Below are positions 1-64,000 of a stretch of DNA of 64,000 nucleotides, piece after piece (position 1 is the stretch's first letter; every line of letters starts with the position of its first letter). The notes under the pieces are model-generated. The model ran no database searches. It had not been told where the DNA came from and saw only the letters and a list, made by a program, of their open reading frames with translations. The translations under genes and the position numbers were made by a program. This stretch comes from Methylocystis sp. Sn-Cys (GTDB lineage Bacteria; Pseudomonadota; Alphaproteobacteria; Rhizobiales; Beijerinckiaceae): assembly GCF_016745395.1 (NCBI RefSeq), contig NZ_JAERVJ010000003.1, positions 381,293-445,292 of the forward strand. Direction: 5' to 3'.

Positions 1-2421
1 ATGCTCCGTGACGCGGGCGGCGACCGTCTCGGTCTGAGCCGCCACCGCTTCCTGGAAAGCGGCAAGCCTTTCGGCCAGCGCCGCCGTCGAGCGCTCGCCA
101 TGTTGCGAAACGCGCGAGGTCAGCTCCTCGCCATGCAGCTCGACCGCGGTCTCGAAGTTTGCGAGCTGCTCGGCGATCGTCGCCGCGGCGCGCGCGCCAT
201 TCTCGGAGAGGCGCGTGGCGGCCTCGTCGCTGCGCTCGGCGACGGCGGCCTCGAAGGCCGCAAGGCGATCCGACAAAGTCGTGGTCGCATATTCGGCGCG
301 TTCGGCGACGCGGGCCGCCATGTCTTCCGCGCCCCGGGCAATGGCGCCCTGGAATTCGTCGAGCTGCGCCGTCAGCGCGCTCGCAGCGCGGTCGCCATGT
401 TCGGCGATATGGGACGCAAGCTCGTCGCCGCGCGTGGCGAAGACCTCTTCGAACGCCGCGAGCCGCTCGGAAAGCGCAGCGGCGTTTTGCTCCGTGCGCT
501 CGGCGATGCGGGCGGTCATTTCGTCGCCCTGGCGCGTGAAGGTCTCCTCGAAAACCGTGAGGCCTTCGTTCAAGGCCGCGCTGACGCGGTCGCCATGCTC
601 GGCGACGCGCATTGCGGCGTCGGCGCTGTTTTTCACAACGGCGTCTTCGAAAGCCGCCAGCCGCTCGGCGAGCGTCGTTTCGAGCTGGCCGCCGCGTTCG
701 GAGACGCGATCGATCATCTTCTCGCCGCGGTCGAGCACCATGCGCTCGAAATTTTCGAGCCGCTCGGCGAGCGTCTCGTTCACACGGTCGCTGTGGGCGC
801 CGAGCGCGGAAACCGCGTCGCCCGCGACGCCGATGAAGCGCTGCTGCAGCGTTTCGGCCTGTTCCGTGAGCGTGGCCGCGGTATCGCTGAGGCTCTGGGT
901 CAGCGAGTCGTAGAGCGCCTTGCCACGCTCCTCGAAGGTCTCGTGGGCCCTGGCGTTGGTTTCCTCCAGCAGGGCGACCAGACGGGTTTCGGCGCCTTCG
1001 AAAGTGGATCTCGCTTCGTCGACCTGTTGCGAGACGTTGGAGGTGAGACGCTCAGTGGTCTCCGCCAGCGATTTGTCGAGCGCGCCGCCCTGAACGCGGA
1101 TCGTTTCCTCTATGGCCGAACCGCTCTCGGCGAGACGAATCGCCAGCCGGTCGCCCTGATCGCCGATCGACTCGGCGAAATGCACGCCCAGCTCCTCGAA
1201 ACGCTCCAGAAGCGCCGCGCTGCGCGCGCCGAAATCGATCGCCAGCGCGTCGCCCGTCGTTTGCAGCCTGACGCCGACGTCTTCCACGCCTTCGGTGAAG
1301 CGCCGGGTCACCTCGTCGCTAGCGCCTGCGATCTTGAGAGCGACGACGTCGCCGGTTTGGGTCAGGACGCCGACGACCCTATCGCCATGGGAGGCGAGAG
1401 TCGCTTCGAAATTGTCGCCCGCATTCTCGAGCGCGAGTTTGATTTCCTCGCCCTTCGAACCGAGCGAGGAGGTAACGCGCGCGCCGGCGTCGCTCACTGC
1501 CTCGGCGAGATGCGCCGATGTCGCGGCGAGTTCCTGCGAAAGCGCATCGCGCGCGCCGAAAAGGGCGGTGCGGGCGTTGTCGGCGTTGACGACGATGGCT
1601 TCGCGCTCGCGCGTCAATTCGTCGATGAGCTGGCGGAGGCGGCGCTCGTTTTCGGTGTAGGAGCGTTCGAGATTGGTGACCTCGGTGCGCACGATCACTT
1701 CGAGTTCGCCGGCGCGCGCCAGAGCGCGCTCGATGCCGTCGCCCATGGACGCCGCCTCGCGACGGATCGCTTGCGAGAGCGACACGACTTGTTCGGTGGC
1801 GATGGTCTCGGGCTCGATCAGGCGGATCGCGACTTCCGTCATGGAATTGGCGATCAGCCGCATTTCATGGGCGCGGCGCGCCATGAGCCCGGTGATGAAG
1901 AGGAAGATCGTCGGCCCGAGAAGCGCGGCGATGGTGAGAAGCGGCTTGGGCGCGAAGAACGAGCCGTCGGCGTCGAGTATCTCGCCGCGATGGAAATAGA
2001 CATAAAGAGTCCAGCAAACCGCCCACAGCGCGATCGACATGAAGGTCATCGCCAGAATGCCGCGGTTCGGCTGAATCTGCAGCGCAGCACGTAACTCGCC
2101 CACTGTGCGGCGGTCGTCATTGGCCGGCGCGATGGCGGGCGCAACGGGCGAGGGCTTGGGCGGCTCGCTGCGCTCGGGCTTGCGCGCCGACATGGCCAGG
2201 GCGATGTCGGCGGCGCTGGCGGTCGCGGGCCGGTAATCGCTCGTGGCCGATTCCGTCCTCGCGTCGATCTTGGCCGTTTCGATCCTGGGCGTTTCAATCT
2301 TGGGCGCCGCCGTCTTGGGCGCAGCGCTTTCCGCGGCCGGGGGCGCGCCCAGGTCGAGCGCCTCCTCGATCGCGGAAAGAGCGGCGGCGGCCGCATCCTG
2401 AATCTTGCCCGATTTCGACAT
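1..2421 (-). CDS. Large coiled-coil repeat membrane protein, C-terminus cut by window edge
   Basis: An uninterrupted minus-strand frame of 807 codons begins at ATG 2421 (GGAGAGAC upstream) and leaves the window without a stop; I checked every codon for stops. The first ~115 residues are Ala/Pro/Lys-rich and probably disordered. Two hydrophobic segments follow at roughly residues 125-180. The remainder is a degenerate repeat of about 33-35 residues, with recurring patterns such as LAERLAAFE and ARVAEHGDR, typical of apolipoprotein/kinesin-like amphipathic helices. It is probably an inner-membrane-anchored coiled-coil protein. Such proteins are common but functionally undefined in Rhizobiales; a structural, septation or scaffold role is only a guess. 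The opposite strand is also open because codon use is strongly GC-biased. Confidence 0.8.
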   Translation of the reverse strand, partial: MSKSGKIQDAAAAALSAIEEALDLGAPPAAESAAPKTAAPKIETPRIETAKIDARTESATSDYRPATASAADIALAMSARKPERSEPPKPSPVAPAIAPANDDRRTVGELRAALQIQPNRGILAMTFMSIALWAVCWTLYVYFHRGEILDADGSFFAPKPLLTIAALLGPTIFLFITGLMARRAHEMRLIANSMTEVAIRLIEPETIATEQVVSLSQAIRREAASMGDGIERALARAGELEVIVRTEVTNLERSYTENERRLRQLIDELTREREAIVVNADNARTALFGARDALSQELAATSAHLAEAVSDAGARVTSSLGSKGEEIKLALENAGDNFEATLASHGDRVVGVLTQTGDVVALKIAGASDEVTRRFTEGVEDVGVRLQTTGDALAIDFGARSAALLERFEELGVHFAESIGDQGDRLAIRLAESGSAIEETIRVQGGALDKSLAETTERLTSNVSQQVDEARSTFEGAETRLVALLEETNARAHETFEERGKALYDSLTQSLSDTAATLTEQAETLQQRFIGVAGDAVSALGAHSDRVNETLAERLENFERMVLDRGEKMIDRVSERGGQLETTLAERLAAFEDAVVKNSADAAMRVAEHGDRVSAALNEGLTVFEETFTRQGDEMTARIAERTEQNAAALSERLAAFEEVFATRGDELASHIAEHGDRAASALTAQLDEFQGAIARGAEDMAARVAERAEYATTTLSDRLAAFEAAVAERSDEAATRLSENGARAAATIAEQLANFETAVELHGEELTSRVSQHGERSTAALAERLAAFQEAVAAQTETVAARVTEH

Positions 2422-2695
2422 CGTCCGTCTCTCCGAGCAGCCACCGAGGCGGCCGCCCCCTGCCACGCCCGATCGCTCGGGCGCCAAAAAGAATTAACCA
2501 AACATTACAGCCCATCACCAGCAATTGAAACACGGCCTGCAGGCGTAATCCGAAACTTCGTTAACGCCGGTTTCAGAACTGCTGGCCAATCTTCTTTGCC
2601 GGACCCTTGGGAAGCGATCTTCGGTCTCGACGGATTCGCCTTAAAAGTGCGGCTTTTCAGCGGCTGGAAAGCATAAGCGAGCAAAAGCGGAGCCC

Positions 2696-3103
2696 ATGCG
2701 AATGCCCAAGTCTGCGGCCATTAACCATGTGGGCAATCGCCAAGAGGGCGATGACGCGGCGCCGGCGCTCGATCTCGGCCATCTTTCCCGCCAGACGCTC
2801 GGAGATCAAGCGCTCGAAACCGAACTGCTTAAGCTTTTCGATAGCCAAAACGCGCAATTCGCGGCCCGCCTGCGCGCGCCGCGCCAGCCGGGCGACATGC
2901 GCGCGCGGGCCGATCTGGCCCATACTTTGAAGGGCTCCGCGCGCGCCGTCGGCGCTTTTGCGCTGGGGGAGGCGGCGCAGGCCTATGAAGAGGCGCTGCG
3001 TCGCGGCGATGTTAGAAGCGCGGCGCTATGCGAAAGGCTCGTGGCCGAGATCGAACGCGCGCATCGGGAGATTGGGGCTTTGCTCGATAACGCCGAACGC
3101 TAA
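2696..3103 (+). CDS. Hpt (histidine phosphotransfer) domain protein
   Basis: A 135-residue protein that is a single Hpt four-helix domain. The phosphoacceptor is His76 in the motif AHTLKGSARAVGAF. It would carry phosphate between a hybrid histidine kinase and response regulators in a cytoplasmic phosphorelay. It is divergently transcribed from the coiled-coil gene across a ~275-base spacer in which I see no other gene. ATG 2702 is an alternative start; neither start has a strong Shine-Dalgarno. No kinase or receiver gene lies nearby, so the partners are unknown. Confidence 0.82.
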   Translation: MRMPKSAAINHVGNRQEGDDAAPALDLGHLSRQTLGDQALETELLKLFDSQNAQFAARLRAPRQPGDMRARADLAHTLKGSARAVGAFALGEAAQAYEEALRRGDVRSAALCERLVAEIERAHREIGALLDNAER

Positions 3104-3179
3104 TACTTGGCCAGACAGTATTCGAAACCGAAATCGCCGCGTGATGCTTCCACGCGCCAAAGTGTCATCGAAGCCGCGT

Positions 3180-3776
3180 TCAGTCCCGGATATTCGTCTG
3201 GATCGAAAAAATGTCGTAAGGCGGGGCGTTTTCGCCATTGGCGTAGCCGAGCGGCGGCGAGGACGTTCCGTCCGGCGCGAGCTGGCGGCGACTGAGCCTG
3301 CCGATCTCGCCGCCATAGACGTGGATCGCGATCGAGAGCTGATCGTCGAGGGCGTTGGACAGACGTGAGACGTCGCCGCCTTTCGATCCGAGCGTTTCCG
3401 CCGAGCCCGCCCGCAGCAGCCGGCCGCCGCGGTCGATCGCCCCCGTGAGCACGCCCATGATCTCCCAGGCGGCGGGTTGCGCGATCGAGAGGGCCGCGCC
3501 GCCCGCCAGGACCGTGCTCACGACGCAAAAGCGCTCCATGGCGTCGCTGTAGAGCTGAAATTGGCGCGCCGCGCCTGGGGGCGCTGCGGAAAAGGCCGCG
3601 GGCAAGGCGTCCGCTTCGCAGATGAGGCGCGCCATCAGATCACGGCCGATGAGGAGAATCTCACGCTCGCTGTCGGCAAGCTCGACCATGGACTGAATGT
3701 CCCAAATGAAACGCTTCAGCGCCGCCGGGATCGGGCCCCGTTCGTCCGTTGTCGAAATCTGTTCGGCGGCGCTCAT
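3180..3776 (-). CDS. Cysteine-dioxygenase-like cupin lacking metal ligands (probable pseudoenzyme)
   Basis: A 198-residue protein matching the bacterial cysteine/3-mercaptopropionate dioxygenase family over its whole length: N-terminal FIWDIQSMVELADSEREIL, then ERFCVVSTVL, then GDVSRLSNALDDQLSIAIHVYG. In the family the second block continues with a PIHDH-type motif holding two iron-binding His; here it reads SIAQP (residues 97-101). The third ligand in the usual DIHR motif is Ser137. Only His152 of the IHVYG motif is kept. Iron binding and thiol dioxygenation are therefore unlikely by this route. The start at ATG 3776 is preferred over 3872 because similarity begins just after it. The family match is from memory of its motifs. 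Confidence 0.7.
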   Translation of the reverse strand: MSAAEQISTTDERGPIPAALKRFIWDIQSMVELADSEREILLIGRDLMARLICEADALPAAFSAAPPGAARQFQLYSDAMERFCVVSTVLAGGAALSIAQPAAWEIMGVLTGAIDRGGRLLRAGSAETLGSKGGDVSRLSNALDDQLSIAIHVYGGEIGRLSRRQLAPDGTSSPPLGYANGENAPPYDIFSIQTNIRD

Positions 3777-3897
3777 TGCTGTCCCGGCGTTGATTTTTCG
3801 CCCGGTCGAAAAGCAAGCATCGCGCCAAGCTGCGTCCTCAGGCCGGCGGCACGAGAATTGATGGGCGCTCAAAACGTGCGGACGGAGCGTAGCGACA

Positions 3898-4239
3898 TTG
3901 AAGAAACACTACATTCCCGAGCTCAGCGAGGTCCGCATGGTGCGCCGCGCGCCCGAGCGTCCCTTCGCCCTGAGCGGCGAAGACGCCCGTTACATCGAGG
4001 CCTGCCTGCGGGACGTCGAGGCGTCGTTCGGCCTGGAGGCGTTTCCGGGCGTTCCGTTCACGAGAATACCGGGGCGGGCTTTGATCGGCCGTTTCATCGA
4101 TTGGTGGCGCGCCCTGGCGCCCGCGGATGAGCGCCAACGCGACGCCCATGCGCGCCTGCCCGCAGCGATCCGCTTGCTGGACACCGTCTCGTCGCTGATG
4201 GAGGAGAGAGCGCAGCGCGAGAGGACGAGTTCATCATGA
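3898..4239 (+). CDS. Hypothetical protein
   Basis: An open frame of 113 codons from a TTG start (MKKHYIPEL), or 100 codons from ATG 3937, which has AGCGAGG upstream. The product is Arg/Ala-rich with no signal peptide or membrane segment and contains FIDWWRALAPADERQRDAHARL. I do not recognise a family. It lies between the dioxygenase-like gene and the arsenic operon on the arsenic strand, about 105 bases before arsR, but nothing links it functionally to either. Confidence 0.45.
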   Translation: MKKHYIPELSEVRMVRRAPERPFALSGEDARYIEACLRDVEASFGLEAFPGVPFTRIPGRALIGRFIDWWRALAPADERQRDAHARLPAAIRLLDTVSSLMEERAQRERTSSS

Positions 4240-4322
4240 AGACTGCCGCGCGTGCGCGAGGATCGCGTGAGAGATGCGACACTCATGCCTGATCGCGACT
4301 AGCCGGGGCCTTGCCAGGGGCA

Positions 4323-4346
4323 ATATTTCCACTATATTCGAAATAT
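4323..4346 (+). promoter_or_regulatory. Candidate ArsR operator overlapping the arsR start
   Basis: Inverted arms ATATTTC (4323-4329) and GAAATAT (4340-4346) flank an A+T-rich centre and run into the arsR start codon. An AT-rich dyad at the promoter or start of an autoregulated arsR gene is typical of ArsR/SmtB operators. It would let apo-ArsR repress the whole arsRICDA operon until As(III) binds. Binding is inferred from position and symmetry only. Confidence 0.5.
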
Positions 4347-4659
4347 GGAAAAGAAAGAGGCCATAACCGCCTTTGTCGCGCTCGGCCATGAGACGCGTCT
4401 CGATATTTTTAGACTGCTGGTCCAGGCCGGACCCAAAGGGCTTCCCGCGGGGCAAATCGGCGAACGGCTGGGGCTTCCGCCGGCAACGCTGTCTTTTCAC
4501 CTCAACCAGCTCAAACACGCGAACCTCGTGACCTTCCGTCGCGAAAGCCGGTCGCTGATCTACTCGGCGGCCTATCCGGTCATGAACGCCTTGCTCGCCT
4601 ATATGACCGAGAATTGCTGCCAAGGCGACGCCGATGGATGCTGCTCTTCAACCTGCTAA
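4345..4659 (+). CDS. arsR: ArsR/SmtB-family arsenic-responsive repressor
   Basis: A 104-residue winged-helix repressor. The recognition region is LPPATLSFHLNQLKHANLV (about residues 44-62), followed by a wing containing RRESRSLIYS. The usual alpha-3 metal box (ELCVCDL type) is absent. Instead the C-terminus carries Cys91-Cys92, Cys99-Cys100 and Cys104, like the ArsR group that binds As(III) with C-terminal cysteines (Acidithiobacillus type). It is the first gene of the operon, with arsI starting 13 bases after its stop. Expected role: apo-repressor at the operator over its own start, released by arsenite. Confidence 0.9.
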   Translation: MEKKEAITAFVALGHETRLDIFRLLVQAGPKGLPAGQIGERLGLPPATLSFHLNQLKHANLVTFRRESRSLIYSAAYPVMNALLAYMTENCCQGDADGCCSSTC

Positions 4660-4672
4660 CTAAAGGAACGCC

Positions 4673-5179
4673 ATGAAACGCTTGCACGTGCATGTCTCCG
4701 TTGACGACCTTGCGGCGTCCATCCGCTTTTACAGCGCGCTTTTCGGCTCCGAGCCGACAGTCGCGAAACCTGACTACGCCAAATGGATGATTGATGATCC
4801 GCGCGTAAACTTTGCGATTTCGGCGCGCGGCGGAAAGGTGGGCGTCGATCATCTCGGGATTCAGGTCGAGACGCCTGAAGAGTTGAAGGAAGTCTATGGC
4901 CGCCTGCAACGGGCCGAGCGGCCTGTGCTGGAAGAGAACACGACAACCTGCTGCTATGCCGAGTCCGAAAAAGCGTGGACCTCGGACCCGCAAGGGCTTT
5001 TGTGGGAGTCGTTTCTGACCACCGGCGAAAGCACAGTCTTTGGCGATGATACGAGGCTCGCGGGATTTCGCACCAGCGGCGGGAAGGCGGCGCCTTCGCC
5101 CTGCTGCGGCTCGAAACCTGCGCCTGTCGTTGAAGCCGCTTGTTGCTCTGGCGCGGCGCGCCACGATGCGGAGGCGTGA
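4673..5179 (+). CDS. arsI: ArsI/CadI-family dioxygenase (C-As lyase-like)
   Basis: A 168-residue vicinal-oxygen-chelate fold protein. Visible features are the N-terminal strand HVHVSVDDLAASIRFYSALFG, His60 in GVDHLGIQVE, the thiol pair Cys93-Cys94 in TTTCCYAES, and Glu112 in LLWESF. These match the iron ligands and As-binding Cys pair of ArsI, which uses O2 to demethylate trivalent organoarsenicals such as MAs(III). The last ~45 residues hold two more Cys pairs (PCCGS, ACCSG), possibly extra metalloid ligands. It is second in the operon. CadI-type proteins are very similar, so the true substrate is not certain. Confidence 0.82.
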   Translation: MKRLHVHVSVDDLAASIRFYSALFGSEPTVAKPDYAKWMIDDPRVNFAISARGGKVGVDHLGIQVETPEELKEVYGRLQRAERPVLEENTTTCCYAESEKAWTSDPQGLLWESFLTTGESTVFGDDTRLAGFRTSGGKAAPSPCCGSKPAPVVEAACCSGAARHDAEA

Positions 5180-5181
5180 AG

Positions 5182-5604
5182 GTGTCGGTCACGATCTATC
5201 ATAACCCCGCCTGCGGCACGTCGCGCAACACGCTGGCGATGATCCGCCAAAGCGGCGAGGAGCCAATCGTCATCGAATATCTGAAAGACCCGCCGACGCG
5301 CGCGCAGCTCGTCGAGTTGCTCAAAGCCATGGGCATTTCCGCGCGCGAGCTGCTGCGGCAGAAGGGAACGCCTTATGAGGCGCTCGGCCTTGCCGATCCC
5401 AAATGGACGGAAGACGAGCTGATCGGCTTCATGCTCGAACACCCGATCCTCATCAATCGGCCGATCGTCGTGACGCCGAAGGGCGCGCGCCTCTGCCGCC
5501 CCTCCGAGGCGGTGCTCGATATTTTGCCCAATCCGGACATTGGCGAATTCACCAAGGAAGATGGCGAAGTCGTCATCGGCAAGACTGTTCAACCTCAATC
5601 CTGA
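5182..5604 (+). CDS. arsC: Glutaredoxin-type arsenate reductase
   Basis: A 140-residue ArsC of the GSH/glutaredoxin-dependent class, reducing As(V) to As(III). It begins TIYHNPACGTSRNTL, with the catalytic Cys in the NPACGTSRN motif, and has the conserved block RPIVVTPKGARLCRPSE that supplies arginines for oxyanion binding. Length matches the family (~140). I chose GTG 5182, with GAGG at 5171-5174 about seven bases upstream; GTG 5176 overlaps the arsI stop but would have no spacing to that site. It lies in the ars operon, so product arsenite can pass to ArsD/ArsA. Confidence 0.9.
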   Translation: MSVTIYHNPACGTSRNTLAMIRQSGEEPIVIEYLKDPPTRAQLVELLKAMGISARELLRQKGTPYEALGLADPKWTEDELIGFMLEHPILINRPIVVTPKGARLCRPSEAVLDILPNPDIGEFTKEDGEVVIGKTVQPQS

Positions 5605-5614
5605 AAGGACTTCC

Positions 5615-5974
5615 ATGACAACCATTCACGTTTTCGATCCCGCCCTTTGTTGCAGCACCGGCGTTTGCGGCGTCGAAGCCGATCAGGCGCTTATCACTTT
5701 CGCAGCGGATGTCGATTGGGCGAAAAAGAACGGCGCGCAAATCGAGCGCTTCAATCTCGCCCAGCAACCCATGGCTTTTGCCGACAACGCCACGGTGAAA
5801 GGCTTTCTTGAGCGCTCGGGGCAGGAGGCGCTGCCGCTGATACTCGTCAACGGCGATATTGCGCTTGCCGGACGCTATCCCAGTCGCGCCGAGCTGGCGC
5901 GCTGGGCGGGCGTCAAGGAAGCCGCCGAAACCGCACAGGGCTCGTGCTGTGGTGGCAAGACCTCCTGCTGCTGA
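5615..5974 (+). CDS. arsD: Arsenite metallochaperone ArsD
   Basis: A 119-residue ArsD. It has the N-terminal As(III) site Cys12-Cys13-Cys18 in DPALCCSTGVCG and two C-terminal vicinal Cys pairs (SCCGG, SCC). ArsD passes As(III) to the ArsA ATPase and is a weak repressor in some operons. GAAAGGA at about 5603-5609 is a good Shine-Dalgarno for ATG 5615. arsA follows after nine bases, the usual arsDA order. Confidence 0.93.
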   Translation: MTTIHVFDPALCCSTGVCGVEADQALITFAADVDWAKKNGAQIERFNLAQQPMAFADNATVKGFLERSGQEALPLILVNGDIALAGRYPSRAELARWAGVKEAAETAQGSCCGGKTSCC

Positions 5975-5983
5975 GATGACGCA

Positions 5984-7744
5984 ATGAAATTCCTCGACAG
6001 CGCGCCGCGTTTCCTCTTCTTCACCGGCAAGGGTGGGGTCGGCAAAACCTCGCTGGCCTGCGCCACGGCGATCCGGCTCGCCGAAGCGGGACGCCGGGTG
6101 CTGTTGGTCAGCACCGATCCGGCCTCGAATGTCGGCCAGGTTTTCGGGGTTTCTATCGGAAACAAAATCACCCCGATCAGCGACGTTCCCCGGCTGTTTG
6201 CCCTTGAGATCGACCCGGAGGCGGCGGCGCAAGCCTATCGCGACCGCATCGTCGGCCCGGTACGCGGCAAACTGCCGGAGACCGTGGTCAAAGGCATTGA
6301 GGAACAGCTTTCGGGAGCCTGCACGACGGAAATCGCCGCCTTCGACGAATTCACGGCGCTGCTGACTGATTCCGAGATCGCCTCGGCTTATGATCACGTT
6401 GTTTTCGATACCGCGCCAACCGGCCACACCATCCGCCTGCTGCAACTGCCCGTCGCCTGGTCCGGCTTCCTTGAGGCGGGAAAAGGCGACGCCTCGTGCC
6501 TCGGGCCGCTGGCAGGACTCGAAAAACAGCGCGCGCAATACAATGCCGCCGTGCAGGCGCTCGCGGACGGGCGACGCAGCCGTCTTATCCTCGTTGCCCG
6601 CGCCCAGAATTCAGCGCTACGCGAAGCGGCGCGCACGCATGGCGAGCTGGCGGCCATCGGCCTCACCCAGCAATTCCTGATCATCAATGGGCTGTTGCCC
6701 GACGCGGAAGCGGCGCTCGATCCGCTCGCCAAGGCGATTTATAGACGTGAGCAAGCGGCCTTGGCCGCGATGCCGGACGAACTGCGCGCCTTGTCCCGCG
6801 ATGATGTGCCGTTGAAGCCGTTCAACCTCGTCGGCCTCGCTGCCCTGCGCCAGCTCCTTGTTGAAACCGCGCCTCAGCCGGACGCGGCGGTGGGGGAGCC
6901 GGTCGAGCTCCGTGCGCCAAGCCTTTCCGATCTCATCGATGACATTGCCGCCGAAGGCCATGGGCTGGTCATGCTGATGGGGAAGGGCGGCGTCGGCAAG
7001 ACCGCACTGGCGGCGGCGGTCGCCGTCGAGCTGGCGCGGCGCGGGCTGCCGGTTCACCTCACAACCTCCGATCCTGCCGCACATCTCACCGAGACGCTGC
7101 GCGGCTCCATGGCGCATCTGACAGTCAGCCGTATCGATCCACACGGCGAAACGGAGCGCTATCGGCAGGAAGTGTTGCGGACGAAAGGGGCGCATCTCGA
7201 CGCCCAAGGGCGCGCGTTGCTCGAGGAGGATTTGCGCTCGCCCTGCACTGAAGAAATCGCGGTCTTTCAGGCCTTCTCGCGCGTCATTCGCGAGGCGGGC
7301 GAGAAATTCGTGGTCATGGACACCGCGCCGACCGGCCATACGCTGCTGCTGCTGGATGCAACGGGAGCTTATCACCGCGAGGTCGCACGCATGCTCGACG
7401 CCAAAGGCGCGCATTACACGACCCCGATGATGCAGCTTCAGGACCCGAAGCGGACGAAGGTCCTTCTTGTCACTTTGGCGGAGACAACGCCCGTCCTCGA
7501 AGCCGCTAACCTGCAAGCTGATCTGCGGCGCGCGGGGATCGAGCCGTGGGCATGGGTCATCAATAACAGCGTGGCGGCGGCGCGCCCGCGCGCGCCCCTC
7601 TTACGCAAGCGCGCTCAAAATGAGCTGGCCGAAGTGGAGAAGGTGGCGACGGTCCATGCCCGCCGCTACGCCGCCGTGCCGCTGCTCGAGGAAGAACCCG
7701 TCGGCGTCGAACGCCTTCTGAAACTGGCCGACCACGATCCTTGA
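5984..7744 (+). CDS. arsA: Arsenite-stimulated pump ATPase ArsA
   Basis: A 586-residue tandem ATPase with A1 and A2 halves. Each half has a P-loop (GKGGVGKTS near residue 15; GKGGVGKTA near 337) and a DTAPTGHT signal. The metalloid-site cysteines of the family are visible: GACTTEIAAFDEF and ASCLGP in A1, SPCTEEIAVFQAF in A2. ArsA powers an ArsB arsenite channel at the inner membrane after loading by ArsD. No arsB or acr3 gene follows: after a 116-base gap the next feature is a tRNA on the other strand. The pump must be encoded elsewhere or be absent. Confidence 0.95.
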   Translation: MKFLDSAPRFLFFTGKGGVGKTSLACATAIRLAEAGRRVLLVSTDPASNVGQVFGVSIGNKITPISDVPRLFALEIDPEAAAQAYRDRIVGPVRGKLPETVVKGIEEQLSGACTTEIAAFDEFTALLTDSEIASAYDHVVFDTAPTGHTIRLLQLPVAWSGFLEAGKGDASCLGPLAGLEKQRAQYNAAVQALADGRRSRLILVARAQNSALREAARTHGELAAIGLTQQFLIINGLLPDAEAALDPLAKAIYRREQAALAAMPDELRALSRDDVPLKPFNLVGLAALRQLLVETAPQPDAAVGEPVELRAPSLSDLIDDIAAEGHGLVMLMGKGGVGKTALAAAVAVELARRGLPVHLTTSDPAAHLTETLRGSMAHLTVSRIDPHGETERYRQEVLRTKGAHLDAQGRALLEEDLRSPCTEEIAVFQAFSRVIREAGEKFVVMDTAPTGHTLLLLDATGAYHREVARMLDAKGAHYTTPMMQLQDPKRTKVLLVTLAETTPVLEAANLQADLRRAGIEPWAWVINNSVAAARPRAPLLRKRAQNELAEVEKVATVHARRYAAVPLLEEEPVGVERLLKLADHDP

Positions 7745-7860
7745 CGCCCATCACCAGCGCCGCGGCCCGGAGCTTGGCGAGGGCGCCATTTGAAAGTTCG
7801 AACAGAGAATAAGAATTCCCGACGGTCTTATTGGCAAGGAAGAAAGCGCAAGGAAATCAG

Positions 7861-7934
7861 TGGCTGGGGGACCTGGATTCGAACCAAGATTAACGGAGTC
7901 AGAGTCCGCTGTTCTACCGTTGAACTATCCCCCA
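7861..7934 (-). tRNA. tRNA-Gln (CTG anticodon)
   Basis: The reverse complement folds as a tRNA of 74 nt including an encoded CCA. The acceptor 5' strand TGGGGGA pairs with TCCCCCA. There is a D arm GTTCAACGGTAGAAC, an anticodon loop CTCTGAC with anticodon CTG, and the T loop GGTTCGAATCC. The 5' TGGGG start is typical of bacterial tRNA-Gln. The 176 bases beyond it up to the next gene hold nothing I can name. Confidence 0.93.
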
Positions 7935-8110
7935 ACGGTCGGCGTGTCGCCGTGACCGGACGTGATCTAGAGAGAGCGGCGCGCGCTGTCAACAGCTTGT
8001 CGCGTGGTCCAGCGAACTTGTCTATTCGAGCGGCGCAGATCGGACGACGCGCGCGCGTATCTCTCGCAAGCCATCACATCCCGTCGCCGTTCGCAGCGGG
8101 GGGAGGGGCG

Positions 8111-8806
8111 CTAGAGGCGGTCGATCGTGTCGAAAATTGCGGCGGCGCGCTGGCGGTCGAACTCCGGCGCCGAGGCTGGCGCGAGCGGATCGCCCCCGGC
8201 CAGCCATTCGCGCGCGGCCATCGGGGCGTCGCGAACGATTCGCAAGCCTGCGGCGATCTCATACAGACCCCAGGACATCCCTTCGTAACGAAGCGCATTC
8301 ATCATCGCGTTCTGCACCAGGCTTCGCACGACGAGATGGGGCTTCGAGAGCGACGCTTCATTGTCTTCGCCGTCGTCGGCGGCGCAGGCGAGCTTGTCGC
8401 AGTCGCGCGCGCCGAGACAGGCGAGGCCGCGACAGGCCAGCGGGCGCAGCTTATGGGCGCGGCAGAGGCGGTTTTCGACGAGGGGGCAATGCGAGGGATG
8501 GTCTGGGCGTTGCGCCTCGTCATCGCTCTTGGCCGCGCCGCCACGCTCCACGCCGTAAAGGAAATGCGCCAACAGCAATATCTCCGGGGCCGTGGCGACG
8601 GCGCGCAGCCGGCTGCAGCCTGAACACTCCCTTTCACAGGCAAGCCCCGCAGCGTGCGGCAGGGCCGGGACCGTCTTGTCGAAACTCTCGAACGCTTGCG
8701 CGCAGAGGACGCCGATGAGACCCGCCTGGCCGCGACGGGCTTCGATCGCATCGCGGAAGCGTCGAGAGGCCGCCCTGAAAAAGGCGGCAGGACCATTTTC
8801 GCGCAT
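8111..8806 (-). CDS. Cysteine-rich YkgJ-like cluster protein, function unknown
   Basis: A 231-residue cytoplasmic protein with a cysteine pattern typical of YkgJ-type Zn/Fe-S proteins: CERECSGC near residues 60-67, then HCPLVENRLCRAHKLRPLACRGLACLGARDC around 106-135. The stretch CPLVE...C..H..RPLACR is the hallmark of the family. ATG 8806 is chosen over 8839 because AAAGGA lies seven bases before it. It is encoded convergent to arsA, downstream of pmoB on the same strand but behind the pmoB terminator. A link to metal or redox work is only suggested by the cysteines. Confidence 0.65.
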   Translation of the reverse strand: MRENGPAAFFRAASRRFRDAIEARRGQAGLIGVLCAQAFESFDKTVPALPHAAGLACERECSGCSRLRAVATAPEILLLAHFLYGVERGGAAKSDDEAQRPDHPSHCPLVENRLCRAHKLRPLACRGLACLGARDCDKLACAADDGEDNEASLSKPHLVVRSLVQNAMMNALRYEGMSWGLYEIAAGLRIVRDAPMAAREWLAGGDPLAPASAPEFDRQRAAAIFDTIDRL

Positions 8807-8950
8807 GGCAAAAGTCCTTTCTCGCGATTGCTGAATCAAAGAAGTCGGACTCGGAACAGATACGGCAGTCGGAAACGAACAGAAGCTTAACAGAAACGCG
8901 TCTCTCGGGCGAGACCCTTACCGCGGGCGACGTTCGAAGCGCCGCCGCAG

Positions 8951-8981
8951 GCCATGAAAATAAAAATGCCCGCCAGGAAGA
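8951..8981 (-). terminator. Intrinsic terminator of the pmoCAB operon
   Basis: Read on the minus strand: a 10-bp stem with arms at 8972-8981 and 8958-8967, closed by a four-base loop and followed by ATTTTTA. One G-U pair is needed. It lies 67 bases past the pmoB stop and separates pmoB from the YkgJ-like gene. Confidence 0.85.
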
Positions 8982-9047
8982 CCCGGCGGGCAAGTCGCAC
9001 CAACACGCGGAGAAGAGGAAGAGTAGCCGCGTGAAGAGCTGTTCAGC

Positions 9048-10334
9048 TTAGAGCGCAGCGCCAAGCTGGAATTTCGGGATCACCGGACCGCCGATCTCCA
9101 CCTGCTTACGCTCGCCCGACGGGCTGAAGAGGAAGAGGAGGCCGCCGAACTGGCTGTCCGTGTCGTAGGCCAGATCCGACAGACGCTCGACGTCGAAGCG
9201 GGCGTCCTGCACGGTGACGACCACATTCTTGGTCTCGCCGGGCTGGATCGGCGTCGAGTCGTCGAGCGACAGGCCGCGATCCGCCAACAGATAGTCGGGG
9301 AAGTCGGGACGGCTGGTGAACACGTCGGGGTTGAGGAAGCGCAGACCCGCCGTGGTGAACTCGCCGATCCGCAGCGGCTCCTTGCCATTGTTGGTGATGC
9401 GGAGGTTCACGGTCAGCTCGCGGCCCGGCACCTTGTAGGAGCCGCCCGAATAATGCGCCGTAACGGTGTCCTGTCCGAGGTAGAGCGGCGAGATGCCCGT
9501 GAGCAGACCAGCCTGCATCGGCAGCGTGCGCGGGAACTGGCTGTTGGCTTGCGCATAGAAGAAGAGCAGCGCGAGCATCGAGCCGGCGAGCCACAGACCG
9601 CCGAAGCGCTTGTCCGCCGTCGTGATGATCTCGTTCTTCTTACCGGCCGCAACCTGCCAACCGCGGACGATGATGCCCTTCTGCATGAACCAGTAGAGGA
9701 TCCACACAGCCGCAGCGCCCATCCACAGGAAGTGGTAAGCGTACGTCCAGTTGATGCCGTAGGATTCGAGGTCGATCGTCGAGCCGTCGAGGAGCGTCAC
9801 CGGATTGGTGAAGTCCTTCATGTCGCCCTTGATCTCGATCCACTGGCCGGGGCCGACGATCGGACCGCCGTCCTTCACATTGACCTGGACGTGGACGTGG
9901 AAGCGGCCGGGACGGCGCGCCTTCAGGACGATTTTGTAGTCATAGTCCTGACCGACATCCAGCGAGAAGGTGCGCGGCACCGGCACTTCGCCGACGAAGG
10001 CGCTCTTGCGGATCAACACCGGGCCGGGTTCGCCGACGTTGAGGAAGGCTTCCTGCGGCTTCGCGACGGCCTGCGGCCAGCCGGAGAAGACGTGGACCTT
10101 GCCGGTGAGCTCCATCTCTTCATTGACGTTCAACGTCGTCTTCGACCACTTCACGTCATACCAGTTGAGCGTGCGCATGCGCAGGAAGGCCTGCTGCGAG
10201 CGTTCGCCATGCGCCGCGGCCGGCGTCGCGGCGAAGGTCGTGGCGGCGACGATCGCAGCCGCGCCGACGGCGAGCAGACGGCCTGCGCGGCCCGACGCCG
10301 TTCTTGCCAGTTTCTGGAAGAAAGATTGTTTCAT
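9048..10334 (-). CDS. pmoB: Particulate methane monooxygenase subunit B
   Basis: A 428-residue PmoB. A signal peptide (about residues 1-41, ending TPAAA) leaves His42 at or near the mature N-terminus. With His146 and His148 (HVHV) this forms the PmoB copper site; the 104-residue spacing matches His33/137/139 of the Methylococcus enzyme. Two membrane helices (about 186-207 and 234-255) join the two periplasmic cupredoxin-like domains. It is the last gene of pmoCAB, 69 bases after pmoA, with AGGGAG upstream. The product is the soluble-domain subunit of the copper enzyme that oxidises CH4 to methanol in intracytoplasmic membranes. Confidence 0.97.
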   Translation of the reverse strand: MKQSFFQKLARTASGRAGRLLAVGAAAIVAATTFAATPAAAHGERSQQAFLRMRTLNWYDVKWSKTTLNVNEEMELTGKVHVFSGWPQAVAKPQEAFLNVGEPGPVLIRKSAFVGEVPVPRTFSLDVGQDYDYKIVLKARRPGRFHVHVQVNVKDGGPIVGPGQWIEIKGDMKDFTNPVTLLDGSTIDLESYGINWTYAYHFLWMGAAAVWILYWFMQKGIIVRGWQVAAGKKNEIITTADKRFGGLWLAGSMLALLFFYAQANSQFPRTLPMQAGLLTGISPLYLGQDTVTAHYSGGSYKVPGRELTVNLRITNNGKEPLRIGEFTTAGLRFLNPDVFTSRPDFPDYLLADRGLSLDDSTPIQPGETKNVVVTVQDARFDVERLSDLAYDTDSQFGGLLFLFSPSGERKQVEIGGPVIPKFQLGAAL

Positions 10335-10403
10335 CTGTATTCGACTCCCTTTGTCGTCTTCTGCGCCGGGGCTCTGCGCCCCGGCCGTTGTTCGGTGTTT
10401 CGA

Positions 10404-11174
10404 TTAGATGTCGTCGTTCTCGAGATACTTCGTCGTGGAGAACCAGCCGCCGACCTTCCACCAGAGGAAGTAGACGAGCATGGAGACGAAGCCCGAGAAG
10501 AAGGCCGCGACCGGCACGACGTCCTTACCGAAGGTGCGCAGCGTGCCGCGCTCGATCATGCGGATGTATTCCGGCGTGCCCGTGCGGACGTAGTTGAAGC
10601 CGATGAGATCCGCGAGCGTCAGCAGAACGCCGTCGACCTCGGTGGCCTGGTGGAACTGCGCCAGAACCGGCCAGTTGCTCGGATAGAACAACAGACCCCA
10701 GCCCATCGCGCCGAGCACCGCCGTGACGATCCAGCTCCCCGAGAGCAGCAGGATCACGTCGAGCCAGAAGCCCATCGGGATCAGCGCGGACGGGAAGACG
10801 AGATTGATCGGGAAGAAGGTCCAACCCCAGAAGTTGTCGTAGCGGTTGATCCATTCGCCGACGAGCAGCGCAAAGCAGGCGACCGTCGCGCCGAAGGGCA
10901 GGCGGAACTTCTGCCAGAAGAAGGACTGCGCGGCGGCGGCGAAGCACATGGCGACAATCGGCGCCACGGTCGGCCACATACGGCGATCCTTGAAGTCGAT
11001 CCAGAAATCCCAGTCGCCGGCCAGCAGCATGTAGTGGATGTGGAACGAGCCGAGCAGCACCAGGAAAAGGACGAGAAGCAGGATCCAGTCGGTCAGCTTG
11101 ACGCAGCCGAGGAATTCCTCCTTCGACGCCCAGGCCCGGCCTGCCGCCGGAGCCGTTTCATTCGAAATAGACAT
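10404..11174 (-). CDS. pmoA: Particulate methane monooxygenase subunit A, probably pmoA2-type
   Basis: A 256-residue polytopic membrane protein with the PmoA core DWDFWIDFKDRRMWPT, LPFGATVACFALLVGEWINRY, NFWGWTFFPINLVFPSAL and PEYIRMIERGTLRTFGKDVVPVAAFFSGF. It belongs to the methane, not ammonia, monooxygenase type. Compared with the type II PmoA1 I remember (DWKDRRMWPTVVPILG, HFMLTAGDW), this one has DFKDRRMWPTVAPIV and HYMLLAGDW and an extended N-terminus. These differences point to the PmoA2 lineage reported for pMMO2. The subtype is an inference; membership in PmoA is certain. It is 214 bases after pmoC, with a hairpin-rich spacer. Confidence 0.96.
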   Translation of the reverse strand: MSISNETAPAAGRAWASKEEFLGCVKLTDWILLLVLFLVLLGSFHIHYMLLAGDWDFWIDFKDRRMWPTVAPIVAMCFAAAAQSFFWQKFRLPFGATVACFALLVGEWINRYDNFWGWTFFPINLVFPSALIPMGFWLDVILLLSGSWIVTAVLGAMGWGLLFYPSNWPVLAQFHQATEVDGVLLTLADLIGFNYVRTGTPEYIRMIERGTLRTFGKDVVPVAAFFSGFVSMLVYFLWWKVGGWFSTTKYLENDDI

Positions 11175-11199
11175 ATCTTGTCTCTCCTTGATTGTTCCT

Positions 11200-11217
11200 C
11201 CCGGCGATGCCGCCGGG
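11200..11217. other. Small stem-loop upstream of the pmoA ribosome-binding site
   Basis: Inverted arms CCCGGCG and CGCCGGG with a four-base loop, 26 bases before the pmoA start codon. In the pmo transcript it would sit just upstream of AAGGAGAG and could act as a 5' barrier or processing boundary. On the plus strand it is followed by TTTTGTTTTT and resembles a terminator, but no plus-strand gene would use it. Confidence 0.55.
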
Positions 11218-11275
11218 TTTTGTTTTTGCCGAGCGCTTTTCTGCGATCGGGCCGCAGCGCTCTTGGCGTCGGCCG

Positions 11276-11327
11276 GAAGCGGCCGCTCGCGACATCAGAG
11301 GGAGAAATTGTCGAAAGCGGCCGCTTC
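11276..11327 (-). other. Long inverted repeat in the pmoC-pmoA spacer
   Basis: Perfect 12-bp arms (11276-11287 and 11316-11327) surround a 28-base loop. Each arm contains the self-complementary AGCGGCCGCT, so dimer or cruciform forms are also possible. It lies between pmoC and pmoA in the mRNA and has no U-run, so it is more likely an RNA-stability or processing element than a terminator. That role is inferred from location. Confidence 0.6.
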
Positions 11328-11388
11328 TTCTTCGGTCTCGCGCGCGCCCTGGGAGCGATGCGCGCGCCACCGAGAGCGACACTCGCGA

Positions 11389-12159
11389 TCAGATCGCGAG
11401 CACGTCCTTTTCGTACTCCTTGCTGAGCTCGATCACGCGACCGAGGATCTGCAGCACGGTGCCGAACATGGCGAGGCCGAACCAGCCGAAGAACACGAAG
11501 CCCCAATGCAGCGGCGCCGTGAACAGCTCTTCCATGAACCAGAAGGTGTGGCCCCATTCATTCAGGCCGACGTTCGGGAAGATCATGAACGGACCGGCGA
11601 AGAACAGCAGGAAGGCCAGCGAGATGCGGTTCGCGAACTGCGGAATGCGCGTGCGGCCGTACATGAAGGCGCCCCAGCCCGCGATGATGTAGATCGGGTA
11701 GCTGAGGTAGAACTCCAGGATGTGCGACGGCGTGAAGTCCGTGTCGCGAATGACGGTCTGATGCCAGGTGCCGTCCTGCTCGGTGAAGTAGCTCGCGCCC
11801 CAGTAAACCGTGAAGGCGTAGACGAGCAGCCAGCCGATCAGCGTGATGAGGCGACGCATTTCTTCGCGCGGCGCGACAGCGTTGATGTTGCGGTCGCGGG
11901 TCTTCCAAAGATAGCCGCCGACCGCACAGAAGGCGATGAACTCGAGCGGCAGCTCGGTCCACATGATGTTGAGCCAGTAGGTCTGAAACTCCGGCGCGAA
12001 AGAATCGAGGCCGGCTTTCCAGCCGAAATACTGCTCATAGATTCGGATGCCGACGTAAAAGGTGCCCAGCGCCGCCATGGCGAGATAGGCCGGACGGTAA
12101 TTGACGATCGAGTCCGTCTGCGCCTTGGCCGCTACCCCTGCTTTTTCTGTTAGTGACAT
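11389..12159 (-). CDS. pmoC: Particulate methane monooxygenase subunit C
   Basis: A 256-residue membrane protein, first gene of pmoCAB. The metal-binding triad of PmoC is intact: Asp129, His133 and His146 (in EQDGTWHQ and FTPSHILEF). The +4 and +13 spacing equals Asp156/His160/His173 of Methylococcus PmoC. Around it are EFYLSYPIYIIAGWGAF and NEWGHTFWFMEE, conserved in the family. The start has GGAGGAGAGG at 12161-12170. PmoC is now regarded as housing a copper site needed for methane oxidation. The 444-base region upstream holds the operon control sequences. Confidence 0.97.
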   Translation of the reverse strand: MSLTEKAGVAAKAQTDSIVNYRPAYLAMAALGTFYVGIRIYEQYFGWKAGLDSFAPEFQTYWLNIMWTELPLEFIAFCAVGGYLWKTRDRNINAVAPREEMRRLITLIGWLLVYAFTVYWGASYFTEQDGTWHQTVIRDTDFTPSHILEFYLSYPIYIIAGWGAFMYGRTRIPQFANRISLAFLLFFAGPFMIFPNVGLNEWGHTFWFMEELFTAPLHWGFVFFGWFGLAMFGTVLQILGRVIELSKEYEKDVLAI

Positions 12160-12209
12160 TCCTCTCCTCCAGTTTTCAGTTTGAACTGGGTTCGCGCACC
12201 CACGCGAAG

Positions 12210-12319
12210 CTTTCGCGCCGTTTCTGGGCGAAAGATTCCCGCGAAGTTGCGTGTCCTTTCATGTCTATCAGGCATACTTTCAATGCTTTCTAAGCACTTT
12301 AGGCTATGGAGAAAGCATT
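12210..12319 (-). promoter_or_regulatory. pmoC upstream region with two inverted repeats
   Basis: Two dyads lie upstream of pmoC. Arms CTTTCGC (12210-12216) and GCGAAAG (12228-12234) would form a leader hairpin 50-75 bases before the start codon. Arms AATGCTTTCT (12282-12291) and AGAAAGCATT (12310-12319) are perfect 10-bp repeats spaced by 18 bases, 122-160 bases before the start, like an operator for a dimeric regulator. Between 12400 and 12540 the sequence is much more A+T-rich than the window average. I could not fix a convincing -35/-10 pair for pmoC by eye. Confidence 0.5.
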
Positions 12320-12527
12320 CCTGACAGGGTCGAAAGCTATCATGGACGGGATGAGCAACGTCAATTGCCCAGTTGATGCCAAAACTGCGTCAATTGAGCG
12401 CATTGCACTGAATTGTATCAAATACATGTATTTTAAACTGAGATTCTTGCGCGTGTATTTAAATATGATACTGATGTATATTATGCTGATACTTGTGAAT
12501 CGCGACTTTCTGCCGCACCAAAGTCTG

Positions 12528-12557
12528 TTGATTTGAAGCTTCGTCCGACGATTATGT
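12528..12557 (+). promoter_or_regulatory. Possible sigma-70 promoter of the 37-residue membrane protein gene
   Basis: TTGATT (12528-12533) and TTATGT (12552-12557) are separated by 18 bases and lie 46 bases before the start codon at 12604. The match to consensus is moderate. It is offered because the small gene must have its own promoter: pmoC runs away from it and no gene precedes it on this strand. Confidence 0.35.
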
Positions 12558-12603
12558 GCGCTTGGCTGAACAACGGCCTTAGAAACTAGGGAGGCGCCAA
12601 GCA

Positions 12604-12717
12604 ATGAAAACATTTCACTCCGCCAATGAACTCGGCTGGGTCGCGTTCTGGATCGGATTCATCATCTTCCTGTTCGCCGTCTTCATCCCGACGGTGAACC
12701 GCATGCTCAATCTCTGA
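12604..12717 (+). CDS. 37-residue single-span membrane protein divergent from pmoCAB
   Basis: A short complete gene: ATG 12604, stop TGA 12717, with GGGAGG 10-15 bases upstream and a strong intrinsic terminator 33 bases downstream. The product is 37 residues: a polar N-terminus (MKTFHSANELG), one hydrophobic helix (about residues 12-31, VAFWIGFIIFLFAVFIPTV) and a short Arg/Asn tail. Dedicated signals at both ends argue for a real, well-expressed monocistronic gene. Its position, back to back with pmoC, suggests a small partner of the pMMO membrane complex. Structures of alphaproteobacterial pMMO have shown an unassigned helix near PmoC, and this protein is a candidate of the right size. That assignment is inference. 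Confidence 0.72.
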   Translation: MKTFHSANELGWVAFWIGFIIFLFAVFIPTVNRMLNL

Positions 12718-12750
12718 GCGCGCAAACCAACCCTTTCTCCCAGCAATTTT

Positions 12751-12785
12751 GTCCCGGCTCGAGAAATCGAGTCGGGACATTTTTG
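12751..12785 (+). terminator. Intrinsic terminator of the 37-residue protein gene
   Basis: A 12-bp stem (12751-12762 with 12767-12778, one G-U pair) closed by a GAAA tetraloop and followed by ATTTTTG. It is one of the strongest terminators in the window and belongs to the small gene ending at 12717. Confidence 0.9.
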
Positions 12786-13086
12786 TTTGTGCGACGCAAT
12801 GGCGGTAAATGGTCCGGCATTTCAGCGAGAGTCCACTGAATGTAAAAATCGCGCCTGTGGATGAGTCCGGCGTGCGACACTTTGAAGCAGAGCATGTATA
12901 AAATTGTCTCACTGCACAAAAATCGTCGGTTCAACTTTTGAACATTTCTATTTTTGGCAAGAACCCCTTGAATATTCGACATCCGTTCCCGTTGTTGCAG
13001 GGGGCGCGGGTGAGACGCTGGCCCCCCGGTTCTGGCGCGCGGCCCGTCAGGGGCGGAAAATCAAACATTCCCTTAGCTTTGTATTT

Positions 13087-13659
13087 ATGAGAGAAATGAT
13101 GGCCTGGCTTCCGGTTGCCACTCCTGGAGCCGATATCGGAAAAGCCCTAAATCGCTCCGTCAGGCACACGGCCGCCGTTGAAATGTCAGAAAATCACAAG
13201 AATAAACAAAATGTAGACGACGCCATGGATAGTAGAGAAGACAGGCAAAATCTCACGTTGCAGCGCAGGCGGGAAGACGCGCTGCGCTGCCTTCTGGCCC
13301 ATGTGAATCGTGCGCCGACGCGGACGATCGTCGACGAGCTGAAGAAAGATTTGGGCGTCTCCCGCGCGACGGCCTATCGCATGATGAAGTCGTTTCGCAC
13401 CTGCGGCGCCATCGCTCCGTCGTCCGCGCGCTCCGTGGGGCGCCCGAAGGGCACAAAGGGGCTCGATCCCAAGCGCGAGCGCATCATAGAAACGGCTTTG
13501 GCGGCCTTTGTCGCCGAGCCGGAGCGGCCGCGATTTAGCACGCTCGTTCAAGAGATTGCGCGCCAGTGCAAAGAAGAGGCGCTGCCTGTCCCCAATTGGC
13601 GAACGATTCGGGCGCGCCTTCGCGAACTCGAAAATCAGCAGGCCGGCGGCGGCAATTAG
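13087..13659 (+). CDS. HTH protein resembling the N-terminus of TniA/Mu-type transposases
   Basis: About 190 residues from ATG 13087; ATG 13183 and 13225 are alternatives, and none has a good Shine-Dalgarno. The C-terminal part has a helix-turn-helix (DLGVSRATAYRMMKSFRTCG), then GRPKGTKGLDPKRERIIETAL, then FSTLVQEIARQCKEEALPVPNWRTIRARL. This order (HTH, GRPKG linker, second helical DNA-binding part ending in a TIR-arginine motif) is that of the DNA-binding N-terminus of TniA/Mu-like transposases. The catalytic DDE domain is missing; the frame stops at 13659 and noncoding repeats follow. It may be a transposase remnant or a domesticated regulator next to pmoCAB. Confidence 0.5.
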   Translation: MREMMAWLPVATPGADIGKALNRSVRHTAAVEMSENHKNKQNVDDAMDSREDRQNLTLQRRREDALRCLLAHVNRAPTRTIVDELKKDLGVSRATAYRMMKSFRTCGAIAPSSARSVGRPKGTKGLDPKRERIIETALAAFVAEPERPRFSTLVQEIARQCKEEALPVPNWRTIRARLRELENQQAGGGN

Positions 13660-13710
13660 CCAGCCCTTGCGACCATCAAGTCATACGAGATCCGCTTGAT
13701 TGGTTCGGTG

Positions 13711-13813
13711 TCATTCCCGACGCTCGCGCAGCGAGCGATCGGGAATCCAGAGCCAAATCAGCGCTTTTGTGGCATGGATTCCCGATCGGGCCTTCGGCCC
13801 GTCGGGAATGACA
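13711..13813. repeat. REP-like palindromic element, intact copy
   Basis: Starts TCATTCCCGACGCTCGCG and ends CCGTCGGGAATGACA, giving an overall inverted repeat of about 103 bases with internal hairpins (CGCTCGCGCAGCGAGCG; CGGGCCTTCGGCCCG). A second copy in opposite orientation at 19951-21155 is split by the IS110 element. The IS target sequence is present and uninterrupted here at 13731-13752. Confidence 0.85.
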
Positions 13814-13973
13814 AGCCTCAATCCGAGCAATTCAACCGGAAACGGGATCATTCCAGACGCTCGCGACGCGAGCCGTAGAGCAAAACCAGCGCGACATTGA
13901 GAGCGACGCGCAGCAATCCAGGGCCGTGATGTGGCTCGGGATTGATCCGCGTCCTAGATGAAGGCCACGCTCT

Positions 13974-14015
13974 GCCCCCTCTCCCGCGTCAGCGGGGGAG
14001 GGTTGGGGAGGGGGT
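13974..14015. repeat. CCCTCCCC-type palindromic repeat
   Basis: CCCCCTCTCCCGCG...GCGGGGGAGGGTTGGGGAGGGGG forms a short stem with a C/G-rich tail. Related copies lie at 26312-26350, 46062-46255 and 62361-62476. This copy directly abuts the modE stop codon and could act as a transcription or mRNA 3'-end structure. Confidence 0.75.
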
Positions 14016-14018
14016 CTC

Positions 14019-14834
14019 TCAATCCGCCGCGAGAATCACATTCTGCGGCGCGAATTGAGCGACGACATTGCCCCCTTCCGAAAGTCCCATCGCTTCGACG
14101 TCCTGTCTCGGCAGGACAGCGGTCATCGTCTTTCCAGAGCCGATGTCGATCAGCAGCTCGCAATTGCGCTCGGCGTCGATGCGGCGCGTGATCACGCCGG
14201 CAAAGCGGTTACGGGCTTCCTTGGGCGTTTCCTGCGGCGCGCTCAATTCGATAAAGGAGGATTTGACCAGAGCGGCGACCTTACGGCCGGGTTTCAAATC
14301 GAGCTCCTCAGTCGCTTCATTGGTGATGATGGCGAGGAGGGTGTGCTCGCCGGAGATCCGCAAAGTGACCTCGACGTCGACGGGCCACTTCTTGATCGAG
14401 ACGACCTCCGCCTGGAAAACATTGCGGGCCGAGATGCGCACCGCGACGCCCCACAGCAGAAAATCCTCCTGCCCGTCGAGGCCCACTTCCGCAATCATCG
14501 AGGAGATGCTCGACAATCTGTCCTCGAGCCTGTGAAAGGTCTCGATCAGCTTGCGGCCCTCGGGCGTCACTTCGGCGCCGCCGCCGCTCTTGCCGCCGGC
14601 CTTCGTAACGAAGGCGGGGCTCGGCAGCAGATTATTGATGGCGGCGACGGCGTCCCACGCCGCTTTGTAGCTGAAGCCGGCAGCCTTGGCCGCCTTGGAA
14701 ATGCTTCCATGCTGCGCAACGGCCTCGAGCACCTTGATTCGGTCCCGCCCGATGAGAAATTTGCCTTCGCTGCGGAGCGCAAGAAGCGCGTCTATCTTTT
14801 TGGCTGTCGTCATCCGTCTCGCGCCCGCTGACAA
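14019..14834 (-). CDS. modE: Molybdate-responsive transcriptional regulator ModE
   Basis: A 271-residue ModE. The N-terminal winged helix contains KVLEAVAQHGSISKAAKAAGFSYKAAWDAVAAINNLLP, the hallmark of ModE, plus GGKSGGGAEVTPEGRKLI. Two MOP/TOBE molybdate-binding repeats follow (ISARNVFQAEVVSIKKWPVDVEVTLRISG about 130-160; TRRIDAERNCELLIDIGSGKTMTAVLPRQDVEAMGL about 215-250). With bound molybdate it would repress Mo uptake genes and adjust Mo-enzyme genes. No modABC lies in the window. ATG 14813 is an alternative start. Confidence 0.92.
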   Translation of the reverse strand: MSAGARRMTTAKKIDALLALRSEGKFLIGRDRIKVLEAVAQHGSISKAAKAAGFSYKAAWDAVAAINNLLPSPAFVTKAGGKSGGGAEVTPEGRKLIETFHRLEDRLSSISSMIAEVGLDGQEDFLLWGVAVRISARNVFQAEVVSIKKWPVDVEVTLRISGEHTLLAIITNEATEELDLKPGRKVAALVKSSFIELSAPQETPKEARNRFAGVITRRIDAERNCELLIDIGSGKTMTAVLPRQDVEAMGLSEGGNVVAQFAPQNVILAAD

Positions 14835-14871
14835 GTTTCACGTCACGTCTATCATATCCTCGGTCGACGCC

Positions 14872-15657
14872 TCACTCATAAAGAAAGGCGGCGACGCGCG
14901 CCGGCGCGGCGGAGGCGCCCTTCAAACGCAGCGGAAAGATCGCCACGTCGAAGCCATGGCTCGGCAATTGGTCGAGGCCGCGCAATTGCTCCATCTGCCA
15001 ATAGGGCTTGCGACGGCCGACGAGATGGCCCTGCCAGAAGAGGTTCTCGTCGTTTTTCTCTTTGGAGACGCGGATTTGATGATGGAACGGCAGATCCCAG
15101 CCCCACTGATCGATCCCCATCACCAGGACGCCTTTATCGATCAGCCATTCGGTCGCCGGCGCGCTCATGCCGGTTCCGCGTTTCCAATAGTCTTTCGTTC
15201 CCTGCAGGCGGTCGCGGCCAGTGTGGATCAGGGCGATGACGCCGTCGCCGAGCGCCGCGCCGCTGTCGCGCAGGCTTTGCTCCATATCGGCGACAGTGAT
15301 CTCCTCGCCGTCGGCCTTGTGGCGCATGTCGAAGACGACGCCGGGGCCGAAGCACATGTCCAAGGGCATTTCATCCACCGTCGCGGGGCGGCGGCCGTCG
15401 GAAAGCTCCGGGCCGTAATGCCAGGGCGCGTCGATATGGGTCGTGGAATGGACGCCCATGCGCGTGATCGTGTCATCGGCCCAGCCGGCGAAATCCTTGG
15501 GGAAAAGCCGGAAGGGAAGCCCGAGCGCCCGCACCAGCCAACGCGCCTTGCGATGGCCGTGGTGTTTGATCTTCACGCGCATGAAGAAGGGGTCGTTCGG
15601 GTTATCGACGATTTCCTTGGACAGATCGACGATGCGCTTTGGTCTGAGACGGGTCAT
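14872..15657 (-). CDS. Cyclase-family (kynurenine-formamidase-like) metal hydrolase
   Basis: A 261-residue cytoplasmic protein of the cyclase/KynB-like family. The metal-binding signature HSTTHIDAPWHYG matches the family HxGTHxDxPxH pattern, with Thr in place of Gly. A further acidic/His segment FGPGVVFDMRHKADGEEIT follows. Family members hydrolyse amides or esters such as N-formylkynurenine using Zn or Mn; the substrate here is unknown. It is on the modE strand, 37 bases upstream of it, and downstream of the YqeB-like gene, so it may be cotranscribed with Mo-related genes. Confidence 0.8.
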   Translation of the reverse strand: MTRLRPKRIVDLSKEIVDNPNDPFFMRVKIKHHGHRKARWLVRALGLPFRLFPKDFAGWADDTITRMGVHSTTHIDAPWHYGPELSDGRRPATVDEMPLDMCFGPGVVFDMRHKADGEEITVADMEQSLRDSGAALGDGVIALIHTGRDRLQGTKDYWKRGTGMSAPATEWLIDKGVLVMGIDQWGWDLPFHHQIRVSKEKNDENLFWQGHLVGRRKPYWQMEQLRGLDQLPSHGFDVAIFPLRLKGASAAPARVAAFLYE

Positions 15658-15690
15658 GGAAATTCTCTATGCAAATTCTCTCAGGCGTCG

Positions 15691-15749
15691 TGGACCGCGA
15701 GCCTTCAGGCTCGCCAAACGATTGCGAGCCTGAAGGCTCGCGGTCCATG
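15691..15749. repeat. GCGAGCC-type palindromic repeat
   Basis: TGGACCGCGAGCC...GGCTCGCGGTCCA forms a long near-perfect hairpin; each arm contains a smaller GAGCCTTCAGGCTC palindrome. A related diverged copy lies at 45552-45607. It sits between the YqeB-like and cyclase genes and could separate or stabilise their transcripts. Confidence 0.75.
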
Positions 15750-15765
15750 CGGGGCTCTAGTGGCG

Positions 15766-16575
15766 CTAGCCCCAGTCCTCGAAGGAGAAGGGCTTGATTC
15801 CCTCATTCTCCAGTTCGATCGCGAAGGAAGCGGCGCGCGCAACGAGTTGACTTCGGCGGCTGACGCCGGCGACCCGCGCCGTCACATTCTCCGCGATCTC
15901 CGCGATGGGCGCGCCTTCGGCCACCGCTTGCTCCCTGCGGGCAATGCCGACGATGCGTCCGCCGAGCGGCGCGGGAATCGGCGTTTCCCCGATATATCCG
16001 ATGGGCGCGCCCTGCGTCGCCAGCGCGCCGATCGGCATGTCGGCGCGAAACTGCCCCGAGACGGGAGCCGAGACGACGCTATGTTGCGTTTCCGGCCATT
16101 CCTTTGGCCAGCCGTCTCCGGCGCGCAGAATCGCGCCTGGGTCGGGCCCGTGAGTGGCGATGGCCACGTCGCAATCGACGCCCGGCGAGAAGCTCGATCC
16201 GAGGCCGATCGTGAACTCCGCGAGATTGAGGAAGGAGCCGACGTCGTCTTCCTTGTCTTCCCGCGCCGCGATGATGACGTGCCAAGGCCAGCGCTCGATT
16301 ACATCGGCGAGCTGCCCGCGCAGCAAGGGGATGAAGGCGCGGCTCTGCAGTCCGAGCATAAATTCCGACGCCACGTCGGCGCGCCGGGCCTCGACGCCGT
16401 CGAGGACGGCGTAGCCGTCGTACCAGGCGTCGGCGAAGCTCATGCGGCGTCGCAGGGTGAGCGGGCTCGCGCATTTGTGCAAAGCGACCGCATAGCCTTC
16501 GCCAAAAAGCCCACGCGCCACGGCCGAGGCGTCTTCGCCGATGCCGCACACCAAGACGGTTAATTCACTGGACAT
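15766..16575 (-). CDS. EF2563/YqeB-family molybdenum hydroxylase accessory protein
   Basis: A 269-residue protein. It has an N-terminal Rossmann-like strand (LTVLVCGIGEDASAVARGLFGEGYAV), the family block PLTLRRRMSFADAWYDGYAVLDGVEARR, and GLGSSFSPGVDCDVAIATHGPDPGAIL. These fit the EF2563/YqeB group, found with XdhC-like factors and selenium- or sulfur-dependent molybdenum hydroxylases. The C-terminal part (PIPAPLGGRIVGIARREQAVAEGAPIAEI) resembles a biotinyl/lipoyl-like half barrel. A role in Mo-enzyme maturation is inferred from family and from nearby modE. No Mo-hydroxylase structural gene is in the window. Confidence 0.65.
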   Translation of the reverse strand: MSSELTVLVCGIGEDASAVARGLFGEGYAVALHKCASPLTLRRRMSFADAWYDGYAVLDGVEARRADVASEFMLGLQSRAFIPLLRGQLADVIERWPWHVIIAAREDKEDDVGSFLNLAEFTIGLGSSFSPGVDCDVAIATHGPDPGAILRAGDGWPKEWPETQHSVVSAPVSGQFRADMPIGALATQGAPIGYIGETPIPAPLGGRIVGIARREQAVAEGAPIAEIAENVTARVAGVSRRSQLVARAASFAIELENEGIKPFSFEDWG

Positions 16576-16662
16576 TGGACCCGCTCCCCCGCCTGATTAA
16601 GCCCCGTGTGGCCCCAATTGGCAAGATTGGGCCGACGCATCGCTCGACCGCTCGAGGGATTC

Positions 16663-17553
16663 TCAGGGGCCGTTGAAGTGGACGGTTCCGAGGTTTGCGC
16701 AATCATAGCCGCCGAGAGCGGCGGCCCGGTCGCGGAAGGCGTCGCTGGCGCAAAATCGGATCAGCTTCTGGAACGGCGGGTCGAAATAGGCCTTGCGCCA
16801 CACGAGGATATCGAAACGCTCGACCACCAGCGGCGCAAAAGCGAGCTTGAATTGATTCGCCGCGGCTTCAATCCCGAGCCCGACGTCGGCGCGGCCCGAG
16901 GCGATCGCCATGGCGAGGTCGGTCTCCGACCGTTCGATCGCCTCGATCGCATTCAGGTCGGTTTTTCGCATCTTCTCCTTCGCCAGCAGTTGCGAGAGCA
17001 CCAGCTCGCTGCCGGCCTCCGGCTGGCGCGACTGGAAACGACGATCGCCAATATCCGCGAGCGATGTGATCGACTGGCCGGGGGAGGGGCGATACATGAG
17101 GCCCCGACTGCGCTTGGCCCACTCCAACAGGACGACGGGTTCGCGGCCCATCGCCTCCTGCACGGCTGCGACGTTCCAATCGTCGAGGCGCGCTGAGGGA
17201 ATATGCAACCCCGCCGCGACGCAGTCTTTCGACTTCAACCGGGCGAGACCGTCGAGCGCGCCATCGAGCAGCGCCGCAATGCCCGACCGCGATTCGCGCA
17301 GCGCCCATTCGAGGAGCGGGTCGTGTCCGCCGGCCATGACGAGCGGGAAATGTGCGGCGGCCGACTCTCGCTCCGCCGGCGCGCTCTCCTCGCCGCTGCT
17401 GGCGATCCAGGCCTCGATCTCCTTTTTCGGGAAGAGCAGCTTTCCCGTCACGCGCCGAACCGGCAGGGCCTTTTCCGAGACGAGATCGTAGACCTTGCGC
17501 TCCTTCACGCGCAGCAGCGCCGCGAGCTCGCGGGTCGTGAAGTAATCGGACAT
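16663..17553 (-). CDS. HTH (excisionase-type) plus PBP-like domain regulator
   Basis: A 296-residue protein from ATG 17553. The N-terminus MSDYFTTRELAALLRVKERKVYDLVSEKALPVRRVTGKLLFPKKEIEAWI is an excisionase/MerR-like winged helix. From about residue 70 a periplasmic-binding-protein-like domain follows (MAGGHDPLLEWALRES; GLMYRPSPGQSI; RADVGLGIEAAANQFKLAFAPLVVERFDIL). This pairing is known in proteins proposed to sense molybdate or molybdenum cofactor. Lacking a signal peptide, it should be a cytoplasmic sensor-regulator. It is divergent from nothing close and sits 87 bases upstream of the YqeB-like gene. Confidence 0.75.
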   Translation of the reverse strand: MSDYFTTRELAALLRVKERKVYDLVSEKALPVRRVTGKLLFPKKEIEAWIASSGEESAPAERESAAAHFPLVMAGGHDPLLEWALRESRSGIAALLDGALDGLARLKSKDCVAAGLHIPSARLDDWNVAAVQEAMGREPVVLLEWAKRSRGLMYRPSPGQSITSLADIGDRRFQSRQPEAGSELVLSQLLAKEKMRKTDLNAIEAIERSETDLAMAIASGRADVGLGIEAAANQFKLAFAPLVVERFDILVWRKAYFDPPFQKLIRFCASDAFRDRAAALGGYDCANLGTVHFNGP

Positions 17554-18074
17554 CCGCAAATTCCTTTCCGCGATTCGCGGAAATTTTGCATAGATTAGAC
17601 AGGCGGGAAACGCCCTGGCGCCATTCCGAGTGCATAAAAATACAGCATGTTTGGAGGCGCGGGCGGCAGGGGCTGCGCCGCGACGTTCCGAAATAAAGAC
17701 GCATGATTGCAGGGCATGCAGGCAGGGCATGCAGGGGTAAAGTTACGCGCCGAACTTAAGGCGCACGCGCAAGTCCCATTTGCTGGGACGGCCCATTAAG
17801 GGCAGGAACGAAATTCGCGGGATGCCCAACCCGGACTTTTCAGCGGGTATTACCCGCCCAGACGTGTTCTCCGCGTCATGGCCGCGCTTGTCGCGGCCAT
17901 CCACGCCGCGCCGACGCGGAAAGCTGAGAGCATGAGCCGGAATAACGCCGCTTCTTCTCCTCGCATGTCACAATGTCCTGGCGTGGATGCCCGCGACAAG
18001 CGCGGGCATGACGCGGCTGCTAAGGGTTTGTTAACCTGGATTCGGAGCCCTGCGAGCTGCTCGCTTGGCTCATC
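17554..18074. other. Intergenic region with a tandem duplication and a dispersed repeat
   Basis: No gene is supported in these 521 bases. Near 17708-17737 the unit GCAGGGCATGCAGG occurs twice in tandem. The second half is occupied by a GTCATGSCCGCG-type dispersed repeat at 17871-18014. Confidence 0.6.
17871..18014. repeat. GTCATGSCCGCG-type palindromic repeat, copy 1
   Basis: About 144 bases. It opens GTCATGGCCGCGCTTGTCGC, contains GCCGACGCGGAAAGCTGAGA, and closes GACAAGCGCGGGCATGACGC. The two ends are inverted versions of each other. Copy 2 at 23562-23704 has the same parts in reverse orientation. Confidence 0.8.
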
Positions 18075-19847
18075 TTATTTCTTCTGCCCGATCGCCCAGA
18101 CATAGGCAGCCACAGCCGCCAAATCCGAGTCGCTTAGTTGCGCGCCGCCTTTGGGAGGCATGGGGCTGCGATATTCCTTCGGCTTGGCGACGCCCTGGGC
18201 GATCACCTCCCGGATCGACTTCAAACTCCCATCGGACCAGAGCCATTTGCCGCTCGTCAGGTCGGGCGCCAGCGGCGCGCCCTTGCCATTCGCGCCATGG
18301 CAGCCGGCGCAGGTCCCGCCCGCCGCATGGCCGTTGAAAATGCGCTCTCCCAAAGCGACTTGCGCGTCCGTTGCACCCGGCGGGACCGGCAGGCTTTTCC
18401 CCTCCAAGGCCCCGGCTTCCGGATTGACGCCCTCCGGCGGGCCGGCTTCCTTTGCGCGCGCCGTCGTCTGCGCGGACGCGGGCGCGGCTTCGAGGCCCTG
18501 CGCGATGTCGCCATGGTAGGTGATGCGCCAGATGCGGCCATTGGTGTCGTCGGAGACGTAAAGGGCGCCGTCCGGCCCCTGCGCGAGACCCGAGGGCCGA
18601 TGCGCCGCGCCGCCGGGCTCCTTGGCCCCGCCCGCGAATCCATCGGCGAAGGCGATGAAATCGCCCGCGGGCTTGCCATCCTTGGCGGGCTGGAAAACGA
18701 CATTATAGCCGCTCTGGGGGAAGGGGGCGCGATCCCACGAGCCATGAAAAGCGATGAAGAAGCCGCCGCGATAGGCGGTCGGGAATTGTCCGCCGCGATA
18801 GGCGAGCAACGCGTTCGGCGCCCAATGCGCCGGAAAAGCGGCGATGGGCCCCTGCTTCTCCGCGCAGACGCCGACCTTCTTGCCGCCGTCGCCGCCATAT
18901 TCGGGCGCAAGCACGAGCTTCTTTTGAAAGCCGTCATAATAGCATTCGGGCCAGCCGTAATCGGCGCCCTCACGCAGCTCGAGAAGCTCTTCGGCGGGAA
19001 GATCGGCGCCTTGCTGTGGCGTGTAGAGCTTCGGCCAGTTTTCCGCGAGCTGATCGCGCCCGTGCTGGGTGGCGTGGATGCGATCCCCTGCAACAGTCAG
19101 GCCCTCGGCGTTGCGGATGCCCGTCGCGAAGCGCTCAGTGGGCGAGAATTTCTGGTCGCGCTTCTTGGCGTCATAGCGCCAGACGCCGCCGCGCGTCTCG
19201 AGCTCCTTGCAGGGGGAAAGGCCCGGCGACTCCGGCATGCGGTTTTCGGCCTGGCAGGAATCGGTCGCCGAGGCTGAACTGAGATAGAGATTGCCGCCCG
19301 CGTCGATGACGAAAGGATGCATCGGATGGTCGCCGGTAACCGGCAGGCCGGAGATCACTATTTCGGGCTTGGCTTTCGGCGCGATCTCGCCGGGCGACAG
19401 CGCGTAACGGACGATCCTGTCGCGTTCTTCCGCATAAACGGCGCCGTCATAGAACCCGACGCCGGTGCCGCCCGAGCCGCCGCTCTCCGGCGTCTCGCCG
19501 AAGCGCTCGACAACATCCGCTGCGCCGTCGCCGTTCTTATCCTGAAGCGCGACGAGGAAGCCGCCTTCGTGGGTCTTTCCTCGCTTCCCGTAATAGCGCC
19601 CGCTCCATGTGTTGACGTAAACGACGCCGTTGTCGGCGACGGCGATATGGCGGGCGTGGCCGATCTTATCGGCGAAGATCGTGGCGCAGAAACCCGAGGG
19701 CAGCGTTATGCCGGGGTCGCCGCCGGGGCAGGCAGGCTTGCTCTCGCTTTGCGCGGCGCGCGCGCCAAGCGCCGGGAAAGACGCCAAAACGGCCAGGGAG
19801 ATTGTACCGAGCAATCTTCGACGCATCGACGCCTCATCGGTTTTCAT
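18075..19847 (-). CDS. Sorbosone/glucose dehydrogenase-like beta-propeller fused to cytochrome c
   Basis: A 590-residue secreted protein with a signal peptide (about residues 8-32, ending GARA). A sorbosone-dehydrogenase-type six-bladed propeller spans about 45-465, with GHARHIAVADNGVVYVN, HPMHPFVIDAGGNLYLS, GWPECYYDG and FHGSWDRAPFPQSGYNVVF. A C-terminal class I cytochrome c (about 495-590) has heme motif CAGCH and MPPKGG as a possible Met ligand. It would oxidise a sugar or alcohol in the periplasm and pass electrons to the attached heme. Cofactor (PQQ) and substrate are family-based guesses. ATG 19826 is an alternative start. Confidence 0.8.
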   Translation of the reverse strand: MKTDEASMRRRLLGTISLAVLASFPALGARAAQSESKPACPGGDPGITLPSGFCATIFADKIGHARHIAVADNGVVYVNTWSGRYYGKRGKTHEGGFLVALQDKNGDGAADVVERFGETPESGGSGGTGVGFYDGAVYAEERDRIVRYALSPGEIAPKAKPEIVISGLPVTGDHPMHPFVIDAGGNLYLSSASATDSCQAENRMPESPGLSPCKELETRGGVWRYDAKKRDQKFSPTERFATGIRNAEGLTVAGDRIHATQHGRDQLAENWPKLYTPQQGADLPAEELLELREGADYGWPECYYDGFQKKLVLAPEYGGDGGKKVGVCAEKQGPIAAFPAHWAPNALLAYRGGQFPTAYRGGFFIAFHGSWDRAPFPQSGYNVVFQPAKDGKPAGDFIAFADGFAGGAKEPGGAAHRPSGLAQGPDGALYVSDDTNGRIWRITYHGDIAQGLEAAPASAQTTARAKEAGPPEGVNPEAGALEGKSLPVPPGATDAQVALGERIFNGHAAGGTCAGCHGANGKGAPLAPDLTSGKWLWSDGSLKSIREVIAQGVAKPKEYRSPMPPKGGAQLSDSDLAAVAAYVWAIGQKK

Positions 19848-19950
19848 GCTGAAAAATTTGCGCGCGGCGCTACCTCATTTAGAGCGACACTGGCGTGCGG
19901 CTAGCTGGGTGGGCGACAGGCGCCCGCCCGCCCGTCACTCTCTAGCGCTT

Positions 19951-20020
19951 GTCATTCCCGACGGGCCGAAGGCCCGATCGGGAATCCAGAGCCAAAATAG
20001 CCGCCTTTGCTCTGGATTCC
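19951..20020. repeat. REP-like element, left part of the copy split by IS110
   Basis: Inverted relative to the copy at 13711-13813. It begins GTCATTCCCGACGGGCCGAAG and breaks at CTGGATTCC where the IS starts. The missing end (CCCGATCGCTCGCTGCGCGAGCG...GGGAATGACA) resumes at 21122 and ends near 21155. Joining both sides restores an uninterrupted repeat like copy 1. Confidence 0.88.
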
Positions 20021-20030
20021 TGTGTGTCCG

Positions 20031-20177
20031 AACTGTGCGAAAGTGGATACGGGCGGGAGACCGTTAGATTCCTGGTGATGTCACCGAGATCGGGCTTGGT
20101 CCCCGCCCGCGTTTGTATCCACCTGAACAGTTGCACGAGGCTGCGCCAACAGACCTCGCATCACAGGGACAGGCCAA
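20031..20177 (+). ncRNA. IS110 bridge RNA (target- and donor-binding loops legible)
   Basis: The noncoding left end folds into two guide loops. Loop 1 is enclosed by nested stems AACTGT/ACAGTT (20031-36 with 20127-32), GTGGATAC/GTATCCAC (20043-50 with 20115-22) and GGGCGGG/CCCGCCC plus GACC/GGTC (20051-62 with 20098-108). Inside it GATTCC (20067-72) equals the left target and GATCGGG (20088-94) is complementary to the right target CCCGATC, separated by hairpin 20074-85. Loop 2 contains ACAGTTGC (20127-34), identical to the IS right end. It also contains CACAGG (20162-67), complementary to CCTGTG at the left junction, around hairpin CGAGG/CCTCG. The exact RNA ends are unknown. Confidence 0.82.
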
Positions 20178-21110
20178 ATGACTTTATCCCCTGTTTGCGT
20201 CGGAATCGACGTTTCAAAAACCCATCTCGATATCTATGACGCCATCGAAGGCCATCGCCGAGTGGCCAATGTCGGCCCCCACATCGCCGAGCTGTCGCGC
20301 TCCTTGCAGGAAAGGGGCTGCTTCGTCGTCTTCGAGGCGACCGGCCACTACGACGCCGCCTTGCGGCGCGGCCTCGAGGAAGCCGGCGTCGCGCACGCCC
20401 GCGTCAATCCGGAACGCGCCCGCGACTTCGCCAGAGCCATCGGGCGGCGCGCAAAAACCGACGCCGTCGACGCCCGCATGCTCGCCGAGCTTGGCAGCAG
20501 GCTCGCGCCTGAACAGCGCGAGGCCGCCGACCGCACCCGCGAACAGCTTGCCTTCCGGCACAAGCGGCGCGATCAGCTCGTCGACATGCGCCAGCAGGAA
20601 AAGGTGCGCCGCAGCGAGTGCCCTGATCCGGCGGCCGTCGCCGACATCGAGCGGCATATCGCCTGGCTCGATGAGGAGATCGCCGCCGTGGAGGCCGGCA
20701 TCCGCGCGATGATCGACGCCGACGCGGCCTTGCGCGAAAGCGAGCGGCGCTTGCGCAGTGTGCCAGGCGTCGGGCCAGTCACCACCGTGACCCTGCTTGC
20801 TCTCATGCCCGAGCTCGGCCGGCGCTCGCCCAAGACGATCGCCGCTCTCGCCGGCCTCGCCCCCTTCAACGACGACAGCGGCGCACGGCGCGGAAAACGC
20901 GCGATCCGCGGCGGACGCAGGCGCGTCCGGAGGGCCCTCTACATGGCGGCTCTCTCCGCCTCGCGGTCGAAATCACGACTTGGCGATTTCGCGCGCGCCT
21001 TGCAGAAGACCGGAAAGCCGCCGAAGGTCGTCCTTATCGCCGTGGCCAGAAAGATCCTCGTCATCCTCAACGCCATCACGCGGGAGAACGGCTCCTACGC
21101 GGCAGCATAA
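20178..21110 (+). CDS. IS110-family transposase (bridge-RNA-guided recombinase)
   Basis: A 310-residue transposase. The N-terminal RuvC-like DEDD domain begins CVGIDVSKTHLDIYD (first Asp), followed by FEATGHYDAAL (Glu) and RRAKTDAVDARMLAELG (Asp pair). The C-terminal Tnp domain has LRSVPGVGPVTTVTLLALMPELG and KTIAALAGLAPFNDDSGARRGKR. It includes the catalytic-serine region typical of the family (RALYMAALSASR). Length is on the short side of normal for IS110. The enzyme would use the RNA from the preceding noncoding end to join donor and target. No frameshift is seen. Confidence 0.95.
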   Translation: MTLSPVCVGIDVSKTHLDIYDAIEGHRRVANVGPHIAELSRSLQERGCFVVFEATGHYDAALRRGLEEAGVAHARVNPERARDFARAIGRRAKTDAVDARMLAELGSRLAPEQREAADRTREQLAFRHKRRDQLVDMRQQEKVRRSECPDPAAVADIERHIAWLDEEIAAVEAGIRAMIDADAALRESERRLRSVPGVGPVTTVTLLALMPELGRRSPKTIAALAGLAPFNDDSGARRGKRAIRGGRRRVRRALYMAALSASRSKSRLGDFARALQKTGKPPKVVLIAVARKILVILNAITRENGSYAAA

Positions 21111-21178
21111 AAACACAGTTGCCCGATCGCTCGCTGCGCGAGCGTCGGGAATGACAACCGGGCCCCGCATGAAACGCT

Positions 21179-22270
21179 TTAGAGGCCCTCAGGGCCGGAA
21201 AGCTCGCGCCAAAGCGCCATCAGCGCCGCCATGACGGCGGGGCCGATGAAAAGCCCGAGCAGTTGAAAACTTTCCGCGCCGCCGAGGATGCCGAGCAGGA
21301 CCCAGATGAAGGGCAGCTTGATGGCGCTGCCGATGAGATTGGGCCGGACGAAATGGTCGGCGGCGAAGACGACGACCACTCCCCAGGCGACGATGATCAG
21401 CGCCGGCGCCATGCCGGCGGTCGCCGCCGCGAGCAGCGCCGCGAGGCCGATGGCGAAGGCCGCCGCGAAGGGGATCATCGCCGCGAAAGCCGTCAACACG
21501 CCCAGTAGAATCGGATGCGGCGTATGGGTGAGCATATAGGCCGCGCCCATGAGGACGCCTTCGCCCAAGGCGACGAGCACGAGCCCGATCAGCGTGCCAT
21601 GCACGGAGGCGATCATCTGCGCCGCCAGCAACTCGCCGCGCGCGCCGAAGAGTTTCGTCGAGGCGATGCGGCATTGGGAAACAAGGCTCTCGCCGCTGCG
21701 GAACAGGAAAAACAAAGTCAGCAGCGAAATCGCAAACAGAATGGAGCGGTGGGCGATATTGGCGGAGAGCGAGGCGCCGATCTCCCGCGCGGAGGACGTA
21801 TTGAGCTGCTGGGCAAGCTCCTTCGCCCAGCCCGCATGCGAGAGATGCGCCGCCCACCATTGCGACGCCCAGGCCCCGACGCCCGGCAGGCGCGCGAGCG
21901 CGTCGGGAACCGGCAGGCCGGTTTCCTCGGCGGCGCGGGCGTAGTCGAGGAGCTGGCGGAACTCGGCGGCCGCGTCGACCGCGAGCGCGGCGATCGGCGC
22001 CAATATCACGAGCCCGACGAGCAATGCGAATAAGGCGGGCGCAAGCTCTTTCGAGGCGGAGGGGCCGAAACGGCGTTTGAAGCGGCCATAAAGCGGCCAG
22101 ACGGCGACGGCGAGAACCAGGGCCCAAAGCAAAGCGTGGAGATAGCCCGAGAGGATATAAACGCCCAGCCCCAGCAGGATCGCGCTCGCGGCAAGGGACG
22201 CAACGCCTTGGCGCCAGGACAAGGCTTCGAGAGGGGCGACGCTGTCTTGCGGTCTCGCGGGCTGATCCAT
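21179..22270 (-). CDS. AI-2E family transporter
   Basis: A 363-residue inner-membrane protein with about eight predicted helices and the family layout: an N-terminal hydrophobic pair (ILLGLGVYILSGYLHALLWALVLAVAVWPLY), a central soluble segment (130-200), then a C-terminal helix group with GVLTAFAAMIPFAAAFAIGLAAL and FVRPNLIGSAIKLPFIWVLLGILGG. The PNLIG and LPFIWVLLGILGG motifs are characteristic. Despite the family name most members have no proven autoinducer role; some are Na+/H+ antiporters. ATG 22270 fits the family start; the frame further upstream is not homologous. It lies just right of the IS110 element. Confidence 0.85.
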   Translation of the reverse strand: MDQPARPQDSVAPLEALSWRQGVASLAASAILLGLGVYILSGYLHALLWALVLAVAVWPLYGRFKRRFGPSASKELAPALFALLVGLVILAPIAALAVDAAAEFRQLLDYARAAEETGLPVPDALARLPGVGAWASQWWAAHLSHAGWAKELAQQLNTSSAREIGASLSANIAHRSILFAISLLTLFFLFRSGESLVSQCRIASTKLFGARGELLAAQMIASVHGTLIGLVLVALGEGVLMGAAYMLTHTPHPILLGVLTAFAAMIPFAAAFAIGLAALLAAATAGMAPALIIVAWGVVVVFAADHFVRPNLIGSAIKLPFIWVLLGILGGAESFQLLGLFIGPAVMAALMALWRELSGPEGL

Positions 22271-22348
22271 GCGGCAATTCTCCGTGGGCGAGATTATCGC
22301 CGAGTTTCTTTGTGCGCCAATAGACCGGCAGCCGGTATAATTTCCGCC

Positions 22349-23470
22349 ATGACCAGGCGCGAGGCGGATAGCGGGAAGATCGAGGAGACGGGCGACGCCG
22401 CCCGGCCGCGCAAGATCATCCATATCGACATGGACGCCTTCTTCGCCTCCGTCGAGCAGCGCGACAATCCGGAGCTGCGCGGCAGGCCGGTGGCGGTCGG
22501 CGGCGCAAGGGAACGCGGCGTGGTGGCGGCGGCAAGCTATGAGGCGCGCAAATTCGGCGTGCGTTCGGCGATGGCTTCCGTTACCGCGCGGCGCAAATGC
22601 CCCGAGCTGATTTTCGTGAAGCCGCATTTCGACGTCTATCGGCAGGTCTCGCTGCAAATCCGCGCGATCTTCTCTGAGTATACGCCGATCATCGAGCCGC
22701 TCTCGCTCGACGAAGCCTATCTCGACGTGACCGATAATTTGAAAGGGATCACTTCCGCGACGCAGATTGCAGAGGAAATCCGCGACAAGATCAAAGCGAC
22801 GACACGCCTGACGGCCTCGGCGGGCGTCTCCTACAATAAATTCCTTGCAAAGATCGCCTCCGACTATCGCAAGCCCGACGGGCTATTCGTCATCACGCCG
22901 AAGATGGGACCGGGATTCGTCGAGACGCTCGAGGTCGGCCGCTTTCACGGCGTGGGGCCGGCGACGAAAGAGAGAATGAATCGCTTAGGGATCGAGACGG
23001 GCGGCGATCTCAAGGCGCAGACGCTCGACTTTCTGCAAAGGCATTTCGGCAAGGCCGGCGCCTATTACTATTGGATCGCGCGGGGCGTGGACGAGCGGCC
23101 GGTGCGCGCCAATCGCATCCGCAAGTCGATCGGCGCGGAGAATACATTTGCGGAAGATATTTTCACCTATGAGGCCGCTTGCGCGGCGCTCGCGCCGATA
23201 GTTGCGAAGGTCTGGCGCGCGATCGAAAATGGCCCGGTCCGCGGACGCACGCTCACGCTCAAAGTGAAATACGCAGACTTCCGCCAAATCACCCGCGCGC
23301 GCACCCATGCGAGCCCGATCGCGTCTCTTCGGGAGTTCGAAGCGCTGGCCTTTTCGCTGCTGGGGCCGGTCTTTCCCGTCGAAAAGGGAATCAGGCTGCT
23401 CGGCGTGAGCCTGTCGTCGCTGAGCGCTGAGGAGGTGAAGGGTGATGGGCAATTGAAACTGGAAATTTGA
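22349..23470 (+). CDS. dinB: DNA polymerase IV (Y-family)
   Basis: A 373-residue translesion polymerase. The palm motif IIHIDMDAFFASVEQRDNPEL holds the first catalytic Asp, and PLSLDEAYLDVT the Asp-Glu pair. Next come SYNKFLAKIASDYRKPDGLFVI, the HhH region GRFHGVGPATKERMNRLGIETGGDL, and the little-finger start RKSIGAENTF. No beta-clamp QLxLF box is obvious, though GDGQLKLEI at the C-terminus is close to it. ATG 22349 is selected from family length; the frame is open further upstream because it is antisense to the neighbouring gene. It functions in error-prone lesion bypass. Confidence 0.94.
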   Translation: MTRREADSGKIEETGDAARPRKIIHIDMDAFFASVEQRDNPELRGRPVAVGGARERGVVAAASYEARKFGVRSAMASVTARRKCPELIFVKPHFDVYRQVSLQIRAIFSEYTPIIEPLSLDEAYLDVTDNLKGITSATQIAEEIRDKIKATTRLTASAGVSYNKFLAKIASDYRKPDGLFVITPKMGPGFVETLEVGRFHGVGPATKERMNRLGIETGGDLKAQTLDFLQRHFGKAGAYYYWIARGVDERPVRANRIRKSIGAENTFAEDIFTYEAACAALAPIVAKVWRAIENGPVRGRTLTLKVKYADFRQITRARTHASPIASLREFEALAFSLLGPVFPVEKGIRLLGVSLSSLSAEEVKGDGQLKLEI

Positions 23471-23561
23471 ACGCAGCGCCGGTTGGCGATCCACGGTGTC
23501 TCCCGACGCTCGCGCAAGCGAGCGATCAATCCCAGAATCCAGGTCAACAAACCCTACGCAG

Positions 23562-23704
23562 CCGCGTCATGCCCGCGCTTGTCGCGGGCATCCGCGCCGG
23601 GACATTGCGACACGGGGGAAGAAGAAGCGGCGTCGTTGCGCTCATGTTCTCAGCTTTCCGCGTCGGCGCGGCGTGGATGGCCGCGACAAGCGCGGCCATG
23701 ACGC
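23562..23704. repeat. GTCATGSCCGCG-type palindromic repeat, copy 2
   Basis: Reverse-oriented relative of 17871-18014. It opens GCGTCATGCCCGCGCTTGTC, contains CTCAGCTTTCCGCGTCGGCG, and closes GACAAGCGCGGCCATGACGC. A short piece of the REP-like family (CCCGACGCTCGCGCAAGCGAG) precedes it at about 23503. The remainder of the 273-base gap after dinB holds no gene. Confidence 0.78.
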
Positions 23705-23743
23705 TGGAACTCGTCTACGCGAGCTGGTCAAACGGAGACGGTG

Positions 23744-24286
23744 TTACTCCTCGAAGACGCCTTCGAGCGCGTAATGCGAGATCGTCTTGCGATTGGCGAT
23801 CAGCTCGTCGATCGTCGGCTCGCCCTTCAGCGCGCGGGAGATCGCGAGCTTCGTCGCCTCGTAATTGGTGCGGTAGAGGTCTCTCTTGTCGAGGTTCTCG
23901 TCCTTGGCGCAGCGCGGGTCGAGCCAGACCATGATGATGATGCACAGTTCGTTGGTTTTATCCTTCGGGATAATTCCTTCCGCCACGCAATCGACGATGG
24001 CGTCGGCGGTCGCCGCCTGCAACACGCCGCCGAGCAGCTCGACGTAATCTTCCGACTTCACCGTCATCTTGGTGGTCATCATGGTCGCCGGGCGAACCTG
24101 CTGGTTCAGATCGCGGATGACGAACATGCGCGGATGGCCGGCGACCTGGCCGGTCATCGAGGCGAAAGCCTGGCCCACCGGACCCTTGACGCTGCCGATC
24201 AAGACTTCCGGCATGGCGTCGGTGTATTGCCCGTCCGCCGCGAGAACCGTCGCTTCGCCGGTCGCAAGCCAGATTTCGTCGCTCAT
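23744..24286 (-). CDS. Formaldehyde-activating enzyme (Fae) paralogue
   Basis: A 180-residue protein aligned with Fae through EVLIGSVKGPVGQAFASM, ADAIVDCVAEGIIPKDKTNELCIIIMVWLDP and YRTNYEATKLAISRALKGEP. Fae condenses formaldehyde with tetrahydromethanopterin in methylotrophs. The catalytic His of Fae lies in a VAHID-type motif just before the IG-P/K-G segment; here the aligned residues read DAMPE, without His. It therefore resembles the Fae2/Fae3 type of homologue, whose function is less clear. It may bind C1-pterin or formaldehyde or regulate, rather than replace Fae. It stands alone, between repeats and a small secreted-protein gene. Confidence 0.82.
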   Translation of the reverse strand: MSDEIWLATGEATVLAADGQYTDAMPEVLIGSVKGPVGQAFASMTGQVAGHPRMFVIRDLNQQVRPATMMTTKMTVKSEDYVELLGGVLQAATADAIVDCVAEGIIPKDKTNELCIIIMVWLDPRCAKDENLDKRDLYRTNYEATKLAISRALKGEPTIDELIANRKTISHYALEGVFEE

Positions 24287-24376
24287 AATGAATGTCCTTT
24301 GGTTACGGTGTGGCGCGGGAATAGCATTGGCGCACGGCCTGCGAAAGTGGCGCGCCAGTCTATGGGCCGCGCCGTG

Positions 24377-24772
24377 TCAACGCGCGTCGGCGGCGATGTA
24401 GGTCGAGGTCAACGAGGCTCCCGACCACTCGGCCGTCATCGACAATTCCAGCTCGTCCCCGCGCGCTCTGAGACGCACCTGAAGCGGGCCGCCCCATGCG
24501 CCTTGCGTGTTCCAGGAGCCGCCGCCAACCGCGCCGTGCGGCCCGCCGATCACTCTTGCCGACCAGCCATTGCTGCTCGAGACCAGATAGCCGTCGCCGT
24601 CCCGGCGGATGGCGATCGAGCAGGTCGGGCATTGGCCGGCGGTGGAATAGGTTTGGAGCCAGGTTCCCGTCAGCGGACGACCGCCGCCGTAATCGCCGTA
24701 ATCTTGCGCAGCCGCGCCGAGCGGCGCGGAGAGGCAGGCGAGAAGACCGAGCGTCCGCAGAATTGACCGCAT
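24377..24772 (-). CDS. Small secreted protein of unknown function
   Basis: A 131-residue protein with a clear signal peptide (MRSILRTLGLLACLSAPLGAAAQ). The mature part begins with a Gly/Tyr-rich DYGDYGGGRP segment. It then has GTWLQTYSTAGQCPTCSIAIRRDGDGYLVSSSNGWSARV, with a CPTC pair that could form a disulfide, and beta-rich C-terminal sequence. It may be a lipocalin-like or single-domain periplasmic protein, but no family is recognised. It is on the fae strand, 90 bases upstream of that gene. Confidence 0.65.
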   Translation of the reverse strand: MRSILRTLGLLACLSAPLGAAAQDYGDYGGGRPLTGTWLQTYSTAGQCPTCSIAIRRDGDGYLVSSSNGWSARVIGGPHGAVGGGSWNTQGAWGGPLQVRLRARGDELELSMTAEWSGASLTSTYIAADAR

Positions 24773-24887
24773 TTTCAGGAAGCCTTCGCTTAGGTTTGCG
24801 CCGATTGGACACGGCTTCGCCTAAGTAGGCATTTTTCGCGTTGGCGCGAAAGTGCCGGACCCGCGCTTTCTGCCCAGGTTTCAACCG

Positions 24888-25970
24888 CTAGTCGGGGCGC
24901 GCCGCAAAGGCCGCGGCCTTGCGTCCGACCAGCGCGGCGAGGGAAATATTTTCCTGTTCGAGCCGCAGGGCGAGGCCCCTTTTGATGCGCTCGACGAGGC
25001 CGGGGCCTTCATAGGCCAGCGCCGAATAGAGCTGCACGAGGGTCGCGCCGGCTTCGATTTTCTTCCACGCTGCGTCGGCGCTGTCGACGCCGCCGACGCC
25101 GATCAGCGGGAATTGTCCTTCGACCCGCAGATAGGTGTGCGCGAGCATCGCAGTCGAAAGATCGAACAAAGGCGCGCCGGAGAGGCCGCCGGTTTCCGTC
25201 GCGAGCGGCGAGCGAAGCGTGACGGGGCGGGAGATCGTCGTGTTGGAGACAATCATCCCATCGATGCGCCGCGCACGCGCCACGCGCACGACGCCGTCGA
25301 GCTGAGCGAGAGAGAGGTCCGGCGCGATTTTCAAGAGTAGCGGCCGCCGCACCGGCGCGGCGTCACGCGCCTCGATCACGCGTGCGAGAAGATCGGAAAG
25401 CGCTTCCGGCTCCTGCAAATCGCGCAGGCCCGGCGTGTTGGGCGAGCTGATGTTGATGGTGAAGTAGCTGGCGACATCCGCGAAGGTCTTGGCGCCTTCG
25501 ACGTAATCCGCGACGCGATCAGCGGCGTCTTTATTGGCGCCGATATTCACCCCGACAATCCTGTCGTCGCGGCGCTCCTCGCAATGACGGGCGGAGAGGC
25601 GCGCCAGCGCCGGCGCGTGGCCTTCGTTGTTGAAACCGTAGCGGTTGATGACGCCCCGGTCTTCCATCAGCCGAAAGGCGCGCGGCCGCGCATTGCCCGG
25701 CTGCGCGCGCGGCGTGAGCGTGCCGACCTCCACGAAGCCGAAGCCGAAGCCGAGCATGGCGTCGGCGACCTCGGCGTTTTTGTCGAAGCCGGCGGCAAGT
25801 CCAACCGGGTTAGGAAAATCGAGGCCGAAGGCGGAAACGGCGAGGCGCGGGTCGTTCTTCGGCGGTCGGCGGGCTGGCAGCAGCTTCAGCGCCGCAATGG
25901 TGGCGCGATGTGCGTCTTCGGCGTCGAGCAGGCGCAGGAAGGGGAGGGCGAGGCCGAAGACGTCGATCAC
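24888..25970 (-). CDS. pyrD: Dihydroorotate dehydrogenase (quinone), class 2
   Basis: A 360-residue class 2 PyrD that oxidises dihydroorotate to orotate with FMN and quinone at the inner membrane. Motifs: N-terminal membrane-association helices ([24 protein letters not shown]), [52 protein letters not shown] and SNTTISRP with the catalytic Ser region. They continue with [10 protein letters not shown] and [34 protein letters not shown]. The start is GTG 25970, overlapping the stop of the DUF952 gene as GTGA, so translation is probably coupled. The frame upstream of it is antisense noise. Confidence 0.94.
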
Positions 25971-26305
25971 AGCAGCTCCCCGAAGTCGTGGCGCCCATCG
26001 GCGCCCAGCGGCAGCGGCGCCACGCGCGTCACAGCGTCGAGCGACAGCGGCGCATAGAGATGCGGAAACAGCGCGCCGCCGCGGGAGACTTCCCATTTCA
26101 AGGCCTCGCCCAGCCTGTCGGCGTCGACGGAAACGAGCAGCAGGTCGGATTTCCCGGCGAAATGTTTCGCGGCGGTCCCTTCGACCTGTTCGGCCGCGGA
26201 GAAATGGATGTAGCCGTCTGCGAGGTCGATGGCCGCGCCATGGAAGAGGCCTTCGGCTTCCGCCGCGCGCCATTCGGGGGCGGAGATGATTTTGTAAATT
26301 ATCAA
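25967..26305 (-). CDS. DUF952 family protein
   Basis: A 112-residue cytoplasmic protein with the DUF952 pattern: [50 protein letters not shown], then [33 protein letters not shown]. Function is unknown. No ATG lies close to the family start; TTG 26305 is preferred. Its Shine-Dalgarno-like GGAGGGGG comes from the adjacent CCCTCCCC-type repeat. An ATG at 26368 would add residues encoded by the repeat itself. The stop overlaps the pyrD start. Confidence 0.78.
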
Positions 26306-26311
26306 GGCTAG

Positions 26312-26350
26312 CGCCCCCTCCCCAACCCTCCCCGCCTCGCGGGAGGAGGA
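26312..26350. repeat. CCCTCCCC-type repeat upstream of the DUF952 gene
   Basis: CCCCCTCCCCAACCCTCCCCGCC followed by TCGCGGGAGGAGGA, the same consensus as at 13974, 46062 and 62361. Read on the minus strand it supplies a purine-rich tract 7-8 bases before TTG 26305. Confidence 0.75.
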
Positions 26351-26397
26351 GTCGGTCGTGGTCTTCATCTGCAAACTCGATCGCGAGAGGGAGGGGT

Positions 26398-28611
26398 CTA
26401 CTCCGCCGCCTGAGCCTCCTGCAAATCGGCTCTGCGCGGCAATCTCGCGATCATGCCGATTAGCGCGCGATCGGAGAGCGCCACGACACGCTCGCCGCGA
26501 TTGAGCCACGCCACGGCGTCCTCGATCGTTTCGGCATCGGCGATCTTGGCTTCGGCGACGGCGCGATCGGCGGTGATGGCGCCGCGCTGGCGTGGCTTGC
26601 GGGTCGGGAGCCAGGCTTCGTGCAGCGCGCGCAGCTCCGGGTCCGAGTGGATCGCGACGATGGCGTTCACCTCGTCCTCCTCGCCGCGCGCCAGCGCCTT
26701 GGAAAGCGCCTTGCCGCGCTTGGCGATCGGCGGCGTCGTCGTTTCCTCCGGCGTCACCAGCACGCCGGCGCGGCGGAAGACGAGGCCGAGCCAGCGCTGG
26801 CTCGTGAGCCAGGAGATCGGGATGGCGAGGATGAGGCCGGCGATGGTCGGCGACATCCAGGCGACGAGCGAGGGCGAGATCAGGAGGCCCGCGACGAGGG
26901 AGAGCGCGCCCATCGCCATATGCGAGCGGTGGCGGCGCACGATGTCGATCAGCGGCACGGAGCCGTCGTCGCGACGCTGCGGGTCCCAACCCGTGTCGAA
27001 GCCGAAGACGATATGCACGACATGGCCCGTCTGGATCAGCATCATGATCGGCGCCAGCAGCGCCGACAGCACGATTTCGAACAGGGTCGAGATCAGCAGC
27101 ATGATCACGCCGCCCGAGCCCCTGCGCGTCTCCGGCTCATAGATCGCGACGAGCAGGCCGAAGAATTTCGGCGCAAGCAGGATGCCCATGGTGAGCGCGA
27201 AGAGCTCGAGCGAGCGCTCCGCGTCGAAGCGCGGGAAGGTCGGGAAGAGCGCGAATTCGCTGGTGAAATATTCCGGCTTGAAGTAGCTCGCCTGGAAGAC
27301 GATCACGATGCCGACGAGAAGCTGCAGAAGCCACAGCGGCGAGGTGAGATAGCCGAAAATGCCGGTGAGGAAGTGCTGGCGCGAGGCCCAGCTCATGCCC
27401 CGTCCGAACAGCACGCGGGAGTGCTGCAGATTGCCCTGGCACCAGCGCCGGTCGCGGATTGAGAGATCGATCAGCGAGGGCGGGCTTTCCTCATAGGAGC
27501 CGCCGAGCCTCGGCAGCATATAGACGGCGTAGCCAGCGCGGCGGATCAGCGCCGCCTCGACGAAATCATGGCTCATGATGTGCCCGCCCCACGGCGGGCG
27601 GCCGCGCAGGTCGGGCAGGCCGCAATGGCTCGCGAAAGCCTCCGTGCGGATGATCGCGTTGTGGCCCCAGTAATTGCCGTCGCGGCCCATCCAGCAGGCG
27701 AGGCCCGTCGCGATCACCGGACCATAGATGCGCGCCGCGAATTGCTGCACGCGGGCGAACAGCGTGTTGCGGTTGATGATGAGCGGCAGCGTCTGGATAA
27801 TCCCTGAGTCCGGGTCCGCCTCCATGGCGGCGGCGAGCTTCACGATCGTCGGGCCGGTCATCAGGCTGTCGGCGTCGAGCACGACCATATGCGCGTAGGC
27901 CCCGCCCCAGCGCGAGACGAAATCCTCGATATTGCCGGCCTTGCGGCCGGTGTTCTTCTCGCGCCGGCGGTAGAAGATGCGGGCGCCGGGCCCGAGCCGG
28001 CGGCGGATGGCGATGAAGGCGCGCTCCTCGGCGATCCAGATGTCCGGATTGGTCGTGTCGGAGAGGAAGAACCAGTCGAAATGCTCGGCCAGTCCCGTCG
28101 CCTGCACATCCTCATAAATCGTCTGCAGCGCCGCAAAGACGCGGCTCGGCGCCTCATTGTAGATCGGCATGACGACGGCGGTCTTCTCGCGCAGCGTCTC
28201 GGGCAGGCCAGCCGACGGGCGGCGCGAGAGCAGCGCGACGAAGCCGACGACGCAGCTCGCGAAGCTCAGCGCGATCCAGGAGAAGTTGAGGATGAAGAGC
28301 GCGAGCAGCGCCCATTTCAAGGTCGTGACGCCGCCGACGTCGATGACCTTGTACATCTGCCAGCCGCCATAGACGGTGAGCGCGAGACCGCCGCCGAAGG
28401 TCACCAAGCGCGCGAGCCAGGGCGAGCGCCACAACGACGGCGTCTGAAGCTTACGCCGCTGCCGCTGCTCGAATTTGAAGAGATTTTGCGCCGGCATCGA
28501 GAGCCGGTTTTCGATCGGCGTCGGCGGCGCGGCGGCCGGGTCTTTGAACGCCGGCGCCGGCTGGGCGGAATCGACGGGCGTAAGCGTCAGGGTGTCCATC
28601 TGTAGAGCCAC
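26398..28611 (-). CDS. opgH: Osmoregulated periplasmic glucan glucosyltransferase
   Basis: A 737-residue inner-membrane GT2 enzyme that polymerises UDP-glucose into periplasmic beta-glucan backbone. It has N-terminal helices (about 65-130) and a cytoplasmic GT-A domain with [49 protein letters not shown] (DxD), [22 protein letters not shown] and [12 protein letters not shown] (QxxRW-like acceptor motif). Further helices follow. It overlaps the end of opgG by 25 bases from ATG 28611, or 13 bases from ATG 28599, so the two are cotranscribed. The N-terminus is slightly shorter than in enterobacterial OpgH. Confidence 0.93.
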
Positions 28612-30125
28612 GTTTCGCTGATCGGCTGCTCGTCCGCGCGCAGGACGAGACGAATTTCACAATAGTTTTCGCCGGCGGGATCGACGTCGAACACGACACG
28701 GCAGGTTTTCGCCTGCGGATTGAGAAACGTGCGCACGTTCGTCGCTGATCCGGGCGAAGTGGTCAAAGCGGCCGAAAGACGCGCCGTTTTTTGCGGGTCG
28801 CCCAGAACCTCGCCAGAAAAAACGACAACAAAACGGCGCAGCTTGGCGCTTGGGACTTTACCCGAGCGGGACTGAACGGCGACCGCCAGCGGCGGACGGC
28901 TCGGCGGCTCCCAGCACCAGAACTGGCGATAGGCGAAATTAGCCTGCGCGCCGCCGACCAGGGGCGACTTCGGGCGCCAGTAAGCGACGATGTTTTCGTT
29001 GTTTTCGGACTCGGACGGGATTTCGACGAGCTGCATGGCGCCGTCGCCCCAGTCGCCGAGCGGCTCGATCCACAGGGACGGGCGGCGCTCCCAATGCTGG
29101 TCGTCATCCTGATAGCTGGAGATGTCCCGATCGCGCAGCAGAGCGCCGAAGCCCTTGGGATTGACGTCGACGAAGGACGAAAATTGCAGCTCCTCGCGGT
29201 TGGCGACTGGCCGCCAGAGCCACTCGCCGGAGCCAGTCAGCATCTGCAGGCCGTTGATCGCGGTCACCATCGGCCGCAGATCGTCGTTGCGGCGGCGGGG
29301 ATTGAGCGGCGCGTAGAGCGAGGCGGCGGCAAAGCCCGCGACCCCATAATGATCGACATTGGTGCGCGGGAAGAGCGTCAGCTCGGTGTCGATGATCGTC
29401 GCTTCGCCCGGGCGCAAGGTGAAGTGATAAACGCCGGCGACGCTCGGCGAATCGAGGAGCGCATGGATAACGAGCGCATTGGCCCCGAGAACGGGCTTCT
29501 CGATCCAGAAGCTGCGGAAGGCCGGGAATTCCTCGCCGCGCGGGTCGGCTGTGCGGATGGAGAGGCCGCGCGCCGTCACCCCGAGATTCTGGCCGGCGGC
29601 GACCGCGCGATAGAAGCTGGCGCCCTGGAAGATCGCCAGCTCGGCTTCCTGGCCACCCGGCGGCGCGCGCAGCACGCGAAAGCCGGAATAGCCGATGTCC
29701 GGCAGTTTTTCAGGGACTTTCAGGCCGCCATAGTCGAAGCGGCTCTGGTCGTAGCCGATTTTGACCGCCGCGCCATTGTCGATGACGAAGAGGTCGACCG
29801 CCGCGGTAAAAATATTGCCGCGATGCAGCGGCTCGATCGAGAAGCCTTTGTTGTCTCCAGCCCATAAGGCCGACCCTGGCTTGGTCTTGATGCCGACGAA
29901 TTGCTCATAGGTGAGGCTTGCGAAAGGCTCGCGCAAATCGGCGGGCGGCGCGGCGTAGGGGCGGGAGGCCAGCGTGCGCGCGAGCTCGACGATCACATCT
30001 CGCGAGAAAGTCGCCGGCGGCGCCGGGGTGGCCGGGGGCGTCGGCTCGGCATGGAGGATAGAAGGCGAAATGCCCGACGCAAGGGCGCCGAAAGCCGCTT
30101 TGAGAACATCTCTACGTTCAAACAT
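28587..30125 (-). CDS. opgG: Periplasmic glucan biosynthesis protein OpgG/OpgD
   Basis: A 512-residue exported protein of the OpgG/MdoG family. It has a Tat-like signal ([25 protein letters not shown]). The N-terminal beta domain starts [37 protein letters not shown], the glucan-acting core shows [24 protein letters not shown] and [13 protein letters not shown], and a C-terminal Ig-like domain follows. It acts on the glucan emerging from OpgH in the periplasm. The Tat signal is more typical of the OpgD paralogue, so opgD is a possible name. It is first in opgGH. Confidence 0.9.
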
Positions 30126-30352
30126 TGAGCAACCGGGAGCGAGGTCGGACGTCGGTCGGGATGGCGCGTCGCTCCTCTATAGAAGAATTTCTGGGAACAA
30201 AAAGGAATTCTTGCGGCGCAAGCGCGCCTCTCGCGAGCTGCCCCTCATTTGCCTCTCCCCCGCTTGCACCCTTGCCCTCGGCGCTTCGAATCTGCAACAA
30301 ACGGGCCGAAATTACGCGGCCTCGCCGCGCTGCACGCAACCAAAGGCGCCTC

Positions 30353-31720
30353 ATGTCGAGCTCCCGCAAAGCGCTCGCGATCGTCCTCGCCGCCGGCGAG
30401 GGGACGCGTATGAAGTCGGATACGCCGAAGGTTTTGCATCAGGTCGCCGGCCGCTCGATGCTGGCCCATGTGCTCGCCGCTGTCACCGAGGCAGGCGTCG
30501 AAACGGTCGCCGTCGTGGTCGGGCCGGGCCGGGAGGACGTTACGGCCGAAGCGCTGAAGCGCGCCCCACACGCCCAGACCTTCGTCCAGGCGGAGCGGCT
30601 GGGCACGGCGCACGCCGTCCTCGCGGCGCGCTCGGCGATCGCCGCCGGTTGCGACGATCTCCTTGTTCTTTTTGCGGACACGCCGCTCGTCACCGGCGCG
30701 ACGATCCGCGCGCTGCGGGAGGCGCTGGCGGGCGGCGCCGGCGTCGCGGCCCTGGGTTTCTCGGCGGCCGACCCCTTTGGTTACGGGCGTCTGCTGCAGG
30801 ACGAGGCGGGGCGCCTCGTCGCCATCCGCGAAGAGAAGGACGCGACCGCGGCGGAGCGCGCCATCCGGCTGTGCAACGCCGGGCTGATGGCGATCGACGG
30901 GGCGGCGGCCGCGGATTGGCTCGGCCAGATCGGCAATAGCAACGCCAAGGGCGAATATTATCTCACGGATATCGTCGAGATCGCCCGCGCGTCCGGGCGC
31001 GAGGCGCGGGTTGTCGTCGCCGACGAGACGGAAGTGCTCGGCGTCAACGACCGCATCCAGCTCGCCCAGGCCGAGGCCGTCGCGCAGAACCGCCTGAGGC
31101 GCGCCGCCATGGCCGCGGGCGTCACCATGATCGCGCCAGAGACGGTTTTCCTGTCCGCCGACACGGTTTTGGGCCGCGACGTGACGATCGAGCCCAATGT
31201 CGTCATCGGCCCCGGCGTCTCGATCGCCGACAAAGCGGTGATCCACGCCTTTTCGCATCTCGAAGGCGCAAGCGTCGGGCAGGGCGCGACGATCGGGCCT
31301 TTCGCTCGGCTGCGGCCGGGCGCGGCGCTTGCGGAAGCGGCGAAGGTCGGCAATTTCGTCGAGATCAAGAACGCCAATGTCGCCAAGGGCGCAAAGGTCA
31401 ATCACCTGACCTATATCGGCGACGCCGACATCGGCGCGAACGCCAATATCGGCGCGGGCACGATCACCTGCAATTACGACGGCTTCTTCAAATATCGCAC
31501 GGAGATCGGCGAAAACGCCTTCATCGGCTCAAATTCCGCGCTGGTCGCGCCGGTGAAGATCGGGGCGGGGGCCTATGTGGGCTCGGGCTCGGTCGTCACC
31601 AAGGATGTGCGCGGCGACGCGCTGGTGGTCGCGCGGGGTCGGCAGATGGAGAAAGCCGGCTGGGCGGCGTCTTTCCGGGCGATGCAGGCGGAGAGGAAGG
31701 CTGCGGCCAAGAAGTCGTGA
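30353..31720 (+). CDS. glmU: Bifunctional GlcNAc-1-P uridyltransferase / GlcN-1-P acetyltransferase
   Basis: A 455-residue enzyme making UDP-GlcNAc for peptidoglycan and lipid A. The N-terminal pyrophosphorylase domain has [25 protein letters not shown] and [14 protein letters not shown]. The C-terminal left-handed beta-helix has repeating hexapeptides from about residue 250, with [32 protein letters not shown] and [21 protein letters not shown] 30353 begins directly at the family start; there is only a weak Shine-Dalgarno (AAAGGCG). The frame open upstream is repeat-free noncoding DNA antisense to nothing. glmS lies 800 bases on, after vapBC. Confidence 0.96.
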
Positions 31721-31756
31721 CTATGGTTTGCGCGAGGCTGTGCTAAATTCGACGAT

Positions 31757-32026
31757 ATGATCGCCCTCTCTAAAGACTCAGAAGCGCTCGCCCGCCGGTT
31801 GGCCGAGGCAAGGCATCTTCCTGTTCAAGATGTGATCAAGCAGGCGCTCGAGGCGAGCGCCCGCTCTGCCGGGGTTTTGCGTGAAGCTTTCGAGCCGAGC
31901 CGGCTGGCCGAAACCACGGCTGCGCGGAAAGCGTCCATCGCCCGGATTGTTGCCCAGGTTAAAGCCTTGCCGATCCTCGATCCTCGGTCGCCCCAGGAGA
32001 TTATGGACGAGCTCGACGAGCCGTGA
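31757..32026 (+). CDS. vapB: VapB-family antitoxin
   Basis: An 89-residue antitoxin. MIALSKDSEALARRLAEARHLPVQDVIKQALEASARSAGVL is the ribbon-helix-helix-like DNA-binding part of the Rv0623/VapB group. The charged C-terminus (ILDPRSPQEIMDELDEP) is the usual toxin-wrapping tail. Its stop overlaps the GTG start of the toxin by four bases (GTGA). The pair would autoregulate from a promoter in the 36-base gap after glmU. Confidence 0.85.
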   Translation: MIALSKDSEALARRLAEARHLPVQDVIKQALEASARSAGVLREAFEPSRLAETTAARKASIARIVAQVKALPILDPRSPQEIMDELDEP

Positions 32027-32424
32027 TCGTCGTCGACACCTCCGCGCTCATCGCCGTACTTCTCGATGAGCCCGAAAGCGAGGCATTCGAGGCGGTCCTG
32101 CTCAGCGAAGCGAGCGTGATGTCCGCGGTCAGTCTGCACGAGGCTGCTTGCGTCATGCGCGCGCGGCACGGGAGGGAGGGCGTTGCGGAATTATTGGAAT
32201 TGATCGCTGTCTGCGAGATCACGATCGAGGCTTTCGACGAAGCGCAGGCTCGTATCGCCATGCAAGCCTTCGATCGCTTTGGGAAGGGCATCGATCCGCG
32301 CGCGCGGCTTAATCTTGCGGACTGCGCCTCCTATGCCCTCGCCGCGTTCATGGGGCTCCCGCTCCTCTGCAAAGGCGGCGATTTCGCCGCTACAGACATC
32401 CGCTTACGCCTTAAGGGGGTCTAA
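32023..32424 (+). CDS. vapC: VapC-type PIN-domain ribonuclease toxin
   Basis: A 133-residue PIN domain with the first acidic residue in VVDTSALIAVLLDEPE (Asp5), Glu in SLHEAACVM, and Asp in LNLADCASYALAAFMGLPLLCKGGDFAATDI. All acidic positions needed for Mg-dependent RNase activity appear present, so the toxin looks intact. GTG start overlaps vapB. VapC enzymes usually cut tRNA or rRNA; the target here is unknown. The module separates glmU from glmS. Confidence 0.88.
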   Translation: MIVVDTSALIAVLLDEPESEAFEAVLLSEASVMSAVSLHEAACVMRARHGREGVAELLELIAVCEITIEAFDEAQARIAMQAFDRFGKGIDPRARLNLADCASYALAAFMGLPLLCKGGDFAATDIRLRLKGV

Positions 32425-32511
32425 CGATCCGTTTAGCGGTTCCCTTAACCTTGAATCAGACCGAAGCGTCCTGCAGCGCTTTTGCTATGATCCTTTTTCG
32501 GAGGCAGCCCC

Positions 32512-34341
32512 ATGTGTGGAATCGTCGGAATTCTCGGAAAAGGCCCGGTTGCCGGACAGCTCGTCGAGGCGCTGAAGCGGCTGGAATATCGCGGTTATGA
32601 TTCGGCCGGGATCGCCACCCTCGAAGAGGGCCGCCTGACGCGCCTTCGCGCCTCCGGCAAGCTGAAGAATCTCGAAGAAAAGCTCGCCGCGAGCCCCATG
32701 CGCGGGAGCGTGGGCATCGGCCACACGCGCTGGGCGACGCATGGCAAGCCCAATGAGGACAACGCCCATCCCCATGCCAACGCCCGCGTCGCCGTGGTTC
32801 ACAACGGCATCATCGAGAACTTCCGCGAGCTGCGCGAGGAACTGATCGCCAAGGGCCACGCCTTCACCTCGCAGACCGACTCGGAGGTCGTCGCCCATCT
32901 TGTCGCCGACGAGATGCAGGCCGGCGCGGCGCCGCAGGCGGCGGTCGCCGCTGCACTGAAGCGGCTCAAGGGTGCCTTCGCGCTCGCTTTCCTCTTCAAC
33001 AACGAACCGGACTTGCTCATCGGCGCGCGGCGTGGCTCGCCGCTCGCCGTCGGCTGGAGCGAGGAGGGCGCTTATCTCGGCTCTGACGCGCTGGCGCTTG
33101 CGCCCTTCGCCACATCGATCGCCTATCTCGACGAAGGCGATTGGGTCGTGTTGCGCCGCGAGGGCGCGCAATTCTTCGACGCGCAAGACGCGCCTGTCGA
33201 GCGGCGCCGCCTGCCGTTGCAGCAGGGCTCGTTCCTGGTCGACAAGGGCAATTACCGCCATTACATGGCCAAGGAAATTCACGAGCAGCCGGAGGTCGTC
33301 GGCCGCACCCTGTCGCATTACCTCGACCTTGCCGAGGGCGTCACGCGCCTGCCCTTCGAGCTGAACTTCGATCCCAGCAAGCTGACGCGGGTGACGATTT
33401 CCGCCTGCGGCACCGCTTATTACGCCGGGCTCGTGGCGCGCTATTGGCTGGAGCGTTTCGCCCGGCTGCCGGTCGAGATCGACATCGCCTCGGAGTTCCG
33501 CTACCGCGACCCGCCTCTGGCCGACAACGGCCTCATGATCGTCGTCTCGCAATCGGGCGAAACCGCCGACACGCTCGCGGCGCTGCGCTACGCCAAGGCG
33601 CATGGCCAGCACATTCTCTCGATCGTCAATGTCGAGACCTCGACCATCGCCCGCGAGAGCGACACGGTGGCGAAGACCTTGGCCGGGCCGGAAATCGGCG
33701 TCGCCTCGACCAAGGCGTTCACCTGCCAGCTTGCCGTTTTCGCCTGCCTCGCCTTGGCGCTCGGGCGCGCGCGGGGCGTTTTGACGAAGGAACGCGAACG
33801 GGAGCTGGTCTCGGAGCTCATCGCCGCGCCGGGACAGATGGCCGAGGCGCTGTCTCGCGAGGCGGCGGTCGAGCCGGTGGCGCGCGACGTGGCGCGGGCG
33901 TCCAGCGTGCTCTATCTCGGGCGCGGCCCGTCCTTTCCGCTGGCGATGGAAGGGGCGCTCAAGCTGAAAGAGCTTTCCTACATCCATGCCGAGGGCTACG
34001 CGGCGGGCGAGCTGAAGCATGGGCCGATCGCCTTGATCGACTACGCCATGCCGGTGATCGTGCTCGCGCCGCCGGATGCGAGCCTCGAAAAGACGGTGTC
34101 GAACCTGCAGGAAGTCGCCGCGCGCGGCGGGCATCTGATCCTGATCGGCTCGCCGCGCGCCCGGCAGGAGGCGTCGGCGGAGCTGGCGGGCTATATCGAG
34201 ATGCCGGAGACGGTCTCGGGGCCCTTCGCGGCGATCGTCTACGCCGTGCCGGCGCAGCTTCTCGCCTATCATGTGGCGACTTTCATGGGCAAAGACGTCG
34301 ACCAGCCGAGGAATCTCGCGAAGAGCGTCACGGTGGAGTAG
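32512..34341 (+). CDS. glmS: Glutamine-fructose-6-phosphate aminotransferase (isomerizing)
   Basis: A 609-residue enzyme making glucosamine-6-phosphate from fructose-6-P and glutamine. Cys2 (MCGIVGILG) is the N-terminal nucleophile of the glutaminase domain, with HTRWATHGKPNEDNAHPH following. Two SIS sugar isomerase domains follow (ISACGTAYYAGLVARYW and SQSGETADTLAALRYAK, then LGRGPSFPLAMEGALKLKELSYIHAEGYAAGELKHGP), ending with PRNLAKSVTVE. A good GGAGGC precedes the ATG. The 87-base gap before it shows no glmS riboswitch, which is expected outside Gram-positives. Confidence 0.97.
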   Translation: MCGIVGILGKGPVAGQLVEALKRLEYRGYDSAGIATLEEGRLTRLRASGKLKNLEEKLAASPMRGSVGIGHTRWATHGKPNEDNAHPHANARVAVVHNGIIENFRELREELIAKGHAFTSQTDSEVVAHLVADEMQAGAAPQAAVAAALKRLKGAFALAFLFNNEPDLLIGARRGSPLAVGWSEEGAYLGSDALALAPFATSIAYLDEGDWVVLRREGAQFFDAQDAPVERRRLPLQQGSFLVDKGNYRHYMAKEIHEQPEVVGRTLSHYLDLAEGVTRLPFELNFDPSKLTRVTISACGTAYYAGLVARYWLERFARLPVEIDIASEFRYRDPPLADNGLMIVVSQSGETADTLAALRYAKAHGQHILSIVNVETSTIARESDTVAKTLAGPEIGVASTKAFTCQLAVFACLALALGRARGVLTKERERELVSELIAAPGQMAEALSREAAVEPVARDVARASSVLYLGRGPSFPLAMEGALKLKELSYIHAEGYAAGELKHGPIALIDYAMPVIVLAPPDASLEKTVSNLQEVAARGGHLILIGSPRARQEASAELAGYIEMPETVSGPFAAIVYAVPAQLLAYHVATFMGKDVDQPRNLAKSVTVE

Positions 34342-34359
34342 GGGCCGCCTTGCGCCCCT

Positions 34360-34543
34360 CAGTTTGTTGATAAACCTCCGAGGCGGCCTCGTCCTTCGAG
34401 ACGCGAGCTTCTCTCGCTCCTCAGGATGAGGCCTAAGTGTTTGATGCAGAAGTGTTTGGCGTAGATGCAGAAGCCCTTCATGCTGAGGAGCCTGCGTAGC
34501 AGGCGTCTCGAAGCACGAAGGGCGTCACCGCCACTTTATCAAC
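34360..34543. repeat. MITE-like palindromic element, copy A
   Basis: Perfect inverted ends GTTGATAAA (34366-34374) and TTTATCAAC (34535-34543) enclose about 160 bases that are themselves an imperfect palindrome: CCTCGTCCTTCGAGACGC pairs with GCGTCTCGAAGCACGAAGG, and CTCCTCAGGATGAGG with CATGCTGAGGAG. Copy B is at 43453-43627. It has no coding capacity and lies between the convergent glmS and FAD-enzyme genes. Confidence 0.85.
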
Positions 34544-34556
34544 GCTTTGCCCCCAT

Positions 34557-36038
34557 TCACTTGCCCTTGATGATGGCCGCCGCCCGATGCGCCTCGGTGA
34601 TCGCGCTCTCGACGGCCGGCATGCCCTGGCCGTCGGAATGGGCCAGGAGGACATTGCCATAGCGCTTCGGCAGCGCGCGCACGGTTTCGACGATCCCAGG
34701 CGCCGGGATGAGATGGTGATGCCCCCAGCGCGTCAGCCGCACTTCGGCGAGGCGCGTCCCTGAAAAGGCCTCGGGCAGGAAGCGCCGCAGCTCCGCCACG
34801 ATGGGCGCGGCCAGCGCCGCCCCGTCGCCCGCCAGCAATTGCGCGCGCCCCAGGCGCGGGTCTTTGAAGGGGGCATAGACAGTCAAAACCCCGTGGTCCT
34901 TCGGCCGTCTCGCGCCAAGCGCGGCGCCGGCGTCGACGGCGTCGGTGACGCGCTCGGCCTCCGGCGTCCAGCTATCGAAGGCGCCGGGCGCCATGGCGCC
35001 CTCGAAGCAGCAATTGGCGACGAGAAAGCTCCCTTGCCGCTGGCGCGTCATCGCCGCTTTGGCCGCGGGGTCGATCCCCCGCAGGACGCGCGCCGCGAAG
35101 AAAAAGGGCGCGGCGAGCACCACCCATTTGGCGGCCACGCAGCGGGGCTCTCCGGGGTTTTCGGCGTCGAACCAGGCAACGCGGGCCTCGCCCCCGTCGC
35201 TCGACGGCTCGACCGCGAAGACCGCCGCGCCGGTTGCGATACGGCCCGCTCCGACGCTCGAAACCCGCGCCGCCATCGCCTTTGCAAGCGCAGCGTTGCC
35301 GCCCGGAAAGGCGTAAATCCGGCCGGCAAGCTCGGTGAGGAAGTTCAATCCCACATAGGCCGAGACTTCGGCGGCCGGCGCGCCCATTGCCGAGCGGCTG
35401 AAGGCGTCGAGATAGGGGAGGAGGGCGGGGTCGATCTGCTCCCGAAGGAGAAACTGGCGCAGCGTCAGCCGGTCGAGCGCCAGCGCCGCGGACGGCGCCG
35501 CCTCGATCGGCGTTTTGGGGAGATCGGGGCTCGCCACGAGCTTTTCCACCAAGCCGCGCAGTCTCTCGAAGGGGCCACGCAGCGGCCCGGCGAGAGCGTC
35601 GGCGGAGCCGTTGGCGATGACGCGATTCTCAGGCTGCGGGACGGGGCGCGGCGTCAGTCCCAGCGCGTCGTAGAAGGGGCCGAAGGGTTCGGCGACATCG
35701 ACGAAATAAGCCGAGCCCAGCGCATAATCGATGTCGCGCCAGCGCCCGGATTTGGCGGCGCCGCCGGGCTCCGTCTCGCGCTCCAGCAGCAAAATGTCGC
35801 GGTCGCGCAGCAGGGTCGCGGCGGCGAGGCCCGCGAGGCCGCCGCCGACGATGGCGACCTCGACCCGCCGCTCGGGCGCGGGCGCCGGCCGGTCCCAACG
35901 ACCGTCGCGGATGGCGTGCATGGGCGCGAAACTGTCGCCCGTCCATGCGCCAATCCGGTAGCCCGGCTCGGCGCCCGCGCGCGCCGGCGCAAGCGCGGCG
36001 GCGCCCAAAAGTCTAATGGTCTGCCGGCGAGTCAGCAT
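34557..36038 (-). CDS. Exported FAD-dependent amine-oxidase-like protein
   Basis: A 493-residue flavoprotein. A signal sequence (MLTRRQTIRLLGAAALAPARAGA, twin-arginine-like RRQTIRLLG) precedes a Rossmann FAD site VEVAIVGGGLAGLAAATLLRDRDILLLERETEPGG at about 58-92. The rest has the NAD(P)-binding/amine-oxidase layout: GRIYAFPGGNAALAKAMAARV in the middle, and GIVETVRALPKRYGNVLLAHSDGQGMPAVESAITEAHRAA at the end. Such Tat-exported oxidases act on unknown substrates, sometimes carotenoids or phytoene-like lipids. ATG 36038 is chosen because the signal peptide begins there. It is convergent with glmS. Confidence 0.78.
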   Translation of the reverse strand: MLTRRQTIRLLGAAALAPARAGAEPGYRIGAWTGDSFAPMHAIRDGRWDRPAPAPERRVEVAIVGGGLAGLAAATLLRDRDILLLERETEPGGAAKSGRWRDIDYALGSAYFVDVAEPFGPFYDALGLTPRPVPQPENRVIANGSADALAGPLRGPFERLRGLVEKLVASPDLPKTPIEAAPSAALALDRLTLRQFLLREQIDPALLPYLDAFSRSAMGAPAAEVSAYVGLNFLTELAGRIYAFPGGNAALAKAMAARVSSVGAGRIATGAAVFAVEPSSDGGEARVAWFDAENPGEPRCVAAKWVVLAAPFFFAARVLRGIDPAAKAAMTRQRQGSFLVANCCFEGAMAPGAFDSWTPEAERVTDAVDAGAALGARRPKDHGVLTVYAPFKDPRLGRAQLLAGDGAALAAPIVAELRRFLPEAFSGTRLAEVRLTRWGHHHLIPAPGIVETVRALPKRYGNVLLAHSDGQGMPAVESAITEAHRAAAIIKGK

Positions 36039-36163
36039 CGGCGCCTCCCAGGCGAGCATAGGCCCGCGCGGCCCGCCGGTTAACCCTCGCCATTGACAGG
36101 GCGCGGCCGGAACTGGTCTATGCAGGCGACCGGCGCGCCTCATGGCGCTCGCTTTCGCAAAGG

Positions 36164-37000
36164 ATGCTGAGACTGTTGCTCGCCTCGATCCCGCCCGCCT
36201 ATATCGCCCCCTTCGAGCGGGCCTGGCGTCACCGGGAGCTTATTCGCGCCGTCGTGCGGCGGGAATTCATCTCGCGCTTTCGCGGCTCTTTCCTGGGGCC
36301 GGCCTGGGCGGCGCTCTCGCCGCTGGTGATGCTGCTCACCTATACGACGCTCTTCTCGATCACCGTGCCGCAGCTTTCCGCCGGCATGAGCGTGACGGAT
36401 TACGCCAGCGGCATCTTCATCGGGCTAATCGTCTTCAACCTCTTCAGCGAGCTCGCCTATCGCGCGCCGATCCTGCTCCATGAGCATGTGAATTTCGTCA
36501 AGCGGTCGATCTTCCCGAGCGAGACCATCGCCTGGACCGCGACCATCCGCGCCTTCACCTATGCCGGCGTCGCCTTCGGCGTTTATATCGCCTTCCGCCT
36601 GCTGACGGCGGGGAGCGTGCCGCTCACCATCGTGCTGACGCCGCTGCTCGTCGTCCCCTTCTTCCTGTTCATTCTGGGCGTCGTCTGGTTCCTGATGGCG
36701 CTCGGCGCCTTCACGCGCGACGTTTCGCATATCATGGCGTCGATCGTTCCGGTGCTGATGTTCGCGACGCCGATTTTCTATCGGCTCGACCAGATTGCGC
36801 AGATGTCGACGTCGACGGCGATGTGGCTGCGCCTCAATATCGTCGGCGACTATATCGAGATGCTGCGCGCAGTGGCGCTCGACGGCTATGTGCCGAACGT
36901 CTTCGGCTATCTGCTCGTCGTCGCCGTCTCCTACGCCGTGTTCATCGGGGGCTACCAGTTCTTCATGCGCTACAAATCGGTGATTGTCGATGTCATCTGA
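36164..37000 (+). CDS. Polysaccharide ABC exporter, permease subunit
   Basis: A 278-residue inner-membrane protein with six predicted helices, of the ABC-2/KpsM-Wzm type. The N-terminal cytoplasmic segment RELIRAVVRREFISRFRGSFLGPAWAALSPLVMLLTYTTLF is diagnostic, as is HEHVNFVKRSIFPSETIAW. It pairs with the ATPase starting inside its last codons (36990). Together they would export a lipid-linked O-antigen or capsule-like glycan across the inner membrane, fitting the downstream glycosyltransferases. Confidence 0.9.
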   Translation: MLRLLLASIPPAYIAPFERAWRHRELIRAVVRREFISRFRGSFLGPAWAALSPLVMLLTYTTLFSITVPQLSAGMSVTDYASGIFIGLIVFNLFSELAYRAPILLHEHVNFVKRSIFPSETIAWTATIRAFTYAGVAFGVYIAFRLLTAGSVPLTIVLTPLLVVPFFLFILGVVWFLMALGAFTRDVSHIMASIVPVLMFATPIFYRLDQIAQMSTSTAMWLRLNIVGDYIEMLRAVALDGYVPNVFGYLLVVAVSYAVFIGGYQFFMRYKSVIVDVI

Positions 37001-37751
37001 GCCGGCCATTCGCTGCAAGGGCATCGGGAAAGCCTTCCAGCTCTATGCGCATCAGAACGACCAATTGAAGCAGATCCTCTTTGGCCTGTGGAAGACCTTC
37101 TACAAGGAGAAGTGGGTCCTGCACGACATGACCTTCACGGTCGAGAAGGGCGAGCGCGTCGGCATTCTCGGGCGCAATGGCGCGGGCAAGACGACGCTGC
37201 TGCAGATCATCTGCGGCATCACCATGCCGACCAAAGGGGAATTCGAGGTAAAGGGGCGCATCGCGCCGATCCTCGCTTTGGGCTCGGGGTTCGACGGGCT
37301 GCTGACGGGACGTGAGAACGCGCGCATCGGCGCGGCGATCCTCGGCCTGTCGCGCCGGGAAGTCGACGACTGCATCGAGGATATTGCCGCTTTCGCCGAC
37401 ATCGGCCCGTTCTTCGAGCAGCCGATGCGGACCTATTCCATGGGCATGATCGCGCGCGTCGCCTTCGCGATCTGCGCCCATGCCAAGGCCGATGTGCTCA
37501 TCGTCGACGAGGCGCTTTCGGTCGGCGACGAAATCTTTCAGCGCAAATGCGAGAAATATATCGCTGACTTCAGCCGGACCGGCACGATCCTGATGGTCTC
37601 TCATGATCTCGATTTCCTCGAGAACCTCTGCGACCGCATCCTTTGGCTGGAGCAGGGCGTGGTCAAGGAGATCGGCGACCCCAAGCGCATCATCGCCGAT
37701 TATCGCGCCGCGATGCTGGCCGAGGAAGCTCAGGCGGCCGGCGCGGCGTAG
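36990..37751 (+). CDS. Polysaccharide ABC exporter, ATP-binding subunit
   Basis: A 253-residue ATPase of the Wzt/KpsT type. Walker A is GRNGAGKTTLLQIICGI, and the signature region is MRTYSMGMIARVAFAICAH (degenerate LSGGQ, YSMGM, typical of this family). Walker B is DVLIVDEALSVGDEIFQRKCEKYI and the switch His is in MVSHD. It has no C-terminal carbohydrate-binding extension, so substrate length control by such a domain is not expected. It overlaps the permease by 11 bases (ATG 36990). Confidence 0.93.
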   Translation: MSSEPAIRCKGIGKAFQLYAHQNDQLKQILFGLWKTFYKEKWVLHDMTFTVEKGERVGILGRNGAGKTTLLQIICGITMPTKGEFEVKGRIAPILALGSGFDGLLTGRENARIGAAILGLSRREVDDCIEDIAAFADIGPFFEQPMRTYSMGMIARVAFAICAHAKADVLIVDEALSVGDEIFQRKCEKYIADFSRTGTILMVSHDLDFLENLCDRILWLEQGVVKEIGDPKRIIADYRAAMLAEEAQAAGAA

Positions 37752-38893
37752 CCGGCCGTCGCCGTCGGCGCGGGAGCGTCGAAGCGCTTGGCGCGCGGGC
37801 TATAATTCAGCCGGCCGATGAGCCAGGCCGAGACGCCGATCTCGACGCCCATTGCGGCGACCAAGGGAATCGCGAACCAGGCGCTGATGCGCAGCAGCGA
37901 TTCCAGCCCCACCAGAAAACCGATATGCGCTGCCGGAATGGCGATGATCGGCAGGCTGCCGGCCGCGCCGCGCCGACCTGTGATATTGCCGAAGGTCAGG
38001 GTCAGCGCCATGGCGAGTAGCGCGTGCGCGAGCGCGAGCGCCGGCGCGCCGAAGCGTTTCGCCGCCTCCGCCATCCACTCGCCGAACTGGCGATGATCCT
38101 GCTTTGCGAGCTTCATGCTGGCGAGGAATTCTCCCGCCGACAACTCGTAAACGCCTTTCCAGCCGCGATCGGGCAGGGAGCTGCTGCCCTGCATGGGAAG
38201 CGCCATGGCGTATTCGTCGAAATTGGCGATCCGCACCTCATTGCTCGTGACCGAGCGGGTCTGGATGCTGCCATTGGAGAGCGCGACGATGACGCCCGAG
38301 TCGTTGCGGCGGAATTCCGCACGCGCGGCGGTGATCGTTTCTTCTTCCATCTTCTCGATGGAAATCTGCCGGATGAACAGATTGGCGGCGATGTCGGGCG
38401 TGATCCAGCGCTCGATGTAGAGCGTCTTCACGCCATTCGAGAAAGTGTAGAAATGCGCCGCGTCGAGCATGCGGTGGTTGAGCGAATTGCGGACGACGTT
38501 CAACACGTCCTGCATGTTGCTCGAATAGTGGGGGGCGATGATGTTGGCCAGAATGTAGCCGAGCACAACGACGCCCGCCGCGAGCGACAGCGTCGGACGG
38601 CAGATCGACCAGACGGAAAGTCGCAGCGCATAGAGCACGGCGATCATGCCTTCGCTGGCCATGCGCGAGAATTCGAGCGCGGCGCCGACGCCGATCGCCA
38701 TCGGCAAGGTCATATAAGCGACTGTCGGCGTGACGCCGACCAGCGCCGGGATAACGAGCCCGCCGCGCACGGCCGCCGGCGGCAATTGGTAGAGCAGATA
38801 GGAAAGAACGACCGGAACCGACAAGGCGAGCTGAACGATCAGGACGCTGAAGCCCACGCGCTTGAAGAGATAGAAAAAGAGGAGGCGGGGCAT
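37730..38893 (-). CDS. LptF/LptG-family permease
   Basis: A 387-residue membrane protein with the LptF/G plan: helices at the N-terminus (YLFKRVGFSVLIVQLALSVPVVLSYLLYQLPP; ALVGVTPTVAYMTLPMAIGVGAALEFSRMASEGMIAVLYA), a large periplasmic beta-jellyroll (about 130-275), and C-terminal helices (ALAHALLAMALTLTFGNITGRR). The FSRMASEGMIAVLYALRLS coupling helix matches LptF/G proteins that extract LPS with LptB. It is a single gene without an F/G partner, convergent with the ABC ATPase and overlapping its end by 22 bases. It could be a second, specialised lipid transporter. Confidence 0.8.
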   Translation of the reverse strand: MPRLLFFYLFKRVGFSVLIVQLALSVPVVLSYLLYQLPPAAVRGGLVIPALVGVTPTVAYMTLPMAIGVGAALEFSRMASEGMIAVLYALRLSVWSICRPTLSLAAGVVVLGYILANIIAPHYSSNMQDVLNVVRNSLNHRMLDAAHFYTFSNGVKTLYIERWITPDIAANLFIRQISIEKMEEETITAARAEFRRNDSGVIVALSNGSIQTRSVTSNEVRIANFDEYAMALPMQGSSSLPDRGWKGVYELSAGEFLASMKLAKQDHRQFGEWMAEAAKRFGAPALALAHALLAMALTLTFGNITGRRGAAGSLPIIAIPAAHIGFLVGLESLLRISAWFAIPLVAAMGVEIGVSAWLIGRLNYSPRAKRFDAPAPTATAGYAAPAA

Positions 38894-38917
38894 GGGTTAT
38901 TGCCGCTTTGGCGTTGT

Positions 38918-39004
38918 GCCCGTCATTGCGAGGAGCGTAAGCGACGAGGCAATCCAGAGCCACATCGCGGCCCCTGGATTGCTTCGCTTCGCTCGCAATG
39001 ACGG
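38918..39004. repeat. GCAATCC-type palindromic repeat, copy 1
   Basis: CCCGTCATTGCGAGGAGCG...GAGGCAATCCAGAG and CTGGATTGCTTCGCTTCGCTCGCAATGACGGG form an 85-base inverted repeat. Other copies are at 44803-44889 and 49602-49681. Repeats of this kind are widespread in alphaproteobacterial genomes. Confidence 0.82.
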
Positions 39005-39035
39005 GTAAAAGATCACGGCGCGTCGTCCTGCAGCG

Positions 39036-39929
39036 CTACTTCTTGAACCGCGCCCAGGCGGCCTTGGAATATTGAGTCCAGGCTGGATCGAAGACGCCGC
39101 GCGCGGGCAGCGCGACCGCGCCGGCCCAGTGGGCGAAATAGATCTCCTTGCCTTCGTAATCCACCGGCTTGCCGTCCACGAAGGTTACGCCCGGCGCCTT
39201 GTAGAAGCTCTCATGCGAGGCTTTCTCCACCACATTGGGCAGCAGCTCGATCTTGATCCCTCGGCGATGGGTGACGAAGTTCACCAGCGGCTGCGCGAAA
39301 AGCTGGCCGCGCTTGCGCACATCGTGGAAAATCTCGGCGTCTTCCTTCATCGTTTCGATGAAGTCGGAGAGCTTGAGATATTTGTTCGACGTGACCCAGA
39401 AGCCGTCGTTGAAAAGCAGCGCGTCGTTCAGGAAGGCGTAATTGCTGCGCCTGTCGTTGTAGACATATTCGAAGCTCGGCGAGGCGACGATGAATTCCCT
39501 TTTGCCGGCTTCGAGCCTGCCGAAAATGGGCGTGAAGTCGCGAAACAGAATGACGTCCACATCCACATAAGCGACTTCGTCGAGCGGCAAAGCGAGCGCC
39601 TGGAGCTTGCGCAGGCGCCGGCGGTTGTTGTTGAAAAAACCCGGATAGAGCTCATGGGAGAGCTTGTCGATCTCGACCGGCTCCTCGTCCACATAGGTCG
39701 CGCCGTAAACATCGGCGGCGCGGCGGGTCATTTCGACATTGTCGTCGTAAGGAATGAGATAGATCGGCAGCGACGAATTGGTGTCGCGGTAGCTCTCCAG
39801 GAAGGGCAGCAGCCAATCGATGATTTTGTCGTTGCCGACGATGGCGATGCCATAGCGCTTGGCGGGCGCGGCGGCGCCGGTCTCTGACTCCGGGGCGCGC
39901 AGGGGTGGATTCGAAGGTCGAAGGCTCAT
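39036..39929 (-). CDS. GT-A fold glycosyltransferase-like protein
   Basis: A 297-residue cytoplasmic protein. IAIVGNDKIIDWLLPFLESYRDTNSSLPIYLIPYDDN is a nucleotide-sugar-binding strand-helix start. EVAYVDVDVILFRDFTPIF gives a DxD metal motif, and FLNDALLFNDGFWVTSNKYLKLSDF and FAHWAGAV follow. The pattern is that of GT8-like or related retaining transferases. ATG 39929 is preferred because the frame upstream overlaps the divergent gene. It belongs to the glycan locus but points away from the two GT4 genes, sharing a 48-base spacer with them. Confidence 0.72.
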   Translation of the reverse strand: MSLRPSNPPLRAPESETGAAAPAKRYGIAIVGNDKIIDWLLPFLESYRDTNSSLPIYLIPYDDNVEMTRRAADVYGATYVDEEPVEIDKLSHELYPGFFNNNRRRLRKLQALALPLDEVAYVDVDVILFRDFTPIFGRLEAGKREFIVASPSFEYVYNDRRSNYAFLNDALLFNDGFWVTSNKYLKLSDFIETMKEDAEIFHDVRKRGQLFAQPLVNFVTHRRGIKIELLPNVVEKASHESFYKAPGVTFVDGKPVDYEGKEIYFAHWAGAVALPARGVFDPAWTQYSKAAWARFKK

Positions 39930-39977
39930 ATAGGGGGTGTACTTGTAAAATTCGGGCAAAAGCAAGGGGGCGGTCGA

Positions 39978-41216
39978 TTGGGGCAGATTTCGGAGACGCC
40001 GCCTTCCGCGCGGCCGCTCGCCGGGAAGACCGTCGCCGTCGTCCACGCCGCCTGGCACAGTTGCGGCAGCTATCAGGTCAACGTCAGTCAGATCGCCGCC
40101 TATCAGGCGCTTGGGGCGCGCGTGCTATCCATCGCGATGATGGACGCGCTGACCCCGCCGGCGCCGGATGGCGGGCGCTGGCCGTCCTATCTCGCCGCTA
40201 CCCGCGACATCGGCGCTGATCGCCGCTATTTCTGCGGCGCGCCGAACGCCGCTCTGGCTTCGCGGATGCTCCTCGATGGCTGGTGGCGCCTCATCCATGG
40301 CGATCAGGCGTCATGGCTGATCGAGATCGCCAAGCGCGTCCCGGTCCCGGACGATCTCGAAGCGATCGATCTCTTTCACGCCAACCACTATTTCACGCTG
40401 TCCTTCGTCGAACGATTGAAACGGGGCAGGCGGGTTCCGGTGATTCTGGAGACGCAGGACATTCAGGCGCGGCAATATGTGCTGCGCAATCAGGGCGGCT
40501 TTTTCATTCCGCCTTACGTTGGCTACGATGAGATGCTGGCGGTCGAACTCGATTGGATGCGCCGCGCCGATCTCTGCGCGCATCTCAATGAGGAGGAAGA
40601 TCGCGACTTTCGCGCGCTTTTGCCGCAGGCGCGTCATGCGCTGATTTACCCGGCCGTACTCGAAGTGCCGCGCGCGGCGGGCGGCGAGATCATCATCGTC
40701 GCGAGCGACAATTACGCCAATTACAAGAGCCTGCGCTGGCTTTTGCAGGAAGTCGTCCCACGCGCCCACGGCGCCCGCGTTGGGATCTACGGCAATATCG
40801 ACGCGGGCGTGAAGCAGCGCGATCCCGCGCTCTATGAGGCGCATCGCGCGTTGTTCCGGGGGCGGGTCGAGAATATCGGCGCAGTCTACGCCAAGGCGGG
40901 CTGCGTCCTGCTGCCGACGGTCGAGGGGCATGGCCTCTCCATCAAGGCTGTGGAGGCGCTCTCCTGCGGCGCGCCTCTCATCGCGACGCCGCTTGCTTTT
41001 CGCGGCATGAAGGTCGATCCGTCAGCCCTCTCGAATGTCTCTCTGGCCGAGGACGCCGAGCAATTCGCCCGGCTTTGGCGCGAGGCGCAGGCGCGCGCCG
41101 ACGCCGGCGAAACGCCCGCGGCCGCAAGCGACACGCGTAAGTTCTACGAGGAGGTCTTCAGCCCGCAGGCCTACGCGCGGGCGCTGGCGGCCGAGCTGGA
41201 AAGCCTTCCCCTATGA
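39978..41216 (+). CDS. GT4-type glycosyltransferase, first of a tandem pair
   Basis: A 412-residue GT-B enzyme. The N-terminal domain starts KTVAVVHAAWHSCGSYQVNVSQIAAYQALGARVLSI. The C-terminal nucleotide-sugar domain shows IIIVASDNYANYKSLRWLLQEV and AGCVLLPTVEGHGLSIKAVEALSCGAPLIATPLAFRGM, with the E-x7-E-like GT4 motif (EGHGLSIKAVE). A paralogue starts within its last codons (ATG 41213 overlapping the stop). The motif AWHSCGxY near the N-terminus is shared by both and is not common in GT4 enzymes I know. It probably acts in assembly of the exported glycan. Confidence 0.8.
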   Translation: MGQISETPPSARPLAGKTVAVVHAAWHSCGSYQVNVSQIAAYQALGARVLSIAMMDALTPPAPDGGRWPSYLAATRDIGADRRYFCGAPNAALASRMLLDGWWRLIHGDQASWLIEIAKRVPVPDDLEAIDLFHANHYFTLSFVERLKRGRRVPVILETQDIQARQYVLRNQGGFFIPPYVGYDEMLAVELDWMRRADLCAHLNEEEDRDFRALLPQARHALIYPAVLEVPRAAGGEIIIVASDNYANYKSLRWLLQEVVPRAHGARVGIYGNIDAGVKQRDPALYEAHRALFRGRVENIGAVYAKAGCVLLPTVEGHGLSIKAVEALSCGAPLIATPLAFRGMKVDPSALSNVSLAEDAEQFARLWREAQARADAGETPAAASDTRKFYEEVFSPQAYARALAAELESLPL

Positions 41217-42454
41217 GCGAACTCTCTCTCGCCGGCCGGCGCGTGGCGCTCATCCATCCGGCCTGGCATTCCTGTGGCACCTATCGCGTCGTGCTCGGAC
41301 AGATCGAGGCTTACCGGGCGCTCGGGGCCGAGGTGCTGCCGATCGCCATCAGCTCCGACCCCGGTTTCGTCCCTGGCCGCGCCCGGATCTGGAAGGGCTT
41401 TACCGAGGCCACGCCCGAGCTTGAGTCTGGCCCGCGCTATTACGGCGGCGCGCCGTTCCACGCCATGCTCGGCCCGCGGTTCCTGACGCAGACGCTGTGG
41501 CCCTATATCCACGGCGATCAGGCGGCGATTCGATTGGGGATGGCGGAGCGCGCCGCGCTGTCGCCGCTGGTCGAGGCGCAGGACTACGACCTCATCCACT
41601 GCAACCACTTTTTCCTGATGCCGGTGGCGCGGCGGCTGGCGCGGGGGCGCGCGCCGATCTTACTCGATACGCATGATCTGCAGGCGCGGCAGTTCGCGCT
41701 CATCAATGAGCGCATGCACTGGCTTTCGCCGCGCGCGACCTATGAGGCGATGTTGGCGCAGGAGCTTTCGGCGATGCGCGGCGCCGATCTTCTGCTGCAT
41801 CTCAATGCGCAGGAGGCGGAGGACTTCCGCGCGCTCCTGCCCGAGAAGCGCCACGCGCTGCTTTACCCGCCGACGCCCGCCGCGCCGACGGGCCCTGGCG
41901 GGTCCGACATCGTCATCGTTTCCAGCAACAACACGGCCAATGTCGAGAGCCTGATCTGGTTTCTGCGCGAGGTCGCGCCAAAAGCGCCGGGCGTGACGGT
42001 CAGGATCGCCGGCAGCGTCGACGCCGGGGTGCGCGCCCGCGCGCCCGAGCAATATGCGGCTTATAAGGACTGGTTTCTGGGCCGGGTCGACGACCCCGGC
42101 GCCGTCTACGCCGGCGCCAGGCTTGTCCTGTTGCCGACGATCAGCGGAACCGGGCTGTCGATCAAGACGGTCGAGGCCATGTCGAGCGGTCTGCCGCTCA
42201 TTGCGACGCCGCAAGCCCTGCGCGGCATGGATCGCGACGCTCTCTCGCTCCCCGGCGTGACGCTCGCCGAAACCGCGGAGGATTTCGCCGCCGCGCTGCG
42301 CTCGGCCGCCGCCATGACGCCGCAGGACGATTCGCAGCGCAGCGTGAGCGCGGCCCGCATTTATTACGAGACCCGCTTCTCGCTTGCCGCCTATCAGCGC
42401 AACCTTGGCGCGCTGGCCGCTCCGCTCCTGGGGCGTCCTCTTAATGTTTCCTGA
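41213..42454 (+). CDS. GT4-type glycosyltransferase, second of a tandem pair
   Basis: A 413-residue paralogue of the preceding protein with the same order of motifs: VALIHPAWHSCGTYRVVLGQIEAYRALGAEVLPI, YIHGDQAAIRLG, IDT-like LLDTHDLQARQFALINE, IVIVSSNNTANVESLIWFLREVAPKAPG and ARLVLLPTISGTGLSIKTVEAMSSGLPLIATPQALRGM. The acidic residue at the first Glu position of the E-x7-E motif is Ser-Gly here (ISGTGLSIKTVE), unlike the first copy. Donor or acceptor specificity may thus differ. Start overlaps the upstream stop as ATGA-type coupling. Confidence 0.8.
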   Translation: MSELSLAGRRVALIHPAWHSCGTYRVVLGQIEAYRALGAEVLPIAISSDPGFVPGRARIWKGFTEATPELESGPRYYGGAPFHAMLGPRFLTQTLWPYIHGDQAAIRLGMAERAALSPLVEAQDYDLIHCNHFFLMPVARRLARGRAPILLDTHDLQARQFALINERMHWLSPRATYEAMLAQELSAMRGADLLLHLNAQEAEDFRALLPEKRHALLYPPTPAAPTGPGGSDIVIVSSNNTANVESLIWFLREVAPKAPGVTVRIAGSVDAGVRARAPEQYAAYKDWFLGRVDDPGAVYAGARLVLLPTISGTGLSIKTVEAMSSGLPLIATPQALRGMDRDALSLPGVTLAETAEDFAAALRSAAAMTPQDDSQRSVSAARIYYETRFSLAAYQRNLGALAAPLLGRPLNVS

Positions 42455-42615
42455 TAAAAATCAGATGATTGTATGAAAGTGTGACTCCACGGCAACGCGG
42501 CCGGTAAATTCGCCGAACAGGGCGCGCGCGTAATTTCTTCATCAGTTATGCGGTGTTACTTTTGCGACATGTTGCTGCGCCGGAGACCGGGCGGCCTTGC
42601 TCTTGGAGACTACAT

Positions 42616-43404
42616 ATGAATTTTAAGGCTGCGGTTTTTGGCGCTGCCGCGTCGATCCTGTCTTTCGGCGTTGCGACCGCCGCGGATCTTCCGAGCTATA
42701 AGGCTCCGCCGCCGCCCCCGCCGGCAATTGGCTTTGACTGGACCGGATATCATCTCGGCATCAGCGGCGGCTATGGCGCCGGCTCGACCGGCTATCTGTC
42801 CAACGTCACCGCTTTTGGCCCGACTCCGGTCGTCAACTGGAACAATGTGGCGACCAACCTCGGCACGAGAGGCTATCTTGTCGGCGTGCAGAGCGGCGCC
42901 GATTGGCAATTGCCGAACCGTATCGTGCTCGGCTACGAGTCCGAGTTCAACTACGCCGATGTGAGCAGCAACGTCACCGGCGGCTGGAATTGGGGCAATC
43001 AACTCTACAGCCGCCTGCGCTGGTACGGCGCCGAACGTCTGCGTATCGGTTACGCCTTTGGCCGGTTCATGCCCTATGTTACGGGCGGCCTCGCCTATGG
43101 CCAGTTGCACGTCAGCGGCGTGGACAGCGTCGCGGGCTATCTCTTCCCAACCTCGGCCTCGAGCTGGCAGGCCGGCTGGACGGTGGGCGCGGGCTTCGAA
43201 TACGCGCTGTTCGACAAGATCAGCGTCAAGGCCGAATATCTCTATTCGAGCCTGCAGGGCACGCATGGCTCGGGCCTGGGCTACCCCAACGCCTACCGCA
43301 CCTTCACCGGCAATGGCTTCGACACGCATATCGCGCGCATCGGCGTCAATTACCGCGTCAAGAACCTGGGCGCTCTGATCGGCATGCCCGATCTGGGGAT
43401 TTAA
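42616..43404 (+). CDS. Outer-membrane beta-barrel protein (Omp25/RopB-like)
   Basis: A 262-residue protein. A signal peptide (MNFKAAVFGAAASILSFGVATAA) is followed by the Rhizobiales outer-membrane hallmark ADLPSYKAPPPPPP, then an eight-stranded porin-like barrel (FDWTGYHLGISGGYGAGS; YAFGRFMPYVTGGLAYGQLHV; WTVGAGFEYALFDKISVKAEYLYSSL; HIARIGVNYRV, ending in an aromatic-rich strand). TTGGAGAC lies 7-13 bases before ATG 42616. The 161-base region upstream shows no other gene. Likely a structural surface protein. Confidence 0.88.
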   Translation: MNFKAAVFGAAASILSFGVATAADLPSYKAPPPPPPAIGFDWTGYHLGISGGYGAGSTGYLSNVTAFGPTPVVNWNNVATNLGTRGYLVGVQSGADWQLPNRIVLGYESEFNYADVSSNVTGGWNWGNQLYSRLRWYGAERLRIGYAFGRFMPYVTGGLAYGQLHVSGVDSVAGYLFPTSASSWQAGWTVGAGFEYALFDKISVKAEYLYSSLQGTHGSGLGYPNAYRTFTGNGFDTHIARIGVNYRVKNLGALIGMPDLGI

Positions 43405-43429
43405 TCCCTCCACGACCGCTTCGAGGAGA

Positions 43430-43452
43430 AGCCCGGCCCAGGCGGCCGGGCT
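43430..43452. repeat. Left copy of a duplicated 23-bp terminator hairpin
   Basis: A 23-base perfect palindromic hairpin sequence (arms AGCCCGGCC and GGCCGGGCT). It is repeated exactly at 43628-43650, where it is followed by TTTTTT. This left copy has no T-run. The two copies directly flank the MITE-like element. Confidence 0.85.
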
Positions 43453-43627
43453 CAGTTTGTTGACAAACCTCCGAGGCGGCCTCGTCCTTCGAGACGCGAG
43501 CGTCGCTCGCTCCTCAGGATGAGGCCTAAGTGTTTGGCGCAGTAGCAGAAGCTCCTCATGCTGAGGAGCCTGCGCGGCAGGCGTCTCGAAGCGCGAGGGG
43601 CGTTACCACTACTTTGTCAGCAGCCAG
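43453..43627. repeat. MITE-like palindromic element, copy B
   Basis: GTTGACAAA (43459-43467) and TTTGTCAGC (43613-43621, one mismatch to its complement) are inverted ends. The interior matches copy A (CCTCGTCCTTCGAGACGCGAG; CCTCAGGATGAGGCCTAAGTG; GGCGTCTCGAAG). It is bounded by exact 23-base direct repeats, as expected if insertion duplicated its target. Confidence 0.85.
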
Positions 43628-43655
43628 AGCCCGGCCCAGGCGGCCGGGCTTTTTT
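43628..43655 (+). terminator. Intrinsic terminator of the outer-membrane protein gene
   Basis: Stem arms AGCCCGGCC and GGCCGGGCT with a five-base loop, followed by TTTTTTG. It probably once lay directly after the barrel gene and has been pushed 200 bases away by the repeat element. It ends 35-41 bases before hrcA. Confidence 0.85.
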
Positions 43656-43695
43656 GATTCTCGACGCCGCGCGCCGATGCGTTATTCTTATGCCC

Positions 43696-44781
43696 ATGAT
43701 CCGACCATCGCCGATTGTTCCCTCCGCATCGGGCCTGTCGTTGCTCACCGACCGTTCGCGGGAAATCTTTCGGCAGCTCGTCGACAGCTATCTGGCCACG
43801 GGTGAACCTGTCGGCTCACGGCAGATCTCGCGCCTTCTACCCATGACCTTGTCGCCGGCCTCGGTTCGCAATGTGATGCAGGACCTCGAGGAGCTTGGTC
43901 TCATCTATGCGCCGCATACCAGCGCCGGACGCATGCCGACCGAGCTCGGTCTGCGCTTTTTCGTCGATTCGCTCTTGCAGATCGGCGATCTCGAAGAAGC
44001 CGAGCGCGCCCGCATCGCGGCGGAGGTCGAGGCCGCATCCAAGGATCACGATCTCGAAGGCGTGCTGGCGGAGGCGACGGGTCTGCTGTCGGGCCTGGCG
44101 CGCGTCGCCGGAGTCGTCGTCGCGAGCAAGGAGAATGTGCGCCTCAAGCAGATCGATTTCGTGCGGCTGGAGCCGGAGCGCGCGCTCGCCATTCTCGTCG
44201 CCGACGACGGTACCGTCGAGAATCGCGTCATTCCCGTTTCGCGCGATCTGCCAGCTTCGGCTTTGATCGAAGCGGCGAATTATCTCAACGCGCGCATTAT
44301 CGGCCGCACGCTGGCGGAGGCGCGCGACGGGATAGAAGCCTCGCGCCGCGCCGCGCAGATGGAACTCGACGAATTGACCGCGCGGCTCGTTCAGCAGGGG
44401 CTTGCGAGCTGGGGCGGCGCGCCGAGCGACAATCGCCAGCTCATCGTGCGCGGCCAGGCGCATCTTCTCGAAGATTTGACCGCCGCCGCCGATCTCGAGC
44501 GCGTGCGCCTGCTATTTGCCGATCTCGAAACAAAGACCGGCGTGATCGATCTTCTGGAGCGCGCCGAGCAAGGCGAGGGCGTGCGGATTTTCATCGGCTC
44601 CGAGAACAAGCTGTTTTCGCTCTCCGGCTCGTCGATGATCGCCGCGCCTTTGCGCGACAGCGAGCGGCGCATCATCGGCGCGCTCGGCGTCATCGGCCCG
44701 ACGCGCCTGAATTACGCGCGCATCGTGCCGATGGTCGATTACACCGCGAAGATCGTCGCGCGCGTCGTCGGCGGCGCGTAA
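43696..44781 (+). CDS. hrcA: Heat-inducible transcription repressor HrcA
   Basis: A 361-residue HrcA that represses chaperone genes through CIRCE operators. The N-terminal winged helix is [71 protein letters not shown]. The GAF-like and dimerisation parts follow to [24 protein letters not shown], a typical HrcA C-terminus. ATG 43690 is an equally possible start. In many bacteria grpE follows; here no chaperone gene is nearby, and I saw no CIRCE element in this window. Confidence 0.95.
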
Positions 44782-44802
44782 CACGCGCATTTCGGTGTCA
44801 CC

Positions 44803-44889
44803 GCCGTCATTGCGAGGAGGCGGAGCCGACGAAGCAATCCAGGGCCGCATCGCCGCCCTGGATTGCTTCGCTTCGCTCGCACTGACGGG
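44803..44889. repeat. GCAATCC-type palindromic repeat, copy 2
   Basis: CCGTCATTGCGAGGAGGCGGA...GAAGCAATCCAGGGCCGC and CCTGGATTGCTTCGCTTCGCTCGCA form the same inverted repeat as 38918-39004. It lies after hrcA and may serve as a bidirectional 3' structure. Confidence 0.82.
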
Positions 44890-44952
44890 CTCTGAGTAAA
44901 ACCGGCGCCGGGAATGACACGCGCCGATGCGAGCTGTTCAGACGGAATGGCA

Positions 44953-45453
44953 TCAGTCCTTCTTCGACTGTCCGCCATGCTCCTTCATCCCTTGCTCGGA
45001 GCGATATTCCCTGCCTTGCTCTTTGCCTTCGTCACGAGCGCTTTGCTCCCGTTCGCGATTCTTCTCCATGCCTTGACGCTCATGGTGTTTATCGCGGTCG
45101 ATCCCGCCGCGCTCGTCATCCCAGCGGCCATACCGGTCACGATCGCGATATTCGCTGCGCTCGTCACGTTCGTCCCGATCGTAATCGCGACGGTAACGGC
45201 GGTAATCATAATCTCCATCGTGATGGCGATAGCCGTGCCGCCAGCCATGGTCGTGATCGTCATCCCAGTATCCGCCGCTGTGGCGCCGGTAGGACCACCA
45301 GCAATCGCCGTCGTCGTCGCAGATGCGAACGCCATGCGCTTGCACAACGCCGCCATCCTGACCGGCGGGCGCGAGCGGCATGGCCTTGGAGGCTGGCGCC
45401 GCAAGCGCGACTGCGCCGGCGGCCATGGAAGCGAGCAAGAGAAGCGTCTTCAT
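44953..45453 (-). CDS. Secreted highly charged, Arg/Asp/His-rich protein
   Basis: A 166-residue protein with a signal peptide (MKTLLLLASMAAGAVALAAPASKA). A short motif GVRICDDDGDCWWSYRRH, with two Cys that may form a disulfide, precedes a long low-complexity charged tail of DH, RY, RD and E repeats ending QSKKD. The tail is probably disordered and could bind metals or nucleic acid. The motif resembles MICEHGRCFW in the neighbouring gene at 45664-45969, and both sit on one strand, suggesting related roles. No known family. Confidence 0.7.
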   Translation of the reverse strand: MKTLLLLASMAAGAVALAAPASKAMPLAPAGQDGGVVQAHGVRICDDDGDCWWSYRRHSGGYWDDDHDHGWRHGYRHHDGDYDYRRYRRDYDRDERDERSEYRDRDRYGRWDDERGGIDRDKHHERQGMEKNREREQSARDEGKEQGREYRSEQGMKEHGGQSKKD

Positions 45454-45551
45454 AGATTCGTCCTTTCCTGCTGAAGGCAGGCCATTTCCTCCTCATGCGA
45501 AGAGGCGCCTGCTATCTGTCGCGCGCCTCCGCGCTTTCAACGCGCGCTGGG

Positions 45552-45607
45552 AGGACCGCGAGCCTTCCGGCTCGCTTCACAGTTGCGCGCCCGAAGGCGC
45601 GCGATCC
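45552..45607. repeat. GCGAGCC-type palindromic repeat, diverged copy
   Basis: GGACCGCGAGCCTTCCGGCTCGC, nine bases, then GCGCGCCCGAAGGCGCGCGATCC. It is the second example of the element at 15691-15749, with compensating changes in the second arm. Confidence 0.7.
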
Positions 45608-45610
45608 AAA

Positions 45611-45640
45611 ATAAAAAGGCTCGCGGTTGCGCCGCGAGCC
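45611..45640 (-). terminator. Intrinsic terminator of the 101-residue secreted protein gene
   Basis: On the minus strand GGCTCGCGG and CCGCGAGCC (perfect 9-bp stem, five-base loop) are followed by TTTTTAT. It lies 24 bases after the stop at 45664. Confidence 0.88.
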
Positions 45641-45663
45641 ATGTGTCACGCGCATTTCCGCGC

Positions 45664-45969
45664 TCAGCGCCAATCGTCGCGATCCCAGTCGTAGTCGCGA
45701 TTGCGCCAGTGATCACGGCGCCATCCGCCGCCGTAACCCCAGTGATCGCCGCGCCATCCGCCGCCGTAGCCCCAGTGGTCGCCTCCGTAACCCCAGTGAT
45801 TGCGAGTCCAGAAGCAGCGGCCATGTTCGCAGATCATGACGGAGTGCACGTTTTGCGGAGTGACGCCCGGGGCCTTTAGCGGCGCCAGAGTCATGGCGGA
45901 AGCGAGCGGCGCAACGGCGACGACGCCGCCCGCCACGAGCGTAGCGAAGAAGACTGACCTGATTTTCAT
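45664..45969 (-). CDS. Small secreted Gly/Trp/His-rich repeat protein
   Basis: A 101-residue protein with a signal peptide (MKIRSVFFATLVAGGVVAVAPLASA). TPQNVHSVMICEHGRCFWTRNHW contains two Cys spaced by four, as in its neighbour. Then the repeat unit GGDHWGYGG / GWRGDHWGYGG / GWRRDHW occurs three times before an Asp/Arg tail. Such His- and Trp-rich repeats could bind copper or other metals or the cell surface, which is interesting in a copper-dependent methanotroph but unproven. A perfect terminator follows. Confidence 0.72.
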   Translation of the reverse strand: MKIRSVFFATLVAGGVVAVAPLASAMTLAPLKAPGVTPQNVHSVMICEHGRCFWTRNHWGYGGDHWGYGGGWRGDHWGYGGGWRRDHWRNRDYDWDRDDWR

Positions 45970-46061
45970 CTCTCATCCTTCCATGCAGGAAAGAGCAAAG
46001 CGCGCATAAGCGCTTTGTGGTCAGTGCTATCTGTCGCCGGGGTACGTAGTTTCAACGGCTG

Positions 46062-46255
46062 GCCCCCTCCCCAACCCTCCCCCGCCAAAGCCCGTCGAAA
46101 GACGGGCGTCTTTCGACGCCCTATGGCGGGAGAGGGAGTAGAGCGTAGCCTGCATCGACAACGCTGATCGCGAGCGTCCCCTCTCCTGCCAAAGCCCGTC
46201 GAGAGACGGGCGTCTTGCAGACGCCCTATGGCGGGGGAGGGACAGGGAGGGGGCG
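46062..46255. repeat. Compound CCCTCCCC-type palindromic repeat
   Basis: GCCCCCTCCCCAACCCTCCC opens and GGGGGAGGGACAGGGAGGGGGC closes the region. Inside, AAAGCCCGTCGAAAGACGGGCGTC and a near-copy (46192-46215) each form GCCCGTCGA/AGACGGGC hairpins. The region thus holds two tandem units. The 304-base gap between the secreted-protein gene and priA has no gene besides this repeat. Confidence 0.8.
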
Positions 46256-46273
46256 ATTCCTACTCGGCAATCT

Positions 46274-48517
46274 TCAGAGAAAACTCTGCGGATCGACGTC
46301 GATCTGCACACGCACGCCGCCACGTTCCTTCGGCGCCGCCGCAATGAGATCGCGCAGGAAGCACTGCACGTCGGCGCTACGCGGCGCCTTCACGAGCAGA
46401 CGGTAGCGAAAGCGGCCGCGAATGAGCGCGATCGGCGCCTCGGCCGGACCGAGCATCATGATCTCTTCGGCCTCGGGCAATCCGCCGAGCGCGGCGACGC
46501 GATAGCGCGGAGACGTCGGCAATTCATGCGCGGCGCGCGCCAAGGCGCGCGCATGCGCTTCCGCCGTGGCCGCGTCCTTGCCCGAAACGATAAGCGCCGC
46601 AAGGCGCCCGAAGGGCGGCAGTCCGGCGCGTTCACGCAACGCGATTTCCTGCGCGTAGAATTTTTCCGCGTCGCCAGAGAGCAGCGCGGCGATGACCGGA
46701 TGCTCGGGCTGGAATGTTTGAATGAGCGCGCGTCCCGGCTTATCGCCGCGTCCGGCGCGGCCGGTGACTTGGTTGAGCAATTGAAAAGTGCGTTCGGCCG
46801 CGCGCGGATCGCCGCTGCCGAGCCCCAAGTCGGCGTCGACGACTCCGACCAATGTCAGATGCGGAAAGTTGTGGCCTTTGGCGACGAGCTGCGTGCCAAT
46901 GACGATGTCGAAGGCGCCTTTGGCGATTTCGTCGAGCTCGCGTCGCAGCCTCTCGGCGCCGCCGGGAAAGTCGGACGAGAGCACGAGAATGCGCGCGTCG
47001 GGAAAGAGCGTCGCGGCTTCTTCGGCGAGGCGCTCGACGCCGGGGCCGCAAGCCGTCAGCGAATCTTCGGCCCCGCATTCCGGGCAAGTATCCGGGCGCC
47101 GCTCGGTATGGCCGCAGTGATGGCAGACGAGGGCGCGGCGGAAGCGATGTTCGACAAGCCAGGCGTCGCATTGCGTGCAGCGAAAGCGATGGCCGCAATC
47201 GCGACACAGCGTCAAAGGCGCATAGCCGCGCCGGTTGAGAAAGAGCAGCGCCTGTTCGCCGCGCGCAATGGTTTCGCCCATCGCTAGCGCAAGCCGCGGC
47301 GCAATCCAGCGTCCACGTTCTGCGCCTTCCACGCGCATGTCGATCGGCTCGAGCAGCGGCATGGTGCGGGAGCCGGCGCGCGCATGTAGCCGCAAATGGC
47401 CGTAGCGTCCGCGCTCGGCATTGACGCGCGTTTCGATCGAGGGCGTCGCGGAAGCGAGCACGATCGCTGCGTTCTCGATACGCGCGCGCACCACCGCCAT
47501 GTCGCGCGCGTGATAAGAGGCGCCGTCGTCCTGCTTATAGGCGCCTTCATGTTCTTCATCGACGACGATGAGGCGAAGGTCGCGGAAGGGGAGAAACAAC
47601 GCCGAGCGCGCGCCCGCGACGACGCTCAACTCCCCTGTCGCCGCCGCGCGCCAGATGCGCGCGCGCTTGCGCTGGGAGACGCCCGAGTGCCATTCCGCCG
47701 GCTTTTCACCGAAACGCGATGCGAAGCGCTCCAGAAATTGCGCGGTGAGCGCGATCTCCGGCATCATCACGAGCGCTTGGCCGCCGTCCTTCAAGGCGGC
47801 GGCGATCGCCTCGAAATAGACTTCGGTTTTGCCGGAGCCAGTGACGCCTTCGAGCAGAAAGGGTTTGAACGCGCGCGCATGCACGGCGTCGGTCAATGCG
47901 TCTGCCGCTTCGCGTTGCGCGGGCTCCAGAATGGGCGCGGCGAATTCGGGGTCGAGCGCGCGCGCGACGGGCTCCGGCGGCGCTGCAATTGTCTCTAACG
48001 CGCCTTCGTCGACGAGTCCGTCGATCACGCCCGTCGAGCAGGCGGCGGCCTCGGCGAGCGCCTTCTTGGAGAAAGCCATGCCGCCTTGCGCCGCCTCCAA
48101 CACGCGCGCGCGTGTGGGCGTGAGGCGCTCAGGCTTTTTCCCGCCCGCGCGATAGAGCGTGCGCAATGTATCGGGCGCGGCTTCCTCCGCGGCGCGGGTT
48201 GCAAGGCGTAGCGCCATGCCGCGCGGCGTCAGCGTGTAGCGCGCGAGCCAGTCGATGAAGTCGCGCAGCTTCTGCGAGAGCGGCGGGCGGTCGAGACGCG
48301 CGATGACGGTCTTGAGATTGCCGCGCGGTCTTTCGGCGTCGTCCACGGACCAGACCACGCCATAGGCCTCGCGCGCGCCGAGCGGAACTTTGACGCTGTC
48401 GCCCGGTTGCAAACCGAGAGCGGGCGGGGCGAGATAGGAATAGGGCGTGTCGACGGCGACCGGCGCCAGCACGTCGACGGTCTGGGCCCCTTTCGATTCA
48501 TCCTGCGCCGCGCTCAT
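46274..48517 (-). CDS. priA: Primosomal replication restart helicase PriA
   Basis: A 747-residue PriA that reloads the replisome at stalled forks. The N-terminal 3'-DNA-binding domain opens VDVLAPVAVDTPYSYLAPPALGLQPGDSVKVPLGAREAYGVVW. The helicase core has Walker A GVTGSGKTEVYFEAI, DEEHEGAYKQ and ATPSIET. The zinc domain has eight Cys (CRDCGHRFRCTQCDAWLVEHRF; CHHCGHTERRPDTCPECG), and motif V/VI includes QLVAKGHNFPHLTLVGVVDAD and QVTGRAGRG. All catalytic parts are intact. Confidence 0.96.
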   Translation of the reverse strand: MSAAQDESKGAQTVDVLAPVAVDTPYSYLAPPALGLQPGDSVKVPLGAREAYGVVWSVDDAERPRGNLKTVIARLDRPPLSQKLRDFIDWLARYTLTPRGMALRLATRAAEEAAPDTLRTLYRAGGKKPERLTPTRARVLEAAQGGMAFSKKALAEAAACSTGVIDGLVDEGALETIAAPPEPVARALDPEFAAPILEPAQREAADALTDAVHARAFKPFLLEGVTGSGKTEVYFEAIAAALKDGGQALVMMPEIALTAQFLERFASRFGEKPAEWHSGVSQRKRARIWRAAATGELSVVAGARSALFLPFRDLRLIVVDEEHEGAYKQDDGASYHARDMAVVRARIENAAIVLASATPSIETRVNAERGRYGHLRLHARAGSRTMPLLEPIDMRVEGAERGRWIAPRLALAMGETIARGEQALLFLNRRGYAPLTLCRDCGHRFRCTQCDAWLVEHRFRRALVCHHCGHTERRPDTCPECGAEDSLTACGPGVERLAEEAATLFPDARILVLSSDFPGGAERLRRELDEIAKGAFDIVIGTQLVAKGHNFPHLTLVGVVDADLGLGSGDPRAAERTFQLLNQVTGRAGRGDKPGRALIQTFQPEHPVIAALLSGDAEKFYAQEIALRERAGLPPFGRLAALIVSGKDAATAEAHARALARAAHELPTSPRYRVAALGGLPEAEEIMMLGPAEAPIALIRGRFRYRLLVKAPRSADVQCFLRDLIAAAPKERGGVRVQIDVDPQSFL

Positions 48518-48614
48518 GGCGACGGCTTAAAGCATCTCATGCGCCGCCGGAAGCCGCGGAACGAAGCCCGCTCCCTGTGGTTGCTCCTGCCGGAGACGTT
48601 CTCGGGAGGCCAGC

Positions 48615-49145
48615 ATGACGAAGGTCCTGGACAGCAATTGGTCGCAGCTCGGCGTTTCGGCGGTGACGACGGGCACTGTCGCGGCGCTCGTCTCGGCGGC
48701 GGCCCTGGCGGCGCTCGCCAAGGCCGAGGGGAAGGGGGCGTTGCAGCCCTTGAACGCCACGAGCCATTGGGTTCAGGGCGACGCGGCGGCGAAAGTCGAG
48801 GCACCCACCGCGCGCAATACGCTGGTGGGCTTCGCCACCCACCACCTCTCTTCGGTGCTATGGGCGGGGTTTTTCGAGGCCTGGCTGGCGCGCAATCCGC
48901 CGCGCTCGATGTGGGAGCTGCTGCGGGACGCCTTCGGTATGTCGGGAATCGCGGCAGCCGTCGATTATGGCGCGACGCCGCATCGCTTCACGCCGGGTTG
49001 GGAGCTGGCGCTCTCGAAGAAGTCGATGGTCGGTTCTTATATTGCGTTCGCCTTCGGGCTTGCGGCCGGGGCGCTGGTTTCCGCGCGGGCGCGAGAGGCG
49101 GGGCAGGCGGCATGGAACGAGACGACGCCGCTCTTGCGCGGTTGA
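48615..49145 (+). CDS. Membrane protein of unknown function
   Basis: A 176-residue protein with about three to four hydrophobic segments (VSAVTTGTVAALVSAAALAALA; HHLSSVLWAGFFEAWLA; MSGIAAAVDYGATPHRF; SYIAFAFGLAAGALVSA). FATHHLSSVLWAGFFE and AAAVDYGATPHRFTPGWE are similar to uncharacterised inner-membrane proteins of proteobacteria, but I cannot name a family. It starts 97 bases from priA, divergently, with GGAGG about nine bases before the ATG. Confidence 0.68.
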   Translation: MTKVLDSNWSQLGVSAVTTGTVAALVSAAALAALAKAEGKGALQPLNATSHWVQGDAAAKVEAPTARNTLVGFATHHLSSVLWAGFFEAWLARNPPRSMWELLRDAFGMSGIAAAVDYGATPHRFTPGWELALSKKSMVGSYIAFAFGLAAGALVSARAREAGQAAWNETTPLLRG

Positions 49146-49195
49146 GCAGGCCGTCGCGCCTTGACCTTCCGCCTCCCGGTCCCTATCCCTAAAAC

Positions 49196-49584
<389 letters not shown>

Positions 49585-49601
49585 CCGGTTTTTTGGGCGG
49601 G

Positions 49602-49681
49602 CCGTCATTGCGAGCGAAGCGAAGCAATCCAGGGCCGCAATAGCTGCTCCGGATTGCTTCGCTCCGCTCGCGACGATGGGC
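49602..49681. repeat. GCAATCC-type palindromic repeat, copy 3
   Basis: CCGTCATTGCGAGCGAAGCGAAGCAATCCAG and CCGGATTGCTTCGCTCCGCTCGCGACGATGGG form the inverted repeat. It follows rnpB. From here to the rsmH start (243 bases) there is no other gene; AATACTAAC near 49721 may be part of a promoter for the dcw cluster. Confidence 0.8.
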
Positions 49682-49923
49682 AATTGACGCGAATTCTCGC
49701 GGGGGCCGGTAACCCTCTCTTAATACTAACAAAGCTTAATGCTGTTTGGCGCCGGAGGCGGCGCCGCGGCTTGTCCGCCGCTCCGCCGACGCTTTGAAGA
49801 ACCATGGCCCGCCAACCCGTTTCGCCGCGACGCTTTCGGACCGCGCGTGAGCCTCTCGAGGGCCCGGTCGCGCATGTCCGCCGCGTCGGGGCGAAGGCAA
49901 TGGCGAATGCGAGGGCGAGCGTG

Positions 49924-50964
49924 ATGGGGAAGGACCGCGGCGCGGATGAGCCGCCAGCCGGGGAAATTCCGGCCCGGCATGTGCCCGTGCTGCTCAATGA
50001 GGTGATCGACGCGCTGCGGCCGCGCGACGGCGGGCGCTATCTCGACGGCACTTTCGGCGCCGGCGGATATACGCGCGCACTGCTTGCCGCCGCCGATACG
50101 AAGGTTCTGGCGCTCGACCGCGATCCCACCGCCATCGCCGGCGGCGCGGGTCTCGTGGCGCAGGCGCAGGGGCGGCTCACGCTTGTCGAGGCGCGCTTTT
50201 CGCATCTCGAAGAGGTCGCGCGCGCGCAAGACTTCGTCCCCCTCGATGGCGTCGTCTTCGACATCGGCGTCTCCTCCATGCAGTTCGACCAGGCCGAGCG
50301 CGGCTTTTCCTTTCGCGGCGACGGCCCGCTCGATATGCGCATGGAGGGCAGGGGCGTCTCCGCCGCCGATATCGTCAATGAGGCCGACGAAGAGACGCTC
50401 GCGGATATTCTCTATTACTACGGCGAGGAGCGCGCCTCGCGCCGCATCGCCCGCGCCATCGCCCACGACCGCAATCTCGCGCCTTTCACTTCCACCAAGG
50501 CGCTGGCCGAGATGATCGCACGCGTCGCGCCGGGGCGGCCGGGCGATATTCACCCGGCGACGAAGAGCTTCCAGGCGCTGCGCATTGCCGTCAATGATGA
50601 GCTCGGCGAATTGCTCGACGGCCTCGCGGCGGCGGAGCGCACGCTTGGCCCCGGCGGGCGGCTCGTCGTCGTGACCTTCCATTCGCTTGAAGACCGCATC
50701 GTCAAGCAGTTCCTCGCCGAGCGCTCGGGGCGCGGCGAGACCGGTTCGCGCCGCCTGCCCGGCGAAGCCGCGCCGCCGGAAACAAGCTTTATCTGCGAGG
50801 GCCGCCAGCCGATCGCGCCGACGCGCGCGGAAGTCGAGGCCAATCCGCGCGCCCGCTCGGCCAAGCTGCGCCACGCGACGCGCAACGCCTCGGCTCCGCT
50901 GCCGCTCGCCGACAAGCTCACGCGGCTCGTGCGCCTGCCGACGCGCGAGAAAGGAAAAGTCTGA
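49924..50964 (+). CDS. rsmH: 16S rRNA (cytosine-1402 N4)-methyltransferase
   Basis: A 346-residue SAM-dependent methyltransferase modifying C1402 in the 16S rRNA decoding centre; first gene of the dcw cluster here (no mraZ precedes it). Motifs: [33 protein letters not shown] (SAM loop), [51 protein letters not shown] and [19 protein letters not shown] 49924 has GAGGG nine bases upstream and gives the usual ~20 residues before RHVPVLL; 49804 and 49900 are alternatives. The stop overlaps ftsL (TGATG). Confidence 0.93.
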
Positions 50965-51443
50965 TGCTCCGGCTTCTCAACATTCTCGCGGTGGCGGCGC
51001 TGATCAGCTCGGCGGTCTACGCCTATACGATCAAATATCAGACGGCCTATCGCCTGGAGCAGATCACCAAGACCAAGCTCGAGATCAAGGCCGAGCGCGA
51101 CGCGATCGCCGTTTTGCGGGCGGAATGGGCCTATATGACGCGCCCCGAGCGCCTGCAGCCGCTCGCCGACAAATATTTGCCCGACTTGAAGCCGCTTCAG
51201 GTGTCGCAGCTCGTGCCGGCGACGGCCTTGCCGCAGAAGACCCATAGCGACGCGATCGGGGCCAAGCTCAGCGAGATTGGCCTCTCCGCGCCCGCGACGC
51301 CTTCGGCGGCGCCGAGCGCGCCGACGACGACGCCCAAGCCGCAGGCCGCCAAGCCGAAGACGGCGACGCCCAAGACAGTCGCAACCAACAAGGCGCCGAG
51401 CGCCAATCCGCAGAGCCCGAGCCGCGAGCCCAAAAAGCCATGA
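50964..51443 (+). CDS. ftsL: Cell division protein FtsL (bitopic)
   Basis: A 159-residue single-span protein. A short cytoplasmic tip, one helix (LNILAVAALISSAVYAYTI) and a periplasmic coiled coil (EQITKTKLEIKAERDAIAVLRAEWAYMTRPERLQPLADKYL) are the FtsL/FtsB-like plan in the divisome complex. The C-terminal 60 residues are Ala/Pro/Lys/Thr-rich (TPKPQAAKPKTATPKT), probably disordered. The position between rsmH and ftsI fixes the identity. It overlaps both neighbours (TGATG before; ATGA-type overlap with ftsI). Confidence 0.88.
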   Translation: MLRLLNILAVAALISSAVYAYTIKYQTAYRLEQITKTKLEIKAERDAIAVLRAEWAYMTRPERLQPLADKYLPDLKPLQVSQLVPATALPQKTHSDAIGAKLSEIGLSAPATPSAAPSAPTTTPKPQAAKPKTATPKTVATNKAPSANPQSPSREPKKP

Positions 51444-53269
51444 CAGAGCGTCAGCCCAACTGGGAGCCCACGCCCGAGCCCATGCCGGACATGCTCGAAA
51501 CGCCGCCGTCGCGTCCGACCAGGAAGCCGTCGAAATATGCGGGCATGATCCGCGCGGTCTTTTCGACAAGCCTTCAGACGAGCGCGTCGCGCATGCGCCT
51601 CGCCGCACTCGGCTTCCTCGTCCTTTACGGCGTCATTTGCGCAAAGCTCGTCTATCTCGGCTTCAAGCCGGAGACGGTCCGTCATCCGGCCGCCGAAGCG
51701 GTTTCCGCCTCGCGTCCCGATATTCTCGACCGCAACGGCGAAGTGCTGGCGAGCGACGTCAAGGTGATGTCGGTTTTCGCGGAGCCAAAGCGCCTGATCG
51801 ACAAGGACGAGGCGACGGAGCTTCTCACCGCCGTTCTGCCCGACGTCCCGTCAAAAGAATTGCGCGAGCGTCTTGGCGCCTCGAAGAAGGGCTTTGTCTG
51901 GGTGAAACGCGAAGTCACGCCGCATCAGCGCGACGAAGTGTTTCATCTCGGCCTGCCGGGCGTCGGCCTTATCGCCGAAAATAAGCGCGTCTATCCGAAC
52001 GGACCGATCGGCGCGCATGTGCTCGGCTTCGCCAATATTGACAATCAGGGCATTGCCGGAATCGAGAAATATATCGACGGGCAAGGGCTCGCCGATCTGC
52101 ATAATCTCGGCTTCGGCGCTACGCCCGACGAGCTTCAGCCGATCACGCTCTCGCTCGACATTCGCGCAACCCATGCGCTGCGCGACGAGCTGGAGAAAGG
52201 GGTCACGCGCTTCAAGGCGAAAGCCGGCGCCGCAGCCATATTGGAAGTGAATACAGGCGAGGTGATCGCGCTCGCGTCGCTGCCGGATTACGATCCGAAC
52301 CATCCGACCGACGAAAACGCCAACGCGCTCGACCTTACCCACATCAACCGCATGAATGTCGGCGTCTATGAGATGGGCTCGACCTTTAAGGCGCTGACCA
52401 TCTCGATGGCGCTCGACTCGGGCAAAGTGAATCTCGGTTCGCGCCTCGACGCGCGCGGCGCGCTTTCCTTCGGCCGTTTCAAGATCCACGATTATCACGC
52501 GCAGAACCGCGCGCTGACAGTGCCGGAGGTTTTCACTTATTCCTCGAACATCGGCACGGCGCGCATGGCGATGGGGCAGGGCGTCGAGAAGCACAAGGCC
52601 TATTTGCGCAAGATGGGCCAGCTCACGCGCATGCGCACGGAATTGCCCGAAAGCGCCGAGCCGATCTATCCGAAGAACTGGAGCGAGCTGAACACTATGA
52701 CCATCGCCTTCGGCCATGGTCTCGCCGTCGCGCCGCTACAGGCGATGATGGCGGTTGGCGCGCTGATGAATGGCGGCTATCTCATCACGCCGACCTTCCT
52801 CAAGCGCTCGCAGGAAGAGGCGATGAAGAACGCCGTGCAAGTGGTGAAACCCGAGACGAGCGAGGCCATGCGCTATCTCATGCGCCTCAACGCCGAGATC
52901 GGCACAGCTAAAAGGGTCAATGTCGACGGCTATTTCGTCGGCGGCAAAACCGGCACGGCGGAAAAGGTCGTCGGCGGCCATTACAGCAAGACCCGCCTGT
53001 TCACGACCTTCATGGCCGTCGCGCCGTCGGACAAGCCCAAATATCTTTTCCTCACCATCATGGACGAGCCGCAGGGTCGGCCCGAGGACGGCGGCTACGC
53101 CACCGCCGCCTATAACGCCGGCTTCGTCACCGGCGAGATCATCGAGCGCACCGGCCCGATCCTCGGCCTCGCGCCGCGCTTCGAGCCGCCGCATATGCCC
53201 TTCCCGCTGCTCGCCAAACTCGGTTATGGCATGGCCAATGTTCCTGCTGCCGGAGGCCGTGGCCACTGA
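51440..53269 (+). CDS. ftsI: Septal peptidoglycan transpeptidase FtsI (PBP3)
   Basis: A 609-residue class B penicillin-binding protein. A cytoplasmic N-terminus (~50 residues) and one helix (MRLAALGFLVLYGVICAKLVYLGF) precede the pedestal domain with RPDILDRNGEVLASD. The transpeptidase domain holds GSTFKALT with the active serine, YSSNIGTARMA (SxN), and GGKTGTAEKV (KTG). It crosslinks septal wall with FtsW. Its stop overlaps the murE start (TGATG). Confidence 0.96.
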   Translation: MTERQPNWEPTPEPMPDMLETPPSRPTRKPSKYAGMIRAVFSTSLQTSASRMRLAALGFLVLYGVICAKLVYLGFKPETVRHPAAEAVSASRPDILDRNGEVLASDVKVMSVFAEPKRLIDKDEATELLTAVLPDVPSKELRERLGASKKGFVWVKREVTPHQRDEVFHLGLPGVGLIAENKRVYPNGPIGAHVLGFANIDNQGIAGIEKYIDGQGLADLHNLGFGATPDELQPITLSLDIRATHALRDELEKGVTRFKAKAGAAAILEVNTGEVIALASLPDYDPNHPTDENANALDLTHINRMNVGVYEMGSTFKALTISMALDSGKVNLGSRLDARGALSFGRFKIHDYHAQNRALTVPEVFTYSSNIGTARMAMGQGVEKHKAYLRKMGQLTRMRTELPESAEPIYPKNWSELNTMTIAFGHGLAVAPLQAMMAVGALMNGGYLITPTFLKRSQEEAMKNAVQVVKPETSEAMRYLMRLNAEIGTAKRVNVDGYFVGGKTGTAEKVVGGHYSKTRLFTTFMAVAPSDKPKYLFLTIMDEPQGRPEDGGYATAAYNAGFVTGEIIERTGPILGLAPRFEPPHMPFPLLAKLGYGMANVPAAGGRGH

Positions 53270-54723
53270 TGCGTCTCTCTGAACTCCTCGCGTTGAGCGA
53301 CCTCGACCCTTCCATCGGGAACATCGAGATCGCGGGCCTGTCGGCGGACAGCCGCGTCGTCAGCGAGGGCTTTGCCTTTTTCGCCATCCCTGGCCATGCC
53401 GGGGATGGTCTTGCTTTTGTGGGGGACGCCAAGGCGCGTGGCGCGGCGGTCGTCGTCGCTGAGCGCGCGGCCGAATGCGCCTTGCCGCTGGTCGTCGTTC
53501 CAGATGTGCGGGCGGCCGTGGCGCGCGCGGCGGCGCGCTTCTATCCGCGCCAGCCGGAAACAATCGTCGCGGTGACCGGCACGAGCGGCAAGACCTCCGT
53601 CGTCGCCTTTCTGCGCCAGATCTGGGCGGCGATGGGCCATGAGGCGGCCTCGCTCGGCACGGTCGGGGTGGTCGATTCCAAGGGCGCCCATTATGGCGCG
53701 CTGACGACGCCCGGGCCTGTCGAATTGCACAAGACGCTGGCTGAACTCGCCGAGGGGGGCGTGACTCATCTCGCGATGGAAGCCTCCTCGCTCGGCATCG
53801 ATCAGCGCCGCCTCGACGGCGTGCGGCTCGCTGCAGCGGGCTTCACTAACTTCTCGCGCGACCATCTCGATCACCACCGCGACATGGAAGACTATTTCGC
53901 GGCGAAGATGCGCCTCTTCGATACGCTGCTGCAGCCCGGCCAGACGGCGGTGACCGACGCCGATAGCGATGTGGCGGCGCGCGTCGCCGCGGTTTGCAAC
54001 GCCCGTGGGCTGAGCGTCTTCGGCGTCGGCGCCAAGGGCGAGGCCATCATGCTGAAAGACGCGCGTCCGCACGCGCTGGCGACGAGCCTCGACATCAGCC
54101 ATGCCGGGAAGGACTATAAGATCGAACTGCCGCTCGCCGGCGCCTTCCAGACGTCCAACGCGCTGGTCGCAGCGGGGCTCGCTATCGCGTCCGGAGACGA
54201 TCCTGCGCGGGTCTTCGCCGCGCTCGATCATCTCCAGGGCGCTCCCGGCCGCCTCGAACTCGTCGGCGCCCGCAATGGCGCGCCGGTCTTCGTCGATTAC
54301 GCCCATAAGCCCGACGCGCTCGAAAAAGTGCTCGCCACGCTGCGGCCGCTGACCAAAGGCCGGCTGATCGTCATTTTCGGCTGCGGCGGCGATCGCGACA
54401 AGGGTAAGCGGGCGCTGATGGGCGAGATCGCCGTGCGCGCCGCCGATGTCGCGATCGTCACGGACGACAATCCCCGAAGCGAGGACCCCGCGCTGATTCG
54501 CGCCGCCATCATCGACGGCGCCAAAGGCGCCGGTCCGGCGCAGATCATCGAGATCGCCGACCGGGGGGAGGCCATATCCCAGGCCGTCGCGGGCCTTTGC
54601 GCCGGCGACGCGCTCGTGGTCGCCGGCAAGGGGCACGAGACTGGCCAGATCGTCGGCAATCGCATATTGCCCTTTTCCGACCACGAAGCTGTCACGAAAG
54701 CGCTGCAGGAGCACAGCTCATGA
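53269..54723 (+). CDS. murE: UDP-MurNAc-tripeptide synthetase (meso-DAP adding)
   Basis: A 484-residue Mur ligase adding meso-diaminopimelate to UDP-MurNAc-L-Ala-D-Glu. The P-loop region is VTGTSGKTSVVAFLRQIW. The uracil-binding N-terminus shows GLSADSRVVSEGFAFFAIPG, and middle motifs are TTPGPVELHKTLAELAEGGVTHLAMEASSLGIDQRRLDGV. The DNPRSEDP motif near residue 403 specifies meso-DAP rather than lysine. It fits a Gram-negative wall. It overlaps murF by four bases. Confidence 0.96.
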   Translation: MRLSELLALSDLDPSIGNIEIAGLSADSRVVSEGFAFFAIPGHAGDGLAFVGDAKARGAAVVVAERAAECALPLVVVPDVRAAVARAAARFYPRQPETIVAVTGTSGKTSVVAFLRQIWAAMGHEAASLGTVGVVDSKGAHYGALTTPGPVELHKTLAELAEGGVTHLAMEASSLGIDQRRLDGVRLAAAGFTNFSRDHLDHHRDMEDYFAAKMRLFDTLLQPGQTAVTDADSDVAARVAAVCNARGLSVFGVGAKGEAIMLKDARPHALATSLDISHAGKDYKIELPLAGAFQTSNALVAAGLAIASGDDPARVFAALDHLQGAPGRLELVGARNGAPVFVDYAHKPDALEKVLATLRPLTKGRLIVIFGCGGDRDKGKRALMGEIAVRAADVAIVTDDNPRSEDPALIRAAIIDGAKGAGPAQIIEIADRGEAISQAVAGLCAGDALVVAGKGHETGQIVGNRILPFSDHEAVTKALQEHSS

Positions 54724-56138
54724 AGCAGGAACCTCTATGGTCGGGGCTGGCGCTCGTCGGCGCCTTGCAGGCCCGCGTCAGCGGCGCGCTCGCCCGCCAA
54801 GCGACGGGCGTCTCGATCGACACGCGCACGCTGCAGCCCGGCGATCTCTTCGTCGCCATCAAGGGCGAGGCGCGCGACGGCCATGAATTCGTCCACGCGG
54901 CTTTCGAGAAGGGCGCCGCCGCGGCGGTGATCGACGAAGAACATGCGCGTGCGCTTGCAGGCGCCGGGCCCCTTTTCGTCGTCAAGGACGTGCAGCGTTC
55001 GCTGGAGCTTCTCGGCATGCGCGCGCGCGACCGCACCGCCGCCTTCATCGCCGCCATCACCGGCTCGGTCGGCAAGACCTCCACGAAGGACATGACGCGG
55101 CTGATGCTGGCGCATTTTGGCGCCACGCACGCGTCGATTGCCTCCTACAATAATCAATGGGGCGTGCCGCTGTCGCTGGCGCGGATGCCGGCGTCGTCGC
55201 GCTTTGGCGTTTTCGAGATCGGCATGAATCACGCCGGCGAAATCGCCGGACTCGCCGCGCAGGTGCGCCCGCATGTCGCTGTGGTGACGCGCGTCGCGCC
55301 CGTGCATCTCGAGCATTTCGCGTCTCTCGAGGCCATCGCCGACGCCAAGGCGGAAATCTTCGGGGGCCTCGAAGGCGGCGTCGCCATCATCAATCGCGAC
55401 GACGCGGAATATGAGCGGCTCGCAGAGGCGGCTGCGCCTTATGCAGGGCATGTTCTCGATTTCGGCGAGGCCGAAGGCGCGCAGGCGCGGCTGCTTTCTT
55501 ATAAACAGATCGATGGCGGCTGCGAGATAGAGGCCGAGATTCTCGGCCGGCGGCTTTCTTACCTCATCGGCGCGCCGGGCAAGCACATCGCGCTCAATTC
55601 GCTCGCCGCGCTGCTGATCGCCGTTTCTTTCGATCTCGATCTCGAAGAGGCCGCCGCGGCGCTTGTCGATTTCGCGCCACCCAAGGGGCGCGGCCAGCGT
55701 GAGACGCTTCCCGTCGACGAGGGCGATTTTACGCTCATCGACGAGAGCTACAACGCCAATCCGACCTCCATGCGCGCGGCGCTGGAGCTTCTTGCCGCGA
55801 CGGCGCCGAGAGCGGGCGGGCGCCGCATCGCGGTGCTCGGCGACATGCTGGAGCTTGGACCAGAAGGCGGGAATCTGCACGCGGCGCTGGCGGAGGATGT
55901 CGCGCACGCCAAGGTTGATCTGCTGTTCACGGCCGGGCCGCTGATGCAGCAGCTCTTCTACGCCGCGCCGGAGGCCGTGCGCGCCGCCCATCGCGCCACG
56001 GCGCTGGAGGTCGAAGAGCCCGTCCTCGCCGCAATTCGGTCGGGGGACGTCGTCATGATCAAGGGCTCCAACGGGACGCGCATGTCGAAGATTGTCGCTG
56101 CGGCGAAAGCGAAATTCGCGCCCGAGATGGCCAGTTGA
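54720..56138 (+). CDS. murF: UDP-MurNAc-pentapeptide synthetase
   Basis: A 472-residue Mur ligase adding D-Ala-D-Ala. ATG 54720 overlaps the murE stop (ATGA). N-terminal [28 protein letters not shown]-loop [73 protein letters not shown]; late motif [19 protein letters not shown] and [13 protein letters not shown]. All expected ligase motifs are present. mraY follows after ten bases. Confidence 0.95.
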
Positions 56139-56148
56139 GGACTACTGT

Positions 56149-57231
56149 ATGCTGACGCTGCTCGCGGATCTGTCTTATCTCTACAGTCCGCTCAACATCT
56201 TTCGCTACATCACCTTCCGGGCCGCCATGGCGGCGGCGACGGCGCTGTTCTTTGTCTTCTTCTTCGGCCCGAACATTATCGCGGCGCTGCGCCTCAAGCA
56301 GGGCAAGGGCCAGCCGATCCGCGAGGATGGGCCCGAGTCGCATCTTCTGACGAAAAAGGGCACGCCCACCATGGGCGGGCTGATGATCCTCTCCGGCCTC
56401 ATCGCCGCGACGCTGCTGTGGGCCAATCTGCGCAACTATTATGTGTGGATCGTGCTCTTCGTCACGGCCTCCTTCGGCGCGATCGGTTTTTACGACGATT
56501 ACCTGAAGGTGACGAAACAATCGCACGCCGGTTTCTCAGGCAAGGCGCGCCTCGCGCTCGAATTCCTTGCCGCCGGCATCGCCTGCTATCTGATGATGAA
56601 AGTGGGGGGCGAGAACATGTCTAACCTCGCCATACCGATGGTGAAAGGCTACGTCGCCTCGCTGGGCCTGTTCTTCATCGTCTTCGGCGCCTTCGTCATC
56701 GTCGCCGCGGGCAATTGCGTCAATCTCACCGATGGTCTCGACGGCCTCGCCATCGTGCCGTCGATGATCGCGGTCGGCACATTCGCGATCTTCGCCTATC
56801 TCGTCGGCAACTCGATCTTCTCGAATTATCTCGGCGTGAATTACGTCGCTGGCGCGGGCGAGCTCACCATCGTCTGCTCCGCGCTGATCGGCGCCGGGCT
56901 TGGATTCCTGTGGTTCAACGCGCCGCCTGCGCAGATCTTCATGGGCGACACCGGTTCGCTCGCGCTCGGCGGATTGCTCGGCGCAGTCGCAGTAGCGGTG
57001 AAGCAGGAATTCGTGCTCGTCATCGTCGGCGGACTCTTCGTGCTCGAAGGCGCCTCGGTCATTATTCAGGTCGCTTATTTCAAGGCGACCGGCAAACGCA
57101 TCTTCCTGATGGCGCCGATCCATCATCACTTTGAAAAGAAGGGCTGGAAGGAGCCGCAGATCGTCATCCGCTTCTGGGTCGTCGCCTTCGTTCTGGCGCT
57201 CATGGGTCTTTCGACCCTCAAGCTGAGGTGA
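56149..57231 (+). CDS. mraY: Phospho-MurNAc-pentapeptide translocase
   Basis: A 360-residue ten-helix inner-membrane enzyme, the length of the E. coli protein, making lipid I from UDP-MurNAc-pentapeptide and undecaprenyl phosphate. Active-site motifs: [37 protein letters not shown] with the DDY pair, [29 protein letters not shown] and [26 protein letters not shown] 56149 has GAGG nine bases upstream; the open frame before it belongs to the murF end in another frame. murD overlaps its stop. Confidence 0.97.
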
Positions 57232-57233
57232 CC

Positions 57234-58661
57234 ATGACGCCGGTCAGAACATTCAGAGGCAAGACTGTCGCCCTCTTCGGCCTCGGCGGCTCGGGGCTCT
57301 CCACCGCGAAAGCTTTGATGGCGGGCGGCGCCAATGTGCGCGCCTGGGACGACGGCGAAGCGGGGCGGCTCGCCGCCGCACGGAATGGCGTGCCGCTCGA
57401 AGATTTGTCGGACAGCGACTGGTCGTCTTTCGACGCGCTGGTTCTTGCTCCCGGCGTGCCACTGACCCATCCGGAGCCGCATTGGACGGTCGCGCGCGCC
57501 CGCGCCGCCGGCGTCGAGATCATCGGCGACATCGAGCTTTTCTGCCGCGAACGCGCCGCGCATGCTGGCGGGGCGCCTTTCATCGCCATCACCGGCACCA
57601 ATGGCAAATCGACGACGACGGCGCTCATTGCGCATATTCTGCGCGAAGCCGGCCGCGACGTACAGCTCGGCGGCAATATCGGCGTGCCGATCCTCGATCT
57701 CGAGCCGCCGTCGGACGAACGCATTCATGTGATCGAGTGCTCTTCCTTCCAGATCGATCTCACGCCCTCGCTCAATCCGACGATCGGCATATTGATCAAT
57801 CTGACGCCCGATCACATCGACCGCCACGGCGCGATGGAGAATTACGCGGCGGTGAAGGAGCGACTCGTCGCGGGTGCCGAGGTGGCGCTGGTCGGCGTCG
57901 ACGACGCCTATACGCACGCCATCGGCGCGCGCCTCTCCGCCGATCCCAAACCCGGGCAGCGCGTCATGCCGGTTTCCGCCGCGCGCCGTCTGGATTGGGG
58001 ATTTTATGTCGAAGACGGCGGCGTCTATTTCCGCGAGCAAGGCCATCCGCCGGAAGAGGTCGAGCTCCTCGGCTCTTTGCAAGGCGCAAGGGCGCTACGC
58101 GGCGCGCATAATGCGCAGAATGCCGCTTTCGCCGCCGCGGCCGCCTGGGAATGCGGGTTGGAGGACGAGGAAATCGCCCGCGGCCTGCTGAGCTACCCCG
58201 GCCTGCCGCATCGCATGGAGGAGGTCGGTCGCATCGAGCGCACGCTCTTCGTGAACGACTCCAAGGCGACGAACGCCGACGCGGCCGAGAAAGCGCTCGC
58301 GAGCTTTGCCGACATCTACTGGATCATCGGCGGCAAGGCGAAGGAGGGCGGCATCGAGCCATTGCGGCCTTACTTCCCGCGCATTCGCAAGGCTTATCTC
58401 ATCGGCCATGCGAGCGACGATTTCGCGCGCACGCTCGACGGGGCGCTGCCCTATGAGCGCTGCGAGACGCTCGACGTCGCGACCATGCGCGCGGCCTTCG
58501 ATGCGCTCGACGGCGATGCTGCGGAGCCGATCGTGCTGCTCTCGCCCGCCTGCGCCTCGTACGACCAATTCAAGAATTTCGAGGCGCGCGGCGACGCGTT
58601 CCGCGCCCTCGTCAACGGATTGCCCGCCGTCATCGCCGCTCGCAGAGGAGAGCACCCATGA
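57234..58661 (+). CDS. murD: UDP-MurNAc-L-alanine:D-glutamate ligase
   Basis: A 475-residue Mur ligase. N-terminal Rossmann site [31 protein letters not shown]-loop [91 protein letters not shown]; and the C-terminal [27 protein letters not shown] 57234 follows GAGG by five bases; GTG 57228, overlapping the mraY stop, is an alternative start. It overlaps ftsW. Confidence 0.95.
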
Positions 58662-59818
58662 TTTCGCGCGCCGAGCGAACCCCGATTTCCGATTGGGCAT
58701 GGACCATTGATCGTTGGCTTCTCGCCGGCATCGCGCTTCTCATCGTGGCGGGCCTCGTCTTCGGTATGGCGGGCAGCCCGCCGGTCGCGGAGCGGCTGCA
58801 TCTTTCGACCTTCCATTTCGTCAATCGCCAGGTCGCCTATCTTCTGCCGGCGCTGGCGGTGATGATCGGCGCCTCCTTCCTGTCGCCGCGCCACGTGCGC
58901 CGCGCCGCGCTCGTCGTTTTCGTCGTGTCGCTGGCGCTCGTCGTCGCGACGCTGTTCTTCGGCCAGGAAGTGAAAGGCGCGCGGCGCTGGATCTTCGGCA
59001 TTCAGCCTTCGGAGTTCCTCAAGCCGTCCTTTGTCGTCGTCGTCGCCTGGGCCTTTTCGGAAGGCGCGCGGCGCAAGGACGTTCCCGGCAACTGGCTCGC
59101 GCTTCTTCTCTTCCCGGCGACGATCGGGCCGCTCGTTCTGCAGCCCGATTTCGGCCAGACCATGCTGATCTCCGTCGTCTGGGCCGCACTCTTCTTCATG
59201 GCGGGGCTGCATCTCATCTGGGTCGTCGGGCTTGGCGGCCTTGGCGCATCCGCCGCGCTGCTCGCCTACAAATTTGCGCCACATGTGCGCGCGCGCGTCG
59301 ACGCCTTTCTCGAGCCGCCGCCGCCCGTCGCCGGCGTGCCGACGAACTTCCAATCCGAGACGGCGCTCGAAAGCTTCAAGGCGGGTTCCTGGTTCGGCAA
59401 GGGGCCGGGCGAAGGCACGGTCAAGCGCATCCTGCCCGACTCGCACACCGACTTCATCTTCGCGGTCATCGGCGAGGAGTTCGGCGTCATCGTCTGCATC
59501 GTGCTGGCAATGGTCTTCGCCTTCATCGTGGTGCGGGGGCTCTTCTCCGCCGCGCGCAATGAAGACCCCTTCTGCCGTTTTGCGACGGCGGGGCTCGTCA
59601 TGCTCTTTGGCCTGCAAAGCTGCATCAATATGGCGGTGAACGTCCACCTCATGCCCGCCAAGGGCATGACGCTGCCTTTCGTTTCCTATGGCGGCTCGTC
59701 GCTCATCTCGCTGTCGCTCGGCATGGGCTTCCTGCTCGCCGTCACGCGCAAGCGCCCGCGCACGCGTGTGCTGACCGAGGTCGCCGCGACGAGCGGGCCT
59801 GTGCCGGCGGCGGCCTGA
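58658..59818 (+). CDS. ftsW: Septal peptidoglycan polymerase FtsW (SEDS)
   Basis: A 386-residue SEDS glycosyltransferase with about ten helices. [54 protein letters not shown] (family PSE motif), [51 protein letters not shown] (with the catalytic Asp region) and [25 protein letters not shown] are diagnostic. It works with FtsI at the septum. Start overlaps murD (ATGA); murG begins two bases after its stop. Confidence 0.95.
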
Positions 59819-59820
59819 CA

Positions 59821-60921
59821 ATGAACGATCGGCCCATTCTTCTCGCCGCCGGCGGCACCGGCGGCCATCTCTTTCCGGCCGAGGCGCTGGCGCATGCGCT
59901 CGAAGCCCGCGGCGCTGCGGTGGAGCTTGTCACCGACGAGCGGGCGCTGGCTTATGGCGGGAGCTTTCCGGCGCGCGCGATGCATTGCATTCCCTCGGCG
60001 ACGCCGCGCGGCGGCTCGCTGTTTGAGAAGGCGCGCGCCGTTGCGCAGCTTGCTTATGGCACAGCGCAGGCCGCGAAGGTCATGAGCCGGTTGCGCCCGC
60101 GCGCTGTGATCGGTTTTGGCGGCTATCCCACCGTGCCGCCGCTGCTCGCGGCGTCTTTCCTGAAAATCCCCACCGCGCTGCACGAGTCGAACGCCATCAT
60201 GGGGAAGGCCAACCGCTTTCTCTCCGGCCATGTCGACAAGATCGCCGCGGGACTTCCCAATCTCGCCGTGCCGCCCGCTTTGCAAAGCAAGGTCGTCGTC
60301 ACCGGCAATCCCGTGCGGCCGGCGGTGCTGGAGGCGGCGAAGCGCGCCTATCCCGATTTCGCAGACGGAACTTTCCGGCTTCTCGTCACCGGCGGCTCGC
60401 AGGGCGCGCGCGTGATGGCGGATATTGTGCCGGAGGCGATCGCCGCTCTGCCAGATCATTTGCGGTCCCGCGTCCGGCTCGTGCAGCAGACACGCGCCGA
60501 GGACATCCCCCGCGTCGAGGCGATCTATGAGAGCGCCAAGGTCGATGTGGAGATCGCGCCCTTCTTCAAAGATCTGCCGCTGCGCATTGCGCAGGCGCAT
60601 TTCGTGATCGCGCGCGCGGGCGCGTCGACCGTTTCCGAGCTTGCGGTCATCGGCCGACCGTCGCTGCTGGTGCCGCTGCCGCAATCGCTCGACGGCGATC
60701 AGGCTGCAAACGCCGCCGTCATCGAACAGGCCGGCGCGGCGGAGACGGTGAAGCAAAGCGACTTCTCGCCGGCCTTCCTGACTGCGCGTCTCGCGGAGAT
60801 CATCGACGCCCCGCAGGCGCTCGCGCAAAAAGCTGAAGCCGCCAAGCGCGTCGGCGTCGCCGACGCGGCCGAACGTCTGGCCGATCTGATTTTGAACGTG
60901 GCCCAAAGCCGCGCGCCTTAA
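59821..60921 (+). CDS. murG: Lipid II synthase (GlcNAc transferase) MurG
   Basis: A 366-residue peripheral inner-membrane GT28 enzyme adding GlcNAc to lipid I. Motifs: [26 protein letters not shown] (first G-loop), [58 protein letters not shown] (second G-loop) and [47 protein letters not shown] for UDP-GlcNAc binding. All canonical parts are present. murC starts 14 bases later with AAGGAGA. Confidence 0.96.
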
Positions 60922-60935
60922 GGAGACACATTGGA

Positions 60936-62345
60936 ATGAAACTGCCGCGCGATCTCGGCCCCATTCACTTTGTCGGCATCGGCGGCATCGGCATGTCGGG
61001 CATCGCCGAAGTGCTGCTCAATCTCGGCTACACGGTGCAGGGCTCGGACGCCGCCGAAAACGCTAATGTGAAGCGTCTCGCCGAAAAGGGCGCCAGGGTC
61101 TTCGTCGGCCATGACGCGAAGAATCTGGCCGAAGCCGCCGTCGTCGTCGTCTCGACCGCGATCAAGCGCGACAATCCCGAGCTGGTAGCGGCGCGCGAGA
61201 AGCGCCTGCCTGTGGTGCGCCGCGCCGAAATGCTCGCGGAGCTGATGCGCCTCAAGCAATGCGTCGCCATCGCCGGCACGCATGGCAAGACGACGACCAC
61301 GTCTCTCGTCGCAACGCTGCTAGACGCCGGCGGGCTCGATCCGACCGTCATCAATGGCGGCATCATCAACGCCTATGGCACCAATGCGCGACTGGGCGCC
61401 GGCGATTGGATGGTGGTCGAGGCTGATGAGAGCGACGGCACCTTTTTGAAGCTCCCCGCCGACGTCGCGATCGTCACCAATATCGATCCCGAGCATCTCG
61501 ATCACTTCCACACTTTCGACGCGATCAAGGAAGCCTTCCGCGCCTTTATCGAAAACCTGCCTTTCTACGGTTTCGCGGTGATGTGTCTCGATCATCCGAC
61601 CGTGCAGGAGCTCGTCGGCAAGATCGAGGATCGGCGCGTCTTCACCTATGGCGAAAATCCGCAGGCCGACGTCCGGCTGCTGGACGTCAATCTCGAAGGC
61701 GGCGTGTCGCGCTTCAACGTGCTGTTGCGCGACCGCAAGACCGCGCAGGCCACCTACCTCGAAAACCTGCTGCTGCCGATGCCGGGCCATCACAATGCGC
61801 TGAACGCGACGGCGGCCATCACTGTCGCCTATCAGCTCGGCCTGTCGCCGGATCAGATCCGCAAGGCGCTCGCGGGCTTCGGCGGGGTCAAGCGCCGCTT
61901 CACGCGCACGGGCGAATGGAATGGCGTGCAGGTGTTCGACGATTACGGTCATCATCCGGTCGAGATCGGCGCCGTGTTGCGCGCCGCGCGCGCGTCCACC
62001 AAGGGCAAGGTCATCGCAGTGATGCAGCCGCATCGCTATACGCGCCTGCAATCGCTTTTCGACGCCTTCGCCACCTGCTTCAACGACGCGGATGTTGTTA
62101 TCGTGGCCGATGTCTATGCGGCGGGCGAGCAGCCGATCGCGGGCGTCGATCGCGACGCGCTGGTCAACGCCATTCGCGCGCATGGCCATCGCCGCGCCGT
62201 GAGTCTGCCGTCGCCGGAAGTGCTGCCGGCCATGGTGCGGGAGATCGTGGCGCCGGGCGATTATGTCGTGTGTCTCGGCGCGGGGAACATCACGCAATGG
62301 GCCTATGCGCTGCCGGAGCAGCTTGCGGCGGGCGGGCAGGCGTGA
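60936..62345 (+). CDS. murC: UDP-MurNAc:L-alanine ligase
   Basis: A 469-residue Mur ligase starting the stem peptide. N-terminal [52 protein letters not shown]-loop [116 protein letters not shown]; and [17 protein letters not shown] at the end. It is followed by a repeat and then murB, the only non-overlapping large gap in the cluster. Confidence 0.96.
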
Positions 62346-62360
62346 GGATGCGGCGGTTTA

Positions 62361-62476
62361 CCCCCTCCCTGTCCCTCCCCCGCAAGCGGGAGAGGGGACG
62401 CTCGCGATCCGCATTGTGGATGAAGACCCGCGCCTGCTCCCTCTCCCGCGAAGCGGGGGAGGGGTGGGGAGGGGGC
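62361..62476. repeat. CCCTCCCC-type repeat inserted between murC and murB
   Basis: CCCCCTCCCTGTCCCTCCCCCGC at one end and GCGGGGGAGGGGTGGGGAGGGGG at the other, with an inner GCAAGCGGGAGAGGGGACG...CTCCCTCTCCCGCGAAGC pairing, give a ~116-base inverted repeat. It is the only interruption in the otherwise overlapping dcw cluster. Its last bases form the Shine-Dalgarno of murB. Confidence 0.85.
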
Positions 62477-62478
62477 CT

Positions 62479-63399
62479 ATGACCTTCCGCGATCTCACCC
62501 CCGACATCGCGCCCCTCCTGCCCGAGTTGCGCGGCAAACTCTCCGCCAATGAGCCGCTCGCGCCTTACACATGGTTTCGCGTCGGCGGACCGGCGCAGCT
62601 TCTCTTCATGCCGGCGGATGAGGCGGACCTCGCTTATTTCCTCTCACGTCTGCCAAGCGACATCCCCGTCACCGTCATCGGGCTCGGCTCCAATCTCATC
62701 GTGCGCGACGGCGGCGTCGCGGGCGCGGTTATCCGGCTCTCGGCGAAGGGCTTCGGCGAGATTGCCGTCGAAGAAAACGCGCGTCTGCGTATCGGTGCCG
62801 CCGTTCCGGATGTGAAAGCCGCGCGCGCCGCTGCGGACGCCGGCATTGATGGTCTCGCTTTCTATCGCGGCATTCCTGGCGCCATCGGCGGCGCGCTGCG
62901 CATGAACGCCGGCGCACATGGCGGCGAGACGAAAGATACGCTCATCGAAGCGCGCGGCGTCGATCGCGCGGGCAACATCTGCGCCTTCGCCAACGCCGAT
63001 ATGGGCTACAGCTACCGCCACTGCTCGGCGCCGGCGGATGTTATTTTCACGCAGGCGCTGTTTCAGGGCCGGCCCGGCGACAGCACGGCGATCCTCGCCG
63101 AGATGGATCGCATCACGCAGGCGCGCGAGGCTTCGCAGCCCATCAAGGAAAAGACCGGCGGCTCGACCTTCAAGAATCCCGAAGGCCACAAGGCCTGGCA
63201 ATTGATCGACGCCGCCGGCTGCCGCGGCCTCGTCGTGGGCGATGCGCAGGTGAGCGAGATGCATTGCAATTTCCTCATCAACCGCGGCGCCGCCACCGCC
63301 GCCGACATCGAAAATCTCGGCGAGACGGTGCGGGCCCGCGTCTTGGAGACGAGCGGCGTGGAGCTGCACTGGGAGATCAAAAGGATCGGCGTCGCTTAG
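62479..63399 (+). CDS. murB: UDP-N-acetylenolpyruvoylglucosamine reductase
   Basis: A 306-residue FAD enzyme (type I/IIa size) reducing UDP-GlcNAc-enolpyruvate to UDP-MurNAc. FAD and catalytic motifs: [94 protein letters not shown] and [44 protein letters not shown] with catalytic Ser. ATG 62479 is the family start; its GGGGAGGGGG ribosome-binding site is part of the repeat. The open frame further upstream is repeat sequence. The next gene begins immediately after its stop. Confidence 0.95.
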
Positions 63400-64000
63400 A
63401 TGAAAGCGGACACGCCGGGCGCCGACGCGGCCTCGAAGCTCGAGGCGATCCTTGCGAGTCCCTGGACGACGCTTGCCCTGGTCTTGATTGCAATCGGCCA
63501 GCAGATCGCCGGCCATCTCGATTGCGACGTGTCCTGGTTCATCACTTTTGCCGAGCGATATGTCGACGGCGCTGTTCCCTATGTCGACATCACCGATCCA
63601 AACCCCCCGGCGTCCTTTCTCGTTCTGGCGCCGGCGATCAGACTGGCCCGCGCTCTGGGCCTTGCGGTCGAGCCGGTCGTCGCCGGGCTCGTGTTCTTCG
63701 CGGCCTTCCTCGCGATTGCGTTCAGCGCTTTGATCTTGCGATCCGGCGCCCCGCGCACGCGCGAGGAATGGGGGCTTATCGCGAACCTGTCGGTTTTCCT
63801 GCTGCTCGTCGCGCCTGCTTTGGCTTTCGCGGAACGCGAGCATCTGGCGCTTCTGGCGCTGGCGCCTTTGCTTGCGACATTGGCGGCGTCAGCCGAGGGC
63901 GGGCGCGTCGCCCGGCCGTTGCGCATCCTCGCAGGTCTCGGCGGCGGGCTTGCGGTCTGCTTCAAGCCCTTTTTCGCGCTCGCGATCATCGCGCCGGCGC
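63400..64000 (+). CDS. Polytopic membrane protein, probable GT-C glycosyltransferase, cut by window edge
   Basis: An open frame of at least 200 codons from ATG 63400, immediately after the murB TAG, to the window end. Hydrophobic helices lie at about residues 25-45, 70-110, 120-150 and 175-200. The first loop reads DCDVSWFITFAERYVDGAVPYVDITDPNPPASF. An acidic pair in the first loop after helix one, followed by a DPNPP-type sequence, is characteristic of GT-C enzymes using polyprenyl-phosphate sugars. The position is unusual: in the standard cluster murB is followed by ddlB, ftsQ, ftsA and ftsZ. Confidence 0.62.
   Translation, partial: MKADTPGADAASKLEAILASPWTTLALVLIAIGQQIAGHLDCDVSWFITFAERYVDGAVPYVDITDPNPPASFLVLAPAIRLARALGLAVEPVVAGLVFFAAFLAIAFSALILRSGAPRTREEWGLIANLSVFLLLVAPALAFAEREHLALLALAPLLATLAASAEGGRVARPLRILAGLGGGLAVCFKPFFALAIIAPA

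Follow-up and report, generated by a model that had tools for sequence, protein, structure and literature searches.

Several small membrane proteins are already known beside enzymes of the kind considered here. CydX (YbgT) of cytochrome bd oxidase is 37 residues long in E. coli and is described as tied to one CydA type (PMC4325964). Archaeal ammonia monooxygenase carries AmoX, AmoY and AmoZ, described as extra small helical membrane subunits (PMC10030591), and PmoD/AmoD is reported to consist of a signal peptide, a periplasmic domain with two conserved cysteines and a C-terminal helix (PMC6189053). For particulate methane monooxygenase (pMMO) itself, the structure from strain Rockwell, 4PHZ, shows an unidentified helix according to a figure legend (PMC8098663). 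The pMMO2 isozyme is credited with low-concentration methane use by Methylocystis and Methylosinus; its high methane affinity comes from the literature on strain SC2, whose set of pmo copies (pmoA1/pmoA2), as given in PMC3794950 and PMC7285482, underlies the pMMO2 typing used below.

Here we describe a very short gene beside a pMMO2 operon of Methylocystis sp. Sn-Cys, found in a 64,000-nucleotide stretch of DNA (the window). What is new is that a small gene tracks one pMMO isozyme, and we regard it as a strong candidate for a small, so far missing component of pMMO2.

A 37-codon gene divergent from pmoC

The features of the locus, in window coordinates, are these:

9048-10334, minus strand: pmoB2 (Pfam PF04744, E 1.6e-141)
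10404-11174, minus strand: pmoA2 (Pfam PF02461, E 1.8e-109; pMMO2 clade)
11389-12159, minus strand: pmoC2 (PmoC, AmoC family; Pfam PF04896, E 6.8e-104)
12160-12603, no strand: 444-bp divergent region separating pmoC from the small gene
12502-12516, plus strand: palindrome GCGAC-N5-GCCGC, RegA/PrrA/ActR/RegR-like, 102 bp upstream of the ATG (alignment of divergent regions)
12589-12594, plus strand: ribosome-binding site GGGAGG, 9-nt spacer
12604-12717, plus strand: small membrane-protein gene, candidate pMMO2 small subunit (translation, conservation, pN/pS, AlphaFold2)
12750-12779, plus strand: intrinsic terminator-like hairpin, 13 pairs including one G-T, GAAA loop, then TTTTTG
13225-13659, plus strand: helix-turn-helix ORF (probable start; 13180 also possible), related to the helix-turn-helix part of a split Mu-type transposase, which we take to be TniA-type

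The small gene runs from ATG to TGA over 37 codons and translates to MKTFHSANELGWVAFWIGFIIFLFAVFIPTVNRMLNL. The initial annotation, which singled it out as an unlisted gene, was right about its length, its GGGAGG site, its one hydrophobic helix and the 444 bp that separate it from pmoC; the GAAA-loop terminator that it described is also there, but the stem has the 13 pairs listed above instead of 12 bp, and the hairpin begins 32 rather than 33 bases past the stop. AlphaFold2 models the peptide as one helix over residues 2-35, with a mean pLDDT of 90.6. Among 1031 start-to-stop frames of 25-60 residues (both strands of the window, nested starts counted apart), this gene is the only one that pairs a strong hydrophobic stretch (17-residue Kyte-Doolittle mean of at least 2.4) with a Shine-Dalgarno word. 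The hairpin is the single terminator-like site in a scan of 12100-13300, against a shuffle mean of 1.8; because that number is no more than shuffles give, the weight of the hairpin lies in its stem length and its conservation. A sigma-70 promoter scan of 12100-13300 gave no match, and Rfam at 12000-13400 gave five matches up to E 1, each under its gathering score.

Searching 298 genomes of the family with tblastn gave 20 strong matches to the peptide (E 4e-21 to 3e-8), all within two genera, and the products of the pmoC genes divergent from all 20 are 79-100% identical to the window PmoC. Weak matches in 52 further genomes, with best E from 0.007 to 0.92, were set aside as noise, nearly all of them lying inside long ORFs and two in frames with a stop. 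Aligned over 35-38 residues, 21 distinct peptides share 13 positions that are invariant across the two genera (H5, E9, W12, V13, W16, F24, F27-I28-P29, V31-N32 and L35-N36); there is no invariant cysteine, no invariant methionine past the start and a single invariant histidine. These residues show no significant bias to one side of the helix (conservation moment p = 0.44), so they demonstrate no binding face. Across 24 distinct nucleotide versions, drawn from 44 loci of which many overlap, pS is 0.56 and pN 0.18 (pN/pS 0.32; 276 pairs), and changes at codon positions one, two and three number 2391, 1111 and 3906, with third positions the richest. Because relatives thus keep the protein better than the DNA, we conclude from these comparisons that the gene is under purifying selection at the protein level.

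The arrangement around the gene is shared as well. Twenty-four loci were compared, namely the 26 peptide loci L001-L020 and L064-L069 minus L002 (same species as L001) and L005 (a cut contig with the peptide of L006). The divergent placement is the same in all 24, with 444-601 bp to pmoC, and each has an ATG and a purine-rich Shine-Dalgarno word, which in L011 is merely GGGG. In 18 of the 24 the hairpin 3' of the stop is better than expected from 60 base-shuffles (p <= 0.05); the six failures all belong to genus g42.

Linkage of the small gene to pMMO2

The pmoCAB operon of the window is of the pMMO2 isozyme, as typed by its relatives. Its PmoA is 83-84% identical to the pmoA2 product of an SC2-like genome and to the PmoA of Methylocystis sp. 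B8, and 66-70% identical to pMMO1. In the SC2-like genome, which has two pmoA1 and one pmoA2, the peptide stands beside the pmoA2-type operon; contigs of Methylocystis sp. B8 and Methylosinus sporium DSM 17706, each listed with one pMMO2 in Table 1 of PMC7285482, carry it too. We type the window operon as pMMO2 on these PmoA identities, on the place of its PmoA in the SC2-type pmoA2 clade (support 0.96) and on these three carriers of the peptide. This identity had been missed in the initial annotation.

A PmoA-family match is present in 41 of the 298 family genomes: 20 of the window type, all with the peptide next to pmoC, and 21 with other pmo genes only, none of which has it (PmoA identity 60-70% or lower, save in G172 and G238, whose PmoA fragments are unclassified). 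At the level of the genus, PmoA matches occur in 31 of 39 genomes and are lacking in eight; the 16 with window-type PmoA (17 copies, 83-100% identity) are exactly the 16 with the peptide (17 copies), and it is found in none of the 15 with other PmoA types only (69-70% or 46-53%). Nine peptide-bearing genomes of genus g42 were typed by PmoA identity (84-86%) in seven cases, four of these through matching named contigs, and by PmoC alone in G161 and G187. Among 64 named PmoA loci, several of whose pMMO2 members are the same contigs as loci in the genome sample, all 15 at 83% identity or more have the peptide; the other 49 have none, a thin test in that a PmoC match occurs in 20 of them and at least 700 bp upstream of PmoC in 13.

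In a tree of 53 distinct PmoA sequences, the 21 peptide-bearing tips form one clade with support 0.96. Since presence amounts to one clade, for which one gain suffices, the linkage counts are not phylogenetically independent, and the Fisher values of 4e-12 and 3e-9 for the linkage, which ignore common descent, are descriptive only. Within that limit, the small gene accompanies pMMO2 and none of the other pmo types in the sample. One genome, G307, has two pMMO2-type operons (C77 and C242), and both are accompanied by a copy of the small gene (81% and 73% identity to the window copy).

A profile of the 21 peptides, run against 153 loci (pMMO1, pxm-like, gammaproteobacterial and Nitrospira operons among them), found nothing below E 0.8 outside pMMO2. 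In 17 further stretches the best non-pMMO2 peptide match had E 6.8; eight of these stretches are from genus g40, probably Methylocapsa-like by name, and two of the eight come without the region upstream of pmoC. A class-level profile search of 385 genomes gave a convincing match in the source genome alone (5e-23), with 13 others at 0.007-0.05. When the 2.5 kb upstream of pmoC were scanned blindly for small hydrophobic ORFs shared between loci, the peptide came up in 20 of 20 pMMO2 loci; upstream of pmoC1 the widest cluster covered 3 of 16 loci under a strict hydropathy cut and 6 of 16 under a looser one, one pMMO1 locus and several pMMO2 loci spanning under 2.5 kb. Downstream of pmoB1, small hydrophobic ORFs from nine loci formed a cluster that looked like a pMMO1 counterpart; we take it to be pmoD, its L140 member being the C-terminal end of that gene.

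Pfam, NCBIfam, PADLOC and PHROGs hold no credible family match for the peptide. OppC_N (Pfam) appears below threshold in 15 of the 21 members, with E values no better than 0.0016 (the window peptide has E 0.013 and 15.8 bits against a cut-off of 23.9), and was rejected as noise. Plasmids gave no peptide match, viral contigs gave none to one degenerate pattern of the C-terminal motif, and no published work naming the gene was found among the open-access titles and abstracts listed.

A short, hydrophobic frame followed by a terminator-like hairpin is also what a leader peptide, a type I toxin or a chance ORF with no role in pMMO2 would look like. The pN/pS ratio, the 13 invariant residues, the strict linkage and the lack of a credible match in the four family collections all speak against this explanation, which we consider highly improbable; its chance or artefact form is ruled out by selection and linkage. 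The same two lines of evidence strongly support the original claim of a genuine small membrane-protein gene belonging with pmoCAB, and we conclude from them that this very short gene for a 37-residue protein is real.

The initial annotation further suggested that the peptide may account for the unassigned transmembrane helix next to PmoC in structures of alphaproteobacterial pMMO. The presence of such a helix in 4PHZ (PMC8098663) fits in kind, both being single helices, the one in the pMMO protomer; 4PHZ, however, is a pMMO1 from a strain tabulated without pMMO2. By phmmer against the window PmoA, the four closest solved PmoA chains (3CHX, 4PHZ, 7S4M/9CL5 and 3RFR) score 393.5-401 bits, 16 pMMO1 loci 394-408 and 21 pMMO2 loci 505-580; because their scores fall in the pMMO1 range, the solved alphaproteobacterial enzymes are of pMMO1 type, and no pMMO2-type PmoA was found among the solved chains. 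Both ATCC 49242 (Rockwell, the source of 4PHZ) and OB3b are entered without pMMO2 in the table of PMC7285482, and no copy of the peptide was found in the 21 sampled pmo genomes lacking pMMO2. Solved structures gave no credible match to the peptide or its profile. The identification is therefore disfavoured and, unless a diverged relative exists, we judge it very unlikely, the least probable of the explanations weighed here.

The divergent region and the neighbouring genes

When the divergent regions are aligned, a block GCGAC-N5-GNCGC stands out upstream of the small gene. The slightly wider pattern GCGRC-N5-GNCGC, which we take to equal the RegA/PrrA/ActR/RegR consensus, is present in all 24 pMMO2 intergenic regions, where shuffles would give 0.5, a comparison made partly after the fact, with a pattern chosen after seeing the alignment and on related loci. 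Its first base lies 102-135 bp before the ATG in 23 of the 24; in L011, the exception, the exact pattern is 51 bp away, with a one-mismatch version, of a kind expected there by chance, farther upstream. In pMMO1 upstream regions it was found in 1 of 20 (expected 0.4). Because the window as a whole is not enriched for the pattern (12 matches against 22 expected), the argument for a RegA-like site lies in its conserved place. Published RegR boxes have a similar look (PMC4064962, Table 1), and the source genome (G000) has one match to the ActR/PrrA model, at C14:472536-473054, whose 318.6 bits exceed the curated cut-off of 250. The palindrome thus hints at redox control of pMMO2, which a RegA-type regulator might exert.

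Small single-helix regulators are common, and the peptide could be one of them, acting, once pMMO2 is turned on, on a sensor kinase, a protease or a transporter; the RegA/ActR-like site in the divergent region and the ActR/PrrA orthologue in the genome would suit such a role. Its tie to one isozyme and not to the sister isozymes is, however, more than a general regulator needs, and we hold this explanation to be improbable.

Beyond the small gene, the helix-turn-helix ORF is a conserved neighbour of pMMO2: 18 of 21 loci have it, and one of the three without it extends less than 1 kb past pmoC on the upstream side. In 11 of the 21, but not in the window, it is followed by a distinct ORF that matches Mu-transpos_C; the match was checked on the L150 member, where 4740-6371 is the split transposase region. 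The split transposase is perhaps a domesticated regulator, or perhaps a trace of how pMMO2 moved. Farther out, a ModE-like regulator was seen by eye at 14019-14834 on the minus strand, and also in L002 and L003; none was seen in 20 pMMO2 loci, several of them short on that side.

The source genome, an assembly of 20 contigs, has a single PmoA, that of the window, with two further PmoC matches (61% and 52%) on other contigs. A genome of the same species has two pMMO1-type PmoA copies as well, and the pMMO1 copies of the source genome may have been lost in assembly.

Proposed role and comparison with known small subunits

We propose that the small protein is a single-helix subunit or stabiliser specific to the pMMO2 isozyme, CydX-like in kind, and put the probability of this reading at about 0.6. 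The gene, divergent from pmoCAB2, would be transcribed from its own promoter under the conserved redox-regulator-type site and would end at its own terminator. Its translated product of 35-38 residues would insert as one transmembrane helix, in a presumed orientation, and might pack through some of the invariant residues against the membrane part of PmoC2/PmoA2. Such packing could stabilise the pMMO2 protomer or a copper-bearing state, as CydX does for cytochrome bd, with a possible effect on activity or affinity. What is seen in small subunits of membrane enzymes in general is seen here: a predicted single helix, protein-level selection and co-inheritance with the enzyme. A fixed stoichiometry with pMMO2 is not assured, because the gene is divergent and outside the operon. 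A stronger version would make pMMO2 a four-subunit enzyme, the helix being a constitutive, pMMO2-only fourth subunit that tunes PmoC/PmoA, is needed for low-methane kinetics and has its synthesis set by a RegBA-type redox regulator; we put this forward tentatively, as a doubtful extension.

The separate divergent unit would also suit a factor that acts transiently on pMMO2, in assembly, insertion or copper loading, instead of staying in the finished enzyme, perhaps one replacing PmoD of pMMO1 in some role: pmoD adjoins pMMO1 in 11 of 20 fetched loci and pMMO2 in 0 of 21 (20 of these 21 span more than 3 kb past pmoB), and H5 and E9, both invariant and placed close to the edge of the membrane, could contact metal. 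Yet past the start the peptide offers one invariant histidine and no invariant cysteine or methionine, and it is too short for a folded periplasmic copper domain such as that described for PmoD (PMC6189053). We consider a factor of this kind unlikely and retain a CydX-like subunit or stabiliser as the preferred reading.

A small protein that accompanies pMMO2 and was not found with its sister isozymes would in any case provide a single, deletable gene with which to ask what sets pMMO2 apart, and if it does belong to the enzyme as a subunit, any PmoCAB2 produced or modelled without it would be incomplete.

Among known systems, PmoD/AmoD resembles the small protein in being an accessory membrane-anchored protein encoded beside pmoCAB in alphaproteobacterial methanotrophs, as described in PMC6189053. 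It differs in size and build: PmoD has 200 residues in L140, a signal peptide and a copper-binding domain (solved in part as 6CPD), whereas the small peptide has 37 residues and no conserved cysteine.

With CydX the likeness is one of design, in that both are single hydrophobic helices, linked to one enzyme type and easily missed by annotation (as described for CydX in PMC4325964 and PMC6005532). No sequence relation was seen, the CydX/YbgT family models of Pfam and NCBIfam giving no match; the small gene adjoins pmoC, not cydAB, and is divergent from pmoCAB2 instead of lying inside the operon, and its association with pMMO2 is a proposal.

AmoX, AmoY and AmoZ differ in being backed by cross-linking and gels (PMC10030591), and AmoY and AmoZ are larger (9.6 and 12.8 kDa) and said in that paper to be unique to archaea. 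They are alike in belonging to a copper membrane monooxygenase and in being linked to it by gene neighbourhood in some lineages (PMC10030591). Should the small protein prove to be a subunit of pMMO2, it would become a candidate for a bacterial equivalent, in kind, of these extra small subunits of archaeal ammonia monooxygenase.
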